Shown here: positions 1 to 64,000 of the stretch, in pieces
Numbering within the stretch: the first letter of the stretch is position 1
Layout of the letters: each line of letters begins with the position of its first letter
NCBI GenBank assembly: GCA_022778805.1
Contig: JALFSN010000003.1
Location: 157,804 to 221,803, forward strand
Origin: Arcanobacterium sp.
Lineage (GTDB): Bacteria > Actinomycetota > Actinomycetes > Actinomycetales > Actinomycetaceae
Direction of reading: 5' to 3'
Length of the DNA: 64,000 nt
Notes under the pieces: model-generated
What the model saw: only the letters and a program-made list of their open reading frames with translations
Told to the model about the DNA's origin: nothing
Databases searched by the model: none
Made by a program: the position numbers and the translations under genes

Positions 1-190
1 GCAACTCCCCCATTGAGCGGTCGCGCACACCGAGCAACCGATAGACAGTTTCTCGCGCGTAACGCCGCCAATCGTCTTCACTGCGTGCCGCATTGCGGGC
101 GTCTCGCCGGCGTTGGGCTTGTTTAAAGCTCACATACGTTCGCGATTTTCTGTGCCCAACGGCATCTGCGTCTTCCGAATAATCAACCAT
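1..190 (-). CDS. recX: Regulatory protein RecX, N-terminal part (gene runs off the left edge)
   Basis: Manual reverse-strand translation from ATG at 190 gives MVDYSEDADAVGHRKSRTYVSFKQAQRRRDARNAARSEDDWRRYARETVYRLLGVRDRSMGEL; RecX-like ARE-RLL-RDRS motif, directly downstream of recA. Confidence 0.85.
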   Translation of the reverse strand, partial: MVDYSEDADAVGHRKSRTYVSFKQAQRRRDARNAARSEDDWRRYARETVYRLLGVRDRSMGEL

Positions 191-504
191 CGTCAGCCCA
201 TCTCACATCTCATCTGTACCCTGCACTCTGCACACTCTCTACCCTGCTCCCTGTACACCGTGCACGCCATACCAGCACATGTCAGATGTGCAAACCCAGA
301 TGCGCTGCCCCGCACACCAGACCAATTATGCCGCCACACACGTCTATCCGCTCAGTTTCGGCACGGCGTCACAGTCGCATGGCGCCGCAGTGCCGCACTG
401 TGTGGCGCAACTTTCGCGCAGCGTTTAGCAATCAACGCAGTCTCCGTGCAACATCTGCACGGTGTAGCTTTCGCATGACGTCTATCAATCAACGCAGCTA
501 ATTA

Positions 505-1635
505 TCAGCGAAGTGAGCCGTCTACGGAGGTAACAGGCTGAGAGTCAGCATCCGGGAATGCCGGATCATCGGCTGAATTGCTGGCCACATCTTGAGCAGA
601 ATCATCCGCATCCACCCCGAGGTGCACCCGCACTTTATGCTCAATTTCAGCACATATCTCAGGATTATCTTTCAGGAACTGGCGTACTTTCTCTTTGCCT
701 TGTCCGAGCTGATCGCCGCCATACGTGTACCACGAGCCTGCTTTCGTGATGATTCCGGTCTCCACTCCCATATCGATAATCCCGCCCTCACGCGAAATAC
801 CTTCCCCGTAGAGGATGTCGAACTCCGCCTGCTTAAACGGAGGAGCCATCTTATTTTTCACCACTTTGACGCGAGTCCGGTTGCCCACTGGCTGCGCACC
901 GTCTTTGACAGCTTCTCCGCGGCGCACGTCTAAACGTACAGAGGCGTAAAATTTCAGCGCTTTACCGCCGGTCGTGGTCTCTGGATTGCCATACATCACG
1001 CCGATTTTTTCGCGGAGCTGATTGATGAAAATCGCCGTCGTCCCCGAGGCCGAGAGGGCGCCGGTGATTTTACGCAGAGCTTGGCTCATGAGGCGCGCCT
1101 GCAAGCCCACATGCGAATCCCCCATATCGCCCTCTATTTCAGCTTTTGGTACCAGAGCTGCCACCGAGTCGATCACGATAATATCCAACGCCCCCGAACG
1201 GATCAGCATATCGGCGATCTCCAGAGCCTGCTCTCCAGTATCAGGCTGCGACACAATGAGATCGTCAATATTCACACCGAGTTTTCTGGCATATTCAGGA
1301 TCCAAGGCATGCTCAGCATCAATAAATGCTGCGATGCCGCCAGCAGCCTGTGCATTAGCCACCGCATGCAACGCCACCGTGGTTTTACCTGAGGACTCGG
1401 GCCCATAGATTTCCACCACTCGACCACGAGGCAGACCGCCCACGCCAAGAGCAATGTCGAGAGCCAGCGAGCCAGTGGGAATCACTTTCACGTGCTGTGG
1501 TGGTTTATCCCCCAAACGCATAGCTGAACCTTTGCCAAACTGGCGGTCAATCTGACTGAGCGCCGTATCCAACGCTTTTGCTTTATCAGCAGCAGGAGCA
1601 ACTGATACAAGCGTGGATTTTTTCGATGTTGCCAT
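505..1635 (-). CDS. recA: Recombinase RecA
   Basis: Walker [10 protein letters not shown], full RecA core ([51 protein letters not shown]). Confidence 0.98.
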
Positions 1636-1803
1636 AGCACTTCCTCATCGCAATCATGGCCGAAGCCGGTGGACAGAACAGGCGTTCATGGAGCTCACCC
1701 TCTCCGAGCGACTATCCATACACAACGTTAAGCTCCGCCTAGGGCAAAAAATGACGGAAAAAATACCAGTGGATAACGCCGTCACTTTCGTTGTGCGTGC
1801 ACA

Positions 1804-1826
1804 ATTCTATCCGAACATCCGTTCGA
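1804..1826 (-). promoter_or_regulatory. recA promoter: LexA/SOS box plus -10-like hexamer
   Basis: CCGAAC-ATCC-GTTCGA at 1811-1826 (one mismatch to TCGAAC-N4-GTTCGA), adjacent on the minus strand to TAGAAT (1804-1809). Confidence 0.75.
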
Positions 1827-2010
1827 ATTTCCACGCCACGCCGAATAGCTAGGTGGTCTACGCCACCACTCACGCATTACGCACGCCACTATGCCTCACG
1901 CCGTCAGCCACCATTACACCTTTGCACTGCCAACTTGCACGCTGTTAGCCGTATTGTTCGCCACACGATACAGCTACGTCATGTTGTACATGTACTTCCT
2001 ATATACCGCT

Positions 2011-2244
2011 TCACACACTGCTGGCATCCTTGGGATTTACCCTGTGCAGGTATTCATAATGCTGCGGGAGCCCTTCCACAGCCACAATGCTATTCCACAC
2101 CGTTTGCGGAGCAATCCCCTGCTCCAGCGCTTCGCTGGGCGTAAGCGAATTCAGCTGCGGCAATACCAAATCTTGCGCCACAGAACGCGCCCGCCCTTTA
2201 GGGAAAACGCGCTCCATCACATCCCAAAACTCACTGTGCTTCAT
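2011..2244 (-). CDS. DUF3046 family protein
   Basis: MKHSEFWDVMERVFPKGRARSVAQDLVLPQL...ALEQGIAPQTVWNSIV; DUF3046-like and located next to recA as in many actinobacteria. Confidence 0.85.
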   Translation of the reverse strand: MKHSEFWDVMERVFPKGRARSVAQDLVLPQLNSLTPSEALEQGIAPQTVWNSIVAVEGLPQHYEYLHRVNPKDASSV

Positions 2245-2482
2245 AGCCCTTACGATAACTCTTCTCCGGCCGCTTCATACCCCAAAGAGGCGCTACGTCA
2301 CGACGTCACCTCACCAAAATCACCCACCGAAAGCTACCATAAACCATTCTATCTTGGTAAAATTTCGCCCAACCGTACACAGCAAAGGTGCACTATCGTT
2401 CGCGGTTTACACGTCTCCGTTCATGGCTTACATCTGTCCGTACACCGCCGAAGCAAAGGAGAATTCCATCGCTAAAGTGCCA

Positions 2483-3733
2483 ATGAGAGAAAGTGCATCC
2501 ACACGCCACTGGCTCCTCACTGTCCTGCTGGGGGTAGCCTCCTTGGTGCTAGCTAGCTGCGCTGCACCCAGCACGATTAAGAGTATCTCACAAGAAGATG
2601 CCCGCTTAAATAATAACTACGTACTGGCATTGCGCATCAGCCCACAGCTGAACGAGATTGCATGGGGTGCTACCGAGGGCTACGTGCTGTTAGCGCGTGA
2701 GGACGGCACCGCCGATATTATTGACGTCGGCTATATGGATACCGGTCAGCTGGTGTGGAACAAGAACGGCCTGTTTTTTAGCGGGCCAGCAGTGGAATAC
2801 CAACTCACTTCCTCAGGGCTACATACCCAACCGCGTGGCACCGACGAAGAATACGAGACAGTACGTTTCTCTAGTACCGATGAACATGGCTATATCGCTG
2901 TCTACAACGTGGGAATCTCCGAAGAAGGAGACGTGAGCAGAGTCGTTGTTGGTGACGGCGGGCAGCCACGCTACTGGGATGTCTCGGGAATGCTCACCTC
3001 GATCGCACAATGCGACGACAAGATAGTAGGGATCACAACGAGCAACGAAGTCAGCACTGCCGTGAAACTAGTTTTATCTGCACCCAACCATTCCGAGATA
3101 CTCACCCAGCTCTACCCGCAAGCAAATAGTGTGACAGATAGCGTTATCAGGCAAGTCAAGCGCGACAAAGACTACACATATAACCAGTTTATGGAAAATG
3201 CTCCTTGCGTAAACGGAGTCATCTACACCATGGCAGAGAAAACACCGGTTTTGGAGCAAGAAGATGGACAGCTCGTCTTGCGAGCATGGAGCATCCACTC
3301 CAATTCCTATCGAGATATCCCCCTCACCGCCGAAGATGGGACTCAACCACAGATCAGTCTTGATCACATTACATCCAGCGAGGGAAGTGTGAGCCGCGAT
3401 GGTTCACACTATCGCTGGGTAGCGTGGGAAGATGGAAAGGTTCGTTCCGTAGACCTTGCATCGGGCGTTGTACAGGAACTATTCACGATAGATCTGTCCC
3501 ACTATAGTGGCGGAGAATCGAGATTCTTTTTCACAGATACATCTGTTTTCGTACTTGACGTCAATGCCAAGCGTGATGAGCTAAAATTTTCGCGCTACAG
3601 CATCACTAATGGCAAGAAAACAGACTACTTCACCATCAAAGATCTCCCCAATGTGGATTGGCTACGAATGCCACGCAACATCATCCGAGACCTCGCCATC
3701 AACCCCACATGGCTCACGGGGCACAACGGCTAA
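2483..3733 (+). CDS. Predicted lipoprotein of unknown function
   Basis: ORF 2087-3733; N-terminus trimmed to MRESASTRHWLLTVLLGVASLVLASCAAPS with lipobox LASC; AAAGGAG at about 2455. Exact start uncertain (GTG 2477 or ATG 2483). Confidence 0.8.
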   Translation: MRESASTRHWLLTVLLGVASLVLASCAAPSTIKSISQEDARLNNNYVLALRISPQLNEIAWGATEGYVLLAREDGTADIIDVGYMDTGQLVWNKNGLFFSGPAVEYQLTSSGLHTQPRGTDEEYETVRFSSTDEHGYIAVYNVGISEEGDVSRVVVGDGGQPRYWDVSGMLTSIAQCDDKIVGITTSNEVSTAVKLVLSAPNHSEILTQLYPQANSVTDSVIRQVKRDKDYTYNQFMENAPCVNGVIYTMAEKTPVLEQEDGQLVLRAWSIHSNSYRDIPLTAEDGTQPQISLDHITSSEGSVSRDGSHYRWVAWEDGKVRSVDLASGVVQELFTIDLSHYSGGESRFFFTDTSVFVLDVNAKRDELKFSRYSITNGKKTDYFTIKDLPNVDWLRMPRNIIRDLAINPTWLTGHNG

Positions 3734-3857
3734 GCTAGCAAACCCAGCAGCCGCTTCCTCAGCCGACTTTCGCCATACAGCTTCGCCATACAGCGACGAG
3801 CCTAGTTGCCCGCCACTGCGTTAGTTTGCCAGCTTGCCAGTTTGCTGGCGCACTGCG

Positions 3858-4277
3858 CTAGCGGCGCACACCCATGAGTTCACGTTCAATCACGGCATCT
3901 GGAATCACATCTGGAATCTCTGCTAATGGACTCTCCATCCGATTCCCTCGCACGGCTTCCTCACGTGCACGTTCACGCACAGCAGCGCGGCGCATAGCAG
4001 GCGTCGGCCGCCCCTGCGCAATATCCATGCGATCTGCCACCAGCCGAAGCACGTGGCTGAGCGGCACATTCAAAGCCTTGGCAATGGATTCCAGCAATTC
4101 CGAAGAAGCCTCTTTTTGCCCCCGCTCCACCTCAGAGAGGTAACCGAGAGAAACGCGCGCGCTGGAAGAGACTTCGCGCAGCGTACGCCCTTGTCGCTGA
4201 CGATATTCGCGCAGCACATCGCCCATCTCTTCTCGCAGTAAAACATTCTCAGAGCGGAAGTTCATCTCAGTCTGCAT
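3858..4277 (-). CDS. clgR: XRE-family transcriptional regulator ClgR (Clp/Lon protease gene regulator)
   Basis: [44 protein letters not shown] is a near-exact ClgR helix-turn-helix core. Confidence 0.92.
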
Positions 4278-4406
4278 CGTTGGACATCCTATCTATCATT
4301 ACGGCGACCTCTCGCCGGCCATCTAGGCATCTACACTCCTCAACGCGAGGCATTGCAAATATCTTCCCAGAGTATACTGAGAGCTACCTGATTGCTAACT
4401 AGAACT

Positions 4407-4436
4407 ATCATAAAACTTGAGTCCTACTCACTCAAG
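4407..4436 (-). promoter_or_regulatory. clgR promoter overlapped by a perfect HAIR (HspR) operator
   Basis: CTTGAGT-CCTACTC-ACTCAAG (4416-4436); on the minus strand TTGAGT - 17 nt - TATGAT (-35/-10). Confidence 0.8.
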
Positions 4437-4466
4437 TTTTATTACCCCAATTCGCAGCTATTCCGC

Positions 4467-4955
4467 TCAATGCAACGCCATCAGGAGCAACTCTAGCGCC
4501 CGCTCTACTGTCTGCACCCGCACGGCGTCACGATCTCCCACAAAGTGGCACTCCGTGGCCGCAGCTCCCTCCGGCGTCATGACTCCAATAAACACAGTGC
4601 CCGCATCATGCCCGTCTGCGGGGCCAGGGCCAGCCACGCCAGTGGTGGCAAGTGCATAATCTGCTCCGAACAACTCTGCCACCCCTCGTGCCATCTGCTG
4701 CGCCACTATCGGATCGACCGGCCCCGTGCGAGCCAAATGTACGGTATCTACTCCTAAAATGCTCGCTTTCGTATCGGTGGCATACGTGACGGCGCCACCC
4801 CGAAAGACATCAGAAGCCCCTGGCACGCTCACAAGAGTGGCGGCAAGTGCTCCTCCCGTGAGCGACTCTGCCACAGCAATATGCGCCCCTCGCGCTGCTG
4901 CACCAACGAGAATAGTCTCAGCCAGCTGCACCGCCCGCTCTGATACGCCAATCAT
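4467..4955 (-). CDS. pncC: CinA C-terminal domain protein / nicotinamide-nucleotide amidohydrolase
   Basis: VAESLTGGALAATLVSVPGASDVFRGGAVTYATDTK...LATTGVAGPGPADG. Confidence 0.92.
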   Translation of the reverse strand: MIGVSERAVQLAETILVGAAARGAHIAVAESLTGGALAATLVSVPGASDVFRGGAVTYATDTKASILGVDTVHLARTGPVDPIVAQQMARGVAELFGADYALATTGVAGPGPADGHDAGTVFIGVMTPEGAAATECHFVGDRDAVRVQTVERALELLLMALH

Positions 4956-5083
4956 GGCTCTTCCTTTCCATATCCCATGCGCGTCCTGGCTTGCTGGCCT
5001 ACCCTACTTATCTCCGCCACTTCACAGCTACACTGTGCTACCAACTCACAGCCACTATTTCACGCCCTGACGCGCACGCATCA

Positions 5084-5728
5084 CTATCGCTCCTGCTCTG
5101 CGGGTGTCTCTCGCACAAGCCGTATCCCCTCGCGCACGTATCCCCATGCCGAGGTGAAAGCGAACACTAACGCTACGGCGAGGCACACCCACCCCACGTT
5201 GTAGCAACCGTGCACAACCGGGCTCCAGGCATCAGACATGTACTCCACAGAGTCGCCAAAAATCGTCTCCCAAGGCACCAGCAAAATCGCGATCCCCACG
5301 CTTTGCAGCACCATCTTAATTTTGCCGTGCCAACCGGCTGCGATCACTTTGCGATTCTTCAGTGCCATCTTGAGCCAGGTAATCCCCAGCTCTCGCACGA
5401 TGAAGAGAGCCGTGACCCACCACCACAGCAAACCGTGCCAGCTCAAGAGCACCAGCGCCGCAATAATCAGCGCCTTATCTGCAATGGAATCTGCCAGTTT
5501 GCCAAAATCGGTGATGAGCGAGCGGGCGCGGGCAAAATAACCGTCGAGCTTATCCGTGAGCGCTGCCAGCACGAAGACGGCGAACGCCCACCACCGACGT
5601 TCAGGGGTATCCACCCAATAGAGCGCTATGAACACCGGCACCAGCACGAGCCGAATAATCGTCAGCACATTGGGAAGATTTAGCAAAGGTACGCTCTCGC
5701 CGGCGTCATTTTTCGTGGTGAGTGCCAT
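5084..5728 (-). CDS. pgsA: CDP-diacylglycerol--glycerol-3-phosphate 3-phosphatidyltransferase
   Basis: [21 protein letters not shown] and CDP-alcohol phosphatidyltransferase motif ([27 protein letters not shown]); start set at MALTTKND, overlapping the ftsK end. Confidence 0.92.
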
Positions 5729-8700
5729 GATCGTAGTCCTTTCCCGTGAGCTGCCACGCGTCTTCATTATCCGGTGCGTTTGGGTCGTCGATGTCGTAGA
5801 CGTATCCGTCGTCATCTGGCGTCCGCTCAGCCAGTGGATCGTTATCATAGCGCGGGTCTGCGTGCATCACCACGGTGCGCCCATCGTGCATATCACTGCC
5901 AGCCTCAACATGCTTGTCTTCGTCGCCAGCCTCCGTAGCGCTCGCTTCGCCTTCGGTTTGTAGCACGGCTCGCTGATGGGCGAACGGCTGCACATCGGTA
6001 CTCGCCTCTCGCGCCTCCGTGACGTCGCCCAACTCCTCTACATCCAGGTAGCGATCGCCGTCATCCTCGTAGCTGGCATCATCTGCCGAACTAGAACTCA
6101 AATCCACATCTTCACCGCGGATAAGTGCGAGCACATCAGGAAGTTGCTCCGGCGTCACCAGCACATCCCGCGCCTTTGACCCCTGCGCTGGTCCGACGAT
6201 TCCCCGCGATTCAAGCAGATCCATCATGCGTCCAGCTTTGGCAAATCCAATGCGCAATTTGCGCTGCAGCATCGAGGTGGCCGCGTATTCGGTACTCACC
6301 ACCAGCTCGGCCGCTTGCAGAAGCGTCTCTAGATCGTCGCCAATATCATCGTCAATCTTTTTCTTTTCTTCTTTCGGAATCACGTCGTCACGATAAACTG
6401 GCTGCATTTGGGCTTTCACATGTTTGACGACGGCTGCGATTTCCTCTTCATCCACCCATGCGCCTTGCAGACGACGCGGCTTAGAGGCACCAGATGGCAA
6501 GAAGAGTGCATCGCCCATGCCGATGAGCTTTTCTGCCCCTGGCTGATCGAGGATGACCCGCGAATCAGTGAGTGAGGACGTCATAAATGCCAGCCGTGAG
6601 GGGATATTAGCTTTGATAAGACCCGTCACCACGTCCACGGATGGCCGCTGGGTAGCCAGCACCAGGTGGATACCAGCCGCTCGTGCCAGCTGAGTGATGC
6701 GCTGAATAGAGGCTTCTACATCGCGCGGAGCCACCATCATCATGTCTGCCAACTCGTCTACCACCACCACTAGATAGGGGTAGGGCTTGAGCTCTCGGCG
6801 GGAGCCGTCAATCGGATGGACTTTGCCCTCCCGAATGGCTTTATTCAAATCGTCAATGTGCTTGTAATGGTAGGTGGCCAGATCGTCGTAACGCTGATCC
6901 ATCTCTTTTACCACCCATTCGAGCGCCTCGGCAGCTTTCTTTGGGTTGGTGATAATGGGAGTGATCAGATGTGGAATACCAGCATAGATCGTGAGTTCCA
7001 CGCGCTTGGGATCAACCAAGATCATGCGCACTTGATCGGGCGTAGCTCGCATCAGGATTGAGACGATCATCGAGTTGATAAAACTGGACTTTCCAGCGCC
7101 TGTGGCACCAGCCACCAGAAGATGCGGCATTTTCGCCAGGTTGGCGACCTCGTATTTGCCTTCCACATTCTTGCCTACGCCCACGGCCAACGGATGCGGA
7201 TTCTTCAATGCCACCTGCGAGCGCAGTACATCGCCGATATACACGATTTCTCGATCCCTATTGGGGATCTCAATGCCAATCGCACTCTTTCCTGGAATCG
7301 GGGAAATAATACGCACATCGGCGCTGGCCACAGCGTAGGCAATATCTTTCGACAGCTGAGTGACCCTATCCACTTTCACGCCAGAGCCAAGCTCCACCTC
7401 ATACTGCGTGACGGTGGGGCCACGCTGGAAGCCCACCACATGTGCATCCACTTTGAACTGCGTAAAGACGTCGGTAAGCGCTTCGACCACATCATCATTC
7501 GCCTGCGAACGTTCCTTGTGCGGCGGGCCAGCCTTGAGCATATCGTAGCTGGGCAACGTGTACGTGATGTCTGATGAAAGCTCCATCTGCTCGACGCGCT
7601 CTGGCATAGGAGCAGGAGCTGGGGCTTTGAGAGTCTTCTTTGCCCCCGCGCTTGCTGCTCCTACTGTATCCGCCGCGCTTGCTGCTCCCGCCGCGCTCGT
7701 CGCTCCGAGAAGTGAGCTGGCGCCAGCACGTCCGGCTTTGGCGGATCCATCGTGGGCTGAGCGGGCGGCGGCAGAGGAATTCTGAGCGTCAGTACCGGCG
7801 GCAGCGTCGGCCGAGCTAGAGGGAGAGGCCACCACCGTCGGCATGCCATCAGTGCTGCGAGCAGTGGTGTCCACTGCGCTGCCAGGGGAGGCTGCAGCCG
7901 TTTCATCGCCATTCCGCTCCGACGGCGATGCAGAATCCGCCTGCGAGAAGAACGATGCAATCGAGCTTCCAGATTCGGATTGACTGCGGGCATCGCCTGG
8001 CGAATCATCCGCAGCTATCTGCGCTTTCTCGGCGCGGTGCTGAGCATGTGCGGTGCGTTTATTGCGCAGCCAATCCAGGCCATCACGCACCGATAGCTGC
8101 GCAGCTTGCAACACGGCGTAGATCATCAGTAAAACGAGCAGTGGAACTGCGCCCCACACGGAGACGAGGGCGCCGAGAGATCCACCAACTATCCAGCCGA
8201 TAAGCCCTCCGGCAGCCTCAACATCAGAAAAGCTACCGGCAGGGTCAGGACTGCCGCAGGCAATATGCACGATTCCCGCGATGGCCACGGCAATGAGCAG
8301 CACAGCCAGATAGAGCCGCGTCTTCATATGCAGTGTGGCGCGGCGAAAAAGTGTGACGGCAATGGCCACAAGCACCACTGGCACAGCGTAGGCCACTATC
8401 CCCAGCAGCCCTGCTACCACGTGGTGCAGCAGCTGTAGCAAAATTCCTGGCAGCGTGAACCATTCAGTGAGAGCCACCAAAAGTGCCAGCGCCACCAGCA
8501 CGATGGCGACGCCGTCACGCGATCCATGCCCTCGCCCCGCACTCCCCGCTGCATCGGCACCGGCAGAAGATGTTCGCATGGCACCAGTGCCCTGACCAAC
8601 GCTTTGGCCGGTACTCTGCTGCCGCGAGGCTAGGGCACTGCCGTAGGCGCCCGACGATTTCGACGCCGAGGAGCCAGATGCCGCCTTTTGCGTACGCCGA

Positions 8701-8735
8701 GCAGGTTTGCGAGCCACTGCGAATCTCCTTATCAC
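5706..8735 (-). CDS. ftsK: DNA translocase FtsK/SpoIIIE
   Basis: N-terminal TM region, Ala/Ser-rich linker, motor with [18 protein letters not shown]-terminal winged-helix region. Confidence 0.95.
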
Positions 8736-9054
8736 AAAGCCGTCTAAGCGGTCTACACCGCTTACTTCACGAGTGCTATTCTACGGCTAATGTGCGGCGC
8801 AGCTCGATAAGCTCCGAAGCGATCTTCGCAACCACATGAGAGCACACTCATTATCACTACACTCATGGCCACTACTACCACCACTGTTCACCGCTACTGC
8901 TACCACGGCGCGAACTGGCTCACATCTCGGCGGGCGCATCCCTCTCTCACCCTCATGACCGCGAGGCTACTGCTCCACTATTCGCGCAGCTGCTGCGCTC
9001 CTCGCTACCCTTCGCTATTGTGCGCGGTTACAGCGCGAACTGGCTCACTCGGTT

Positions 9055-10230
9055 TCAGCTGCGGAGCAATTCGCGCGTGTGAGCGAGCCGCTCCACAGCT
9101 TGCTCTAGCACATCGTCCGATTTGGCAAAGTGCAGGCGAATGAGGTGGTTCACTGGCTCGGCAAAGAAGCTTGATCCTGGCACTGCCGCCACTTTCACGT
9201 CCCGAGCTAGCCGCTCGCAAAAGTCCAGATCTGAGCTGGCGTGGAATTCGCTAATATCCACTAGCACAAAGTATGTGCCATCTGGAGTGGTGTGCGGCAG
9301 TCCAGCTCGATCTAACCCATCGAGCAGAATGCGGCGTTTGCGCGTGTACGCCTGTGTGAGTTTCTCATAGTAGCTCTGTGGCAGTTCCAGTCCTACCACG
9401 GCCGCTTCTTGCAACGGAGCTGGCGCCCCCACCGTCAAGAAATCGTGGACTTTTTTGATGCGATCGCTCACCTCGGCAGGCGCAATCGTGTAGCCGAGGC
9501 GCCACCCCGTAATCGAGTACGTCTTCGACAGCGACGAACAGCTAATGGTACGTTCGCGTGCTCCTGGTAGCGAAGCAGCATACGTGTGCAGTGCTGGCGC
9601 ATACACAATATGCTCGTAGACCTCATCCGTGATGATATAGGTGCCGTGCTCATTGGCGAGGCTCACGATCAGCTCCAGCTCGGCGTGGGTGAAGACTTTC
9701 CCGCTCGGGTTGGAGGGGTTGCAGACGATAATCGCTTTTGGATCTCGGGCAAAGGCGCTGCGCAGGGCGTCTTCATCAATATCGAATGACGGCGGCGCCA
9801 ACGGCACGTAGATCGGATGCGCTCCAGAGAGCACCGTGTCTGCACCGTAATTCTCGTAGAACGGCGAAAAGATAATCACGTCATCGCCAGGATCTGCCAC
9901 GCTCATCAGCGCGCACATCATGGCTTCCGTCGAACCACAGGTAATCACGATCTCTGAATCTGGGTCGATCTCCCACCCCATGCGAGGACTCTGTTTTCGC
10001 GCCAATGCTTCACGGATATTTTGAGCACCCCACGTGGTGGAATACTGGTGTACATCCACATCGGCCACCTCTCGCAGCCGATCGAGTATTGGCTGCGGCG
10101 GAGCCCAGTCCGGAAAACCTTGCGAGAGATTAATCGCCCCGTATTTGGCGGCAATGCGCGTCATTCTCCGAATGACTGAGTCAGTAAATTTCTCGGTACG
10201 CTGCGAAAGATGATGATTAATCGGCTGCAT
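9055..10230 (-). CDS. Class I/II PLP-dependent aminotransferase
   Basis: INLSQGFPDW, NPSNPSGKVF, SLSKTYSITGWRLGY. Confidence 0.92.
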   Translation of the reverse strand: MQPINHHLSQRTEKFTDSVIRRMTRIAAKYGAINLSQGFPDWAPPQPILDRLREVADVDVHQYSTTWGAQNIREALARKQSPRMGWEIDPDSEIVITCGSTEAMMCALMSVADPGDDVIIFSPFYENYGADTVLSGAHPIYVPLAPPSFDIDEDALRSAFARDPKAIIVCNPSNPSGKVFTHAELELIVSLANEHGTYIITDEVYEHIVYAPALHTYAASLPGARERTISCSSLSKTYSITGWRLGYTIAPAEVSDRIKKVHDFLTVGAPAPLQEAAVVGLELPQSYYEKLTQAYTRKRRILLDGLDRAGLPHTTPDGTYFVLVDISEFHASSDLDFCERLARDVKVAAVPGSSFFAEPVNHLIRLHFAKSDDVLEQAVERLAHTRELLRS

Positions 10231-11623
10231 AGCTCACTCCTGGATTCAAGATTCCCTGCGGGTCAAACACCGCTTTTATCCCTTGCATCAGCGCCACGAT
10301 GCACGGATCTGTATAGCGGAAGAAGTATTGGCGCTTGTTTACTCCTAGGCCGTGTTCGGCAGAGACGAGTCCGCCGAGCGAGGTGGCTATCTCATAGATA
10401 CGGTTGAGCACATCCGCGCGCACGCTCTCCCATTGTTGCTCTGAGCGCTCTCCTTTCATCACGGACATGTGCACGTTGCCATCGCCCGCGTGCCCGAACG
10501 TCACCATTTGTACTCCCGTTTCTTGCTCCAGCTGCTCAATACGCTGCGCGAACGTACCCACCTGAGCAATTGGCACCACCACATCCATCGGCTCTTGTAC
10601 GCTCACGGCCTCTGTGGCGCGCCCAAGCGAGCCGCGCACATGCCACACGTCTGCACTGCGCTGGGAGCTGAGCACTTCCACATCTGCGGCGTGATGCTGG
10701 AGCGCTATCGCTTGCAGCTGTTTTACTCCTGCAGCCACGTACTGTTCGGTGCCGTCTACCGTGAGCAGAACGTAGCACTGGGCGTCTGGATCGCCGAGCC
10801 GAATGCCGGTATAGGCTTCCCCCATGCGAGCTACGCTCTGGGCGATAAATTCCATCGCCGTCGGTTCCACCTGCGAGCGCATGACTGCCGAAATAAATGC
10901 CCAAGCATCGCTGGAGCGCGTGAAAGAAAACAGTGCTGATTGCGCTACCTCGGGCTTGGCCACTAATTTCACGGTAATTTTGGTGATAATAGCCAGGGTG
11001 CCCTCTGAGCCCACGATGGTATCGACGAGGTCAAGGCCGGTGGCGTCTTTGCGGTTTTTTGAGCCGAGCTGTAGCACGTCGCCATTAGCTAGCACACACT
11101 CTAATGCCATCACGTAATCGCGCGTGACGCCGTACTTCACGGCTCGCATCCCGCCAGCATTCGTGGAGACGTTCCCTCCGATGGACGCCTCACGGTCGCC
11201 AGGATCTGGCGGATAAAAGAGGCCGTGTTCTTCAGCATAATCCGCCAGATCTTTGAGGAGAACCCCTGGCTCCACGGTGGCAGTGAGATTCTCTGTATCA
11301 AGTTCCAGTATCTTCTTCATACGGGAGACGTCAATCACCACATTATTTCGGGTGGGTACCGTCGAACCCACCATATTCGTGCCTGCGCCGTGCGGCGTCA
11401 CCGCCCATGAATGAGCGGAAGCAGCCTGAAGCAGACGGCTCACCTCATCTGTGCTTTGGGCGAAGACCAGCGCGCTCGCACGCCCGCTCACATGCCCGAG
11501 CGCATCGGAGACGTAGGCTTCGTCTATATCGTCCGCGCCGAGCACCCGCTCCGGATCTCCAATAATTTTTCGCAGTTCAGTGACGATCTCAACCATTGCT
11601 TCACTTTCCTCTTCGCTGTACAC
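10217..11623 (-). CDS. FAD-binding oxidase (GlcD/D-lactate dehydrogenase type)
   Basis: VTPHGAGTNMVGSTVP, PDPGDREASIGGNVSTNAGGMRAVKYGVTRDYV; start overlaps the aminotransferase stop region. Confidence 0.92.
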   Translation of the reverse strand: MYSEEESEAMVEIVTELRKIIGDPERVLGADDIDEAYVSDALGHVSGRASALVFAQSTDEVSRLLQAASAHSWAVTPHGAGTNMVGSTVPTRNNVVIDVSRMKKILELDTENLTATVEPGVLLKDLADYAEEHGLFYPPDPGDREASIGGNVSTNAGGMRAVKYGVTRDYVMALECVLANGDVLQLGSKNRKDATGLDLVDTIVGSEGTLAIITKITVKLVAKPEVAQSALFSFTRSSDAWAFISAVMRSQVEPTAMEFIAQSVARMGEAYTGIRLGDPDAQCYVLLTVDGTEQYVAAGVKQLQAIALQHHAADVEVLSSQRSADVWHVRGSLGRATEAVSVQEPMDVVVPIAQVGTFAQRIEQLEQETGVQMVTFGHAGDGNVHMSVMKGERSEQQWESVRADVLNRIYEIATSLGGLVSAEHGLGVNKRQYFFRYTDPCIVALMQGIKAVFDPQGILNPGVSYAAD

Positions 11624-11653
11624 ACTCGTGTGGAACTCGGCCGCGTGAGATTA

Positions 11654-11691
11654 CGCTGCAGGCTTCTCAACGTCTGTCAGCACCTGCAGCG
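11654..11691 (-). terminator. Putative terminator downstream of metQ
   Basis: Inverted repeat CGCTGCAGG ... CCTGCAGCG (9-bp arms) just downstream of the metQ stop (11704). Confidence 0.55.
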
Positions 11692-11703
11692 CATTCTCTC
11701 GGC

Positions 11704-12570
11704 TCATTTCAGCAGATTTTCATCCCACCCTTGTGCGACGAAATAACCCTTGAACGTGGTCTCGAACAGTTTCTTCGTCTGCTCGCTCTGGAAAGCTTTC
11801 ACCACTTTTTCGTAGAGTGCTTTCTTCTCTGGATTGTTCAGATCGTCGTTGCGGGCAGCGATGACGTTCCAGTATGCCTTTTCGTCGAGTTTCTTATCTT
11901 GATAGACTGCCGTGGCTGGATCGAGGCCGGCGCTGAGAGCATAGTTGCCATTGACGAAACCGGCAGTGACATCCGGCAGATTAGACTGAATGAGGTTTGC
12001 CGCGAGCGGCACCAGCTGAATCTTCTTCGCAAAAGAGGCAATATCATCCGCTGTCGGGCTCAGCCCCGCCCCATCTTTGAGCGTGAGTACCCCTGCCGCT
12101 TCCAGCACTTTCAGAGCGCGGCCACCGTTTGTGGGGTCATTCGGATAAGCAATTTTATCGCCGTCTTTAATCTGATCGACGCTCGTAATAGCGCCAGCTG
12201 AATAGAGATTGAGCGGAATGATAAACGTGTACCCAGCTGCGGCAATCTTATAGCCATTGGCCTTAGAATCGGATTCTAGGAATGCCACATGCTGGAAAGC
12301 GTTCAGATCGATATCGCCTGAGGCGAGCGCATTGTTGGGCGTGGAGTAATCTCCAAACTGCACGATCTGCAGATCAATGCCTTCTCCGGCGAGCAGCTCT
12401 TTGGCGGGCTGCCAGAGATCTTCGTAGACGGCTCCCACGACGCCGAGCTTCAGTGTGGTCTTCTCGCTGGAGGCACCAGATGTGACGGCGGGGTTCGAGC
12501 TGGAGCAGGCGGCGAGGCTCAAAGCCGACACCGCTGCAATGGCCAACGATGCTAATTTCTTCAGTTTCAT
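11704..12570 (-). CDS. metQ: Methionine ABC transporter substrate-binding lipoprotein (MetQ/NlpA family)
   Basis: MKLKKLASLAIAAVSALSLAACSSS lipobox; LKLGVVGAVYEDLWQPA; NlpA-family body; adjacent to metI and metN. Confidence 0.92.
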   Translation of the reverse strand: MKLKKLASLAIAAVSALSLAACSSSNPAVTSGASSEKTTLKLGVVGAVYEDLWQPAKELLAGEGIDLQIVQFGDYSTPNNALASGDIDLNAFQHVAFLESDSKANGYKIAAAGYTFIIPLNLYSAGAITSVDQIKDGDKIAYPNDPTNGGRALKVLEAAGVLTLKDGAGLSPTADDIASFAKKIQLVPLAANLIQSNLPDVTAGFVNGNYALSAGLDPATAVYQDKKLDEKAYWNVIAARNDDLNNPEKKALYEKVVKAFQSEQTKKLFETTFKGYFVAQGWDENLLK

Positions 12571-12674
12571 GATTGTGTACCTTTCGTATATATGTACGTG
12601 TTGATATGTACGTTTCGTTCTGTGTGTTTCGTATAGATGTGCCGTCATGTACGGACATCAGAATGTGTGGACAG

Positions 12675-13355
12675 TCAGTGTTTAGCTCTACGGGCTATCG
12701 CCGTGCCAATCACCTGCACAATCGTGACCATCAGCACCAGCATGATCACTGTTCCCCAAGTGACGTCGTTTTGGTTGAGATCTTTGCCGTAGCGAATGGC
12801 GAAGTCGCCCAGGCCGCCCGCCCCGACGGCACCGGCCATCGCCGTCAAACCAATCAGAGAAATAATCGTCACGGTACCGCCGCGCACCAGGGCAGGAATC
12901 CCTTCGCGCAGATAGACGCGCCAGATAATATCTCCGGTGCTCAGACCCATTGCCTCAGCAGCTTCAATGAGACCGTCAGGCACGTCTGCCAGCGCATTTT
13001 CCACCTGCCGCGTGAAGAAGGGGACGCATCCAAACACCAGCGGCACAATCGCGCCCGCGACGCCGATAGCCGTGCCCATAATCAGACGGCTGAGTGGCAT
13101 AAGCAGAATGACGAGAATAATGAACGGTACGGATCGGAAAAAGTTCACCACTTTGTCGATCACTTGAAAAATCAGGGCATTCTCGCTGATTCCCTCAGGG
13201 CGAGTGATCGTGAGCAGCACAGCAAAGAACATGCCGAGTACAAAAGAAATCGCGCCAGAGATTCCCACCATGACCAACGTATCGACAGTCGCCTGCCAAA
13301 ATTCCGGCATCCGCTTCGCCAAATTTGGGAAGATACTAACGAGCCACTCGCTCAT
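12675..13355 (-). CDS. metI: Methionine ABC transporter permease
   Basis: ABC permease with GLIEAAEAMG, AMAGAVGAGGLGDFAIRYG; start set at MSEWLV overlapping the metN end. Confidence 0.92.
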   Translation of the reverse strand: MSEWLVSIFPNLAKRMPEFWQATVDTLVMVGISGAISFVLGMFFAVLLTITRPEGISENALIFQVIDKVVNFFRSVPFIILVILLMPLSRLIMGTAIGVAGAIVPLVFGCVPFFTRQVENALADVPDGLIEAAEAMGLSTGDIIWRVYLREGIPALVRGGTVTIISLIGLTAMAGAVGAGGLGDFAIRYGKDLNQNDVTWGTVIMLVLMVTIVQVIGTAIARRAKH

Positions 13356-14382
13356 CGCGCAACACCTCCACTTCCACATCTTGTTCACTCATAAAAGCTA
13401 TTGCCTGCGAAATGTTCTCAGCGCCGCCAGAGAGAATACCCACCGTGCCACCAATCGGAGTGCCTTGCACCACTTCCACATCGGCGAAAATGATCGCCAA
13501 ATCTACATCAAAGCGGCGAGCCATCACCGTAATCAGCGGATCTTTAGCGTTGTGGCGCACATAGCGCAAGCGCACGAGCACCTGCCCTGCAGCAATATCG
13601 GTGATAGCAGCGCCTTCCTCTAAGAATTCCTCCACCTTCGACAGATGAGAAGTGGAGCGAATAAATTCGCGCGTGAGCTCTGCCTTCGGTTCAGAGAAAA
13701 TGCTGTAGACGTCGCCCTCCTCTGCCACCACACCGTCTTGCATCACCGCCACTTTATTGCAGATTTCTTTGACGACGTTCATGTGATGAGTAATCACGAC
13801 CAGCGTCAAACCAAGCTGTTCATTGAGCTGTTTGAGCAGCTTGAGAATGGCTTGCGTATTTTGCGGATCGAGAGCGGACGTCGCCTCATCACATATCAAC
13901 ACGCTGGGATTGTTCACAAGCGCACGGGCAATCGCCACCCGTTGCTTCTGCCCACCCGAGAGCTCACTCGGATATGCTTTAGCTTTCTCCGCAATCCCCA
14001 CCAGTTCCAGCAGCTGAGCCACCCGCTCTTTGCGCTGCGCTCTTTTCAAGCCAGAACGTTTCAGAGCAAAGGCCACATTTTGTTCGATGGTGCGCGAGGG
14101 CATCAGTGCGAAGTGCTGGAAAATCATGCCGATTTTGCGGCGCGCTGCGCGCAAATCTTTCGTGCGCAGGCTAGTGAGCTCTCGCCCATCGACCGTCACC
14201 GTGCCAACTGTGGGGCGTTCCAACAGATTGATACAGCGAACCAACGTAGATTTTCCAGCGCCCGAATAGCCGATAATGCCGTAGACGTCGCCGTCCTCCA
14301 CCTGGAGCGAGACGTCTCGCAACGCATGGACGGCATTTTTACCTTGCCCGAAATCTTTCGAGATATGAGTGAGTGTAATCAC
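13336..14382 (-). CDS. metN: Methionine ABC transporter ATP-binding protein
   Basis: GYSGAGKST, LSGGQKQRVAIARAL, CDEATSALDPQ, C-terminal NIL domain. Confidence 0.95.
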   Translation of the reverse strand: MITLTHISKDFGQGKNAVHALRDVSLQVEDGDVYGIIGYSGAGKSTLVRCINLLERPTVGTVTVDGRELTSLRTKDLRAARRKIGMIFQHFALMPSRTIEQNVAFALKRSGLKRAQRKERVAQLLELVGIAEKAKAYPSELSGGQKQRVAIARALVNNPSVLICDEATSALDPQNTQAILKLLKQLNEQLGLTLVVITHHMNVVKEICNKVAVMQDGVVAEEGDVYSIFSEPKAELTREFIRSTSHLSKVEEFLEEGAAITDIAAGQVLVRLRYVRHNAKDPLITVMARRFDVDLAIIFADVEVVQGTPIGGTVGILSGGAENISQAIAFMSEQDVEVEVLRDERVAR

Positions 14383-14687
14383 TATATGCTCCCATAATGC
14401 TAGGACGTGACGCCGTATCCAGATCGCAGAGCTGGCCGCACTACTCTTGCAGACTCGTTACGTCTGACGCTGCACTGCAGACTCGCGCGCACAATAGTGT
14501 GCATTCATGTCTCATCGCTAGCAGGCAGCGGCAGCTACGGCATCACCGTGAGCGTACACATCAAGTACCGGCTCATGAGCTGAAATAAACGGCGATAAAT
14601 TCTTTTCCCGCGCTGAATGCACACGCTTAATGTTGGCTTGTCTCACCTGCCTGCGTGCCCGAAAGCATTCAGCGCACCCGCATCAGC

Positions 14688-14706
14688 ATGCACATCATGT
14701 GCATGC
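14688..14706. repeat. Inverted repeat CATGCACA-TCA-TGTGCATG
   Basis: 8-bp perfect arms, 3-bp centre, in the rnj-metN intergenic region. Confidence 0.7.
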
Positions 14707-14911
14707 GCATCATGGAAGGCGTAGCGGAGCCACAGGCACGAGCGGCGAACCAGCAGGCCATCTGTGTACTCCTCCAATAGAACCAACCAACGCCCTCACT
14801 GTACACACACTCGGCAATCAGCTCAAACTGCACACCGACACACCGGCAAAAATGAGACGCGACCGACGGAACTCACTCCGTCAGCCGCATCTCGCACTAG
14901 CTTTCATTACT

Positions 14912-14962
14912 CCTCACGCTAGGCTGTTCCTCAGGTTAGGTTATCCCTCACGCTAGGCTTCA
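14912..14962. repeat. Three 17-bp imperfect tandem repeats spanning the rnj stop codon
   Basis: CCTCACGCTAGGCTGTT / CCTCAGGTTAGGTTATC / CCTCACGCTAGGCTTCA. Confidence 0.9.
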
Positions 14963-16629
14963 ATCACCGTCGGAATGATCATCGGGGCACGATGTAGCTT
15001 ACGCGCTGCCCATCGCCCTACTACTCGCCGCATCGCCTGCTGCATTTGATAGCTGTCAGCTGAGGGAGCTGCCAACTTCTTCTCTAAGGCTTCTTTGACG
15101 TCGGGCACGATAGTTTCAAACACTGAGTCATCTTCTGCCATACCGCGGGCTTGGATATGCGGCCCCGTGATAATCGTGCGCTCGTGCCCATCGACGACGG
15201 CGTAAATGGCGATGAATCCCTCTTCGCCCAGCGTGCGCCGATCCGTGAGGTCCGCTTCTCCGATCTCACCCACGGACGAACCATCGACAAACACATACCC
15301 CACAGGCACTTCGCCCACGATTTTCGCCACGCCGTCATGCAGGTCTACCACTGAGCCATCTTCGCAGATGAGCACATTCTCCGGCGGCACGCCAGTCTTC
15401 ACTGCGAGCGCACCGTTGGCCACGAGATGCCGCGCCTCGCCGTGAATCGGCATAGCGTTGAGTGGTTCGACAATATTGTAGGCAAAGAGCAGCTCGCCCT
15501 GAGCGCTGTGCCCTGAGACGTGGACTTGTGCATTGCCCTGATGCACCACTCGCGCACCGAGCTTCGTCAGTCCATTGATGAGGCGAAATACCGAATTTTC
15601 ATTGCCAGGAATGAGAGAGCTGGCAAAAATCACGGTATCCCCAGGGCCTACGCCGATGCGTTTATGAGAGCCGGACGCTATTCGCGAGAGCACCGCCATC
15701 GGCTCCCCCTGCGATCCGGTGCTCATAAAGACACGCTGATCATCGGGTAGATACTCCATATCTTTGACGTCGATCAACGTATTATCTGGCACGGTGAGGA
15801 TTCCAAGCTCAGCGGCAATCGTCATGTTTTTCACCATGGAACGCCCGACGAAACACACCTTACGCCCCATTTTTGCCGCTGTATCGAGCACCTGCTGCAC
15901 CCGATGGACATGCGAAGAGAATGCTGCCACCACGATTTGCCCGTGGCTCTGAGCAAAAACGCTCTCTAAAACCGGCCCAATCTCCACCTCAGAGTGCACA
16001 AATCCTGGCACTTCTGCATTCGTGGAATCCGCCATAAAGAGATCGACGCCTTCGTCGCCTGCGCGGGCAAAAGCGCGTAAATCCGTGATTCTGCCATCAA
16101 GCGGAAGCTGATCCATTTTAAAATCGCCCGTGATGAGAATAGTGCCACCAGCTGAGCGCATGAAGACGGCCAACGCATCTGGGATGGAGTGGTTCACGGA
16201 AATAAATTCGCACTCAAAGGCACCTAGCTGCTCGACGTCTCCCTCACGTACCACCAATGAATACGGCTTAATCTTCCATTCGGCGAGTTTGGCTTCCGTG
16301 AGCGCAATCGTAAATTGCGATCCCACAATGGGAATATCGGGGCGCAGTCGCAGCAGATACGGCACTGCACCAATATGATCCTCGTGTCCGTGCGTGAGCA
16401 CCAGCGCATCGACGTCGTCAAGACGATCTTTAATGTAATCAAAATCTGGCAAGATCAAATCTACGCCAGGCTGTGTCTCTTCTGGAAAGAGCACACCGCA
16501 ATCGACGATCAGCAGCCGCCCATTGCATTCAAACACCGTCATGTTTCTGCCGATGTTTCCAATTCCGCCAAGTGGCACAATGCGCACTGTATCAGGTGCG
16601 AGTGCTGGGGGTTCTTGTATATGACTCAT
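14953..16629 (-). CDS. rnj: Ribonuclease J
   Basis: Metallo-beta-lactamase HGHEDHIG, beta-CASP region, RNase J architecture; next to dapA. Confidence 0.95.
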   Translation of the reverse strand: MSHIQEPPALAPDTVRIVPLGGIGNIGRNMTVFECNGRLLIVDCGVLFPEETQPGVDLILPDFDYIKDRLDDVDALVLTHGHEDHIGAVPYLLRLRPDIPIVGSQFTIALTEAKLAEWKIKPYSLVVREGDVEQLGAFECEFISVNHSIPDALAVFMRSAGGTILITGDFKMDQLPLDGRITDLRAFARAGDEGVDLFMADSTNAEVPGFVHSEVEIGPVLESVFAQSHGQIVVAAFSSHVHRVQQVLDTAAKMGRKVCFVGRSMVKNMTIAAELGILTVPDNTLIDVKDMEYLPDDQRVFMSTGSQGEPMAVLSRIASGSHKRIGVGPGDTVIFASSLIPGNENSVFRLINGLTKLGARVVHQGNAQVHVSGHSAQGELLFAYNIVEPLNAMPIHGEARHLVANGALAVKTGVPPENVLICEDGSVVDLHDGVAKIVGEVPVGYVFVDGSSVGEIGEADLTDRRTLGEEGFIAIYAVVDGHERTIITGPHIQARGMAEDDSVFETIVPDVKEALEKKLAAPSADSYQMQQAMRRVVGRWAARKLHRAPMIIPTVIEA

Positions 16630-16637
16630 ACCCCTAT

Positions 16638-16669
16638 TGTGCCACGCTCAGCTGTGCTAGCGTGGCACA
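16638..16669 (-). terminator. Putative terminator downstream of dapA
   Basis: Inverted repeat TGTGCCACGC - 12 nt - GCGTGGCACA. Confidence 0.6.
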
Positions 16670-16724
16670 CCTGAACGCATCTGAGCCCAGAACAGCCGAG
16701 CTGCAGCACCCCCTGCATGATTTT

Positions 16725-17630
16725 TCAGCTCAAATAGCCACCAGCAGCAAGCGCCGCATGGAGCGATTCTAATTCTGGAGCGCTCGCACCAACGAGCGGC
16801 AAGCGCAGCGTGGCATGTGGAATCACGCCGAGCATCTTGAGCGCCTCTTTCGCCATGACGGCTCCTTGCCCGCCTCCCATAATGGCATCAATGATCGGCA
16901 GTTGCGCATAAAATTCTTCACGGGCGCTCGTGACGTCGCCAGCATCCATCAGCGCGACGAGCGCGCGCAATCTGGCGCTCATGACGTGTCCTGCCACACT
17001 CACCACGCCGGAAGCTCCATGTGCGAGCCATGAAAAATTGAGAGAATCGTCGCCAGAGTAATACGCCAGGCCAGTGCTATGCATCTTCTTCAGCCCTGCG
17101 GCCACATCTCCGGTGGCATCTTTGACGGCGAGCACCTGTTCTAACTCTGCCAGTCGCATCAAGGTATCATCAGTGATTTTTACTCCGGTACGCCCAGGAA
17201 TGTCGTAGAGCATCACTGGCAGTCCCGTCGATTCTGTCACTGCACGAATATGCTGATAGACGCCCTCCTGGGAGGGGCGATTGTAGTAAGGGGCAAGCAC
17301 CAGCAGTGCGTCAGCACCAGATTTCTCAGCGCTCTGTGCCATCCGCACGGCGTGAGCAGTGTCGTTTGAGCCAGCACCGGCAATGATCGTTGCTCGATCT
17401 CCCACGGCAGCTTTCACGGCACGCACCAACTCGTCTTTTTCCGGCTGGTGGGTGGTGGGAGATTCGCCGGTCGTGCCAGAGAGTACCAACGCATCGCAGC
17501 CGTCGTCCACGAGCTTGAGAGCAAGTTTTTGGCAACTCTCCGTATCAAGAGAGCCATCTTCAAAGAACGGCGTCACCATCGCAACAGCGACAGAGCCGAA
17601 TGGACGCGCAGGAATCGTTGTGTTAGCCAT
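16725..17630 (-). CDS. dapA: 4-hydroxy-tetrahydrodipicolinate synthase
   Basis: LSGTTGESPTT, YDIPGRTGVKI, VKDATGD. Confidence 0.95.
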   Translation of the reverse strand: MANTTIPARPFGSVAVAMVTPFFEDGSLDTESCQKLALKLVDDGCDALVLSGTTGESPTTHQPEKDELVRAVKAAVGDRATIIAGAGSNDTAHAVRMAQSAEKSGADALLVLAPYYNRPSQEGVYQHIRAVTESTGLPVMLYDIPGRTGVKITDDTLMRLAELEQVLAVKDATGDVAAGLKKMHSTGLAYYSGDDSLNFSWLAHGASGVVSVAGHVMSARLRALVALMDAGDVTSAREEFYAQLPIIDAIMGGGQGAVMAKEALKMLGVIPHATLRLPLVGASAPELESLHAALAAGGYLS

Positions 17631-17843
17631 ATCGCTAGCCTAGCTCTCCCCTCTCCGAGCATCCGGATAAGCTCGCCATGTGAACGGATATGATGGCTCT
17701 CTATCGCTGCAGTATTGCGACGAACGGCGCACGGATGAGATACCGAGGCGATGTGCTGGCGTGACATATCAAAGCGATGCATAGAGGCGGGCACTATCTG
17801 TCACGGCGTAAGCGTTGTCACGGCGTAAGCGCATAATAGAGAT

Positions 17844-18506
17844 ATGGATAACCTCGATGCAGATGCCCGCAGCAGTCACCGCTCCCCCTCTATGCGCGCC
17901 CCCTATGTACGTCCAGCCCGACTGAGCGATGCGAGCGATATTGCCGCTTTGCAGGCACGGCAGATGATTCACACCGTAGAGCGCACACTCGGAAGAACGC
18001 TTTCCACTCAGGCGCGAGCCCACTTTGATGAAGCCGCATTTGCCGCGCAATGGAAAGAAGCGATTGCTACGAGTCGGCAGGAGAACGCTCCATACGCGGT
18101 ACTCGTCTTGCGCACATCAGAGAGCTTGCTAGGCTTTGCCGCCCTCGCCCCTGCCGAGCAGGCTGCGGACGCGCCCACTGCGCAGAGTACCGCCGCTGCC
18201 TATTCCGATTTCGTCATCACTGCTTTTGAGATAGCCCAGCAGGCAGAAGCTCTCGCTACTCCCGATGGCATTACTCCTGATGGCAGCGAAGAGACGACCG
18301 CCAATAACACCAGTGATATGTTGCTCTCTGCCATCGTAGAAACCGCTCGTCGCTACCGAGCGGCCACACTTTACCTGTGGCTGTTTGCCAGCGACAGGGC
18401 TGTGCCCGCGCTCACGCGATATGGCTTTGAGCCAACTGGCGTGCATCAGACTTTTACGGTGGACGACGCCGCCATCGCCCAGCATCTGTGGAAGCTCTCG
18501 CTGTAG
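17844..18506 (+). CDS. GNAT-like N-acetyltransferase
   Basis: YVRPARLSDASDIAALQ start and LYLWLFASDRAVPALTRYGFEPTGVHQTF C-terminal GNAT-like pattern. Confidence 0.75.
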   Translation: MDNLDADARSSHRSPSMRAPYVRPARLSDASDIAALQARQMIHTVERTLGRTLSTQARAHFDEAAFAAQWKEAIATSRQENAPYAVLVLRTSESLLGFAALAPAEQAADAPTAQSTAAAYSDFVITAFEIAQQAEALATPDGITPDGSEETTANNTSDMLLSAIVETARRYRAATLYLWLFASDRAVPALTRYGFEPTGVHQTFTVDDAAIAQHLWKLSL

Positions 18507-18586
18507 TACTGTAATCGCTATAGATGAATCTGAGCTTAGCGGGCGAAGTCGTGGAAGCTCTCGCTCTAATACTACGTTCGCTATAG
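18488..18586. repeat. 36-bp imperfect direct repeat, 63-bp offset; first copy covers the GNAT stop codon
   Basis: gtggaagctctcgctgtagtactgtaatcgctatag (18488) vs gtggaagctctcgctctaatactacgttcgctatag (18551). Confidence 0.9.
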
Positions 18587-18723
18587 CACCACAATCGCTG
18601 CAGCGCTGTGCCCGTTGCGATCTTCTCAAGTGCATCCGCACTGCATCCGGCGCGCCATCTCAGACTGTTGGGAGGGCACTCTGGTGGGGGCACTGCGGAC
18701 GCGCCTCAAGTGTGTTCACAGTT

Positions 18724-19518
18724 TTACAGCAAGGTATCAATCCCGTGGATGAGGCCCGCTGGCCGATCGTCATCTGCCATGGCGCGCACAGCCAGCAAAA
18801 CACCCGGCATAAAGCTCGCGCGATCAAAACTATCTTGCCGAATCGTCAGCTGTTCTCCCGAGTTGCCCAGCAGCACTTCTTCATGCGCATTGAGTCCGCG
18901 CAAACGCACGGCATGGACGTGGACGCCATCCACCACGGCTCCGCGTGCTCCCAAGGGATCCATTTGCGTGGCATCAGGGCTAGGAGCAGTGACTCCGGCT
19001 GCCGTGCGCGCAGCAGTAATACGCGCCGCCGTGCTCGCTGCAGTGCCCGAGGGGGCGTCCACTTTATCTGGATGATGCAGCTCAATCACTTCCACCGATT
19101 CAAAGTAGGGCGCCGCTTTTTCCGCAAATTGCATCAGCAACACGGCAGAAATAGAGAAGTTCGGTGCGATCACGACTCTCACTCCCGCACGCTGCGCGTG
19201 TTCACGCACGGCGTCACGGCGTTCAGCGCTCCAGCCCGTCGTGCCCACGACCACGTTTACCCCCGCATCGATCAGCGCGTGCACATTGGCGTCGCTGGCA
19301 CTGGGCACTGTAAACTCCACGGCGACATGTGCGCCGTGGAGCGCCTCCGCCGTGATTGCATCGTTCACGTCGAGCCTCGCCACCAGCTCCATATCTGGCG
19401 CCGCCGTCACCGCTTCGCACACCGTCATCCCCATGCGCCCACTCGCGCCTACCACTGCTACTGCAATCGTCGTATCCATACCCGTTGTCTTCATACTTTC
19501 AAGTGTAGCTGGCAGCAA
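18724..19518 (-). CDS. dapB: 4-hydroxy-tetrahydrodipicolinate reductase (likely start at 19479 or 19494)
   Basis: VAVVGASGRMG, VVGTTGWS, IAPNFSISAVLLMQFAEKAAPYFESVEVIELHHPDKVDAPSGTA. Confidence 0.94.
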   Translation of the reverse strand: MLPATLESMKTTGMDTTIAVAVVGASGRMGMTVCEAVTAAPDMELVARLDVNDAITAEALHGAHVAVEFTVPSASDANVHALIDAGVNVVVGTTGWSAERRDAVREHAQRAGVRVVIAPNFSISAVLLMQFAEKAAPYFESVEVIELHHPDKVDAPSGTAASTAARITAARTAAGVTAPSPDATQMDPLGARGAVVDGVHVHAVRLRGLNAHEEVLLGNSGEQLTIRQDSFDRASFMPGVLLAVRAMADDDRPAGLIHGIDTLL

Positions 19519-19640
19519 GGCCGCTTCTCAGAAGTGTTCAGGCTTGCCACTGTTCAGCCTGCCAGGAAGCTATCATGCGCCGAAAAGCTATAAGCCGCAA
19601 CAAAAAGCCGCCCTCATGTGCCCAGCACCGTGGCATGCTA

Positions 19641-20948
19641 TCACACTGCTGGCCCAGCCACCACGATGGAGCGTGGAGCCGTGGCCAATTTTTGTGCCAA
19701 TGCCTGCACGTCGGCTGCCGTCACTGCGCGCGAACGGGTCAGCGATTCTTCCAAGCTCATCAGCTCGCCGCGCATCAGCTCTGCCTGACCAAGCCGATCA
19801 CGCCGAAAACCATTGCCTTCAAAAGCGAACGTCAGCTGCGCCCGCCGCTGGTTAAAAGCGGTGTCGATCTCCTGCTGAGTGACGCCGTCGTGGGCGAGAC
19901 TATCCAAGCACTCGCCCATCATAGCGGCCACTGCTTGCGCATTTTCCGGAGCGCACGCAGCTTCCATCGCCGCGACGCCGCCCTCCAGCCAGCTCAGCCC
20001 CCAGGCATAGGTCGAATAGGCCAGCCCGTGTTGCTCGCGGACTTCTTGAAAGAGCCGGCTCGACGTGCCGCCACCCAAAATTGTAGTGAGAGTGTAGAAC
20101 GTGAATTCTTCACTGCTCGATAGCGCCAGCCCTGGCATCCCAACGACGACGGCACTCTGCCGGCCAGGATGCTCAATCAACCGTTCGCCTCCACTGGTAA
20201 AAATCAAATCCTCCACACGCCTGCGTGGACGCGGATCTGCCGCCTCATCCAGCTGCCAGCGCTCACCCAAGAGCTCCAGCAAAAGATCTCGCAGCTGATC
20301 GTGATTGACATCTCCGGCCGCCGTCACGACGAGCTCTTGGGGCTGGTAGACGCTGCGATAGTGCTCAATCATATGCCGATAATCGAGCGAACGTACCACA
20401 TCCATCGTGGCTCCTACCGGCCGCGCGAGCGGATGAGATCCGAAAATCATCGGTAAGATGGCATTTTCCGCCACCTCAGAGACGTCGTCCTCACTCGCTG
20501 CCAACTCTTCCAAAATCACGCCTCGCTCCGTTTCCATCTGCTGCGGATCGAGCGTGGAATCAGTAAACATATCAACGAGCAGTGCCAACAGCTGCGGCAC
20601 ATCCGTGGCAAAGACTCGCCCGTAATAACACGTGTACTGCCGAGCAGTGGCGGCGTTGAGCGTGCCACCCAGGAAGTCTCCGAGCGTGGAAATATCGAGT
20701 GAACTACGCGTCGAGGTGCCTTTGAACAGCAGGTGTTCCAAAAAATGCGTCGAACCCTCTGCACCAGCAGCTTCATCGCGTGACCCAGCTCCCACCCAAA
20801 ATCCCAGAGCCACCGAACGCTGGCCAGGCACATGCTCAGTGAGCAGGCGAACTCCACCAGGGAGAATGGAGCGCCGCCCGAGCACGCCATCTTCTTCAAA
20901 GGAAAGATCAGGCACTGTGAGCGGGAAAGCAATCGTTGAAAAAGTCAT
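19641..20948 (-). CDS. M16 family zinc peptidase
   Basis: Inverted zinc motif HFLEH (GSTHFLEHLLFKGT); adjacent to pnp as in actinobacteria; start set at MTFSTIAF. Confidence 0.92.
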   Translation of the reverse strand: MTFSTIAFPLTVPDLSFEEDGVLGRRSILPGGVRLLTEHVPGQRSVALGFWVGAGSRDEAAGAEGSTHFLEHLLFKGTSTRSSLDISTLGDFLGGTLNAATARQYTCYYGRVFATDVPQLLALLVDMFTDSTLDPQQMETERGVILEELAASEDDVSEVAENAILPMIFGSHPLARPVGATMDVVRSLDYRHMIEHYRSVYQPQELVVTAAGDVNHDQLRDLLLELLGERWQLDEAADPRPRRRVEDLIFTSGGERLIEHPGRQSAVVVGMPGLALSSSEEFTFYTLTTILGGGTSSRLFQEVREQHGLAYSTYAWGLSWLEGGVAAMEAACAPENAQAVAAMMGECLDSLAHDGVTQQEIDTAFNQRRAQLTFAFEGNGFRRDRLGQAELMRGELMSLEESLTRSRAVTAADVQALAQKLATAPRSIVVAGPAV

Positions 20949-21046
20949 AGCTCTAAGGCTAGCAGGGATAAAACAGCCGCGCGCATTCGCGGCCAGCACT
21001 CACGGCGGCGTGCCCGCGCACGAGCCTACAATGGCGCTTCAAACGC

Positions 21047-21090
21047 CTGTTCCCGACGCTGCGGCATAGCCATGCCCGCGTCGGGAACAG
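21047..21090 (-). terminator. Strong stem-loop, putative pnp terminator
   Basis: CTGTTCCCGACGC ... GCGTCGGGAACAG (13-bp perfect arms) with inner GGCAT/ATGCC. Confidence 0.8.
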
Positions 21091-21135
21091 TGAGAAATCA
21101 CGTGCGTGCCACCGGCTCGCGCCGGCGGCTACACA

Positions 21136-23544
21136 TCACTCTTCGTCATCGTGCGATTCGCTGTGTTCTACAGCTGCCTCATCAGCGCTGGCCGGCACAT
21201 CCTCTGCAGCTGGCTCGTGCGAGCGCGTGCGACGACGCTCGCGTGGGCGGCGCTCACGGCGAGCCTCATCATTGCGGACGTGCCCGCGGCGATCGCCTCG
21301 GCCATCGCGTTCACGGCGATGCTCACTCTCTTCAGCTTGCGCAGCTTTCTCTGCTTCGAGCTGTTCATCAGTGAGCACTGCGTGCAAAGAGAGTTTGCCG
21401 CGATCGTCGATCTCAGCGAGCTCTACCTCCACCTTGTCTCCTACGTTCATGACGTCCTCGACGGAGTTGATGCGCTTGCCACCCACGAGTCGGCGAATCT
21501 GGGAGATGTGCAGCAGACCATCACGCCCCGGAGCCAGCGAAATAAACGCACCGAAAGTAGTCGTCTTGACGACCGTGCCCACGAAATGTTCGCCAACTTC
21601 CGGCATCTGCGGATTGGCGATCTGATTGATCGTGGTTCGAGCTGCTTCAGCAGCTGTACCATTGGTAGCGCCGATGTAGACGGTGCCGTCTTCCTCAATG
21701 GTGATGTCCGCTCCAGTATCTTCCTGGATCTGATTAATCATCTTGCCTTTCGGCCCAATCACCTCACCGATTTTGTCCACGGGGATCTTCACCGAGATGA
21801 CGCGCGGAGCGGTCTGAGCCATTTCTTCCACCTCGGGCACCGCCTGCTCGATGAGATCCAAGATAGCCATGCGGGCATCGTGTGCCTGCTGCAAAGCGGC
21901 GGCCAGCACTTCAGCGGGGATGCCGTCGAGCTTGGTATCGAGCTGCAGCGCCGTCACGAAATCACGAGTGCCAGCCACTTTGAAATCCATGTCTCCAAGA
22001 GCATCTTCAGCTCCGAGAATATCGGTGAGCGCCACGTAGCGCTGCTCGCCGTCAATCTCACCAGAAATGAGCCCCATCGCGATGCCAGCCACAGGAGCTT
22101 TCAGCGGCACGCCAGCGTTGAGCAGCGAAATCGTGCTAGCACACACTGACCCCATCGAACTGGAGCCGTTGGAGCCGAGAGTCTCGCTCACTTGCCGAAT
22201 GGCATACGGGAACTCATCCCGCCCTGGAAGTACTGGCACCAGCGCACGCTCGGCGAGCATGCCATGGCCAATCTCGCGGCGTTTCGGAGAACCGACACGG
22301 CCAGTCTCACCTGTAGAGAACGGCGGGAAATTGTAGTGATGCATATAGCGCTTCGAGGTGATCGGCGAAAGGTTGTCGATCTGCTGTTCCATCTTGAGCA
22401 TATTGAGCGTCGTGACGCCGAGGATCTGAGTCTCGCCACGCTGGAAGAGACCGCTGCCATGCACCCGAGGAAGCACCCCAGCTTGAGCCGTGATGGTGCG
22501 AATCTCCACAGGAGTGCGCCCGTCCATACGCTCGCCCTCCGTGAGCACTCGACGGCGCATCGCATTCTTCCAGTGCTGATTGACGGCGAGCGCCAGCGCC
22601 TGCTCCCGCTCTGGGAAACGATCGGAAAGCTGCGAGATGATCTCATCTGTCGCATTGTTCAAAGCCACATCGCGCTCATGCTTATCACGAATGCCGAAAA
22701 TCGGATCGAAATGAGTGCCCACGAGCTCGCCAACAGCCTCAAATTCTTCATCTTCATAGCTGGGGTAGATCGGCAGATCCAGTGGTTCTTTGCCAGCCTG
22801 CTTCACCAGTTCCAGCTGAGCTTCGCACAGGGCGCGAATAAAGGGCTTAGCAGCCTCAAGACCGCCAGCTACCACATCTTCCGTGGGCTTCGTGCCGCCT
22901 TTCGCCACGTTCTCGATGAGGTTTTCGCCGCCTTCTGCTTCCACCATCATGATGGCCACATCGTCGCCCACAATACGGCCAGCCACGACAATCACGAATG
23001 TGGCACGAGGAAGCTCCGAATAGCGCGGGAATGCCACCCACTGGCCATCAATCAACGCCAAGCGAGTGCCGCCCACCGGCCCGTGGAACGGCAGACCGGA
23101 AATCTGGGTCGAGGCAGAGGCGGCGTTGATGGCGAGTACGTCATACGCATCATCTGGATTGACGGCCATCACCGTCTCAATCACCTGCACCTCATTGCGC
23201 AGTCCCTTTTGGAAAGCGGGACGCAGCGGACGGTCGATCACGCGCGCGGCGAGAATAGCATCGGTGCCGGCGCGGCCTTCACGGCGGAAGAACGAACCCG
23301 GAATCTGGCCTGCCGCATACGCCCGCTCTTCCACGTCCACCGTGAGCGGGAAGAAGTCAAAGTGTTCCCTTGGCTGCGACGATACCGCCGTCGTCGAGAG
23401 CACAGTGGTGTCGTCGTCGAGATATGCCATGACGGCGCCAGCTGCCTGCTGTGCGAGCAAACCGGTCTCAAAACGCACCGTGCGGGTACCAAAAACGCCG
23501 TTGTCAATAACGGCTTGTGCAAATTTAATATCTGGACCTTCCAC
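21136..23544 (-). CDS. pnp: Polyribonucleotide nucleotidyltransferase
   Basis: RNase PH repeats ([61 protein letters not shown]), KH ([25 protein letters not shown]), S1 domain. Confidence 0.97.
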
Positions 23545-23864
23545 AAGGCCTCCTTACTATCGAGTGGCGCACGATCCGCGCGCGCCTGCCTCGCCCTGAT
23601 ACGGCCGTCGATAATCATGCTCGGAGTGCATATTATGCCGTGCGCACCCTCATCAGCTGGACTCATCCGCGCTGGCACTATGGCTACTCATGGGCTAGCT
23701 GGCATCTGTTCTATCAGATACCAGCGGCTCGCCGCGCTGAACTCTGCGCTCACCGCCCTACTGCGCTCATGCGCTGCCAGAACTGACGGCGCGCTGCCAG
23801 CAGCATACTCCGCTCACCATTACCGAAAGCCGAACCTCGTGGGCTAGGCATGTTGGGTATTTAT

Positions 23865-23928
23865 TTGTTTATGTTACCTGTTGTTTATGCTACCTGTACA
23901 CAGTACTTACCTATATACAGTATCTGCC
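23865..23928. repeat. AT-rich imperfect tandem array between rpsO and pnp
   Basis: TTGTTTATGTTACCTG / TTGTTTATGCTACCTG / TACACAGTACTTACC / TATATACAGTATCTGCC. Confidence 0.85.
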
Positions 23929-24050
23929 GCGCCTGGAGCTGCGGACCTGCATGAGTACGTGTCTGCTACGCCGCGCAGCGCTTAACGTTTGAACAACGCC
24001 GCGATATGCGCAGCGACACGCCCTTGCACAGCAAGCCCCAGCACAGTAAT

Positions 24051-24077
24051 CGGCTTGGGCGATATACCCAAGCCGAC
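24051..24077 (-). terminator. Putative rpsO terminator
   Basis: TCGGCTTGGG - CGATATA - CCCAAGCCGA, 10 nt downstream of the rpsO stop. Confidence 0.8.
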
Positions 24078-24087
24078 GAGTTCAGCA

Positions 24088-24357
24088 CTATCGGCGCAAG
24101 CCGAGGCGCTGGATCAACGAGCGGTAGCGTTCGATGTCTTCTTTCGCCAGGTAGGTGAGAAGACGACGGCGCTTACCAATGAGCAGCATCAACCCGCGGC
24201 GGGAATGATGATCGTGCACATGCGTATGGAAATGCTCGGTGAGATCTTTGATACGAGCCGAGAGCAGCGCCACCTGAACTTCTGGAGAACCGGTGTCCCC
24301 CTCGTGAGTGGCATATTCAGCGATAATGCTATCTTTGCGCTCTTTCGTGAGAGCCAT
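24088..24357 (-). CDS. rpsO: 30S ribosomal protein S15
   Basis: [36 protein letters not shown], 89 aa. Confidence 0.97.
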
Positions 24358-24659
24358 ACAATTCTCCTTTGTTCGTTGCACAGAGCTCGGAGCCTATTCA
24401 TCCGAGCACGCCTGGCCGTGGCCGATCTTACGGCTGAGCTATTCTATCACGTGTTATCTCCACCCCGTGCTCGTGAGAGCGTGACGTGAATAACGACGCA
24501 CCACGCCGTCTCAGCGGCTATCTCGCTGCCATTTCAGCGCTACCACCTCCCTGAGCATCGCCTCTCTGTGCTCGGCATTCACCGCACGCAACGCGATGGA
24601 AGTAATGAGGACAGAGGACAGATGGGAACAAACAGGAGTGGCAGCTTGGCACGCCGCCG

Positions 24660-25679
24660 CTATTGCGCCGTCACCGCTCTTGGATCAATGCGAGAGGGCA
24701 CCGGCACGGCAAGCACCTCAGCGACAGCGCGCAAATCATCATCCATCTGCCGCAACAGCTCCTCCACAGAGCGCAACTTCAACATCGGCCGCAGATATTC
24801 CATGAAGTCAATGGCGATCTCCTGCCCATAGAGGTTGAGATCAGCTCTCCCCAGTACGTGTGCCTCGACAGTTCGCTCCGTGACGTCATCAAACTGCGGA
24901 TTGGTTCCCACTGAAATTGCTGATGGCAAATACTCTGCTGCTTGGGTACCTGGCACCCGCACCACGACCCAGCCTGCGTAAACGCCGTCACGCGGTATCT
25001 CTCCCAGCCCGTCACCAGAGAGATTAGCCGTGGGAAAGCCCAACGCGCGCCCGCGCTGAAAACCGCGCCGCACCTTTCCGCGCACCCTGTGTGGCCGTCC
25101 CAGCACTCGCGCAGCACCAGCGACATCCCCTTTGTCTAGCAGTTCTCGCACCCACGTAGAACTCCAGCGGCGTCCTTCAGGAGAGCGCACATCGGAGACG
25201 ATGTGCACGCTGAACCCGAAGCGCTCCCCCAGCTCTCGTAACTTTTCTTGATCGCCAGTATTGCCAGCTCCAAAACGCACATCCGCCCCCACGACCACAG
25301 CGCGGGCTTTCAGCTGCTCGACCAGCTGACGTTCGACGAACTCCTCGGCGGTGAGCTGCGCATAGCTGAGATCGTAGCGTTGCACATAGGTAGCCCACAG
25401 CCCAGCCGCTTCAAGGCGCTGCAGCCGATCATCCACAGAAATCACGAGCGGAGCCGGCACATCTGGATGATGAACCACGCTCGGATGGGGATCAAACGTG
25501 AGCGCCACCGCTGGCAGTCCCATATCTTTCGCCCGCTGCACGGCGGCATGCAAGATTGCTTTGTGCCCTTTGTGTACACCGTCGAATACGCCGACCGTCA
25601 CCACCGCTCCATCATAGGCGGGGATATCACTCGGCTCACGCCAAATCATCATATATCTACTATGGTTGATTCCCTCCAC
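24660..25679 (-). CDS. ribF: Bifunctional riboflavin kinase/FAD synthetase
   Basis: VVTVGVFDGVHKGHKAIL, FDPHP, GRPHRVRGKVRRGFQRGRALGFPTANL. Confidence 0.95.
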   Translation of the reverse strand: MEGINHSRYMMIWREPSDIPAYDGAVVTVGVFDGVHKGHKAILHAAVQRAKDMGLPAVALTFDPHPSVVHHPDVPAPLVISVDDRLQRLEAAGLWATYVQRYDLSYAQLTAEEFVERQLVEQLKARAVVVGADVRFGAGNTGDQEKLRELGERFGFSVHIVSDVRSPEGRRWSSTWVRELLDKGDVAGAARVLGRPHRVRGKVRRGFQRGRALGFPTANLSGDGLGEIPRDGVYAGWVVVRVPGTQAAEYLPSAISVGTNPQFDDVTERTVEAHVLGRADLNLYGQEIAIDFMEYLRPMLKLRSVEELLRQMDDDLRAVAEVLAVPVPSRIDPRAVTAQ

Positions 25680-25750
25680 TTACACAAAAGGAGATCTGGC
25701 CGCAAGGACGCTCAACTAATAGTGAAGCCGAGCTAGCAGCGGGAAAAACA

Positions 25751-25863
25751 GCGGGACATACCGCAAACTGCTCAGGTGAGAAATGGACATACCGCTGAGA
25801 AATGGACATACCGCGAACTGCTCAGGCGGGGGATACCGCAAATCATTCAGGCGGGAAATACCG
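25751..25863. repeat. Degenerate tandem array (5 units) spanning the truB stop codon
   Basis: Minus-strand units GGTATTTCCCGCCTGAATGATTTGC, GGTATCCCCCGCCTGAGCAGTTCGC, GGTATGTCCATTTCTCAGC, GGTATGTCCATTTCTCACCTGAGCAGTTTGC, GGTATGTCCCGC. Confidence 0.92.
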
Positions 25864-26935
25864 TCGCCGGAGCAGTGAGCTGACCACGTGCCTTTCCGAT
25901 CGCCACCAGCTGAGCTGGCGAGCCGTGGGTGAGCAAGGCAACGGGATACCGCTCCTTCTGAACTCCGAGATTGATGAACTGGCCGTGGCGCAGTGCCGCA
26001 GCTTGCTCGGCCGTGACGGCAATCGGCTCCATTATGCGCACCGCTGCCTGAGCTAGCGGAATGATCGGCAAAGGCTCACGCGCACGCACCCGCTCAGCCA
26101 TATTCGGAATACTGTGCGCCTCGTCAATACTGAATGCCCCCACGTGCGTGCGCCGCAACGCCGTGAGATGTGCTCCCATGCCAAGCGCCTCTCCCAGATC
26201 ACGGGCGAGGGCGCGCACGTAGGTACCCGCAGAGCACCTGACCTCCACATCTACATCAATCGCCGGAGCCATCGGGCGCCCCAGCTGGTAGATGGCAGCG
26301 GCGCGCGGATCGCTTCGCCGTGCAAAGCGGTAAACCGTGACGGGACGCTCCGGCAAGACGACTTCTTCACCGGCACGCACGCGGGCATAGGCTCGCTCTC
26401 CCGCTATTTTAATGGCGGAAACGCTCGCAGGCCGCTGCATAATCGGTCCCACAAAACGAGCCATAGCAGCATCGAGCTGCTCCACGCTGAAATCAGGGCG
26501 CACCCCGAGCGATTCCACAATGACCTCGCCCTGCGCGTCATCCGTGCGGGTGGCTGCCCCAAAACGGATAGTGGCCTGATAGGTCTTATCGTGGCCGCTC
26601 ATATACGTGAGCAGCCGCGTGCCCGCGCCGATGCCGAGCGTCAATAGCCCCGTCGCCATCGGATCGAGGGTGCCAGCATGCCCGACTTTACGAGTGCCAG
26701 CGAGCCGGCGCACCGCCCCCACCACGTCATGCGAGGTGACGTCGGCCGGCTTATCAACGAGCAGCACACCGGATAGAGCCGAAGAATCTGCGCGAGCCGC
26801 ATCTGAGCGGGCTGCATCGGCCGAGCCAGCTGCGCAGCCAGTCACGTCAGCTACGCTAGCAGCGTCAGTGCTCCGTGTGGGGCGGGGCAGATCTCCCCAC
26901 GGCATCACCCGCAGCAGGTTTTTCTTAACCGTCAT
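25847..26935 (-). CDS. truB: tRNA pseudouridine(55) synthase
   Basis: GVLLVDKPADVTSHDVVGAVRRLAGTRKVGHAGTLDPMATGLL; start set at MTVKKN overlapping the rbfA stop. Confidence 0.94.
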   Translation of the reverse strand: MTVKKNLLRVMPWGDLPRPTRSTDAASVADVTGCAAGSADAARSDAARADSSALSGVLLVDKPADVTSHDVVGAVRRLAGTRKVGHAGTLDPMATGLLTLGIGAGTRLLTYMSGHDKTYQATIRFGAATRTDDAQGEVIVESLGVRPDFSVEQLDAAMARFVGPIMQRPASVSAIKIAGERAYARVRAGEEVVLPERPVTVYRFARRSDPRAAAIYQLGRPMAPAIDVDVEVRCSAGTYVRALARDLGEALGMGAHLTALRRTHVGAFSIDEAHSIPNMAERVRAREPLPIIPLAQAAVRIMEPIAVTAEQAAALRHGQFINLGVQKERYPVALLTHGSPAQLVAIGKARGQLTAPATVFPA

Positions 26936-27398
26936 ATCCATCCGTATCAGAAGCATATCCATCTGTATCAGAAGCGTCGGTTTCCCGAGGTTTCTTATAG
27001 GGATCTGCCTCTCCAGCAAATGCTGCACCTTGAGCCATGCTGCGCACGCGGGCATCATGTGCACGCGCCGCCATCAGTGCATCCTCAATGGAGCGGCTGT
27101 GCTCAGGTATACGGTCGAGCTCAAACTCAATCGTTGGCGTGAGCCGCAGACCCACGCCCTTGCCCACCGCAGAGCGAATCAGCCCCTTGGCCGATTCCAA
27201 AGCGCGAGCCGTCCGAGCGGCGTCCTGCTCAGATCCCAGCACTGTGTAATACACAGTGGCGTGCTGAAGATCTCCGCTCACGCGCACATCAGTGACGGTG
27301 ACCATCCCTAAGCGCGGATCCTTGAGCTTCGTGGTAATCATCCGCGCCACAATCTGCTGAATTTGCTCAGCTACGCGAGCCTCACGAGTGTTGGGCAT
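26925..27398 (-). CDS. rbfA: 30S ribosome-binding factor A
   Basis: REARVAEQIQQIVARMITTKLKDPRLGMVTVTDVRVSGDLQHATVYYTVLG. Confidence 0.95.
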   Translation of the reverse strand: MPNTREARVAEQIQQIVARMITTKLKDPRLGMVTVTDVRVSGDLQHATVYYTVLGSEQDAARTARALESAKGLIRSAVGKGVGLRLTPTIEFELDRIPEHSRSIEDALMAARAHDARVRSMAQGAAFAGEADPYKKPRETDASDTDGYASDTDGYDG

Positions 27399-27413
27399 AT
27401 CCTCTCCTTCAGC

Positions 27414-30400
27414 TTACTCACGCGGTTTTTCGCGCATCTCCCAGGTCTCAATGACATCGCCCACGCGCACGTCCTTATAGCCGAGCGTAATGCCGCATTC
27501 GTAGCCCTCTTTCACCTCCGTCACGTCGTCTTTTTCACGCCGCAACGAGACGATTTCCAGATTCTCTTCCACGACGGCGTCATCGCGCTTAAGCCGCGCC
27601 TTGGCACCGCGTTTAATCGATCCGGTGCGCACAATCGAACCGGCAATCACGCCAGCTTTTCCGCTCTTGAAGAGCATCCGCACCTCAGCAGTGCCAAGCT
27701 GTACTTCCTCATAGATCGGCTTGAGCTTGCCTTTGAGCGCATCTTCCACATCGTTGATGGCATCGTAGATGACTGAGTAGAACTTCAACTCCACGCCCTC
27801 ACGATCAGCCATATCAGCTACGCGCTCAGCCGGACGCACATTGAAACCAATGATGACGGCGTTATCCACGGTAGCCAGATCCACATCGGACTGCGTGATA
27901 TTGCCAACGCCACGGTGAATCACGTTGAGCTGAACTTCTCCAGCGCCAACCTCGATATCGAACAGCGAGGATTCCAGAGCCTCCACAGCACCTGACGAGT
28001 CGCCTTTGATAATGAGGTTGAGGTTTTCCACCTTGCCCTCTTCAATGGCGGCGTTGAGATCCTCCAGCGAGATGCGCTTGCGACGCTTAGCCAAGGTGGC
28101 TGCCCGCTTAGCAGCTTCTCGCTTCTCGGCAATTTGGCGAGCAGTGCGCTCATCTTCAGCCACAATGAGTTGATCGCCCGCGTCTGGCACCGATTTCAGG
28201 CCGAGTACCTGCACTGGGCGAGCTGGAAGTGCCTCCTGCAGGCGATGCCCACGGTCGTCAACCATAGCGCGCACCGTGCCATAGGCGGTGCCGACGACGA
28301 TCGGGTCGCCCACGTGGAGCGTGCCCTCTTGAACCAGCACCGTAATCAACGAGCCACGACCCTGATCGAGCTTCGCCTCAATAGCCACGCCACGAGCCGG
28401 TTTATCAGGATTAGCCATAGGCGCCACCAAAATATCCGAGGTAGCCAGAACCGTCTCCAGCAGTTCTCCGATGTTGGTGCGCTGCTTGGCCGAAATATCA
28501 ACAAATGGCACATCGCCACCGTACTCTTCAGCTACCAAGCCGTATTCCGTGAGCTGTGCGCGCACCTTTTCAGGGTTGGCACCATCCACATCAATTTTAT
28601 TGACGGCGACGACGATCGGCACATCTGCCGCTTTCGCGTGGTTAATCGCCTCCACTGTCTGTGGCATCACGCCGTCATTTGCCGCTACGACGAGCACCGC
28701 CACGTCGGTGGCATTTGCGCCGCGCGCACGCATGGCAGTGAATGCTTCATGGCCTGGCGTGTCGATAAAGGTGATATGCCGGTCACGATCTTCCACATGC
28801 ACGGTGGTCTGGTAGGCGCCGATGCTCTGGGTGATGCCGCCGGCCTCATCCTCCACCACATCGGTGTGCCGAATGGCGTCCAGCAGCTTCGTCTTGCCAT
28901 GATCGACGTGTCCCATGACGGTGACGACGGGCGGACGGCGCTTGAGCTTGTCGGGGTCTTCTTCCTCTTTCTCAGCATCCAGATCAATATCGAAAGATTC
29001 CAGAATCTCACGATCCTCATCTTCGGCACTCATAATCTTGATGTCGTAGCCAAGCTCAGCCCCCAAGAGCTGGAATGTATCTTCGTCCAAACTCTGGTTG
29101 GCTGTGGCCATCTCCCCCATGCGGAAAAGCACGGTGACCAGTGCCGCCGGATCCGCTTGGATCTTTTCGGCAAAATCCGCGAGTGAGGCACCGGCGCGCA
29201 CACGCACCACTGTCGAGCCGTCGCCGCGAGGAATCTGCACGCCAGCGAGCATCGGAGATTGCATCTCTTCAAACTCTTGCCGTTTGGCCCGCTTGCTCTT
29301 ATGCCCACGTCCGCCGCCTTGACGACCGAAAGCGCCAGCTGTCGAGCCACCGCGTGCCTTGCCACCGCTGCGAGTAAAACCGCCACGGCTGTTCGGGCCA
29401 TTCTGCCCGCCACGGAAGCCTTGGCCGCCGCGATTAGCGCCAGAGCGACCGGCGCGACCACCGGCATTGAAGCCGGTGCCGAAGTGTTCACCCATAGTGG
29501 CTGGAGTGGCAGTATGCCCACCGCGTGAGCCACCAGAGCGCGAGCCACGGCCGCCTTGGCTGCCCTGGTTTCCATTCGGGCCGTGGCCGCCAGAGCGCCC
29601 CATCCCCTGCTGCGAGGAGAATGGTGAATTGCCTGGCCGTGGGCCACGTCCGCGACCGCCAGAACGCCCCATGCCTTGATGGGATGCGAACGGTGAATTG
29701 CCTGGCCGTGGGCCACCACGCCGCGCTTGCGGACGCGGCGGCGCCGCCTCGCGAGCTGCTTCGGCGCTGCGATGTGCATCGCCAGGAGTGGCCATCGTGG
29801 GATGGCGCATAGGCTTTGTGGGCTTGGCATGGGTGGCCGAGGCGGCGCCCTGTGCTCCTGGCTTCGGGGCGCTCTGTGTCTGCGAGTGGGATTGCCCGCT
29901 CTGGTGGCCTGGCTTAGGCCCGCGATTCATCCCTGGCTTCGGCGCGTGAGATGCTCGCGAGCCAGAAACCGTAGGCGTAGGAGCAGCTGCGGCTCGGCCA
30001 GAGTCGTTACCCGCCTCAGCGGCGCGCTGAGCCGAGGCATGAGAATCGTTAGCCTCAGCAGCGCTCATCTCTCCAGCATTACTCGGCGCTCCTCCGGCCA
30101 CGCTTCGCGCGCCATTTGGCTGAGTTCCTCTGGATGCTCCAGACTTCGGGCCAGGCTTCACGCCCGTGCGAGCAGCTGGCACGGCAGCAGGCGAGCCAGT
30201 CGATTCTGCAGCAGCACCAGCGGCAGCTGCATGTGCGCCGCCGTCAGACGATGCTGGCGCGACACTATCCGCCGTGCCCTCGCCGCCAGCTGTATCCGTG
30301 GAACGCTCAGATAGCTGAGCGCCAGCTACCTGGGGCGCACCCTTTTCTGATTTGTCCGATTCCTCTGCTGTTTTCTTTGCTGGCGTCTTCTTCTTCGCCG

Positions 30401-30590
30401 GCTTCGCAGCGGCGGCAGCAACTTCATCCGGATGCTGCTCAAAATACTCTCGTGCTTTTCGCACGACTGGCGCCTCAATCGTCGAGGACGCCGATTTTAC
30501 GAATTCACCATTATCTTTAAGCACCGCAAGTAGCTTTTTACTCGTAATGCCGAGCTCTTTCGCAAGCTCATGTACGCGGACCTTCGCCAC
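27414..30590 (-). CDS. infB: Translation initiation factor IF-2
   Basis: IF2 N-terminal domain, Gly/Arg-rich linker, GTPase motifs [27 protein letters not shown]. Confidence 0.97.
29588..29725 (-). repeat. Intragenic ~69-bp tandem repeat in the IF-2 linker
   Basis: [18 protein letters not shown] / [18 protein letters not shown]. Confidence 0.85.
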
Positions 30591-30852
30591 ATTTCTCCTT
30601 CTGCTTGGCCCGCGCGCGTGCGCCGACCGTCGTTATTCGCAGCTCATTGCTGTGTACTCATCGGGTGCCCATCGGCTTTCTACCCGCTTTCTGTATAGAT
30701 CGGAATTTCTGCGTGAATAGTGCAAAAATCAAAGTGCGCATAACGCACCCTTGCAAGTGTAGCTGAAATTGGCTACATTCCCAGAGTTGCACGCCACAAT
30801 CAGCAGGTGAGGGCGCTCACTAATCAGTGTCGCTCATCAGTGCTCACCCAGA

Positions 30853-30896
30853 ATGCGCCCTCATCAGAGCGCACCCTGCACACCAAGAGGGCGCAT
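30853..30896 (-). terminator. Stem-loop directly after nusA (attenuator/terminator candidate)
   Basis: ATGCGCCCTC - 24 nt - GAGGGCGCAT, 10-bp perfect arms. Confidence 0.6.
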
Positions 30897-30908
30897 CGAT
30901 CTGCACAT

Positions 30909-31910
30909 CTAATCTGCGAATGTACGCCCTGCTACTTCTGATTCTTTACGAATGTCGATATTCCAGCCGGTGAGCTTAGCAGCGAGCCGCACATTCTGAG
31001 CCTCTTTACCGATGGCCAACGACGCCTGATCGTCGGGCACAACCGCAAGTGCCTGGCGCGCATCTTTGTTGAGAATGTGTACGGCGAGCACTTTAGCCGG
31101 AGAGAGGGCAGCACGAATGAATTGTGCCGGATCGTCACTGTACTCCACGACGTCAATTTTCTCACCCTGCAGCTCCTGCGTGACGGCGCGCACGCGCTGT
31201 GCGTTGTGCCCAATGGATGCACCTTTGGCCGCCACATTAGGATCGGAGCTCCACACTGCTATCTTTGTGCGGTGCCCTGCCTCGCGGGCGAGCGCCACAA
31301 TTTCCACGATACCGTTAGCAATCTCAGGGACTTCGGTTTCAAAAAGCTGGCGTACAAAATCAGGATGCGAGCGCGACAGTCGAATAGACGCGCCGCGAGG
31401 CCCCACTGAGACGTCGAGTACCAAGGCGCGAATGAGATCACCGTGCTTGAAGTGCTCGGTTGGCACTTGCTCTTCCGAGCGCAGCACCCCTTTATTTTCG
31501 CCTAGTTCGACGAACAGATCACGAGAATCAGGACGCTGATTTTCCGCACTCTCTACGACGCCTGAGACGATCTGGCCTTGCTTGCCACGAAATGACCCTA
31601 ATACCCGCTTGCTTTCCGCTTCACGCAGCCGCTGGGCAATGATTGATCGAGCAGTCGAGGTGGCGATACGGCCAAAATCCCCTGGAGTATCGTCAAACTC
31701 GCCAATTTTGACGCCCTCTTCATCCACCTCAGGTGCCCACACAGTGGCCTTGCCACTCGTGCGATCGAGCTCCACACGAGCACCTTTAATAGCTCCTGGC
31801 ACCCGCTGATACGCGTGCAAAAGGGCATCCTCGATCGCCTCAATCAGCACCGAGATGTTAATTCCCAGCTCGGATTCCACGATCCGAAGTTCGCTCATTG
31901 AGATGTCCAT
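30909..31910 (-). CDS. nusA: Transcription termination/antitermination factor NusA
   Basis: NusA N-terminal, S1 and KH regions (SHPDFVRQLFETEVPEI, ALAVVPDDQASLAIGKEAQNVRLAAKLTGWNIDI). Confidence 0.96.
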   Translation of the reverse strand: MDISMSELRIVESELGINISVLIEAIEDALLHAYQRVPGAIKGARVELDRTSGKATVWAPEVDEEGVKIGEFDDTPGDFGRIATSTARSIIAQRLREAESKRVLGSFRGKQGQIVSGVVESAENQRPDSRDLFVELGENKGVLRSEEQVPTEHFKHGDLIRALVLDVSVGPRGASIRLSRSHPDFVRQLFETEVPEIANGIVEIVALAREAGHRTKIAVWSSDPNVAAKGASIGHNAQRVRAVTQELQGEKIDVVEYSDDPAQFIRAALSPAKVLAVHILNKDARQALAVVPDDQASLAIGKEAQNVRLAAKLTGWNIDIRKESEVAGRTFAD

Positions 31911-31947
31911 TGATCCCCTTTCTCAAAGGCCTACCAGCTTGTATACC

Positions 31948-32433
31948 TTACAGCTCTACCACTATACGCGCCGAGCGAATCTCGCTAAAAGTCAGCTCAT
32001 GCTCACCCGTAGCTACGCGCTGTTTATTTTTTTCAGCATACGTGGTGACGACGATCGATTCCTCCGACACCCGCTGTACCCGCGCGGTCATATCGGTACC
32101 ATCCGTGAGGATAATATGAGCCAGGTGACCAATAGCGCGCGAATAATGCCGTAGCTCAGTGAGTTCACGTTCCGCTCCTGGGGTGGAGACTTCAAGCGTA
32201 TATGCCCCTGAGATAGGATCGGCGGCATCGAGAGCTGTAGAAATTGCACGGGAGAGCTGCTCAAGTTGCTCTGAGTCTACTGCTCCTGCTCCGCTCTCCA
32301 GATCGACGGTGACCCGCACTGTGACGTATTTTCCGGCGCGCTTGAGTGCCACGCCCTCAAGGTATAAACCCATGTCTTGAACGAGCGGAGCCACAATTGC
32401 CGTTATATCGCCCACGGTTTCATTTTTTGCCAT
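31948..32433 (-). CDS. rimP: Ribosome maturation factor RimP
   Basis: Position upstream of nusA; YTLEVSTPGAERELTELRHYSRAIGHLAHI. Confidence 0.92.
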   Translation of the reverse strand: MAKNETVGDITAIVAPLVQDMGLYLEGVALKRAGKYVTVRVTVDLESGAGAVDSEQLEQLSRAISTALDAADPISGAYTLEVSTPGAERELTELRHYSRAIGHLAHIILTDGTDMTARVQRVSEESIVVTTYAEKNKQRVATGEHELTFSEIRSARIVVEL

Positions 32434-32761
32434 GCACCAAGCCTAACGATTATCCCCCGTTTCTCGCCACTAGCCTGCCCCATGATGGCTCGCCGCTATC
32501 ACTCTCGCTAGCCCCCCATATGGGCGCCCACACTTTCCCGCCTGCAGCTCTTATCCCCGCCCCCCTCATCCCGCACTTTTGTCTGGCAGTGACGACGCAG
32601 AGGGTATGTACGCAGCGCGCATACTGTGCGACTGCTATATCTCATTTGTAAGATAGGGAACATTACCTGTGACAAAAGTACTAGGATGAGTGCGTTCTTA
32701 ATTAGAAAACAGGCTCCGAGAAAAATCGAAGAGCTCTGTGATGTCAGGTGGAGAGAAACAC

Positions 32762-33664
32762 ATGGTCAATCAAAATGAACACCGCGATGCTGCTCCTTTC
32801 CAGGTGAAGCGTGGTCTAGCTGATATGCTCAAGGGCGGCGTCATTATGGACGTCGTCACTCCTGAACAGGCAAAAATCGCAGAGGATGCCGGAGCTGTAG
32901 CCGTGATGGCACTTGAGCGCGTCCCTGCTGATATTCGGGCGGAGGGCGGCGTGGCGCGCATGAGCGATCCCGACCTCATTGACTCGATTAAAGACGCCGT
33001 GTCCATTCCGGTGATGGCGAAGGCGCGCATTGGCCACTTCGTTGAGGCGCAGGTACTGCAAGCATTGAAAGTTGATTACATTGACGAATCCGAGGTGCTG
33101 ACGCCCGCCGATTACACCAATCACATCGACAAATGGGCGTTTGATGTGCCGTTCGTGTGCGGCGCTACGAATCTCGGCGAAGCGCTGCGGCGAATCACCG
33201 AGGGCGCCGCTATGATCCGTTCTAAGGGCGAAGCTGGCACCGGCGATGTCTCTCAGGCCGTCAAACACATTCGATCAATTAATGGCGAGATTCACCGTTT
33301 GCAAGCGATGGACGAAAACGAGCTGTATTCGGCCGCGAAAGAATTACAAGCCCCTTATCCGCTGGTCAAGGAAGTGGCGGAAGCTGGCAAACTCCCCGTG
33401 GTGCTCTTTGTGGCAGGCGGCGTGGCCACTCCAGCTGATGCCGCCTTGGTGATGCAGCTCGGCGCTGAAGGCGTCTTTGTGGGATCAGGCATTTTCAAGT
33501 CGGGCGATCCGGTGAAGCGCGCAGCGGCTATTGTAAAAGCCACAGCGCAGTTTAATGACGCCGCTACCGTCGCTGACGTCTCGCGCAATCTTGGCGAAGC
33601 GATGGTCGGTATCAACGTGCATGATCTTCCTCAAAACCAGCTTCTCGAAGGGCGCGGCTGGTGA
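32762..33664 (+). CDS. pdxS: Pyridoxal 5'-phosphate synthase subunit PdxS
   Basis: [44 protein letters not shown]...GGVARMSDP. Confidence 0.97.
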
Positions 33665-34317
33665 TTCGCACTGTGCAGAGCGTGCCAGCAATTGCCACTG
33701 GCACGCCAGAGTCGAGTGTCGGTGCAGGGCTGCTAATCGGCGTCTATGCGCTTCAGGGTGATTTCATGGAGCATGAGGCTATGCTGCGCACTCTCGGCGC
33801 CGACACTCGACAAATCCGCAAACCGCAGCAGCTTGCGGGCATTGACGGAATCGTCATCCCAGGGGGCGAGTCCACCACCATTGATAAACTCAGCCGTATT
33901 TTTGGCTTAGCTGAGCCATTGCACCAATTGTTGCAGCAAGGCTTGCCTGCACTGGCTACGTGTGCCGGTCTCATCTATCTGGCATCTCATGTGGAAGATG
34001 AGGCGCCAGGGCAGCAGACGCTAGCGTGCCTCGATGTCACGGTTCGCCGAAACGCATTCGGTTCTCAGCTCGATTCGTTTATCATGTCTCTTGATGTTGA
34101 CGGCGTCGGCGAAGGTGTGCCTGCCGCTTTTATTCGCGGGCCCGTCGTCACCGAGGTAGGAGAAAAAGCGCGCACCATTGCGCGTTTAGCAGATGGGCGA
34201 GCCGTCGGCGTCCAACAAGGCGACATTGTGGCTTTGGCTTTCCATCCTGAGCAGACCGACGATACTCGGCTGATGGCGTGGTGGCTTTCGCTCGTGCGCG
34301 CCCACTCTCAGCAGTGA
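33661..34317 (+). CDS. pdxT: Pyridoxal 5'-phosphate synthase glutaminase subunit PdxT
   Basis: [26 protein letters not shown] start overlapping pdxS by 4 nt. Confidence 0.95.
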
Positions 34318-34384
34318 CTGTTCCGCTCTACTGCTCCACGTTACTGTTCCGCTACTCTCAGGGGAATTGTTCCGCCGCTCTCAA
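34317..34384. repeat. ~26-bp imperfect tandem repeats between convergent pdxT and sortase stops
   Basis: ACTGTTCCGCTCTACTGCTCCACGTT / ACTGTTCCGCTACTCTCAGGGGAATT / GTTCCGCCGCTCTCAA. Confidence 0.85.
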
Positions 34385-35519
34385 GAATTTTCTGATTCTT
34401 CCCCGCGCGCTCGTTTTTTCCACGCGCTGATTCTTCCTCGCTCACTCGATTTTCCTCACGGCGCTGGCGTTTGAGCCGTATCAGCCACCAGAGTAGCCGT
34501 CCGGCGATGAGCATACCGAGGAGCGCCCCGATGATCAGCAGAATCATCCACCACGCCCAGGCAAATCTTCCTACGTCCCCATGCGACGGTGTGGGAATAA
34601 TGCGATCTCCCGTGACGAGCAGACGGTGAGAATTGATTCCGTAGGGAGTGCACGTGAGCAGCGTGACGAGATCTTTGCCGTTCACCCGCACTAGACTGCT
34701 CGCATCTTTCGGGTTCACCTGCTGAATGCTGATGACGCGATAGCCAAGCTCCTGCCCTTGCACAGTGATAAAGAATTCGTCACCTTTTTTCAGCTCGGTC
34801 AGCCGATCAAACATCGTGGCGTGGATGAGTCCTGTATGCCCAGTAATCACGGCGTGCCGATTCGTACCTCCCACCGGCAGATCGCTGCCGTAGAGATGCC
34901 CTAATGCCTCATTGAGGGTGTGTGCATCCGTGCCGTGCATAATTGGCAATTTGAGGTTGATTGCAGGCACAACCAGCGTGGCCATCGCGTTCTGTGGGCC
35001 AGGCAGCAGACTCAGGTAGTTCCGATAATCGGGAGTATCTCGAATCATGGAGAGCAGCGGATCGAGGACTGGCACACCATCAATGCTCTCGTTGTAGCGT
35101 TTTGCCCGCGCCAGCTGCGTATCAAGCTCGGCTTGTGGGATGGCGTTCACATAATTTTCATATGCCTGTGCTTTGCGCCGGTCCAGCTCATTGTTCCAGG
35201 CACTTGAAATCACGGGGTAAGCGATGAGCGCAGCTCCAAGTAAGACAATCCCAATGGCGACGGCAAGTGGCCAGTCAGCACTCCAGCTCCAATGGCGCTT
35301 AGGGCGAACATCGTCGGAACGTTTAGGGTGAGCGCCATCGGATGCTGTCTGGCGAAGCGAATCTCGCTTGTATCTGTGTCTGCCTGACGAACTCTGCTGT
35401 GGTTGCCGCTCGTGCGGTTGCGCGAGTGCGCGGAGCTGTTCTTCCCCGCTTGCACCGCTACCGCTCGCACTACTATCGGTGCCGTTTTCAGCATCGTGTG
35501 AAAAACTGTGTCGTGCCAT
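34341..35519 (-). CDS. Class C (pilus-assembly) sortase
   Basis: Catalytic TLLTCTPYGINSHRLLVTGDR, HAVITGHTGL, C-terminal TM; next to pilin genes. Confidence 0.95.
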   Translation of the reverse strand: MARHSFSHDAENGTDSSASGSGASGEEQLRALAQPHERQPQQSSSGRHRYKRDSLRQTASDGAHPKRSDDVRPKRHWSWSADWPLAVAIGIVLLGAALIAYPVISSAWNNELDRRKAQAYENYVNAIPQAELDTQLARAKRYNESIDGVPVLDPLLSMIRDTPDYRNYLSLLPGPQNAMATLVVPAINLKLPIMHGTDAHTLNEALGHLYGSDLPVGGTNRHAVITGHTGLIHATMFDRLTELKKGDEFFITVQGQELGYRVISIQQVNPKDASSLVRVNGKDLVTLLTCTPYGINSHRLLVTGDRIIPTPSHGDVGRFAWAWWMILLIIGALLGMLIAGRLLWWLIRLKRQRREENRVSEEESARGKNERAGKNQKILESGGTIPLRVAEQ

Positions 35520-35774
35520 CAGATCCCATTAACTGCGTCTATCGTTGCTGAACTGCATTGCCGAGCTACATTCTAGATGCCGTCTGCACCCTGCGCTCCC
35601 TCTGGCACAGCTCTCCTCACATAGCGTGTATCTCGCTGCGTGCCATCGCTAGCAGGAAAGCCCCTCACCAGCCAGCAACCAAGCAACTCAACCGAACACC
35701 TCGCGCTAGCACCTCGAACGCACAGCGGCGTGGCGGCTACCGCACGTCTGCGGCAACGACCACGCCACTGCGGG

Positions 35775-35809
35775 GTGCCCAACTCAGCGCCAGCTCAGTG
35801 CCCAGCTCA
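35775..35809. repeat. Three ~12-bp tandem repeats ending on the pilin stop codon
   Basis: GTGCCCAACTCA / GCGCCAGCTCA / GTGCCCAGCTCA. Confidence 0.85.
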
Positions 35810-37651
35810 GGCTACTGGCTCCTGTTCCTTACGGCGCTTTGCCACATATACGAAGAGGCCAGCACCACCAAAGATCAGCACGGCACCGAGGATGACGAGA
35901 ATCACGACGCCGGTGCTACCCGTTTGCGGAAGCCCAAACCATCCCTCGCCACCTTGCATCGCCACGTTGGTGACGGTAGCCGTATATGTATTTTCATTCT
36001 CCACGTGAGAGAGCGTGATCGTTATCGGCTTTGGAGCTTGTAGATACTTATCTGGAGCTTTGATTTCGACGAGGTAGTAGGTGCCATCAGAAATGTGCGG
36101 CATCGTCACCGTTCCCAGCGCACCAGCGTCAGCGCTGGTGGCAATGATCTTCTTCTGGTTCTCATCGTTAGCCTGAGGATTGACAGTCAAAGACTTCTGG
36201 CACTGCTCAGCTTGGAGATTGGCCGCGCACGCCTCAGCATCAGCTTGTGTGGAAAAGACGCGGAATTGGGCACCGCCAAGCTTCTTGGCAGAATCTGCCG
36301 CATCTACTTTCGTCAAAGTGAAATCTTTGAAATGCAGCACGGGGTCGTCCCCGCCTGGCGTGGGGACGTCGGGATTCGGCTCTGGATTTCCAGCGGGTTG
36401 CCCAAGCATGAAACCACCGTGGTTCTCCACATTGGTACCTTTGCTCACCCCAGGATCAATCGTGAACGTATACGTCACGCGCACCTGCGCCCCAGGATTA
36501 GCCACTTTAGCGGCGGCGATCTTCGCCAGCCCAGCACTCGTGAAATTCACTTGCACCCGAGTGGTGTCAGCAGTACCATCAGCTCCTGCCGTAAGAGAGA
36601 CTGTGTAATCTGCAGACTTGTCGAGTGGATATTTCTGCGCATCGCCATTCATGATGACGGTGCCATTATGGTCGAGAATCTCCACTTTTGTCACGGTTGC
36701 TTCTAAGCCTGCTTTGCCCGTCTCATTGTTGGCAGCCCACGCTTTTGCCTCAGAGAAACCGGTGTTGCTGGCGTTATCGTAAATCGCATAGCCATCCAGC
36801 CCATCCACCGTCGTGGCGTTGATCGTGGCCGTGACGGCGTAGCTCACTTTATCGCCAGGCACGTATCCGGTGGCATCTCCAGCAAATGTCTTGCTGACGC
36901 TATCGATCTGATTCTTGGGATACACGTGTGTGGTGTAGAGATAGCTCTTGTTTTGCTCAGCGATAGGAATGGCCATAAAGAATGGCTGCGCTTTCGTCGG
37001 AGCTGGCTTGAGGACTTTCCCATCCACCTTTGCCGTGGCAGTGTCTCCTTCGCTCACGCGATACAATCCAATGGCGAGATTATTAAACGTCGCTACGCCA
37101 GAATTATCTGTATTCTGAGTCGTGCCGTCTGCATAGACGAGCGTCGCCGTCGCTGGATTGGCTAGCTTGTATCCCTCTGGTAGCGCCGTCAATGGCTCGG
37201 TGAGTGTGAGGGTCGTGCCCCCTGGGTGGGCATTCAACTGTTTGACGAGTCCCGCCAGCTTCGTCCAGGTGTCGAAATCTTTCACATCGACGTTAAACTC
37301 TTGCTGCTGCGTCTGTGCCTCATCGTCAGTCTTTACCACAGTGTACGTGATCTTGGTGAGTTGCCTCACTTCGTATGGCACTGCTTCTACTGGCTTCAAC
37401 CCCGCCAGCTTATCCCCAGTTTGCTCGGTGCCATCATTGGTGACGCCGGTGAGTGGGCCATCGGGCGACATATATTTATGCACCGTGATGCTGCCAGTGT
37501 AGTTTTTCCCAGCATCGCTCCACGGAGCGTCTGTGGTCGAACCAGTATTCGGAGGAGCAGCATAGGCTGCTAGTGGAGCGCTGAGAAGCGCCGCGCCAGC
37601 TATCAAGGCGACGAACGCTTGTCGCATCCTTTTCTTATTCATGAGGGTCAT
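35807..37651 (-). CDS. LPXTG-anchored fimbrial shaft pilin
   Basis: Signal peptide, pilin motif YTTHVYPKNQ, E-box-like YYLVEIKAPDKY, LPQTG + TM + RRKEQ. Confidence 0.93.
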   Translation of the reverse strand: MTLMNKKRMRQAFVALIAGAALLSAPLAAYAAPPNTGSTTDAPWSDAGKNYTGSITVHKYMSPDGPLTGVTNDGTEQTGDKLAGLKPVEAVPYEVRQLTKITYTVVKTDDEAQTQQQEFNVDVKDFDTWTKLAGLVKQLNAHPGGTTLTLTEPLTALPEGYKLANPATATLVYADGTTQNTDNSGVATFNNLAIGLYRVSEGDTATAKVDGKVLKPAPTKAQPFFMAIPIAEQNKSYLYTTHVYPKNQIDSVSKTFAGDATGYVPGDKVSYAVTATINATTVDGLDGYAIYDNASNTGFSEAKAWAANNETGKAGLEATVTKVEILDHNGTVIMNGDAQKYPLDKSADYTVSLTAGADGTADTTRVQVNFTSAGLAKIAAAKVANPGAQVRVTYTFTIDPGVSKGTNVENHGGFMLGQPAGNPEPNPDVPTPGGDDPVLHFKDFTLTKVDAADSAKKLGGAQFRVFSTQADAEACAANLQAEQCQKSLTVNPQANDENQKKIIATSADAGALGTVTMPHISDGTYYLVEIKAPDKYLQAPKPITITLSHVENENTYTATVTNVAMQGGEGWFGLPQTGSTGVVILVILGAVLIFGGAGLFVYVAKRRKEQEPVA

Positions 37652-37766
37652 CCTCTCTTGCTACTTGTATGTGTCCATTGTGTCTACGTTTGTGAATGAA
37701 ATTTTGCACTGATGATGCGCGCCAGCATCGTCGTCTATAGCGATGTTGCACATGCCCGTGCCGTAT

Positions 37767-37787
37767 CTGATATGTCAGCTATATCAG
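37767..37787 (-). terminator. Small hairpin between adhesin and pilin genes (attenuator candidate)
   Basis: CTGATAT - gtcagct - ATATCAG. Confidence 0.35.
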
Positions 37788-37811
37788 CACCGACTGCGAA
37801 AGAAACTTCTT

Positions 37812-40800
37812 TTATATGCCCGTCCTTCCCCTCGGCCTGCCGTGACGATCGCCTCTATTACATGCCGTGATCTGCGATGCTTCAGCGCCTTGCACCTCTG
37901 ATTGACGAACAGCGCCAGCACGGGCGCCACCGCGCGCAGCTGCAGATGAGAATGACGGCGTAGCCCGCCACACAAGCACGAGAGCAGCAGCTACCAGCGC
38001 CACCATAATGGCGAGATACCACAGTCTCAATCCAGGCACACCCGTCATAGGTAACTCGCTCACATCAGTATCTACGAGCTGGTACGTGAGGATCTGCATC
38101 CGCTCATCTGGCGTGAGGCGAATGGTGTCTGTTGCTGTGAACGCGCGGCGCGTGAGAGCAGAAAAATCGGGATTCAGTATCATATTGCCGGCGCCGTCAA
38201 ACAGGGATGTATGGCTAGGATCGACGATTCCCGCTTTCCATCCGAATCCAGCTTCGGCAAGTTTGTTCGCCGCTCCCTTTGGCATATCGGCATAAGCGTC
38301 AGCTCCAAAGTTGGCGCTCACGTTGCAGATGGTCCCCTCTGGCACTGTGAACACTTTGAGGCTGGAGACTTCAGAGAGAGGTACTGCCGTCGCATCAGTA
38401 TGAGGCTGGGGAGGCCGAGGATTCTGGTGCGTCGTAAATTCTTGCACTAGATCGTTATTGGCTCCCGCTTTAGCCGTAAATCGAGCATTGGCCGGCATGG
38501 CGGAGTATTCGCAGACCGACGAGTAAGAAAATGGCTGATCCGTCATATCTACCGTCTTGCCGTTCATCTTCGCTAAGCCTTCAATGGTCTCAAGATACGT
38601 GCCGAATGTGTAGCTGTCTACCTTGAGCACATACCTATTGGTGAAGACGACGGACGTCGGCGTCGTGGGACTCAAACGCAGTTCATCCGCCCGAACGGGC
38701 ACCGCAGCGACGTCCGGAATATCTGCCCCATCTTGATGCCCATAGACGTCGTGCGCATCTGCGTGCTCAACAGTGCGCAAGCTATCAAGGCGCACGCTGC
38801 GCCGCACCGGATTTGTGGCGTAGATGTAAGAATCAAGTGGGTTAGTATCGCCCTTAAACCGCTGCGTGAGCGTACACGAGGCGGAGGCGGGGACGTCGAG
38901 AGTTGGCGGACTCGCTGGATCGCCACTGTGGTATTCAGGGTTTGGAGCTGGCTTAATAGCCACTGGATCGCCATTAGTGAGCACATCGACGGCTCCGGTA
39001 TACGTCACCGGCACCCCCTGCTTATCTCGCAAATATTGATCGACGCATTCGTAGCCCACCGTGTAGGCGGCAATCCACATGCCAGATCCCACATTGACGT
39101 TGTCGTTTGTAAGCTCTGTGGTATCGAGTGTTTGACGCACGCTCAAAGCAGCTCGCGGGCGAGTATACGTATTCGTGATTTGGATCTCCGTCACGCGTTG
39201 TTTACCGTCCGCATCAGCACCGCCGAGGGCAGGATCCGTGGTAAACGTCGCGCGAGCTGCCTCTCCGGCAGCAGGGGCTTCTTCGTGGATCGGCAAGAGA
39301 ACTCCATCGCTCACTTCGCTCAGCGCAGTAATAGCCGTCGTGACGGCGGCATCATACGTCGCATAGCGCTGCTCACTCACGGTGCACTGGTAATGTACGG
39401 GAATGGGCTGCTCAAAGGTGGCCACGAACTCTGGCGTGCTGCCCTTTTTCAGCTTCAACGTCTTCTCAAACTGCGTCTGATTGGTGTGTATCTCATCGTC
39501 GCCAATCTCCACGTAGTGTGAATCTTGATAGCAGGTGAAGTGCACTGCGAATTCGTCGTTCTCAGCGAGATTCTTACCGTCACCTTCTAGAACTTTGCGA
39601 ATCACCAGCTGCGTCTTATTGAATGTGTAGTCATTCCAGGGAACAATCGTGCCATAGAAGTATTCAGCTACAGGCGGCACTGGCCCTATGTTAGTGCCAT
39701 AGATACTCTCGCAACTAGTTTTGCCAGCTTCTCCGCTTCCATTGGCGTTCGCATCGCACAGCCTATCGCCGTCGCGGGCAGTCTTGACTGTGGGTAAGCG
39801 GAATGCGATCACCGCGCCATCTTTGCCCTGCTGGTAGGCGGATCTGCCGCCTTCTGGAACGCTGGGATTCGTGTAGACAGCTGGCTTTTCTACGCCACGG
39901 CTCATCGGTCCATCGCTGGCAGTCCAGGTGCCTACCCAGGTGGTGTCCTCAATCTGGGCACTGGCCTGCGTTTCATAGGCTTCGCAGAGTGCTCCGGCGG
40001 GGAGGCCAGAAATTTGATTGGGAATAGCCCCCTCAGCAAAGCGCGACGCTTTGAGCGTACTCCAGCCGTCGGGATCAATCTCAGCAGTGGCAACGAGATT
40101 CTCCGGAGGATGTGCGGGGTCGTCCCAGGAGCCCTTGGGATCAGCCTGATAGGTGCGTCCCGACGTCACCGTCACTCCGTTGAGCCGACACCTATATTTC
40201 ACATCGACAAGCTTCTCTGGCAGCACTGAAGCAACGCCGTCACCTTTCACTTTCATCTTCACGTTGAACTGAGCCGCTTGCACATTGAACGTAAGTTTGT
40301 ATGTGAGGGTCTGCGCCGTGGATTCTCTGACTGCGAGGAAAGCCGACTTCCCGTAATCACGTATTGTGTAGACGCCCGATTGCATATGTCCTGAGGCGTG
40401 TGCAGCGTCGTCACCATAAAAGAATCCTGGAGAATCGGTGCCGGCATAGCTGATCTCAGCACCTGATATATCTCCCCAGTCTGGTCTCGCTACTGGATCC
40501 GTCGCTGGTATAGGGGCAAACGCCATGTCTGCAGCCCCCTCATCCACTCGGAATTCGCAAGTGAATCCGCGCGGGACGGCTTTCAACGTCACCGTCTGCG
40601 TGGCATTGACGGTGGTTCCGATACGCTGGGAGCCAACTTTGAACGATGCCATCTCACTCGCAGCGGGCGGAGCTCCTGCATCTGCGGCAGGATAGCATCG
40701 ATAGCTGAGCCAGAGACTCTGATCATCCGGCACACGTTCGAGTGCCTGCCGCCATGCATCTTCCATGCCCTCGCCGCCCAATTCCCAGATCGATGCCGTG

Positions 40801-43800
40801 CTGGTCGTCATGCCTTTACGCGGGGTGCGAATGTTCATCTGTACGTTGATTGTCACGTCTTTCGTGAGCAGTGCAAACGTATTCGTAAACTCCAGCACAG
40901 CGTGAGAATCAGCATCAGGGGTCGTGAATGTAAAGCCGGCGTCGGAGTACGTACCTGCCGTCAGTTCTCCTGCACCGACGGCGGAGGCAACAGTGGTCGT
41001 GACGCTGTATGGCACATGGCCACCGCTATCGTTATCACTTCCCACCGGTTGCGTCACTTTCACAGTGCAGAGCGTCTGAGCTGGAAGTGTATCAAGCGTC
41101 GCCGATGACGAGACTGCAATGGTCGTTTTCACGCCGCCAGCGCAGGTGAATTCCAGCGTGGCATCATTATTGACCGCCGGTAGCCAATCCCACGCCCCTT
41201 GGGTGAAACCATCGGCCACGCCCTGTACCCTGAGCGTCAGCGGAGTCGTGGATTTGCTGAACTCACTCGTGATGCTGAGCGTAGGCATGGCGGCACTCAC
41301 GACGATATGGGGATCATTCTCAGCACCACTGCCCTCGGTGCCATTGTGGAACGTCGTCACGGCGGTGAGATCGTTCGGAAGATCAGGATACGCGAGGGCG
41401 AACGTACATGACGTGCCGTACGGCAAGCCCTGATTCGCGTTGTCTTTCATCGTGACGGCGGCGCGAAAAGCAGCATCTACATCGTTCGTCGCCGTAAATG
41501 TCTGGCGAATAGTCGTCGTGTTGTCCGGAAGCGTGCAGGTGGCAGTGATAGTCTTGGTCAATCCAGCTACCACTGCCGCATTCTCAACAGCTGTCAGCCC
41601 CGCGCCCAACGTTGATTGGTGAGTGAAAGAGACGGCAGCGCGTTTGTAGTTCACCGTGGTGGTGAGCGTCACGGCGTTTTCACCATCATGCACATCAAAG
41701 GTGTAGGCATTGGGATAGATAGGCGATTCGATCTGTGACAGAGCATCGAGTTCGGGCACGTGCGCCGGCGTGATCGTACAGGTGGCATCGCCCGGAACGG
41801 CACTGATCGTAAACGGCACTGCATAATCGGTGGTGCCGGCTTTCATCGTGAATGTGAGATCCGTCCCGCTGGCACTGCCATTCACGTCTAAAACTGAACC
41901 CGATTTGGCTTCGCAATGCAGCGTGGCTGGAAATTCTTTGCCCAGAGCTAAAGCCTCGCGGGCGGCGTCTCCTTGCACGACGCTCTTCACCGACACGGCG
42001 ACGTTCTGGCGCTGAATTGTCTCCACGAGTTCGAGCCGTAGCTCCGTACTGGAGTCTGCCGGATTCGTGAGCCATTCTTGATCGCCGGAGTGTAGATAGG
42101 TGTACATGCCTTCGCACGCAGGCGGCTCTGACGTGCGTTGGGCGAGCGGAATGGGACTGCCGTCTGCTGCGAATATCTTATCTCGGTACGCCCCGCCCTC
42201 AGCGTACTTTTGATAATCGGCGGCGCACATATCAGAGTTAATCGTCTCTTTGTCACGCGCTTGCATCCAACCGGTTCCTTGCAACTGCTGTGCCAGTGGA
42301 ACGCCATCATCTGCCTGATCGTAGCCCACCATCGTGTCCGTCACGTTGGTCGATACAATGCAGTGCGTCCCCACAGGGAACGTAGCCATTCGCTCCAGCG
42401 TAGTATTTTCCAGATCCAGCTCTGGAATACCTCCGGCTTCCTGAGCAGACTGCACAAAGTCGATGTATCCACTGGCAGGATCAGAGCTCGCCGTCACGGG
42501 TATACCTACTACATCGCTGACGACCATGCCGGGAAAAAATGGCACATCTTTGAGAGTTTCCGGCGGATGTTTCGGATCGGGCATATATCGGCAGGTGAGC
42601 TGCACAGGTATCTTCTGCAACGATGCGAGCATATTGTTTGATGGCGTACCGCCCTCTACTTTCACCCGCATCCGCAGCTTAATTTTCGCCTTGTTCATCG
42701 TAAAGGCCGTGCTGGATTCGATAGCCGAGGTACCGGATTCATCGGCGGCGGACACCACGGCAGTCGCCGTGTACTCGCTCGGGTTGGCCACGATATGGCC
42801 AGTTGCGTCGGTCTTTCCTTTCACCGCGCCGATAGCGACGCCAGTGCCGGAATACGTCGTGTTGGAATTGAAAATCTGATCAGCTGCCATACTCGAATAG
42901 AGTGGATCGGCGGGATCAGTGTATTTCGAGGGGAGTCGCATCGTCTCTACGACGTCACACGTAGCTCCCACAGGCATGCGAGCTAGGAGCTTGTCACGTG
43001 CGAGATACGTCTGCGTCTGCACTGCCTGCGATACCGTCATGGAGTATGGATTTGCTATCTCACCTGCAGCGGGAGTGTCGCCAGCCTCGCGGTAAATGCG
43101 CCCGCTATGAGGATCGTCCGGATTCGTGAGATCCTGTGGGTCTTTGCAAGTGTAGGTGAGTGTATAGGCCGTACCAATCACATCGAATCCCATAGGAGAC
43201 GGCTGCACCTGTGCCGACTTTGTGAACGTCATATTCTGCATGGGGCGGCTGAGAAATCCGCACATAATATATGCATATTGGGCGCTTGAAGCACCCGAGG
43301 TATCTTGCACACCTATGCGTACCGGTCGTTTGCCCGCGACGACTTTCAGCCCCTCTTTGCCCGCCGTCATAGAAGATCGTTCCAGCGCGTCGAGCGAAAT
43401 CAGCTCCGGCTCTTTGCCGACGGCATAGCCGGTACATCGCACAGGGCGCTCCGCAGAAAAGGGCGTACTGGCGTAATCACGGCGAGGGGTGAGCGAATCC
43501 TCTTGCATAAGGGCGTTCAAGACGACGGCTCCCCCAGGGTTGAACTCCGCCACTCCTTGCTGGTTGGTCGAGAGTGTGCGCGTGCGAGAAGTACTCGCCC
43601 CTATAGGGGTAAACGTGACGCTGACCTGAGCCTCTGTACGGCCATTGCCGCGCGGCCGCAAATAGCGGCGGTCTCCATCCATCACCTGACTGACGACGCG
43701 CACGCACTGCTCTTGATAGAAAGCACGGTTCACTTCAGCAGAGAACTGTCCATCGCGGACGTCATTGCTGGTGTGGCCTCCTGTACGGGTATCGTACTGT

Positions 43801-44984
43801 TCGCCAATCCCCCACCAGCCTGGGTTGTGCGTCATCTTTGTATAGCTGAGCCGCTGCTCGCCACAAGCCGGAAGATAGGTCTTTAGCTCAGAGTTGTACA
43901 CGGTTCCAGAAACCGCCGGCTCTCCTTTATCGGTAGAGATAGCACACTGCTGTTTCGTCTTCGGATCTGTCCACGAGAGATTCTTAAAGACGTCCGTGCG
44001 GTGGCGAGCCGCAGGCCCCATCTCCAGAATCTGGAATTTAGCTCCAGCGGCAGAGATTTGGCGAGCGTAATCGTTAATTTTAGAGGCGTTGTCGCCTGTC
44101 TGGCCGACGGACATGAAGAAGACGTGCGTATAGCCATATTTTTTCACTTCCTGAAGGAGGGTGCGAAATGCCATCTCCCAATCGGAGGTATTTTCGCTGA
44201 CGCTCCGCCGCGTACCTGGTTTATCAGGGTTTGTGGCGTCAAGAGAGCGAATCTTATTGACGACCGTCTGATACCCGTCGGCCGTGGCCAGCGAGGTGGC
44301 GCCAAGGTTGGGCGTATTGCCCGTGGCTTCCCCACCCACAATTGTGCCATCGGGGAGAATGCGCCCTGTACCTCCGCGCGTATTAAATTTGGAAAAGGTG
44401 TAGATCCCCACCTCCACCGGCGCTCCCTTGAGCTTGCTCACCGCTGCCTCAATTTGCTGCGCTTGATCGACGCGCCGCACATACGGGGTGCCTTTATAGC
44501 GGGTGCCCCAGTTGGTCACGTTCCATTCCACTGATCGGCTGTTATCGTATTTATCGCTCCCCCACAAGGTGGAGCGCACAGCAGCATCCTCAACGTATTC
44601 ACCGTTACTCGTCGTTGGATACTGCTTAAAGACGCCGCCCATCGTCTCCCACGTGTAGGTGGCAGCGAAGTCAAACATAAGCGCGATCTTTTCCGATCGA
44701 CACCCGCTGTCCGTAATGGCGTCAAAAGGATTTTCTCCAGGAAATCTCGGCCACGGATCATCATCTGAACCGATGACGTAGGAGGATGCCGCCCGCGATT
44801 CTCCTGCCGCCTGCGGCGAGCGCGCGGCAGCGTCCGAGCTAGCGGAGGTGGCCTGCCCTGCAGGAGCAGCCTGCGCCACAGGCGCCACAGGTAACGCAGC
44901 AAAAACCGATGCCACCAGAGAGAAGACGCTCACCCATATGGCCAGCGCTGACGCGTTCTTCTTTTTCCTGAAACCCCTGTACAT
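37812..44984 (-). CDS. Giant cell-surface pilus-tip-like adhesin with degenerate vWA-like N-terminus, many beta-repeat domains and an LPMTG sorting signal
   Basis: Start set at MYRGFRKKKNASALAIWVSVFSLVASVFA signal; repeated Ig-like segments of the DUF5979 type (alternating T/C-rich strands); LPMTGVPGLRLWYLAIMVALVAAALVLVW. Confidence 0.88.
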   Translation of the reverse strand: MYRGFRKKKNASALAIWVSVFSLVASVFAALPVAPVAQAAPAGQATSASSDAAARSPQAAGESRAASSYVIGSDDDPWPRFPGENPFDAITDSGCRSEKIALMFDFAATYTWETMGGVFKQYPTTSNGEYVEDAAVRSTLWGSDKYDNSRSVEWNVTNWGTRYKGTPYVRRVDQAQQIEAAVSKLKGAPVEVGIYTFSKFNTRGGTGRILPDGTIVGGEATGNTPNLGATSLATADGYQTVVNKIRSLDATNPDKPGTRRSVSENTSDWEMAFRTLLQEVKKYGYTHVFFMSVGQTGDNASKINDYARQISAAGAKFQILEMGPAARHRTDVFKNLSWTDPKTKQQCAISTDKGEPAVSGTVYNSELKTYLPACGEQRLSYTKMTHNPGWWGIGEQYDTRTGGHTSNDVRDGQFSAEVNRAFYQEQCVRVVSQVMDGDRRYLRPRGNGRTEAQVSVTFTPIGASTSRTRTLSTNQQGVAEFNPGGAVVLNALMQEDSLTPRRDYASTPFSAERPVRCTGYAVGKEPELISLDALERSSMTAGKEGLKVVAGKRPVRIGVQDTSGASSAQYAYIMCGFLSRPMQNMTFTKSAQVQPSPMGFDVIGTAYTLTYTCKDPQDLTNPDDPHSGRIYREAGDTPAAGEIANPYSMTVSQAVQTQTYLARDKLLARMPVGATCDVVETMRLPSKYTDPADPLYSSMAADQIFNSNTTYSGTGVAIGAVKGKTDATGHIVANPSEYTATAVVSAADESGTSAIESSTAFTMNKAKIKLRMRVKVEGGTPSNNMLASLQKIPVQLTCRYMPDPKHPPETLKDVPFFPGMVVSDVVGIPVTASSDPASGYIDFVQSAQEAGGIPELDLENTTLERMATFPVGTHCIVSTNVTDTMVGYDQADDGVPLAQQLQGTGWMQARDKETINSDMCAADYQKYAEGGAYRDKIFAADGSPIPLAQRTSEPPACEGMYTYLHSGDQEWLTNPADSSTELRLELVETIQRQNVAVSVKSVVQGDAAREALALGKEFPATLHCEAKSGSVLDVNGSASGTDLTFTMKAGTTDYAVPFTISAVPGDATCTITPAHVPELDALSQIESPIYPNAYTFDVHDGENAVTLTTTVNYKRAAVSFTHQSTLGAGLTAVENAAVVAGLTKTITATCTLPDNTTTIRQTFTATNDVDAAFRAAVTMKDNANQGLPYGTSCTFALAYPDLPNDLTAVTTFHNGTEGSGAENDPHIVVSAAMPTLSITSEFSKSTTPLTLRVQGVADGFTQGAWDWLPAVNNDATLEFTCAGGVKTTIAVSSSATLDTLPAQTLCTVKVTQPVGSDNDSGGHVPYSVTTTVASAVGAGELTAGTYSDAGFTFTTPDADSHAVLEFTNTFALLTKDVTINVQMNIRTPRKGMTTSTASIWELGGEGMEDAWRQALERVPDDQSLWLSYRCYPAADAGAPPAASEMASFKVGSQRIGTTVNATQTVTLKAVPRGFTCEFRVDEGAADMAFAPIPATDPVARPDWGDISGAEISYAGTDSPGFFYGDDAAHASGHMQSGVYTIRDYGKSAFLAVRESTAQTLTYKLTFNVQAAQFNVKMKVKGDGVASVLPEKLVDVKYRCRLNGVTVTSGRTYQADPKGSWDDPAHPPENLVATAEIDPDGWSTLKASRFAEGAIPNQISGLPAGALCEAYETQASAQIEDTTWVGTWTASDGPMSRGVEKPAVYTNPSVPEGGRSAYQQGKDGAVIAFRLPTVKTARDGDRLCDANANGSGEAGKTSCESIYGTNIGPVPPVAEYFYGTIVPWNDYTFNKTQLVIRKVLEGDGKNLAENDEFAVHFTCYQDSHYVEIGDDEIHTNQTQFEKTLKLKKGSTPEFVATFEQPIPVHYQCTVSEQRYATYDAAVTTAITALSEVSDGVLLPIHEEAPAAGEAARATFTTDPALGGADADGKQRVTEIQITNTYTRPRAALSVRQTLDTTELTNDNVNVGSGMWIAAYTVGYECVDQYLRDKQGVPVTYTGAVDVLTNGDPVAIKPAPNPEYHSGDPASPPTLDVPASASCTLTQRFKGDTNPLDSYIYATNPVRRSVRLDSLRTVEHADAHDVYGHQDGADIPDVAAVPVRADELRLSPTTPTSVVFTNRYVLKVDSYTFGTYLETIEGLAKMNGKTVDMTDQPFSYSSVCEYSAMPANARFTAKAGANNDLVQEFTTHQNPRPPQPHTDATAVPLSEVSSLKVFTVPEGTICNVSANFGADAYADMPKGAANKLAEAGFGWKAGIVDPSHTSLFDGAGNMILNPDFSALTRRAFTATDTIRLTPDERMQILTYQLVDTDVSELPMTGVPGLRLWYLAIMVALVAAALVLVWRATPSFSSAAARGGARAGAVRQSEVQGAEASQITACNRGDRHGRPRGRTGI

Positions 44985-45500
44985 AAACTGCCTTCCCCCG
45001 AAGCAGATACATATCTGCCGCCCTGCCAGCAGCACAGCAGCCATGCACACACGACTACACACCCAACCGATCTTGCTTCTTCAGCGGCCCGCCCACAGCA
45101 GCCAACTTCTGCGCGGGCAGAGGTGAGACTCAAAGAATTCGTGCGTCTTGTATGTATTTAAGATAGTAGTCTAGCTAACATGACCTCAGGATAAAAGTCC
45201 TCTTTGAGCACTATGCCTTATGCCTTACTCATACACGTGGTAAATGCACCGCCCCGCTTCCGGTGGCAGCTGCGTGACGGCGTGCGTATAGTTGGTGCGT
45301 ACGTCTTGGCATCTCTTTCTAGAGCCTCGCTTGTTGGACTCTTGCGCTAGGGCTGCTTTTCGCGGCGTGCGTGCACTCACTGCAGTGCATAATCGCCGCC
45401 GTGCGAACGCACAGGCGAAACTGGTGCTAGACGAGATTGGCACCACACAACTGGTGCTGAACGAGATGAATCTGAATGAGAGAGATGTCGCGCAGGACTA

Positions 45501-46415
45501 ATGCGCACGCGAGTCGGGGTGAAAATTTCTGTGATCCATTACAACGGCGTTATCTACCGACCTCCCATTGAGGCCGATACTTTCATGATTCCGGTGACTG
45601 AGGGGTGCAGCTACAACCGCTGTGACTACTGCACCATGTACCGCGGGATACCTTTTCGGATGGTCAAGCCCGATCAGATAGCCGAATTTTTAGAACAGGC
45701 AATAGCGGCCAGTGGAACGGAGCTCGCAAACGACATCACGCGCGTTTACCTCATCGGCGGAGATCCTTTCGCCCTGAGCCCTGCACGACTCCATCGCATT
45801 CTGGACGTCATTGCGGAATATCTGCCAGCTGTACAGACCATCACGATGTACGCTTCGGCGGCCAATATCGTCGCCAAAACTGATGAGCAGTTGCGAGACC
45901 TAGCGAAGCGCGGAGTGAACGATCTCTACATCGGGGTGGAGACGGGCCTAGACTCAGCTCTACACCAGCTCAATAAGGAATCAAGCAGCCAGCAGATGCT
46001 CACCCAGCTTCAGCGGCTCAATGCCGCTGGAATACGCCACCGCGATCTATTGATGCTCGGCGCTGCTGGGCGCGGGCACGGGCAGGCGAGTGCTCTGGCA
46101 TCTGCGGCCTTCGTCAATCAGAGTAAGCCAGATATGGTCATGTTTACGACGATGGCAGCTTTCCCTGGCACTCCCCTCTTCGATCACATCCAAGCCGGCA
46201 CCTTTACAATGGCTAGCGAGCGCGAAATCCTCATGGAAGAGCGCACTTTTATCGAGCACGTCGACGTGCCTCATACGCTGCTGCGCGCGGGCCACGTGCT
46301 CGATTCCGTTCCCCTGCGCGGATATCTCGTAGAGGATAAACAGCGCCTGCTCGCCACGCTCGATCAGGCGCTCGCTACTCTGGGTGAGCACGACTACAGC
46401 AGAGTCTTTGGCTAG
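45501..46415 (+). CDS. Radical SAM superfamily protein
   Basis: TEGCSYNRCDYCTMYRGIPFR cluster motif (CX4CX2C), GGDPF, VETGLDSALHQLNKESS. Confidence 0.9.
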   Translation: MRTRVGVKISVIHYNGVIYRPPIEADTFMIPVTEGCSYNRCDYCTMYRGIPFRMVKPDQIAEFLEQAIAASGTELANDITRVYLIGGDPFALSPARLHRILDVIAEYLPAVQTITMYASAANIVAKTDEQLRDLAKRGVNDLYIGVETGLDSALHQLNKESSSQQMLTQLQRLNAAGIRHRDLLMLGAAGRGHGQASALASAAFVNQSKPDMVMFTTMAAFPGTPLFDHIQAGTFTMASEREILMEERTFIEHVDVPHTLLRAGHVLDSVPLRGYLVEDKQRLLATLDQALATLGEHDYSRVFG

Positions 46416-46537
46416 TGGCAGCTAGTAGTAGCAGAAGCGACTCGCGTGGATGTGCCACTGCCGCAGTGCTCTCCCCAGTGTCCTCCTCAGCGCTCGGCGC
46501 AGTGTTTCTCCGTAGTTCCCTTTTCAGTGCAGCAGTG

Positions 46538-47824
46538 CTATGAGCGTGCCACCAGATGCTCGTAAGCCACGTGGGCGTGCAAACGCATTCCCACGATGAG
46601 AGCATCGTCGTCAGCGTAGAACGCCGGATGATGATTCGGCACCAGACCGCGCCCTCCGGGAATCGGCTCCACAGTGCCGTGGGCAAAACGGGTGTCTTGC
46701 ACGCCTAAGCCCACATACAGCCCGCCATATTTATTGACGAATTCCGAGACGTCGTCATAGCCGAGTGTCGGCGGCGGCGTAATAATGTGATCGTCTCCTA
46801 CGACGGCAGCGAGCGCCGGCGTCATTTCATCCGCCCACTCTTTCGTATTGTGTACAGCTGGCACCGGCTGCAGATACTCAACCGTGCATTCGCATCCCGC
46901 AGCCAGCGCACTCCCTTGCACCAGTCGTGTGAGACGCTGCTGGACCTGTTCCATCACTGCATCGTCCAGGGAACGTATCGTCCCCCACAGCGTCACAGTT
47001 TTTCCAATCACGTTGAAGCGCCCGACGTCATCAATATGCCCAATGCTGATAGTGAAAGGTGAAAAGGCGTCAGTCTGCCGGTAGATCTGCCCAATACCGC
47101 TTAGAATCTGTCCAACTGCTGGCATCGGATCAATGCCAGCCCAGGGGGTAGAACCGTGCACTTGCTGGCCAGTCACCACAATTTTTACCATGCACGACGC
47201 CCCGAACTGCGTCCCCTCCATCAGCGTCACTACCCCTTTGGGGAATGGCTGCACATGCATTCCAAAAGCCATCGTGGGGTGCAGATCGTCGAGAGCTCCA
47301 GAGTTCAGCATCGTGCGTGCTCCGCCCTCTTCTGGAACCGGCGCACCTTCCTCAGCAGGCTGGAAGAGCGCCACGACGGTCCCAGGAAGATGCGCGCGTT
47401 CAGCGGCGAGCACCCGCATTGCACCGAGCAGCATAGCCATGTGGCAATCGTGCCCGCAGGCATGTGACACCGGAAATGGACCACCAGGATAATCCATATC
47501 GTGCACGTCCGCAGCAAAATCGACGCCGGATTCATCCGGCACCGGCAAGGCATCCATATCGGCACGCAGCAGCGCCACCCCCTCGCCTGGCTGACCGCCT
47601 CGCAAAATTCCGATTACGCCGTGGCCAGTGATCCCCGTGCGCACCTCGTCAAGACCTGATTCCCGCAAATTGCGGGCGACGAAATCGGCAGTTTCCCGCT
47701 CCCTGTTGGACAGTTCAGGATGCTGATGCAAGTGGTGACGCCACTGGATCATCTGAGCTGATAGTTGCTGAGCCTGCTCATCTATACTCTCACGAACGTT
47801 TTGGACATCTGATGTAGCTGACAT
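46538..47824 (-). CDS. M20 family amidohydrolase/peptidase
   Basis: HHLHQHPELSNRERET, LRADMDALPVPDE, HACGHDCHMAMLLGAM, FQPAEEGA. Confidence 0.94.
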   Translation of the reverse strand: MSATSDVQNVRESIDEQAQQLSAQMIQWRHHLHQHPELSNRERETADFVARNLRESGLDEVRTGITGHGVIGILRGGQPGEGVALLRADMDALPVPDESGVDFAADVHDMDYPGGPFPVSHACGHDCHMAMLLGAMRVLAAERAHLPGTVVALFQPAEEGAPVPEEGGARTMLNSGALDDLHPTMAFGMHVQPFPKGVVTLMEGTQFGASCMVKIVVTGQQVHGSTPWAGIDPMPAVGQILSGIGQIYRQTDAFSPFTISIGHIDDVGRFNVIGKTVTLWGTIRSLDDAVMEQVQQRLTRLVQGSALAAGCECTVEYLQPVPAVHNTKEWADEMTPALAAVVGDDHIITPPPTLGYDDVSEFVNKYGGLYVGLGVQDTRFAHGTVEPIPGGRGLVPNHHPAFYADDDALIVGMRLHAHVAYEHLVARS

Positions 47825-48386
47825 CTTTGATTAGCTCTTTTCTACACATACTGTGCTCAACAATGATGCACGCGGCTCGATAGCCGTATACATGAGACAT
47901 TTTAGCAGCGGATATCAGCGCCTATACGAGCACCGCCAGCCGACATGCCGTGATGCACAAACTAACGTGTGTACACCAGCCGTCGCCGCGCCAACTCTTC
48001 TCGCAGCTCCCCTCCTCGCAGCAATGCGCACAATCGCAGCTAGCTTTCCTCGCTGCCGCGTATCACCGCAGCCGTGTACACATCGTGAACGCTATTTGGC
48101 AGCTGCACGAAAACTGTTTACCATTCAAGTATGAAAACGAGCGCACATGATGTACACCCCGTTCAGGGGTTCGCTCTGCGCGCGCGAATGCGAATGCGAA
48201 TGTGCAACTAGCACATGGCGCTGCCTGTCACCAGCTTGCCCCTGTCGTCAGCTGTATGTGACGTCGGCTCCAGCGGTGTGTGCTTACACAAGCGCCTCTC
48301 ACCTGATACGTCATTTCATCTTTCTCACATGGACGTTTCTCAAATGGCGCTGGCAGTTTCATCACTTCGCATTCAAAGGATTTCTC

Positions 48387-49556
48387 ATGACCATCGCAGA
48401 CGTGACTCTTCACCGTATTCAGCCCAGCGCATTCGATAAAATTCGCCATGATCTGATGCTCTCATTTGAGGTGATGCCCCCTCGGAGTCAGAAAGCCGTA
48501 GAGCCTTTCTTCGACAATCTCTCTCAGCTGCTCTCCGTGCGGCCTGACTTCGTGTCCGTCACGTATGGGGCTGGGGGCAAAGATCGCCGCAACGTGCGTG
48601 GCTTGGTGAAAACTCTCGTGGAAGATAGTCCCACGCACCCTATCGCCCACCTCACCACCGTGGGCGACACTCGCGACGGCATCCGCGCCGTGGTAGAAAA
48701 TTATCTCGATGAGGGAGTCCGCACTTTCTTGGCTTTGCGTGGAGATCCACCGGCCGACAATCCTACATGGACTCCTGGCCCGAACGACGTGCGCTCTGCT
48801 TCTGAACTCATCACGTTGATTCGTCTGGCTGAAGCTCGCCGCTCCGCCCGCCATTCCGGCTTGGCTCTACGGCAGGCACTGCGGCCGCTCACCATTGCCG
48901 TGGCCACGTTTGTGAATGGAAATCCGCAGGCAGGCACCACGCGCGAACAAGAGATTGAGAATCTCGCCGTCAAACAAGAAGCCGGTGCCGATATGGCAAT
49001 CACTCAGCTCTTTTGGAATCCCGAGGCTTACAGTGCATTCGTTGATGCCGCGCGCCACGAGGGCGTGCATATACCGATCGTGCCTGGAGTTCTCCCTCCC
49101 GTGAGCTATGCTCGGCTCACACGCATGAGTGAACTCACAGGGGTGCAAGCGCCGCCGGCGTTACTCCGTTTGCTAGCAAACTCTGATAATCCTACCGAGA
49201 CGGGCATCCAGATCGGCGCTCAGCTCATACAAAAATTGTTGGAAGCCGATGCTCCTGGCATACACATCTACACAGCCAACAAAGCTGCACCAGCTCTCGG
49301 CTTGCTGCAGGCGGCTGATTTGATTCGTCCTCATGTGCGACGCTCTGGTGACGCCGATCTAGCTTCGGACACGTCCGCTCCACTCACGGCTACTCCCGAG
49401 CATATGTCCTCAGCTGTGCCTGAACACACTCCCCTTACGACCTCAGGCACATCAGTTCCTGCTGCAGAGCCACACGCATCCATTCCCGCTGCGGAGCCAA
49501 CGGACATCTGCGCACCTGAGCCAACGGACAAGGAGGTTCTCATGACGCGGCGTTAA
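48387..49556 (+). CDS. metF: Methylenetetrahydrofolate reductase with long Pro/Ala/Thr-rich C-terminal tail
   Basis: LSFEVMPPRS, DFVSVTYGAGG, LALRGDPP, ADMAITQLFW; start set at MTIADV preceded by AAAGGA. Confidence 0.93.
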   Translation: MTIADVTLHRIQPSAFDKIRHDLMLSFEVMPPRSQKAVEPFFDNLSQLLSVRPDFVSVTYGAGGKDRRNVRGLVKTLVEDSPTHPIAHLTTVGDTRDGIRAVVENYLDEGVRTFLALRGDPPADNPTWTPGPNDVRSASELITLIRLAEARRSARHSGLALRQALRPLTIAVATFVNGNPQAGTTREQEIENLAVKQEAGADMAITQLFWNPEAYSAFVDAARHEGVHIPIVPGVLPPVSYARLTRMSELTGVQAPPALLRLLANSDNPTETGIQIGAQLIQKLLEADAPGIHIYTANKAAPALGLLQAADLIRPHVRRSGDADLASDTSAPLTATPEHMSSAVPEHTPLTTSGTSVPAAEPHASIPAAEPTDICAPEPTDKEVLMTRR

Positions 49557-49718
49557 TGCGCAGAGCGCTGGCACGAGACTGGCTTGCGCTAGAGCGCTGG
49601 CTTATCGCTAGCGAATCACTTACACACGTTCATCACAATTCGCACGCATTTATCACGAACTCATACTTATTGACAAGCTCACGCTTACCACGAAACAGAA
49701 TAGAAACGGATAGAAACA

Positions 49719-52013
49719 ATGGCAGAATTAGCATCCACCATCGCAGGCTACCCACGAATTGGACGCAACCGAGAGCTGAAAAGGGCGCTCGAAAGCTTCT
49801 GGGCCGGAAAAATTAGCGAAGATCAGTTTGAAGAGAGCGTAGCGCAGCTGGTGCGCACAAACCTCGCCACACTCACTCAGCTCGGACTCACCGGCTCGCT
49901 GCCCGACAGCTCTACGCTCTACGATCAGGTGCTCGATACTACCGTGTTGCTCGGCGCCACGCCGGAGCGTTTCCGCGGCAAAACGGGGCTTGATCTGTAC
50001 TTCTCGCTCGCGCGTGGCGACAAAACCAATCCCCCACTGGAGATGACTAAGTATTTCGATACGAATTATCACTATCTTGTGCCTGAGATTGACGCACAGA
50101 CACCCATCGCTCTCACTGATCGCCGAGTGATTGAGCGCGCCCGAGCGCTAACTGATGAGGGGATCAATGTGCGCCCCGTCATCGTTGGACCCGTCACCTG
50201 GCTTGCCTTGGCAAAAGGTGCGAGTGAGGGCTATGAGCCACTTGAGCGTTTGGATGATGCTATCACCGCCTTTGCCGACGTGCTGCGCGAGTTGGCAGGC
50301 GCCGGTGTGGAGTGGGTACAGATTGATGAGCCAGCGCTGGTGAGCGGCAATCTTGCCGCCGACCGCTCCGCCGTCATTAATGCCACCGTGCGGGCATGGA
50401 ACACGCTTGGCGCTCTCAAAGCTGGAGTAAACCGCCCGAAAGTGCTGCTGAATTTCCCCTACGGGGATTCTTCAGCTGCGCTCGAACGGCTTGCACATAC
50501 TGGCGTTGAGGCTCTCGGCGTAGACGTCGTGCGCGGCTTGCTCCCTGCCAATATTGATCTCAGTGGCATCACGCTAGCCGTGGGGGTGGTGAATGGGCGC
50601 AATATCTGGCGCACCGATCTCAGCGCTGCCCGCGACGTTCTCGAAAGGGCGAAAGCTACCGGAGCCCGCATCGTGGTGAGCACCAGCACATCGCTCCAGC
50701 ACGTGCCCCACTCGGTAGCCGACGAACACTGGGACGATCCGGAGTTGGATGCACATTTGCACGAGTGGCTGGCCTTTGCCGATGAAAAAGTGCGCGAGGT
50801 GGAGATTCTCGACCGTGGTCTGCGCGGCGGATGGAGCAGCATCGAAGACGAGATTTCCCAGGCGTCACAGGCGCTGGCGCGCAGACAGGAGACGGCTGGA
50901 GTCAATAATGCCGCGATTCGGGAGCGCGTGCAGCGCCTCGCCACCGCGCGAGATCGCGTGGACTACGCTCAGCGGGTGCTGGCTCAGAAATCACTCAATC
51001 TGCCGCACTTCCCGACGACGACGATTGGCTCTTTCCCGCAGACTGTGGACGTGCGGAAAGCGCGGGCAGCGTTCAACCGAGCCGATATTTCCGCTGACGA
51101 ATACACTGCCCAGATTAAGGCAGAAGTGGAGCGCGTCATCCGGCTCCAAGAGGATCTCGGGCTGGACGTGCTGGTGCATGGCGAGCCGGAGCGCAACGAT
51201 ATGGTGCAGTATTTTGCCGAACAGCTCACAGGATTCTCCGTCACGGCAAATGGCTGGGTGCAAAGCTACGGCTCACGCGCCACTCGTCCCTCCATCCTCT
51301 GGGGTGACGTCGAGCGCACACACGATATCACTGTGGACTGGTGGAAGTATGCACAATCCTTGACGGATAAGCCAGTGAAGGGCATGCTGACTGGCCCCGT
51401 GACTATTATTGCGTGGAGCTTCGTGCGTGAGGATATCCCACTGCCACAGGTGGCTGACCAGATTGCGCTGGCACTGCGCGATGAGATTGATGCTCTACAA
51501 GAGGCCGGCGCACGAATCGTCCAGGTGGATGAACCGGCACTGCGCGAGTTGCTTCCCTTGGAGCCTGCCGCACACGAGCAGTATCTCACCTGGGCAGTGG
51601 ACGCTTTCAAACTGGCAACAGCTGGCGCAGCTCCTGCCACTCAGATTCATACTCATCTGTGCTATTCCGAGTTTGGCCAGATCATTGATGCTATCGCCGC
51701 GCTTGATGCAGACGTGACGAGCATCGAAGCTGCTCGTTCTAAGATGGAAGTCCTCCCTGATCTGCAAGCCCACGGTTTCAGCCATCAAATTGGCCCAGGG
51801 GTGTGGGATATTCACTCTCCACGAGTGCCCTCAGTATCAGAAGTGAAAAAGCTTCTTGACGAGGCGGCACGCGTGGTACCTGATGACCACTTGTGGGTGA
51901 ATCCAGACTGCGGGCTGAAGACGCGCGACTATCCCGAGACGATTGCGACGCTCAAGAATCTGGTGACGGCGGCGCAAGAGATTCGCGCAGAAAAGCCTGA
52001 AAAGTCTGAGTAA
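49719..52013 (+). CDS. metE: Cobalamin-independent methionine synthase
   Basis: IAGYPRIGRNRELKRALESFWAGKIS, TTTIGSFPQT, HGEPERNDMVQYFAEQL, HTHLCYSEF. Confidence 0.97.
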   Translation: MAELASTIAGYPRIGRNRELKRALESFWAGKISEDQFEESVAQLVRTNLATLTQLGLTGSLPDSSTLYDQVLDTTVLLGATPERFRGKTGLDLYFSLARGDKTNPPLEMTKYFDTNYHYLVPEIDAQTPIALTDRRVIERARALTDEGINVRPVIVGPVTWLALAKGASEGYEPLERLDDAITAFADVLRELAGAGVEWVQIDEPALVSGNLAADRSAVINATVRAWNTLGALKAGVNRPKVLLNFPYGDSSAALERLAHTGVEALGVDVVRGLLPANIDLSGITLAVGVVNGRNIWRTDLSAARDVLERAKATGARIVVSTSTSLQHVPHSVADEHWDDPELDAHLHEWLAFADEKVREVEILDRGLRGGWSSIEDEISQASQALARRQETAGVNNAAIRERVQRLATARDRVDYAQRVLAQKSLNLPHFPTTTIGSFPQTVDVRKARAAFNRADISADEYTAQIKAEVERVIRLQEDLGLDVLVHGEPERNDMVQYFAEQLTGFSVTANGWVQSYGSRATRPSILWGDVERTHDITVDWWKYAQSLTDKPVKGMLTGPVTIIAWSFVREDIPLPQVADQIALALRDEIDALQEAGARIVQVDEPALRELLPLEPAAHEQYLTWAVDAFKLATAGAAPATQIHTHLCYSEFGQIIDAIAALDADVTSIEAARSKMEVLPDLQAHGFSHQIGPGVWDIHSPRVPSVSEVKKLLDEAARVVPDDHLWVNPDCGLKTRDYPETIATLKNLVTAAQEIRAEKPEKSE

Positions 52014-52077
52014 CGCACAGCTAGCATGGGCCTGAGTCACACTGGTCATAGCCTAACCAGCTAGCGCAGCTAGCCAC

Positions 52078-52127
52078 ACGGTGCTGTTGGTGGCAGGGGA
52101 ATCTTCGCCCGCCACCAACAGCACCGT
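52078..52127. terminator. Bidirectional terminator between convergent metE and YhgE/Pip gene
   Basis: ACGGTGCTGTTGGTGGC - 16 nt - GCCACCAACAGCACCGT, 17-bp perfect arms. Confidence 0.88.
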
Positions 52128-52130
52128 ATC

Positions 52131-54179
52131 TCACATCAGTTTCGTCGATTCGAGTGCGCGCGTGAATTTCGCGTTGTAGGCGACGAGCGGTTTGCGTAGC
52201 ACTGTGCCAACTGCGAGCGCCAGCATCAAAAAGGCGAGAAGCCCCAGCATCGCTTTCCAGTAGTCACCGCCATATCCACCCGCCAGAGACGCACGAAAAG
52301 CTCTAATTGCGTAGGTGACGGGGAGCCACGGGCCAAGATTTTGGAACCATTGCGGGAGCAGTGGCAGCGGATAGGCGCCGCCAGCAGCAGAAATCTGGAT
52401 GACCATCAGCAGCACCCCCAGAGCTTTGCCCACATTCGAGAAAATCGCAACCAGCGTATAGACCACGAACATAAAGACCAACGAGCTCAGCCACAGAGCG
52501 AGCATAAGTAGCAGTGGATGCAGTGGCTGCAGTTGCACAAAATAAATCAGCCCCAACCCCACAAGCGTGGACTGTAACAGCCCGATCAGTGCAAAAATCC
52601 CAAATCTGCCAAAGTATTCTTTCAGTCCGTTACCTTGATTCCTCGGCATATCTGTACGCAGCGTCACCGCCGTTAAAAGACTCCCCATCCACAGCGCCAG
52701 CATCGTGTAGAGCGGAGCCATACCCGCACCAAACGACACTAGCGAAAACACGCTTTCACGCTCGACGTCAATCGGGGCGGCAATCATGCTGGCCAACGTA
52801 TCGGGATCCGTCCCGACGAGCTTTTTGAGCTGCGATACGTCCCCTGAGCTCTGAGCGGCGCTGAGGGCGGTACGCAGCGCACTGAATTTTTGTGCGTAAG
52901 CATCGAGATCTGTGGCGAGTGCCCCAATGGATTCTCCGGCTCCCGAGAGCGTTTGAGTGTCGATATCTACCGCAGTGGGCGAGAAAGTAAAATCTTTCTT
53001 CAGCTGCTCAATGGATGTGCGCAGCTCAGCGAGTGCCTGAGGAAAAGCAGCATCTCGTACCTGCGACAGTGCCGCTTTCGCATGGCTGATCGAGGAGAGA
53101 TCTGGCATACGAGGAGCAGAGGTTTTCGCTGCTGCCTCCAAACTGCTGTGTACGCTCTCCTGTGCGGCGATAGCCTGATCGAGGCTCTTAGTGAGGGCAG
53201 CGCCAGCTTCCGGCAATACTGGCGTGATGTGATCGTGCACGTAGCTGCGAAGCTCGGCGTCATGATCGATACTGCGTTGCACACCGTCCGCCATCTCCTG
53301 CAATGCTGCACGCCGATCAGTGTCCGACGCTGCCGCACGAGTGTAGAGATCTTTGACGCGCTGGGCAAGCACATCGTAGCTCTTCAGCGTGGCGTCAATC
53401 GCTGAGCTGAGCGACTCGTCTGATGCTGGCAGTGATATGCCAGCATCGGGGAGGTCGAAAGATGGCGTCTTCACTATCGTCTCAGCACTCTTTATCAACG
53501 GTATGGACGCCGTCACCAGGCCAGAAAATGCTCGGGCAGTTTGGGCACTTGAACGCAGCTGCGATTCTATCCACGAAGCTCGCGCCTCAATCTGCGCGAA
53601 CGTCTTCTGCGTCTGCCCACGATTCATATACTCATTAAGCGAAGCGATCATACGCAGGCAGATATCGCTCAACGTCTGCGTGAAGGCTTGCGAAATCTGC
53701 GCAGATACACCATTTGCTCCCTGCCCCGTAATCTTTGGCGCCAAGGCATTCTTTTTCTCGTTTGTGTAGAGAGCAATATGAGTCGGCTGGGAGCCATCAG
53801 AGTAAAACGTCATGATATCTCGGCTGAACGCCTCAGGAATCACGATGGCGGCATAGTAATCTCCGGATCTGGCTCCATCAATGGCGTCGTCTTCACTCGT
53901 GATAATCCAGTTGAGCTGATTATTGGCTCGCAGTGCTGCGAGCACTTGTTCGCCGACGTTCATCGGCACGGGTAAAAAGTCGCTGTCGAATCCCTGATCG
54001 ACGCTCGCCACCGCTACTTTGAGCCGGCCCGTATTGCCCAACGGATCCCAGCTGGCAAGCACATTAAACCAGGTGAAAAGCAACGGAATGAGCACCAGCC
54101 CACAGAGCACGAGCATCGCCATGACGCTTTTCCAGGCCGCTCGAAGATCGCTGAGGACTATCCTGCCGATCTCTCTCAT
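52131..54179 (-). CDS. YhgE/Pip-domain membrane protein
   Basis: N-terminal TM then NVGEQVLAALRANNQLNWIITSEDDA and DYYAAIVIPEAFSRDIMTF, coiled coil, C-terminal multi-TM block. Confidence 0.9.
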   Translation of the reverse strand: MREIGRIVLSDLRAAWKSVMAMLVLCGLVLIPLLFTWFNVLASWDPLGNTGRLKVAVASVDQGFDSDFLPVPMNVGEQVLAALRANNQLNWIITSEDDAIDGARSGDYYAAIVIPEAFSRDIMTFYSDGSQPTHIALYTNEKKNALAPKITGQGANGVSAQISQAFTQTLSDICLRMIASLNEYMNRGQTQKTFAQIEARASWIESQLRSSAQTARAFSGLVTASIPLIKSAETIVKTPSFDLPDAGISLPASDESLSSAIDATLKSYDVLAQRVKDLYTRAAASDTDRRAALQEMADGVQRSIDHDAELRSYVHDHITPVLPEAGAALTKSLDQAIAAQESVHSSLEAAAKTSAPRMPDLSSISHAKAALSQVRDAAFPQALAELRTSIEQLKKDFTFSPTAVDIDTQTLSGAGESIGALATDLDAYAQKFSALRTALSAAQSSGDVSQLKKLVGTDPDTLASMIAAPIDVERESVFSLVSFGAGMAPLYTMLALWMGSLLTAVTLRTDMPRNQGNGLKEYFGRFGIFALIGLLQSTLVGLGLIYFVQLQPLHPLLLMLALWLSSLVFMFVVYTLVAIFSNVGKALGVLLMVIQISAAGGAYPLPLLPQWFQNLGPWLPVTYAIRAFRASLAGGYGGDYWKAMLGLLAFLMLALAVGTVLRKPLVAYNAKFTRALESTKLM

Positions 54180-57109
54180 TGCTCCTCCTCTGCAGACTCC
54201 TGCGGAACGTCAGAATCGTGAGCATCAGAATCGTCACGATTTTGAACGCCAGAATCATTCTGCGCTGCGCCGTCACCCTCCGCGCAGATCGCCGCTCCCT
54301 CTTTATGTGCGTCGTCGTTCGCAACGTCGTCTGCGTCGTCGTCTGCATCGTCACTCGCAACGTCGTTTGCGGCGCAGCTAACGTCGTCACTCTGCGCGTC
54401 GCTATCATTCTCATCCACAGCTACTACCTCAGCTGTGTCCGCAATCATTTCAGAAATCGTTTCAGAGCTTTCGTAGGGAGTAGCGGGGATTTCGTGAGGC
54501 GTTTCAGAGCTTTCGTGAGGCGTAACAGACGGCGTGACGCGCCTGGGGAGCGGGCGTTCATCATCCATGTGGATCCCCGCACCCCGAGCAGCAATGGCAG
54601 CTCGCAGTTCGTCGTCACTGAGCTGGGTGAGAGCCGTAGATTGCCGAAGCGACTGGCGCAGGTATTCGAGAGCCACCACCGTCATCATCACTGCGAAGAA
54701 CCACAGCGCACTGACGCCGAGGATGAGAGTCTTTTGAGCGGGAAAGACCCCCGCACTACACCCGAGGATTATCATCCCCACGAGGCCGATACTGCCGACG
54801 ACTCTAATCCAGGTGAGATAATTGTGCGTGCGCCGCGCGAGATCAGCAGCAAATCGTTCTTTCCCTTGCATAGCACGGATGATGTCAGCAATTCGGTAGC
54901 CGCGACCAACTACCTGAACTTTTTCAAAACGCACCAGGTTTGTGCGCGCAAGCTCGCGGTTGAAGAGCACGTTGAAGTGCGCTAGCCCTTTGCGAGCGAG
55001 CAGCCCTATGCCAAACGACATGACGCACATCAACACCAGCACCGCCATATACAGGGCATAATGATTCCCGTAAAAACCGCCAATTACTTCGCGCATGGCG
55101 TTGATGCCGTATGAGAGCGGCAGCACCGGATAGAGCAGACGGAAGAAATTGGGCATCAGCTCAATGGGATAGAGCCCTGATGCTCCTGGGATTTGTAAAA
55201 TCGCTAGCACGACTGCAAGCCCTCTGCCCACGTGCCCAAAAGCTGATGTTAAGGCATAGATAATGCTGAAATATGCCACTCCGATGAGCATTCCCGTCAC
55301 GACGAAAATGGCAGGATTCACAGTTTGCACCCCGATAGCGATATCTCCCAGCGTCACGACGCCAGCTTGCCCGAGCACGATCAGAGCTAGCAAGAGGAAC
55401 CTGCCGAGATATGCCTGCCCGACGGTGACCCGTTCAAGGCCCTCTGTATCCACTTCGACGCGGAAGATCACCATGAGCGCAAAGGCACCGATCCACAGCG
55501 AAAGGTTGGTGAAAAGCGCCGCCATCGCAGATCCGTAAGAGTTGATAGGGAAAACGGGAGTGTTGGTCACCGTCACTGGCTGCGCAAAAAACTGCCCGAT
55601 ACGCGAAGCATCCAGACCCGTGATGGTGACGAGCGTATCCGAATGAGCAGCCAGCATGAGCGTCTGGATATCACTGCGGACTCCGTCAATGCCCTCGTGG
55701 AGAGAGGCGAGATTGGAGTCAAAACTGCTCAGCACTCCCTGCGTGGCCGTGAGCTGGCTCAATATGCCATCTATGAGGGTGCGTGCTTCGCTCAACGTCT
55801 GTTTGTAGCTATTGAGATTGGCTGAGAGCGCAGCCGTACGCGACGTGACGGCGCTCATTGCCCGATCGATAGCTGGCAGCGTCGCCGTCACGGATGAGCG
55901 CAGCGTGCTGGCCGTTTGACGACTGCTTTGTGCCGCCTGATCTGCTGCTTGAGCTAACTCGTTTACTGAATGAACGGTAGCTGCAGTGTCGCTGCCGAGC
56001 GCCTGCAATTTCTCTACCAGACGCCGGTTGCCGGCATTGTCTGCATCGAGCCGATCAAGCTCAGCTTTGAGAGGTTCAAGCAACTCGGGAGGAAGATCGG
56101 GAGAGTCGAGAAGCTGCTTGAGAGCCGAAATGACACTATCTGTGCGATCGATAGTATCCGTCATTCGGGCAGTATCTGCCTTGAAGCGACTGCCCACTCC
56201 ATCGAGTTCAGCAGTGATATCTGCCGCAGCTGAGCGAGCCGTACCAGTTGCATCAGCCACCGCAACTGTACCCTCTACCAGAGCTGACGTGGCAGTATCG
56301 GCGTAATCGGCAAGTGACGATTGCGCCTGAACTGCTAGAGCCTGCGCACGAGTGAGAGTCTTCTGAATATCTGCAATTCCGGTGTCAATCTGGGCTATCG
56401 TTTCTTTACCTGATGAGAGCCTTCCGCGCAGATCTGTGATATCTGTCTGAATCGTCGAGATACGCGAACGAGCGTCTGCTATGCCTTGTGAAGCCTGAGC
56501 AAATGTAGTATCGGCGTCTTTGTGCGCATTCGTGAGGTCTTTCTCAATCTCTTTTCCCTGGGCACTGAGCGCCGACGTCGCCGCCTGGACTAGCTGCTGC
56601 TTAAAAATAGCGGTGATCTGCCGCTGCAGCTCCGATGCAGCAGTGTCCGTCATGACTGTGGCGACGACGTTATTCTTCTCGTTCGCACGATAGTGAAGAG
56701 TTGGGCGCACGTGTGTGCCATCAATCATGTGCAGTAGATCTGAACTGAAGCTCGGTGGAATGGTGATAGAGGCATAAACATCGCCTTTCTGCAGAGCGAC
56801 CTCAGCCGCGTCAGCATCCAGAAATTGCCATCCGAGTAAGTCATTGTGCCGCAGCTCAGCCACTATTTGCTGCCCAACGTTGATAGATCCGGAAAGCTCT
56901 GAGCTAGCACCGTGATCTTCATTGACGACGGCGACGCCGATATTTCCAGTCGCTCCGTAGGGGTCCCAGAATGCGCGGACGTTTACCCACGAATATAAAG
57001 CCGGAATGATGAGCACTCCAGCAAGTACTATCCACGCCTTTTTCACGTGGAAAAGGCGCTTTATATCCCGAGTGAAAATCTTCCAGCTCTGTCGCACACA
57101 GGTAACCAT
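54176..57109 (-). CDS. YhgE/Pip-domain membrane protein with acidic low-complexity C-terminal tail
   Basis: NVGQQIVAELRHNDLLGWQFLDADAAEVALQKGDVYASITIPPSFSSDL; 4-nt overlap with the downstream paralogue. Confidence 0.9.
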   Translation of the reverse strand: MVTCVRQSWKIFTRDIKRLFHVKKAWIVLAGVLIIPALYSWVNVRAFWDPYGATGNIGVAVVNEDHGASSELSGSINVGQQIVAELRHNDLLGWQFLDADAAEVALQKGDVYASITIPPSFSSDLLHMIDGTHVRPTLHYRANEKNNVVATVMTDTAASELQRQITAIFKQQLVQAATSALSAQGKEIEKDLTNAHKDADTTFAQASQGIADARSRISTIQTDITDLRGRLSSGKETIAQIDTGIADIQKTLTRAQALAVQAQSSLADYADTATSALVEGTVAVADATGTARSAAADITAELDGVGSRFKADTARMTDTIDRTDSVISALKQLLDSPDLPPELLEPLKAELDRLDADNAGNRRLVEKLQALGSDTAATVHSVNELAQAADQAAQSSRQTASTLRSSVTATLPAIDRAMSAVTSRTAALSANLNSYKQTLSEARTLIDGILSQLTATQGVLSSFDSNLASLHEGIDGVRSDIQTLMLAAHSDTLVTITGLDASRIGQFFAQPVTVTNTPVFPINSYGSAMAALFTNLSLWIGAFALMVIFRVEVDTEGLERVTVGQAYLGRFLLLALIVLGQAGVVTLGDIAIGVQTVNPAIFVVTGMLIGVAYFSIIYALTSAFGHVGRGLAVVLAILQIPGASGLYPIELMPNFFRLLYPVLPLSYGINAMREVIGGFYGNHYALYMAVLVLMCVMSFGIGLLARKGLAHFNVLFNRELARTNLVRFEKVQVVGRGYRIADIIRAMQGKERFAADLARRTHNYLTWIRVVGSIGLVGMIILGCSAGVFPAQKTLILGVSALWFFAVMMTVVALEYLRQSLRQSTALTQLSDDELRAAIAARGAGIHMDDERPLPRRVTPSVTPHESSETPHEIPATPYESSETISEMIADTAEVVAVDENDSDAQSDDVSCAANDVASDDADDDADDVANDDAHKEGAAICAEGDGAAQNDSGVQNRDDSDAHDSDVPQESAEEEQ

Positions 57110-57246
57110 ACCCCGAAAAAATTTCTCAAAGAAACACTATTATGGATGAACACGCTGTGCAGGAGAGCGCTCACCACTTTTCGTGTCCGTGCCGGTAATA
57201 CCCACGCAGGAGATGCACTGTGTCGGAGATACGCTTCCCACAGCAA

Positions 57247-57300
57247 AGCTGTGCTGCTTGAGCATTAGGCTTTTCAGCCATATAGTCAAGCAGCACAGCT
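57247..57300. repeat. 15-bp perfect inverted repeat (stem-loop)
   Basis: AGCTGTGCTGCTTGA - 24 nt - TCAAGCAGCACAGCT. Confidence 0.9.
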
Positions 57301-57337
57301 CGTATATCGGTAGATGCAGATATCAGCTACATCCTTT

Positions 57338-57356
57338 AGGCGTAAATCTTACGCCT
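57338..57356 (-). terminator. Compact hairpin directly after the LPXTG gene
   Basis: AGGCGTAA - ATC - TTACGCCT. Confidence 0.65.
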
Positions 57357-57362
57357 GCTATG

Positions 57363-58304
57363 TCAGTTGAACTTACGACGAAGCGCAACGCCGGCAGCGC
57401 CCGTCAGACTCGTCAGACCAGCAAGTCCGGCAACAATCCCAATGGCAGCGCCCGTCTTAGGAAGCTGTGCACTAGCTTCTACGCTAGGCGCAGCAGCAGG
57501 AGCCTTCTCAGCCACCTTCACTTTGTCAGCCACCTTGGTCTCTGCTTTAGCACCAGGCTTAACCTCTGCACCAGGCTTAGCTTCGGTACCAGGCTTAGCT
57601 TCGGTACCAGGCTTGACCTCTTCGGTATTAGGAGTATCTTCTTTGGCTAGGCACTGGCCAAGAGCCATGCAGGGGTTCCGCTTGAAATCCCGCAAGACAT
57701 TGACGAGCACACGGCGATCTTCTTTGACAGTAGAGAGCCTCTCCTCGACAGTCTTAAGAGCTTCCTTCTCGGCATCAATGAATGCTTTGTCCTGTGCATT
57801 AGCAGCCGCTGCATCTTTCTTCAGCTGATCCAGCTCTTTCGCCAACTTGTCCAGCTTTGCAAAGTCATCCTTGTAGGTGTACTTTGCCATATCTTCGCCG
57901 AACGTTTTAACGATGACGTTCCACGAATCCTGAGCTGCAGCGAATTCTTTTTCTTTTGCTGCTACGGCTTTGCTATTGTCTTTCTTGCTGTAATCATCAA
58001 TATACTGCTTGGCTTTTGCTGCCTCTTCTTCCAAGTACGCAATCTTAGAATCAATTTCGGGTAGCAATGCTTCGAGCTTGGGCTTCAGCACTTTGTTTCT
58101 CTCGATCGTCACCTTCGGACGATCCCACTTGTTGGTATCAAGATCCCACGTAGAGAGATCGTAGTAGCTCGAGCTGCGCTGCCCAATCATTGTAACGACA
58201 TCGCCCGGCTGATAGTTCTGAGTCGCAGCGAATGCTGCCGTCCCGCCCGAGAAGCATACGGCTCCGGAGAGAATCACAGCAGCGAAAGCTTTCTTCACCT
58301 TCAT
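57363..58304 (-). CDS. LPXTG-anchored predicted helical surface protein
   Basis: Signal peptide MKVKKAFAAVILSGAVCFSGGTAAFA, helical core, KPGTEA repeats, LPKTG + TM + RRKFN; RBS AGGGGA. Confidence 0.9.
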   Translation of the reverse strand: MKVKKAFAAVILSGAVCFSGGTAAFAATQNYQPGDVVTMIGQRSSSYYDLSTWDLDTNKWDRPKVTIERNKVLKPKLEALLPEIDSKIAYLEEEAAKAKQYIDDYSKKDNSKAVAAKEKEFAAAQDSWNVIVKTFGEDMAKYTYKDDFAKLDKLAKELDQLKKDAAAANAQDKAFIDAEKEALKTVEERLSTVKEDRRVLVNVLRDFKRNPCMALGQCLAKEDTPNTEEVKPGTEAKPGTEAKPGAEVKPGAKAETKVADKVKVAEKAPAAAPSVEASAQLPKTGAAIGIVAGLAGLTSLTGAAGVALRRKFN

Positions 58305-58366
58305 AATGTTCCCCTATTGCAATTTTCCATATCTAGCGTCAAATACGCGGTGCGCTGACGCTACTG

Positions 58367-58399
58367 AGCGTAGCGCTCCCCCCCCCCGAGTCAAATTGA
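58367..58399 (-). promoter_or_regulatory. Candidate promoter with poly-G(10) spacer
   Basis: Minus strand TTGACT - C G10 AGCGC (16 nt) - TACGCT; G tract 58378-58387. Confidence 0.55.
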
Positions 58400-58573
58400 C
58401 CGAAATAATGGGATTGCGGTATGGAAAGAACAATGGGAGACATACAGGGTAGGGGTGGTTGAAGAAACTATCATCAGGTTTGGAGTGCGAAAGTTTGGAT
58501 GGCGAAAATGCGTGAGCACACCCTTGGATATACGGCGATATCTACGGCGATATGCGCACTATGCCTTAGCTTA

Positions 58574-58593
58574 TAGGGCACAGCTGTGCCCTA
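58574..58593. repeat. 20-bp perfect palindrome TAGGGCACAGCTGTGCCCTA
   Basis: Direct reading. Confidence 0.95.
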
Positions 58594-58833
58594 CCGTGTA
58601 AGCACGGCGTAGGTGTGCGTGCAGGCATAAAACACGCAGTGTATGCACAGCTAGGCATATGTGAACTTAAGATGGCCGTGCATCAAATACAGCACTCGCG
58701 TACCACTGATAAAGTACAGCGCAAGCATCGCCTAAGCTGCGGCGTCACGCCCGCATGAGCGCATACCTCGCCAGCTGACTACGTATACCTTGCCAGCTGC
58801 AGCTGAACTAACACAGAACTGATTTTACAGGCG

Positions 58834-58861
58834 GTTCAGCCCTCTCAGTTCAGCCCTCTAC
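58834..58861. repeat. 14-bp tandem repeat over the LPXTG-gene stop codon
   Basis: GTTCAGCCCTCTCA / GTTCAGCCCTCTAC. Confidence 0.9.
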
Positions 58862-60550
58862 AAATACTCGCCGCCTGCGATAGCACAAGGATGCTCCGGC
58901 GAGCGCCAGCGCCGGTGCCAGTGCTATAGCGGCTCCGACGCTGGCACCGGTATTGGGCAGAGCGCCCTGACGGCTCTGGCTCTCTTTCCCTGCCTGTTTT
59001 TCTGCTCCTGAGCCGCGATTGATCTCGTCAGTCGCTCCGCCTTTATCGTCACCCACATTTTTCTTGCCATCCGCATTCGATGGAGTATGCGAGGCTCCAG
59101 ATCCAGCAGGAGCGCCGTCTGGGGTAACTACTGGTGGCGTGGGGACTGAATGATCCGTCTCGTTCACGTGCTCGGCCTCATCTACATGCCCCGATGTCTC
59201 AATGCCGCCGGAATTTGGCTCAGTTCCCGTACCAGGCTCTCCCGCTCCAGGCTCCGGCTTATCCCCTGATTCATGACCACCAGTTTCAGCACCGGTGCCT
59301 GGTTCAACGGGTTTTACTTTACGCAGTTCCCAGGCACCGCCGTCGTTACGCGCCACTTCGTAATCATTGTGGGCTGGAGTGAGCGATATCGTGAGCGGCT
59401 CCTGCGAGCCAGACGCCGTCACGTAGACGTGCCCCAGCAACGGAGCCCAATTCATGTCGCTGCGGTACACCTGAAAATCAGTATCAGAGCTGACTCCGCC
59501 ATCGCCAGCAGTGATAGAGCCATTGGAACCGATCATGACCGTTCCGTCTCCTGCAATCCCCGCAACGTGAACGGCGTTGTCTGCGATTTTCAGAGTGGTT
59601 CCCGCTGCTACAGTGACGATTCCGCGAATATCGACGTCTCCCATATTCCCTAGCGTGACGTACGCTCCATCAGCAAGAGTCACATCGTGAATGCCAGAGA
59701 GCTGCACGTCTGTGAGACTCGCCTTATTGAACGTGACGGAGCGCTTTCCTATCGCAGCCCCCGCCGGAGCTGCACCCACCTTATTGACGAAGTTAGATTG
59801 GCTGACGATAGTGACTGCTCCAGTTTGTTCCGTGTCGTCTTCTGAGCCGAGATAGATCCCCTCATCCACTTTGATATTCGTGCCAACGAGATTGATATCA
59901 ACCGGAATTGTGCTGTTTTCCTCCGGACTGCCCACATAGATTTTGTGCAGCCGAGTCTCTGCATGCGGATTGATGACGTCGAGCACTGCTTTCTCTCCGA
60001 TGACGCCAGTATCATCTTTCACACCGGTGTAGATAATCGGGCGCACATCAGTTTGCAAGGGGCCAACCAAAGTATTGACGTTGTCTAAGGTCAGCTCGTG
60101 TCCAGCCTGATAGATGACTCCATTCACATTGACGCCGTTGTTAAACATCAGTTTCAGGTTCTTAAACGTCACATCGTCGCCAAGCTGCAGATCGCAGCCA
60201 CGGAATGTGATGAATGAGTTCTCAGCTCCAGCATGTGCCTCGTCGCCAGCGTCTGCCACAGGCGTGCCATCAATCGTGACTGCGGCATTAATCATCAGTA
60301 CATCACTATCACTACACGGCACAGTGACGTTGCCTTTCAGACGAATGACATCACCATCGCTGGCGTTCGCAAGAGCGCGCTGGAAGCTGGTGTAGGGATC
60401 GCTGAATGTGCCCGTTCCCCCATCGCCAGGATCATTAGAAAGCCACACTTCTCGCGTTGCTGCCGAGGCAATCGGGGAAGAGAATAGCGGAAAGGAGAGC
60501 GCCACCGCCATCGCGAGCGCAATCTTTTTTACGATTTTTCGGCCGGCCAT
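58850..60550 (-). CDS. LPXTG-anchored surface protein with right-handed beta-helix-like region
   Basis: Signal peptide, repeated VTIDG/FKNLKL-type strands, LPNTG + TM + YRRRR. Confidence 0.88.
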   Translation of the reverse strand: MAGRKIVKKIALAMAVALSFPLFSSPIASAATREVWLSNDPGDGGTGTFSDPYTSFQRALANASDGDVIRLKGNVTVPCSDSDVLMINAAVTIDGTPVADAGDEAHAGAENSFITFRGCDLQLGDDVTFKNLKLMFNNGVNVNGVIYQAGHELTLDNVNTLVGPLQTDVRPIIYTGVKDDTGVIGEKAVLDVINPHAETRLHKIYVGSPEENSTIPVDINLVGTNIKVDEGIYLGSEDDTEQTGAVTIVSQSNFVNKVGAAPAGAAIGKRSVTFNKASLTDVQLSGIHDVTLADGAYVTLGNMGDVDIRGIVTVAAGTTLKIADNAVHVAGIAGDGTVMIGSNGSITAGDGGVSSDTDFQVYRSDMNWAPLLGHVYVTASGSQEPLTISLTPAHNDYEVARNDGGAWELRKVKPVEPGTGAETGGHESGDKPEPGAGEPGTGTEPNSGGIETSGHVDEAEHVNETDHSVPTPPVVTPDGAPAGSGASHTPSNADGKKNVGDDKGGATDEINRGSGAEKQAGKESQSRQGALPNTGASVGAAIALAPALALAGASLCYRRRRVFVEG

Positions 60551-60648
60551 TGTACCCCTCTAATCCCCTGGTTCCAGATGTTTTCGCCAGTCTATCAGTA
60601 TCCAGCTCGCCGATGCACGCGCGCCGAAATCTGGCACCTAGGTGCGAT

Positions 60649-61761
60649 CTAATATTCAGGGATATCTGGGAGCTCTAGAGAATCGGCATAGCCTTTGAAC
60701 TCGCTCCAACTGGAGAAAGGCGGCTCGCCATTCCAGGCAATATGTCCCACAAGGATAAACATATCGCGTGCTTCTCTCAATGCCTCTCCAGGAGTTTGAA
60801 ACCAATCTCTATCAGGCCAGAGCGAGAGCCGCACTCCCCGATTCTTGCCCTCCACCGTCATCGCTTGATCGCCGTCAAAAAGCTCCAGCGTACGGCGTTT
60901 GCCCTCATAGACCTCCTGCGCAGATGGATGGTAAATATGCTTTTCTGAGCGCGAGAAATACAGATACTGGGGAACATTGACAAGCTCATGCCCTGCCTGA
61001 GCCAGCTCCTCAGGAGAATAGCTGGCCTCTTTGCGATCCAGCCAATACTCCACCACAATATCTCTATCGAGCGGCACAACTCCCCCACGCCGAATGCCAT
61101 CGTTCCATATGCGCAGCCGCTTGCCACGCTGCTTCATATGAGCATTAACGGTATTGACGAATGCAGTATTTACATCCCACGGCTTCGCTTCGGAGCCAAA
61201 ACATTGGCGTGCAATCTCAGCGAGGTGCGGATAATCGGCATAAGTGCGGTGGTCAAGCTCGTTTTCAAACTCGTCAGCCCCCATGTGCCACCATTCACTA
61301 TCGAACACGCGAGCATAAGAATCTGCCAGATCGAGATACCACTGTACAGCCTCAGGATTCGAGGCATCGAGTCTCTCCAGATCGGGCTCGCCACTCGCCA
61401 GCGGGATAGCATATTGCGGAAATTCGGTGAGCCATGTGCGCAGATGACCAGGAGAATTGATTTCCGGAATGACGTTGATTCCACGTTCACGCGCATAAGA
61501 GAGCGTTTCTCGCGCCTGTTCTGGAGTCACATACGGCTCAGCAGTGGCGAAGAATCCGTCCTCTGATACGCCTGATTCTCCGGCACTTTCGCGGCCTCTC
61601 GATATCTTCACTTCCCAGAGCAGGGAGTTCATACGCATGGCAGCCATGTAATCGAGCAGGCAATGCATCCACTCTGGCGAGTATTTCACTGTCGAAGCAG
61701 AAAGAGTGACGCCACGCTCAGCAAACCGAGGCGCGGCGTCACGAAACATAGAAATCGTCAT
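60649..61761 (-). CDS. GH20-family glycosidase (beta-N-acetylhexosaminidase-like), predicted cytoplasmic
   Basis: PEINSPGHLRTWL and HMGADEFE (GH20 H-x-G-x-D-E); no signal peptide. Confidence 0.88.
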   Translation of the reverse strand: MTISMFRDAAPRFAERGVTLSASTVKYSPEWMHCLLDYMAAMRMNSLLWEVKISRGRESAGESGVSEDGFFATAEPYVTPEQARETLSYARERGINVIPEINSPGHLRTWLTEFPQYAIPLASGEPDLERLDASNPEAVQWYLDLADSYARVFDSEWWHMGADEFENELDHRTYADYPHLAEIARQCFGSEAKPWDVNTAFVNTVNAHMKQRGKRLRIWNDGIRRGGVVPLDRDIVVEYWLDRKEASYSPEELAQAGHELVNVPQYLYFSRSEKHIYHPSAQEVYEGKRRTLELFDGDQAMTVEGKNRGVRLSLWPDRDWFQTPGEALREARDMFILVGHIAWNGEPPFSSWSEFKGYADSLELPDIPEY

Positions 61762-61773
61762 GCAGAAAGTTTA

Positions 61774-62718
61774 TCAGCCTTTCACTGCACCAGCAGCGAG
61801 ACCACTCTGCCAATACTTCTGCAAGCCGAGGAATAGGATCACAAGCGGAATCACACCCAGCAAAGACGCCAGCATAATAGGCCCGAATTCTGGCCGGAAG
61901 TAGCTGAGCATGCCGTACAAGCCGAGAGTGATGGGCTTGAGCTCATCAGACGATATCATCATCTGCGGCAAGATGAAGTTATTCCAGGTGGCCACAAAGA
62001 TGAAGAGGAAGATCGTCACCATTGCCGGTGCGAGCAGCCGGAGTACCATCGTGAAGAAAATACGGAATTCTCCAGCGCCGTCAATACGCGCTGCTTCCAA
62101 CAGCTCCGTTGGTACAGAGCTCTGCGCATACACACGCCCGAGGAATACCCCAAACGGGCTCACGCAGCAGGGGATGATAATGGAAGCCATCGTATTCGTC
62201 AGCCCCAGATGAATAAATACCACGTACATGGGAACGGTGAGAATGGCAACCGGCATCAAAAGCCCTGCCATAATCGTACCGATAGTGAAGTTTTTCCCTG
62301 GGAAACGGAACTTGGCCATCGCGTAGCCAGCCATGGTGGAGATAATCGTGCCAATAGCGGCAGCTACCGCAGAGTAGAGAATTGAGTTGCCAATCCAGCG
62401 CCACAGGTATCCACGAGTCCACCCGATCAGGGCGTTATAGTTGGCCACCGTCTGCCCCCACACAGATGAGCTTTCGGAGTTCTTACCGTGAGGAGCGAAC
62501 CATAACCCAAATGTGCTTGCCATTTCATTGTTGTTCTTCGTCGCAGAGATGATGACCCAGAAGATCGGGAAGATGAAATAGATAAGCACTATAACCATCA
62601 CGACGATAGTCAAGATGCGAGCAACCGTCGATGGCGCCAAGCTTCTCGACGGAAACCCCTCGATGGACTTCAGATACTTCTGCCCTGAGGGCGTCTGTGC
62701 GTACTTCGCCTTAGTCAT
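61774..62718 (-). CDS. Sugar ABC transporter permease (MalG/UgpE type)
   Basis: ELLEAARIDGAGEFRIFFTMVLRLLAPAMVTIFLFIFVATWNNF EAA motif; start set at MTKAKY. Confidence 0.93.
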   Translation of the reverse strand: MTKAKYAQTPSGQKYLKSIEGFPSRSLAPSTVARILTIVVMVIVLIYFIFPIFWVIISATKNNNEMASTFGLWFAPHGKNSESSSVWGQTVANYNALIGWTRGYLWRWIGNSILYSAVAAAIGTIISTMAGYAMAKFRFPGKNFTIGTIMAGLLMPVAILTVPMYVVFIHLGLTNTMASIIIPCCVSPFGVFLGRVYAQSSVPTELLEAARIDGAGEFRIFFTMVLRLLAPAMVTIFLFIFVATWNNFILPQMMISSDELKPITLGLYGMLSYFRPEFGPIMLASLLGVIPLVILFLGLQKYWQSGLAAGAVKG

Positions 62719-63700
62719 TCGATCCTCCGATCTTTCGATCTGCCAGGAAATACAACACGGCAAGCACCCCAGCTATCAGAGCCATGACGATAGCGATAGC
62801 CGAGGCTGGCCCTTCGCCGCCAGGAGTAATCTGATTCTTCGCCGTAGAGAGAGCCATCATCATGGGGGTGTAGTCATACTCCATCCACGAATTAGCCGTG
62901 GAGAGCACTTGCGGCTCGTTATAGAGCTGAATGGTGCCAACGATGGAGAGCAAAATTGCTAAGAGCGCAGCACCACGCACCATAGGAATTTTAATTTTCG
63001 TGACGATTTGCCAGCCGTTCGCTCCATCCAGACGAGCCGCCTCATAGAGGTCATGGGGAATTGCCTGCAAAGCTGCAAGGAAAATCAACATGTTGTAGCC
63101 GGTGAACGTCCATGTGGTCATATTCGCCATGGAGAGTATCACCATCTTATGCCCGAAGAAATTGATGGGAAATTCCGTGCCGAATAGCTCAGCGATGGAG
63201 TTAAACGGCGAAACTCCTGGAGTGTAAATATACATCCAGATAATGGCAGCCACTACGCCTGGCACTGCGTAGGGAAGGAAGTACCCCAGACGAAAGACCG
63301 TCACTCGTTTGACCAAATAGGAATCGATGAGGAGTGCGAGTGCCAGAGCCGCGATGATCATCACGGGCACTTGGAAGAGTGTATAGAGGATGACTCTCCC
63401 GATGCCAGTCCAAAAATCACTGCTGGTGAGCACGTACTGGAAATTTTCAAACCCAACAAAAATGTTGGTCTTCTCGCCTCCACCAAATGCACCGCCCCCT
63501 GTTGCTTTCAGCTTAAAGAAGCTGGAATAGATTGATACTAGGATGGGGACAACAAAAATGAGAATAAAAAGGAGGGTAAACGGCGCCATAAAGATCCAGC
63601 CCGTTCGCGCCTCTAGCCGCGCTCTCCGAGAAGAGCGTCTGGGAGGATCGCTCTTCTCTGCGGAGGTTCCCCCTGCAGGAAGTCTTTTGTGCTTAACCAT
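62711..63700 (-). CDS. Sugar ABC transporter permease (MalF/UgpA type)
   Basis: DLYEAARLDGANGWQIVTKIKIPMVRGAALLAILLSIVGTIQLYNEP; start set at MVKHKR with upstream AAAGGTG. Confidence 0.93.
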   Translation of the reverse strand: MVKHKRLPAGGTSAEKSDPPRRSSRRARLEARTGWIFMAPFTLLFILIFVVPILVSIYSSFFKLKATGGGAFGGGEKTNIFVGFENFQYVLTSSDFWTGIGRVILYTLFQVPVMIIAALALALLIDSYLVKRVTVFRLGYFLPYAVPGVVAAIIWMYIYTPGVSPFNSIAELFGTEFPINFFGHKMVILSMANMTTWTFTGYNMLIFLAALQAIPHDLYEAARLDGANGWQIVTKIKIPMVRGAALLAILLSIVGTIQLYNEPQVLSTANSWMEYDYTPMMMALSTAKNQITPGGEGPASAIAIVMALIAGVLAVLYFLADRKIGGSND

Positions 63701-63836
63701 GAAAATAACACCTTTTGTCGTGGATAAAAGCCTACGGTTGCCACTGCGCCATGAGTAGATGCCACTGCGGATAGCCGCCGTGCGTGACGCCGTCACCATT
63801 GACTGCAATCAGCGCTGCCAGCAGCCGGATAAAGCA

Positions 63837-63872
63837 AGTGCCCACCTCTCCCGCCTAGGATCGGTGGGCACT
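63837..63872 (-). terminator. Stem-loop upstream of the permease genes
   Basis: AGTGCCCACC - 16 nt - GGTGGGCACT. Confidence 0.65.
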
Positions 63873-64000
63873 CACACTTTACTGTGTGCCAGCCTCATAC
63901 CGCATACTAGCGTTGTCGATTGATATCAGCAGATATTTCACGTTCAAACGCCATACGATCTATCAAGATACTCAAGAATCAGAGTGCACTGACACCACGC

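What the first reader, a model, noticed from the sequence alone, without database searches (positions are those of the whole stretch)
58352..58404. Poly-G(10) tract between -35 and -10 elements of an LPXTG surface-protein gene: candidate phase-variable promoter
On the minus strand the sequence reads GTCAATTTGACTC-GGGGGGGGGG-AGCGCTACGCT. TTGACT (5/6 to consensus) is followed by exactly 16 nt, then TACGCT (weak -10, TAnnnT); the ATG of the LPXTG protein (58304) lies about 62 nt downstream. A G10 tract inside a promoter spacer, where +/-1 slippage gives 15/16/17 nt, is the architecture of known phase-variable surface genes (Neisseria porA/opc, Haemophilus hif, Bordetella fim). It is the longest homopolymer I saw in the window. 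It is flanked by a palindrome (GTCAAATTGAC, 58390-58400) over the -35 and a stem (GCGCTgACGCT-ACTG-AGCGTAGCGC, 58352-58376) over the -10. Surface-protein promoter switching by homopolymer is not something I know of in this lineage.
Basis: partly seen in the sequence, partly recalled or inferred. Interest (0 to 1): 0.78.

Follow-up and report, generated by a model that had tools for sequence, protein, structure and literature searches.

The report
Poly-G switch promoter of surface-protein gene
A run of ten Gs sits in the length-critical gap of the promoter of a bacterial cell-wall protein gene, and because relatives keep the same arrangement with different run lengths it is very probably an on/off dial set by copying slips, a known kind of switch that I did not find described for this bacterial family.

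Summary
The G10 tract (minus strand, 58387-58378) is the only G/C run of 7 or more in the window. It fills most of a 16-nt gap between TTGACT and TACGCT, 62 nt before the ATG of an LPXTG protein.

1. The genome has a bimodal G-run distribution: 108 runs of 6, 4 of 7, 9 of 8, 12 of 9, 4 of 10.
2. The only two clear full-length homologues found (57% and 46% identical) lie among different neighbours, yet both keep a G tract (G9, G10) between TTGAC and TAGCGT.
3. TTGAC / G8+ / TAnnnT occurs at 21 sites in 19 of 215 genomes of the family (control 2), against 3 of 395 genomes elsewhere in the class. Two orthologous pairs differ in tract length (8 vs 10; 11 vs 13) on nearly identical flanks.
4. Other tracts in the genome interrupt hsdM and secreted-protein frames.

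The flanking hairpin and palindrome are not conserved. The kind is known: C. acnes PPA1880 has a G-tract promoter spacer. I found no report for Actinomycetaceae. No within-strain length variation, transcription start or expression effect could be tested.

The parts
58378..58387 (-). G10 tract inside the -35/-10 spacer (putative slippage site)
   Evidence: conserved as G9 and G10 in two homologous promoters
58389..58394 (-). -35-like hexamer TTGACT (5/6)
   Evidence: TTGAC kept in both homologues and at 21 tract sites of the family
58367..58372 (-). -10-like hexamer TACGCT (TAnnnT), 16 nt from the -35
   Evidence: homologues have TAGCGT at 16 and 18 nt
58390..58400 (-). GTCAATTTGAC inverted repeat over the -35; not conserved
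58352..58377 (-). AGCGCTACGCT-CAGT-AGCGTCAGCGC inverted repeat over the -10 and the likely start; hairpin significant here (z -4.9) but absent from homologues
58308..58314 (-). Ribosome-binding site within TAGGGGAACATTATG (AGGGGAA kept in all three species); coordinates approximate to a few bases
57363..58304 (-). 313-aa LPXTG (LPKTG) surface protein: signal peptide, long helical bundle (residues about 62-209), disordered PGTEAKPG repeat stalk, sortase signal
   Evidence: Gram_pos_anchor 9.7e-6; AlphaFold model pLDDT above 90 over most of residues 80-200; no significant fold match
58850..60550 (-). Upstream neighbour, 566-aa secreted protein ending LPNTG; separated by an intergenic gap of over 500 nt from the LPXTG gene; context only

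Best explanation
The tract is a contingency locus. DNA polymerase slips on the G10 run during replication and adds or removes Gs. This genome has no MutS and has the NucS repair system, which is reported not to correct indels. Each slip changes the distance between the TTGACT and TACGCT elements (15, 16, 17 nt and so on) and so changes transcription of the LPXTG surface protein, giving a heritable, reversible mixture of expression states in the population. Shown here: the sequence architecture, its conservation with this gene and across the family, the bimodal run lengths, length differences between orthologous promoters elsewhere in the family, and absence of MutS. Inferred: that these hexamers are the real promoter, that the tract varies within a strain, and that spacer length sets expression.
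For: Own-genome G runs: 108 of length 6, 4 of 7, then 9/12/4 of 8/9/10 and none longer, a clear second mode. Both clear full-length homologues in the family, in different gene neighbourhoods, keep TTGAC - G9/G10 - TAGCGT and the AGGGGAA ribosome site at a similar distance from ATG while the rest of the promoter has diverged. Across 94 tracts of five genomes, a -35 of at least 5/6 plus TAnnnT at 15-21 nt spans the tract 6 times against 0.42 at random positions, 0 of 300 draws reaching 6. Family: 21 sites in 19 of 215 genomes, control 2; rest of the class 3 of 395, Fisher 1.8e-6. In 10 of 21 sites the -10 abuts the tract. G113/G116 promoters: G8 vs G10, one substitution in about 220 nt; G184/G192: G13 vs G11. 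Same genome: G9 splits hsdM exactly between N6_Mtase profile positions 26 and 27; C9 tracts interrupt two secreted-protein frames; a G8 lies between TTGTGA and TACGTT before a 2007-aa BNR-repeat (sialidase-like) LSQTG protein. MutS absent, NucS present; NucS cannot correct indels (PMC8228993).
Against: No second strain of this species, no reads, no transcription start, no expression data. At this locus the homologues' tracts are 10, 9 and 10 in diverged species, which does not itself show variation. The -10 is weak (8/12 overall, below the scan's cut-off). With 4/6 allowed in the -35, shuffling each tract's own flanks gives 9.1 hits against 14 observed (19 of 300 shuffles reach 14), so the weaker promoter assignments are not individually significant. 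Length differences between G113/G116 and G184/G192 compare assemblies and could include homopolymer errors. In C. acnes, tract lengths follow clades, suggesting slow change rather than active switching (PMC4746626).
Confidence: 0.8

Rival explanations
1. Fixed structural spacer: the G tract is kept because it gives the spacer a stiffness or twist, or a protein contact, that the promoter needs, and its length rarely changes within a strain.
For: In 10 of 21 family sites the -10 directly abuts the tract and 13 start with TAG, a stereotyped geometry. Spacers centre on 16-17 nt.
Against: Spacers range from 14 to 22 nt, too broad for a fixed element; orthologous pairs differ by two Gs on near-identical flanks; some family sites use a C tract on the coding strand instead, including one in this genome; in the same genome tracts also sit inside reading frames.
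Confidence: 0.1
2. The tract lies in the 5' leader, downstream of another promoter, and acts (if at all) on mRNA structure or translation.
For: A very weak upstream pair, TTGTTC (58433-58428) N17 CATTAT (58410-58405), can be read in the sequence; the tract is followed by a strong hairpin in this species.
Against: That upstream pair has only 3/6 in its -35 and was not listed by the scan. The conserved block is TTGAC + tract + TAGCGT, not the region upstream. The hairpin is absent in both homologues.
Confidence: 0.07
3. Chance or artefact: an ordinary homopolymer, or an assembly error, without function.
For: Homopolymers are error-prone; some contigs of relatives end at such tracts (4 of 22 in G004, 2 of 31 in G002).
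Against: Run-length distribution is bimodal, the tract is conserved in front of both homologues, and the family-wide excess over the control is tenfold.
Confidence: 0.03

Closest known systems
Cutibacterium (Propionibacterium) acnes PPA1880 guanine-tract promoter (PMC3224659)
   Same: G tract in the putative -35/-10 spacer of a secreted, putative adhesin gene in the same bacterial class; 11/13/15 Gs give spacers of 18/20/23 nt and match strain-specific secretion.
   Different: Different protein (PT-repeat protein, no homologue reported), different family; strain variation and secretion were observed there, not testable here.
C. acnes HPT_37 upstream of PPA1943 (PMC4746626)
   Same: C tract between -35 and -10 with a 2-fold expression difference between two strains.
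   Different: Metabolic gene; short tract (5/7); variation follows clades.
Haemophilus influenzae hif and Neisseria porA/opc promoter-spacer repeats (hif as described in PMC9187656; porA/opc from general knowledge)
   Same: Spacer-length switching of surface structures.
   Different: Gram-negatives; hif uses a dinucleotide repeat (general knowledge); MutS-type repair background.
Bifidobacterium breve sortase-pilus G tracts (PMC9187656)
   Same: Actinobacterial G-tract slippage controlling LPXTG proteins, with measured length mixtures.
   Different: Tract is inside the reading frame, not in a promoter; the tracts at L044, L048 and L055 of this genome resemble that type instead.
Gardnerella homopolymer tracts (PMC11287997)
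   Same: About 70% of G/C tracts of 8 or more lie upstream of genes, many for surface proteins; length variation shown for one.
   Different: Promoter-spacer placement was not resolved in the passages read.

Membership tests
Promoter-spacer homopolymer contingency locus | Homopolymer tract long enough to slip, beyond chance | tested here: met
   G10; bimodal genome-wide distribution
Promoter-spacer homopolymer contingency locus | Tract lies between -35 and -10 elements | tested here: met
   By sequence: TTGACT-16-TACGCT; conserved in homologues; permutation test. The transcription start itself was not mapped
Promoter-spacer homopolymer contingency locus | Controls a surface or host-facing gene | tested here: met
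   LPXTG protein, Gram_pos_anchor
Promoter-spacer homopolymer contingency locus | Tract length differs between otherwise near-identical alleles of this locus | tested here: inconclusive
   Only diverged homologues held (10/9/10); near-identical pairs differ at two other loci of the family
Promoter-spacer homopolymer contingency locus | Mixed lengths in a clonal population, reversible | not testable with these tools
   No reads available
Promoter-spacer homopolymer contingency locus | Expression changes with tract length | not testable with these tools
   Needs reporter fusions or RNA data
LPXTG (sortase-anchored) surface protein | Signal peptide, LPXTG, hydrophobic stretch, positive tail | tested here: met
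   LPKTG near the C end, tail RRKFN, PF00746 E 9.7e-6

The most novel reading that the evidence does not exclude
Actinomycetaceae carry a stereotyped class of switch promoters, TTGAC - G8-13 (or C) - TAGnnT, recruited repeatedly in front of unrelated LPXTG proteins and of a conserved uncharacterised gene family of about 200 aa. In this genome they form, together with frame-shifting tracts in hsdM and secreted proteins, a phasome of up to a couple of dozen loci that may link surface composition with DNA methylation.
Probability: 0.55. Interest if true: 0.65.

Novelty: new member of a known kind. Interest (0 to 1): 0.52.

Why it matters
If true, members of Actinomycetaceae diversify their surface by the same spacer-slippage device as classic mucosal bacteria, with a repair background (NucS, no MutS) that leaves homopolymer slips uncorrected. 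It gives a concrete list of loci whose expression should be mixed in single cultures, which affects strain comparison, antigen choice and interpretation of single-isolate genomes, and a simple sequence rule (TTGAC - G tract - TAnnnT) for finding such genes elsewhere in the class.

Tried and rejected
Hairpin or palindrome as part of the switch: real here (z -4.9) but absent in both homologues, so not needed. Homologue search with the single protein in named genomes found nothing; the alignment found two metagenome-assembled Actinomycetaceae, SUG1761 and SUG2173, the same contigs as G034 and G002 by length and range. Weaker -35 matches (4/6) are not clearly above flank shuffles, so only 5/6 and better are used as evidence. 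Protein function by fold: AlphaFold gives a helical bundle with a disordered stalk (mean pLDDT 62) and no match below E 0.001; the solved-structure sequence search gave nothing useful. Literature: no paper on homopolymer switching in Actinomycetaceae in three searches of the held library; the one Winkia mention concerns an invertase.

Full report
Observation. On the minus strand the window reads ...CGGTCAATTTGACTCGGGGGGGGGGAGCGCTACGCTCAGTAGCGTCAGCGC.... TTGACT lies at 58394-58389, the G10 tract at 58387-58378, TACGCT at 58372-58367 and the ATG of a 313-aa LPXTG protein at 58304. G10 is the only G/C run of 7 or more in 64 kb; there are 54 runs of 5 and two of 6. By simple consensus the promoter is good at -35 and poor at -10 (8 of 12), below the cut-off of the scan.

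Is the tract more than chance? In the 2.0-Mb host genome exact G runs number 108 (length 6), 4 (length 7), then 9, 12 and 4 for lengths 8, 9 and 10 and none longer. If the fall from 6 to 7 continued, about 0.15 runs of 8 or more would be expected; 25 are seen. Such a second mode is what contingency tracts produce. The genome has no MutS and has NucS, a repair enzyme reported not to correct indels (PMC8228993).

Is the tract tied to this gene? In 215 genomes of the family only two other genomes hold a clear full-length homologue (G034, 57%; G002, 46%; two more genomes match only the C-terminal anchor region weakly). Their neighbours differ from the window's and from each other. Both have a G tract at the same place: TTGACG-C-G9-TAGAGC-TAGCGT and TTGACA-AATCGTGC-G10-TAGCGT, 70-80 nt before the start codon, with spacers of 16 and 18 nt. 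The alignment shows the TTGAC region, the tract and the AGGGGAA ribosome site as the conserved blocks in otherwise diverged DNA (the aligner offsets TTGAC of G002 by a few columns because its tract starts further from it). The palindrome over the -35 and the hairpin over the -10 are not conserved; the hairpin is significant only in the window.

Is the architecture general? For 94 tracts in five genomes, a -35 with at least 5 of 6 matches and a TAnnnT at 15-21 nt spans the tract six times against 0.42 for the same tracts placed at random positions, with no draw of 300 reaching six. With a 4/6 -35 the excess over random positions holds (14 against 5.1), but the excess over shuffled flanks is not clear (mean 9.1, 19 of 300 reach 14), so weak cases are not counted. 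Over the family the pattern TTGAC-N0-10-G8+-N0-10-TAnnnT occurs at 21 sites in 19 of 215 genomes and 10 genera; the reversed control pattern occurs twice. Its C-tract version occurs 11 times against 3 (three of the 11 are copies of one repeat). In 395 other genomes of the class the G version occurs three times; 18 of 214 against 3 of 395 gives p = 1.8e-6. In 10 of 21 sites the -10 directly abuts the tract, and spacers run from 14 to 22 nt with a median of 16. Downstream genes include LPXTG-like proteins in G000, G002, G034, G004, G157, G230 and G232, and orthologues of one uncharacterised protein of about 200 aa in G113, G116, G202 and G236, with a C-tract version in G112.

Do tracts change length? 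Within this species this cannot be tested here. Elsewhere in the family, G113 and G116 share about 220 nt with one substitution and a tract of 8 against 10, that is, spacers of 14 and 16 nt. G184 and G192 have 13 against 11. The G230/G232 pair has the same length, 9. These are assemblies, so homopolymer errors are possible. In two relatives some contigs end within 25 bp of such tracts far more often than expected, which may reflect mixed lengths or poor sequencing of poly-G.

Other switches in the same genome. A G9 splits hsdM of a type I restriction-modification system: the upstream frame ends the N6_Mtase profile at position 26 and the downstream frame resumes at 27. C9 tracts put two secreted proteins out of frame just after the start or the signal peptide (L048, L055). 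A RibLong-domain surface protein has G9 about eight codons into its frame and another G9 172 nt upstream (L047). A G8 lies between TTGTGA and TACGTT, 17 nt before the GTG of a 2007-aa LSQTG protein with BNR repeats (L054), and a C9 lies between TTGACA and TAGATT before a 251-aa secreted protein (L040).

Mechanism. The best reading is replication slippage that changes spacer length and so promoter strength, with G10 (16 nt) as assembled one step from the usual optimum of 17 (general knowledge of sigma-70-type promoters). What is shown is architecture, conservation, recurrence and between-species length change; what is inferred is within-strain switching and its effect on expression. The LPXTG protein is predicted to be a helical bundle on a disordered stalk, so an adhesin or coat function is plausible but not shown.

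Known context. The kind is known. C. acnes PPA1880 has a G tract in the putative promoter spacer, with 11/13/15 Gs giving 18/20/23-nt spacers in strains that differ in secretion (PMC3224659); C. acnes HPT_37 is a C tract between -35 and -10 (PMC4746626); B. breve pili switch by an intragenic G tract (PMC9187656); Gardnerella has many upstream tracts (PMC11287997). In the held library I found no description for Actinomycetaceae. That the host family is Actinomycetaceae rests on the titles of the two contigs that carry the homologues in the same family or genus. I therefore file it as a new member of a known kind, with a possible family-wide promoter class as the more novel reading.

Noticed in passing
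L044:2994-3002 (G000:C3:167993-168001): G9 tract splits hsdM of a type I restriction-modification system exactly inside the N6_Mtase domain; candidate phasevarion switch.
   Followed up: partly
L047:3012-3020 and 3216-3224 (G000:C3:352811-352819, 353015-353023): RibLong-domain surface protein with a G9 near its start codon and a second G9 172 nt upstream.
   Followed up: partly
L048:3012-3020 and L055:3035-3043: C9 tracts just after a signal peptide or start codon; both genes out of frame as assembled.
   Followed up: partly
L054:10064-10071: G8 between TTGTGA and TACGTT (17 nt), the -10 ending six nt before the GTG of a 2007-aa BNR-repeat LSQTG protein: possible leaderless switch promoter of a sialidase-like surface protein.
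   Followed up: partly
L164, L165, L173, L178, L183: An uncharacterised family of about 200 aa (FQLAPGE...GELMCSSTR, no Pfam match above its cut-off) has a G or C tract between TTGAC and TAnnnT in five species.
   Followed up: partly
L169, L170: Orthologous promoters with G13 and G11 before a 100-aa protein followed by a protein of about 376 aa; perhaps a secretion-linked pair.
   Followed up: no
G000:C5:91079-91087: G9 tract about 50 nt from the 3' side of the nucS domain match (91138-91494, minus strand).
   Followed up: no
G008:C4:88008-88047, G009:C1:54595-54635 and similar: Convergent G8 runs about 30 bp apart in two same-genus genomes; perhaps G-stemmed terminators.
   Followed up: no
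G004 and G002 contig ends: Contigs end within 25 bp of G tracts (4 of 22 and 2 of 31 tracts), far above expectation.
   Followed up: partly
window 58850-60550: Neighbouring 566-aa secreted protein with an LPNTG anchor but no G/C tract of its own in the window.
   Followed up: no
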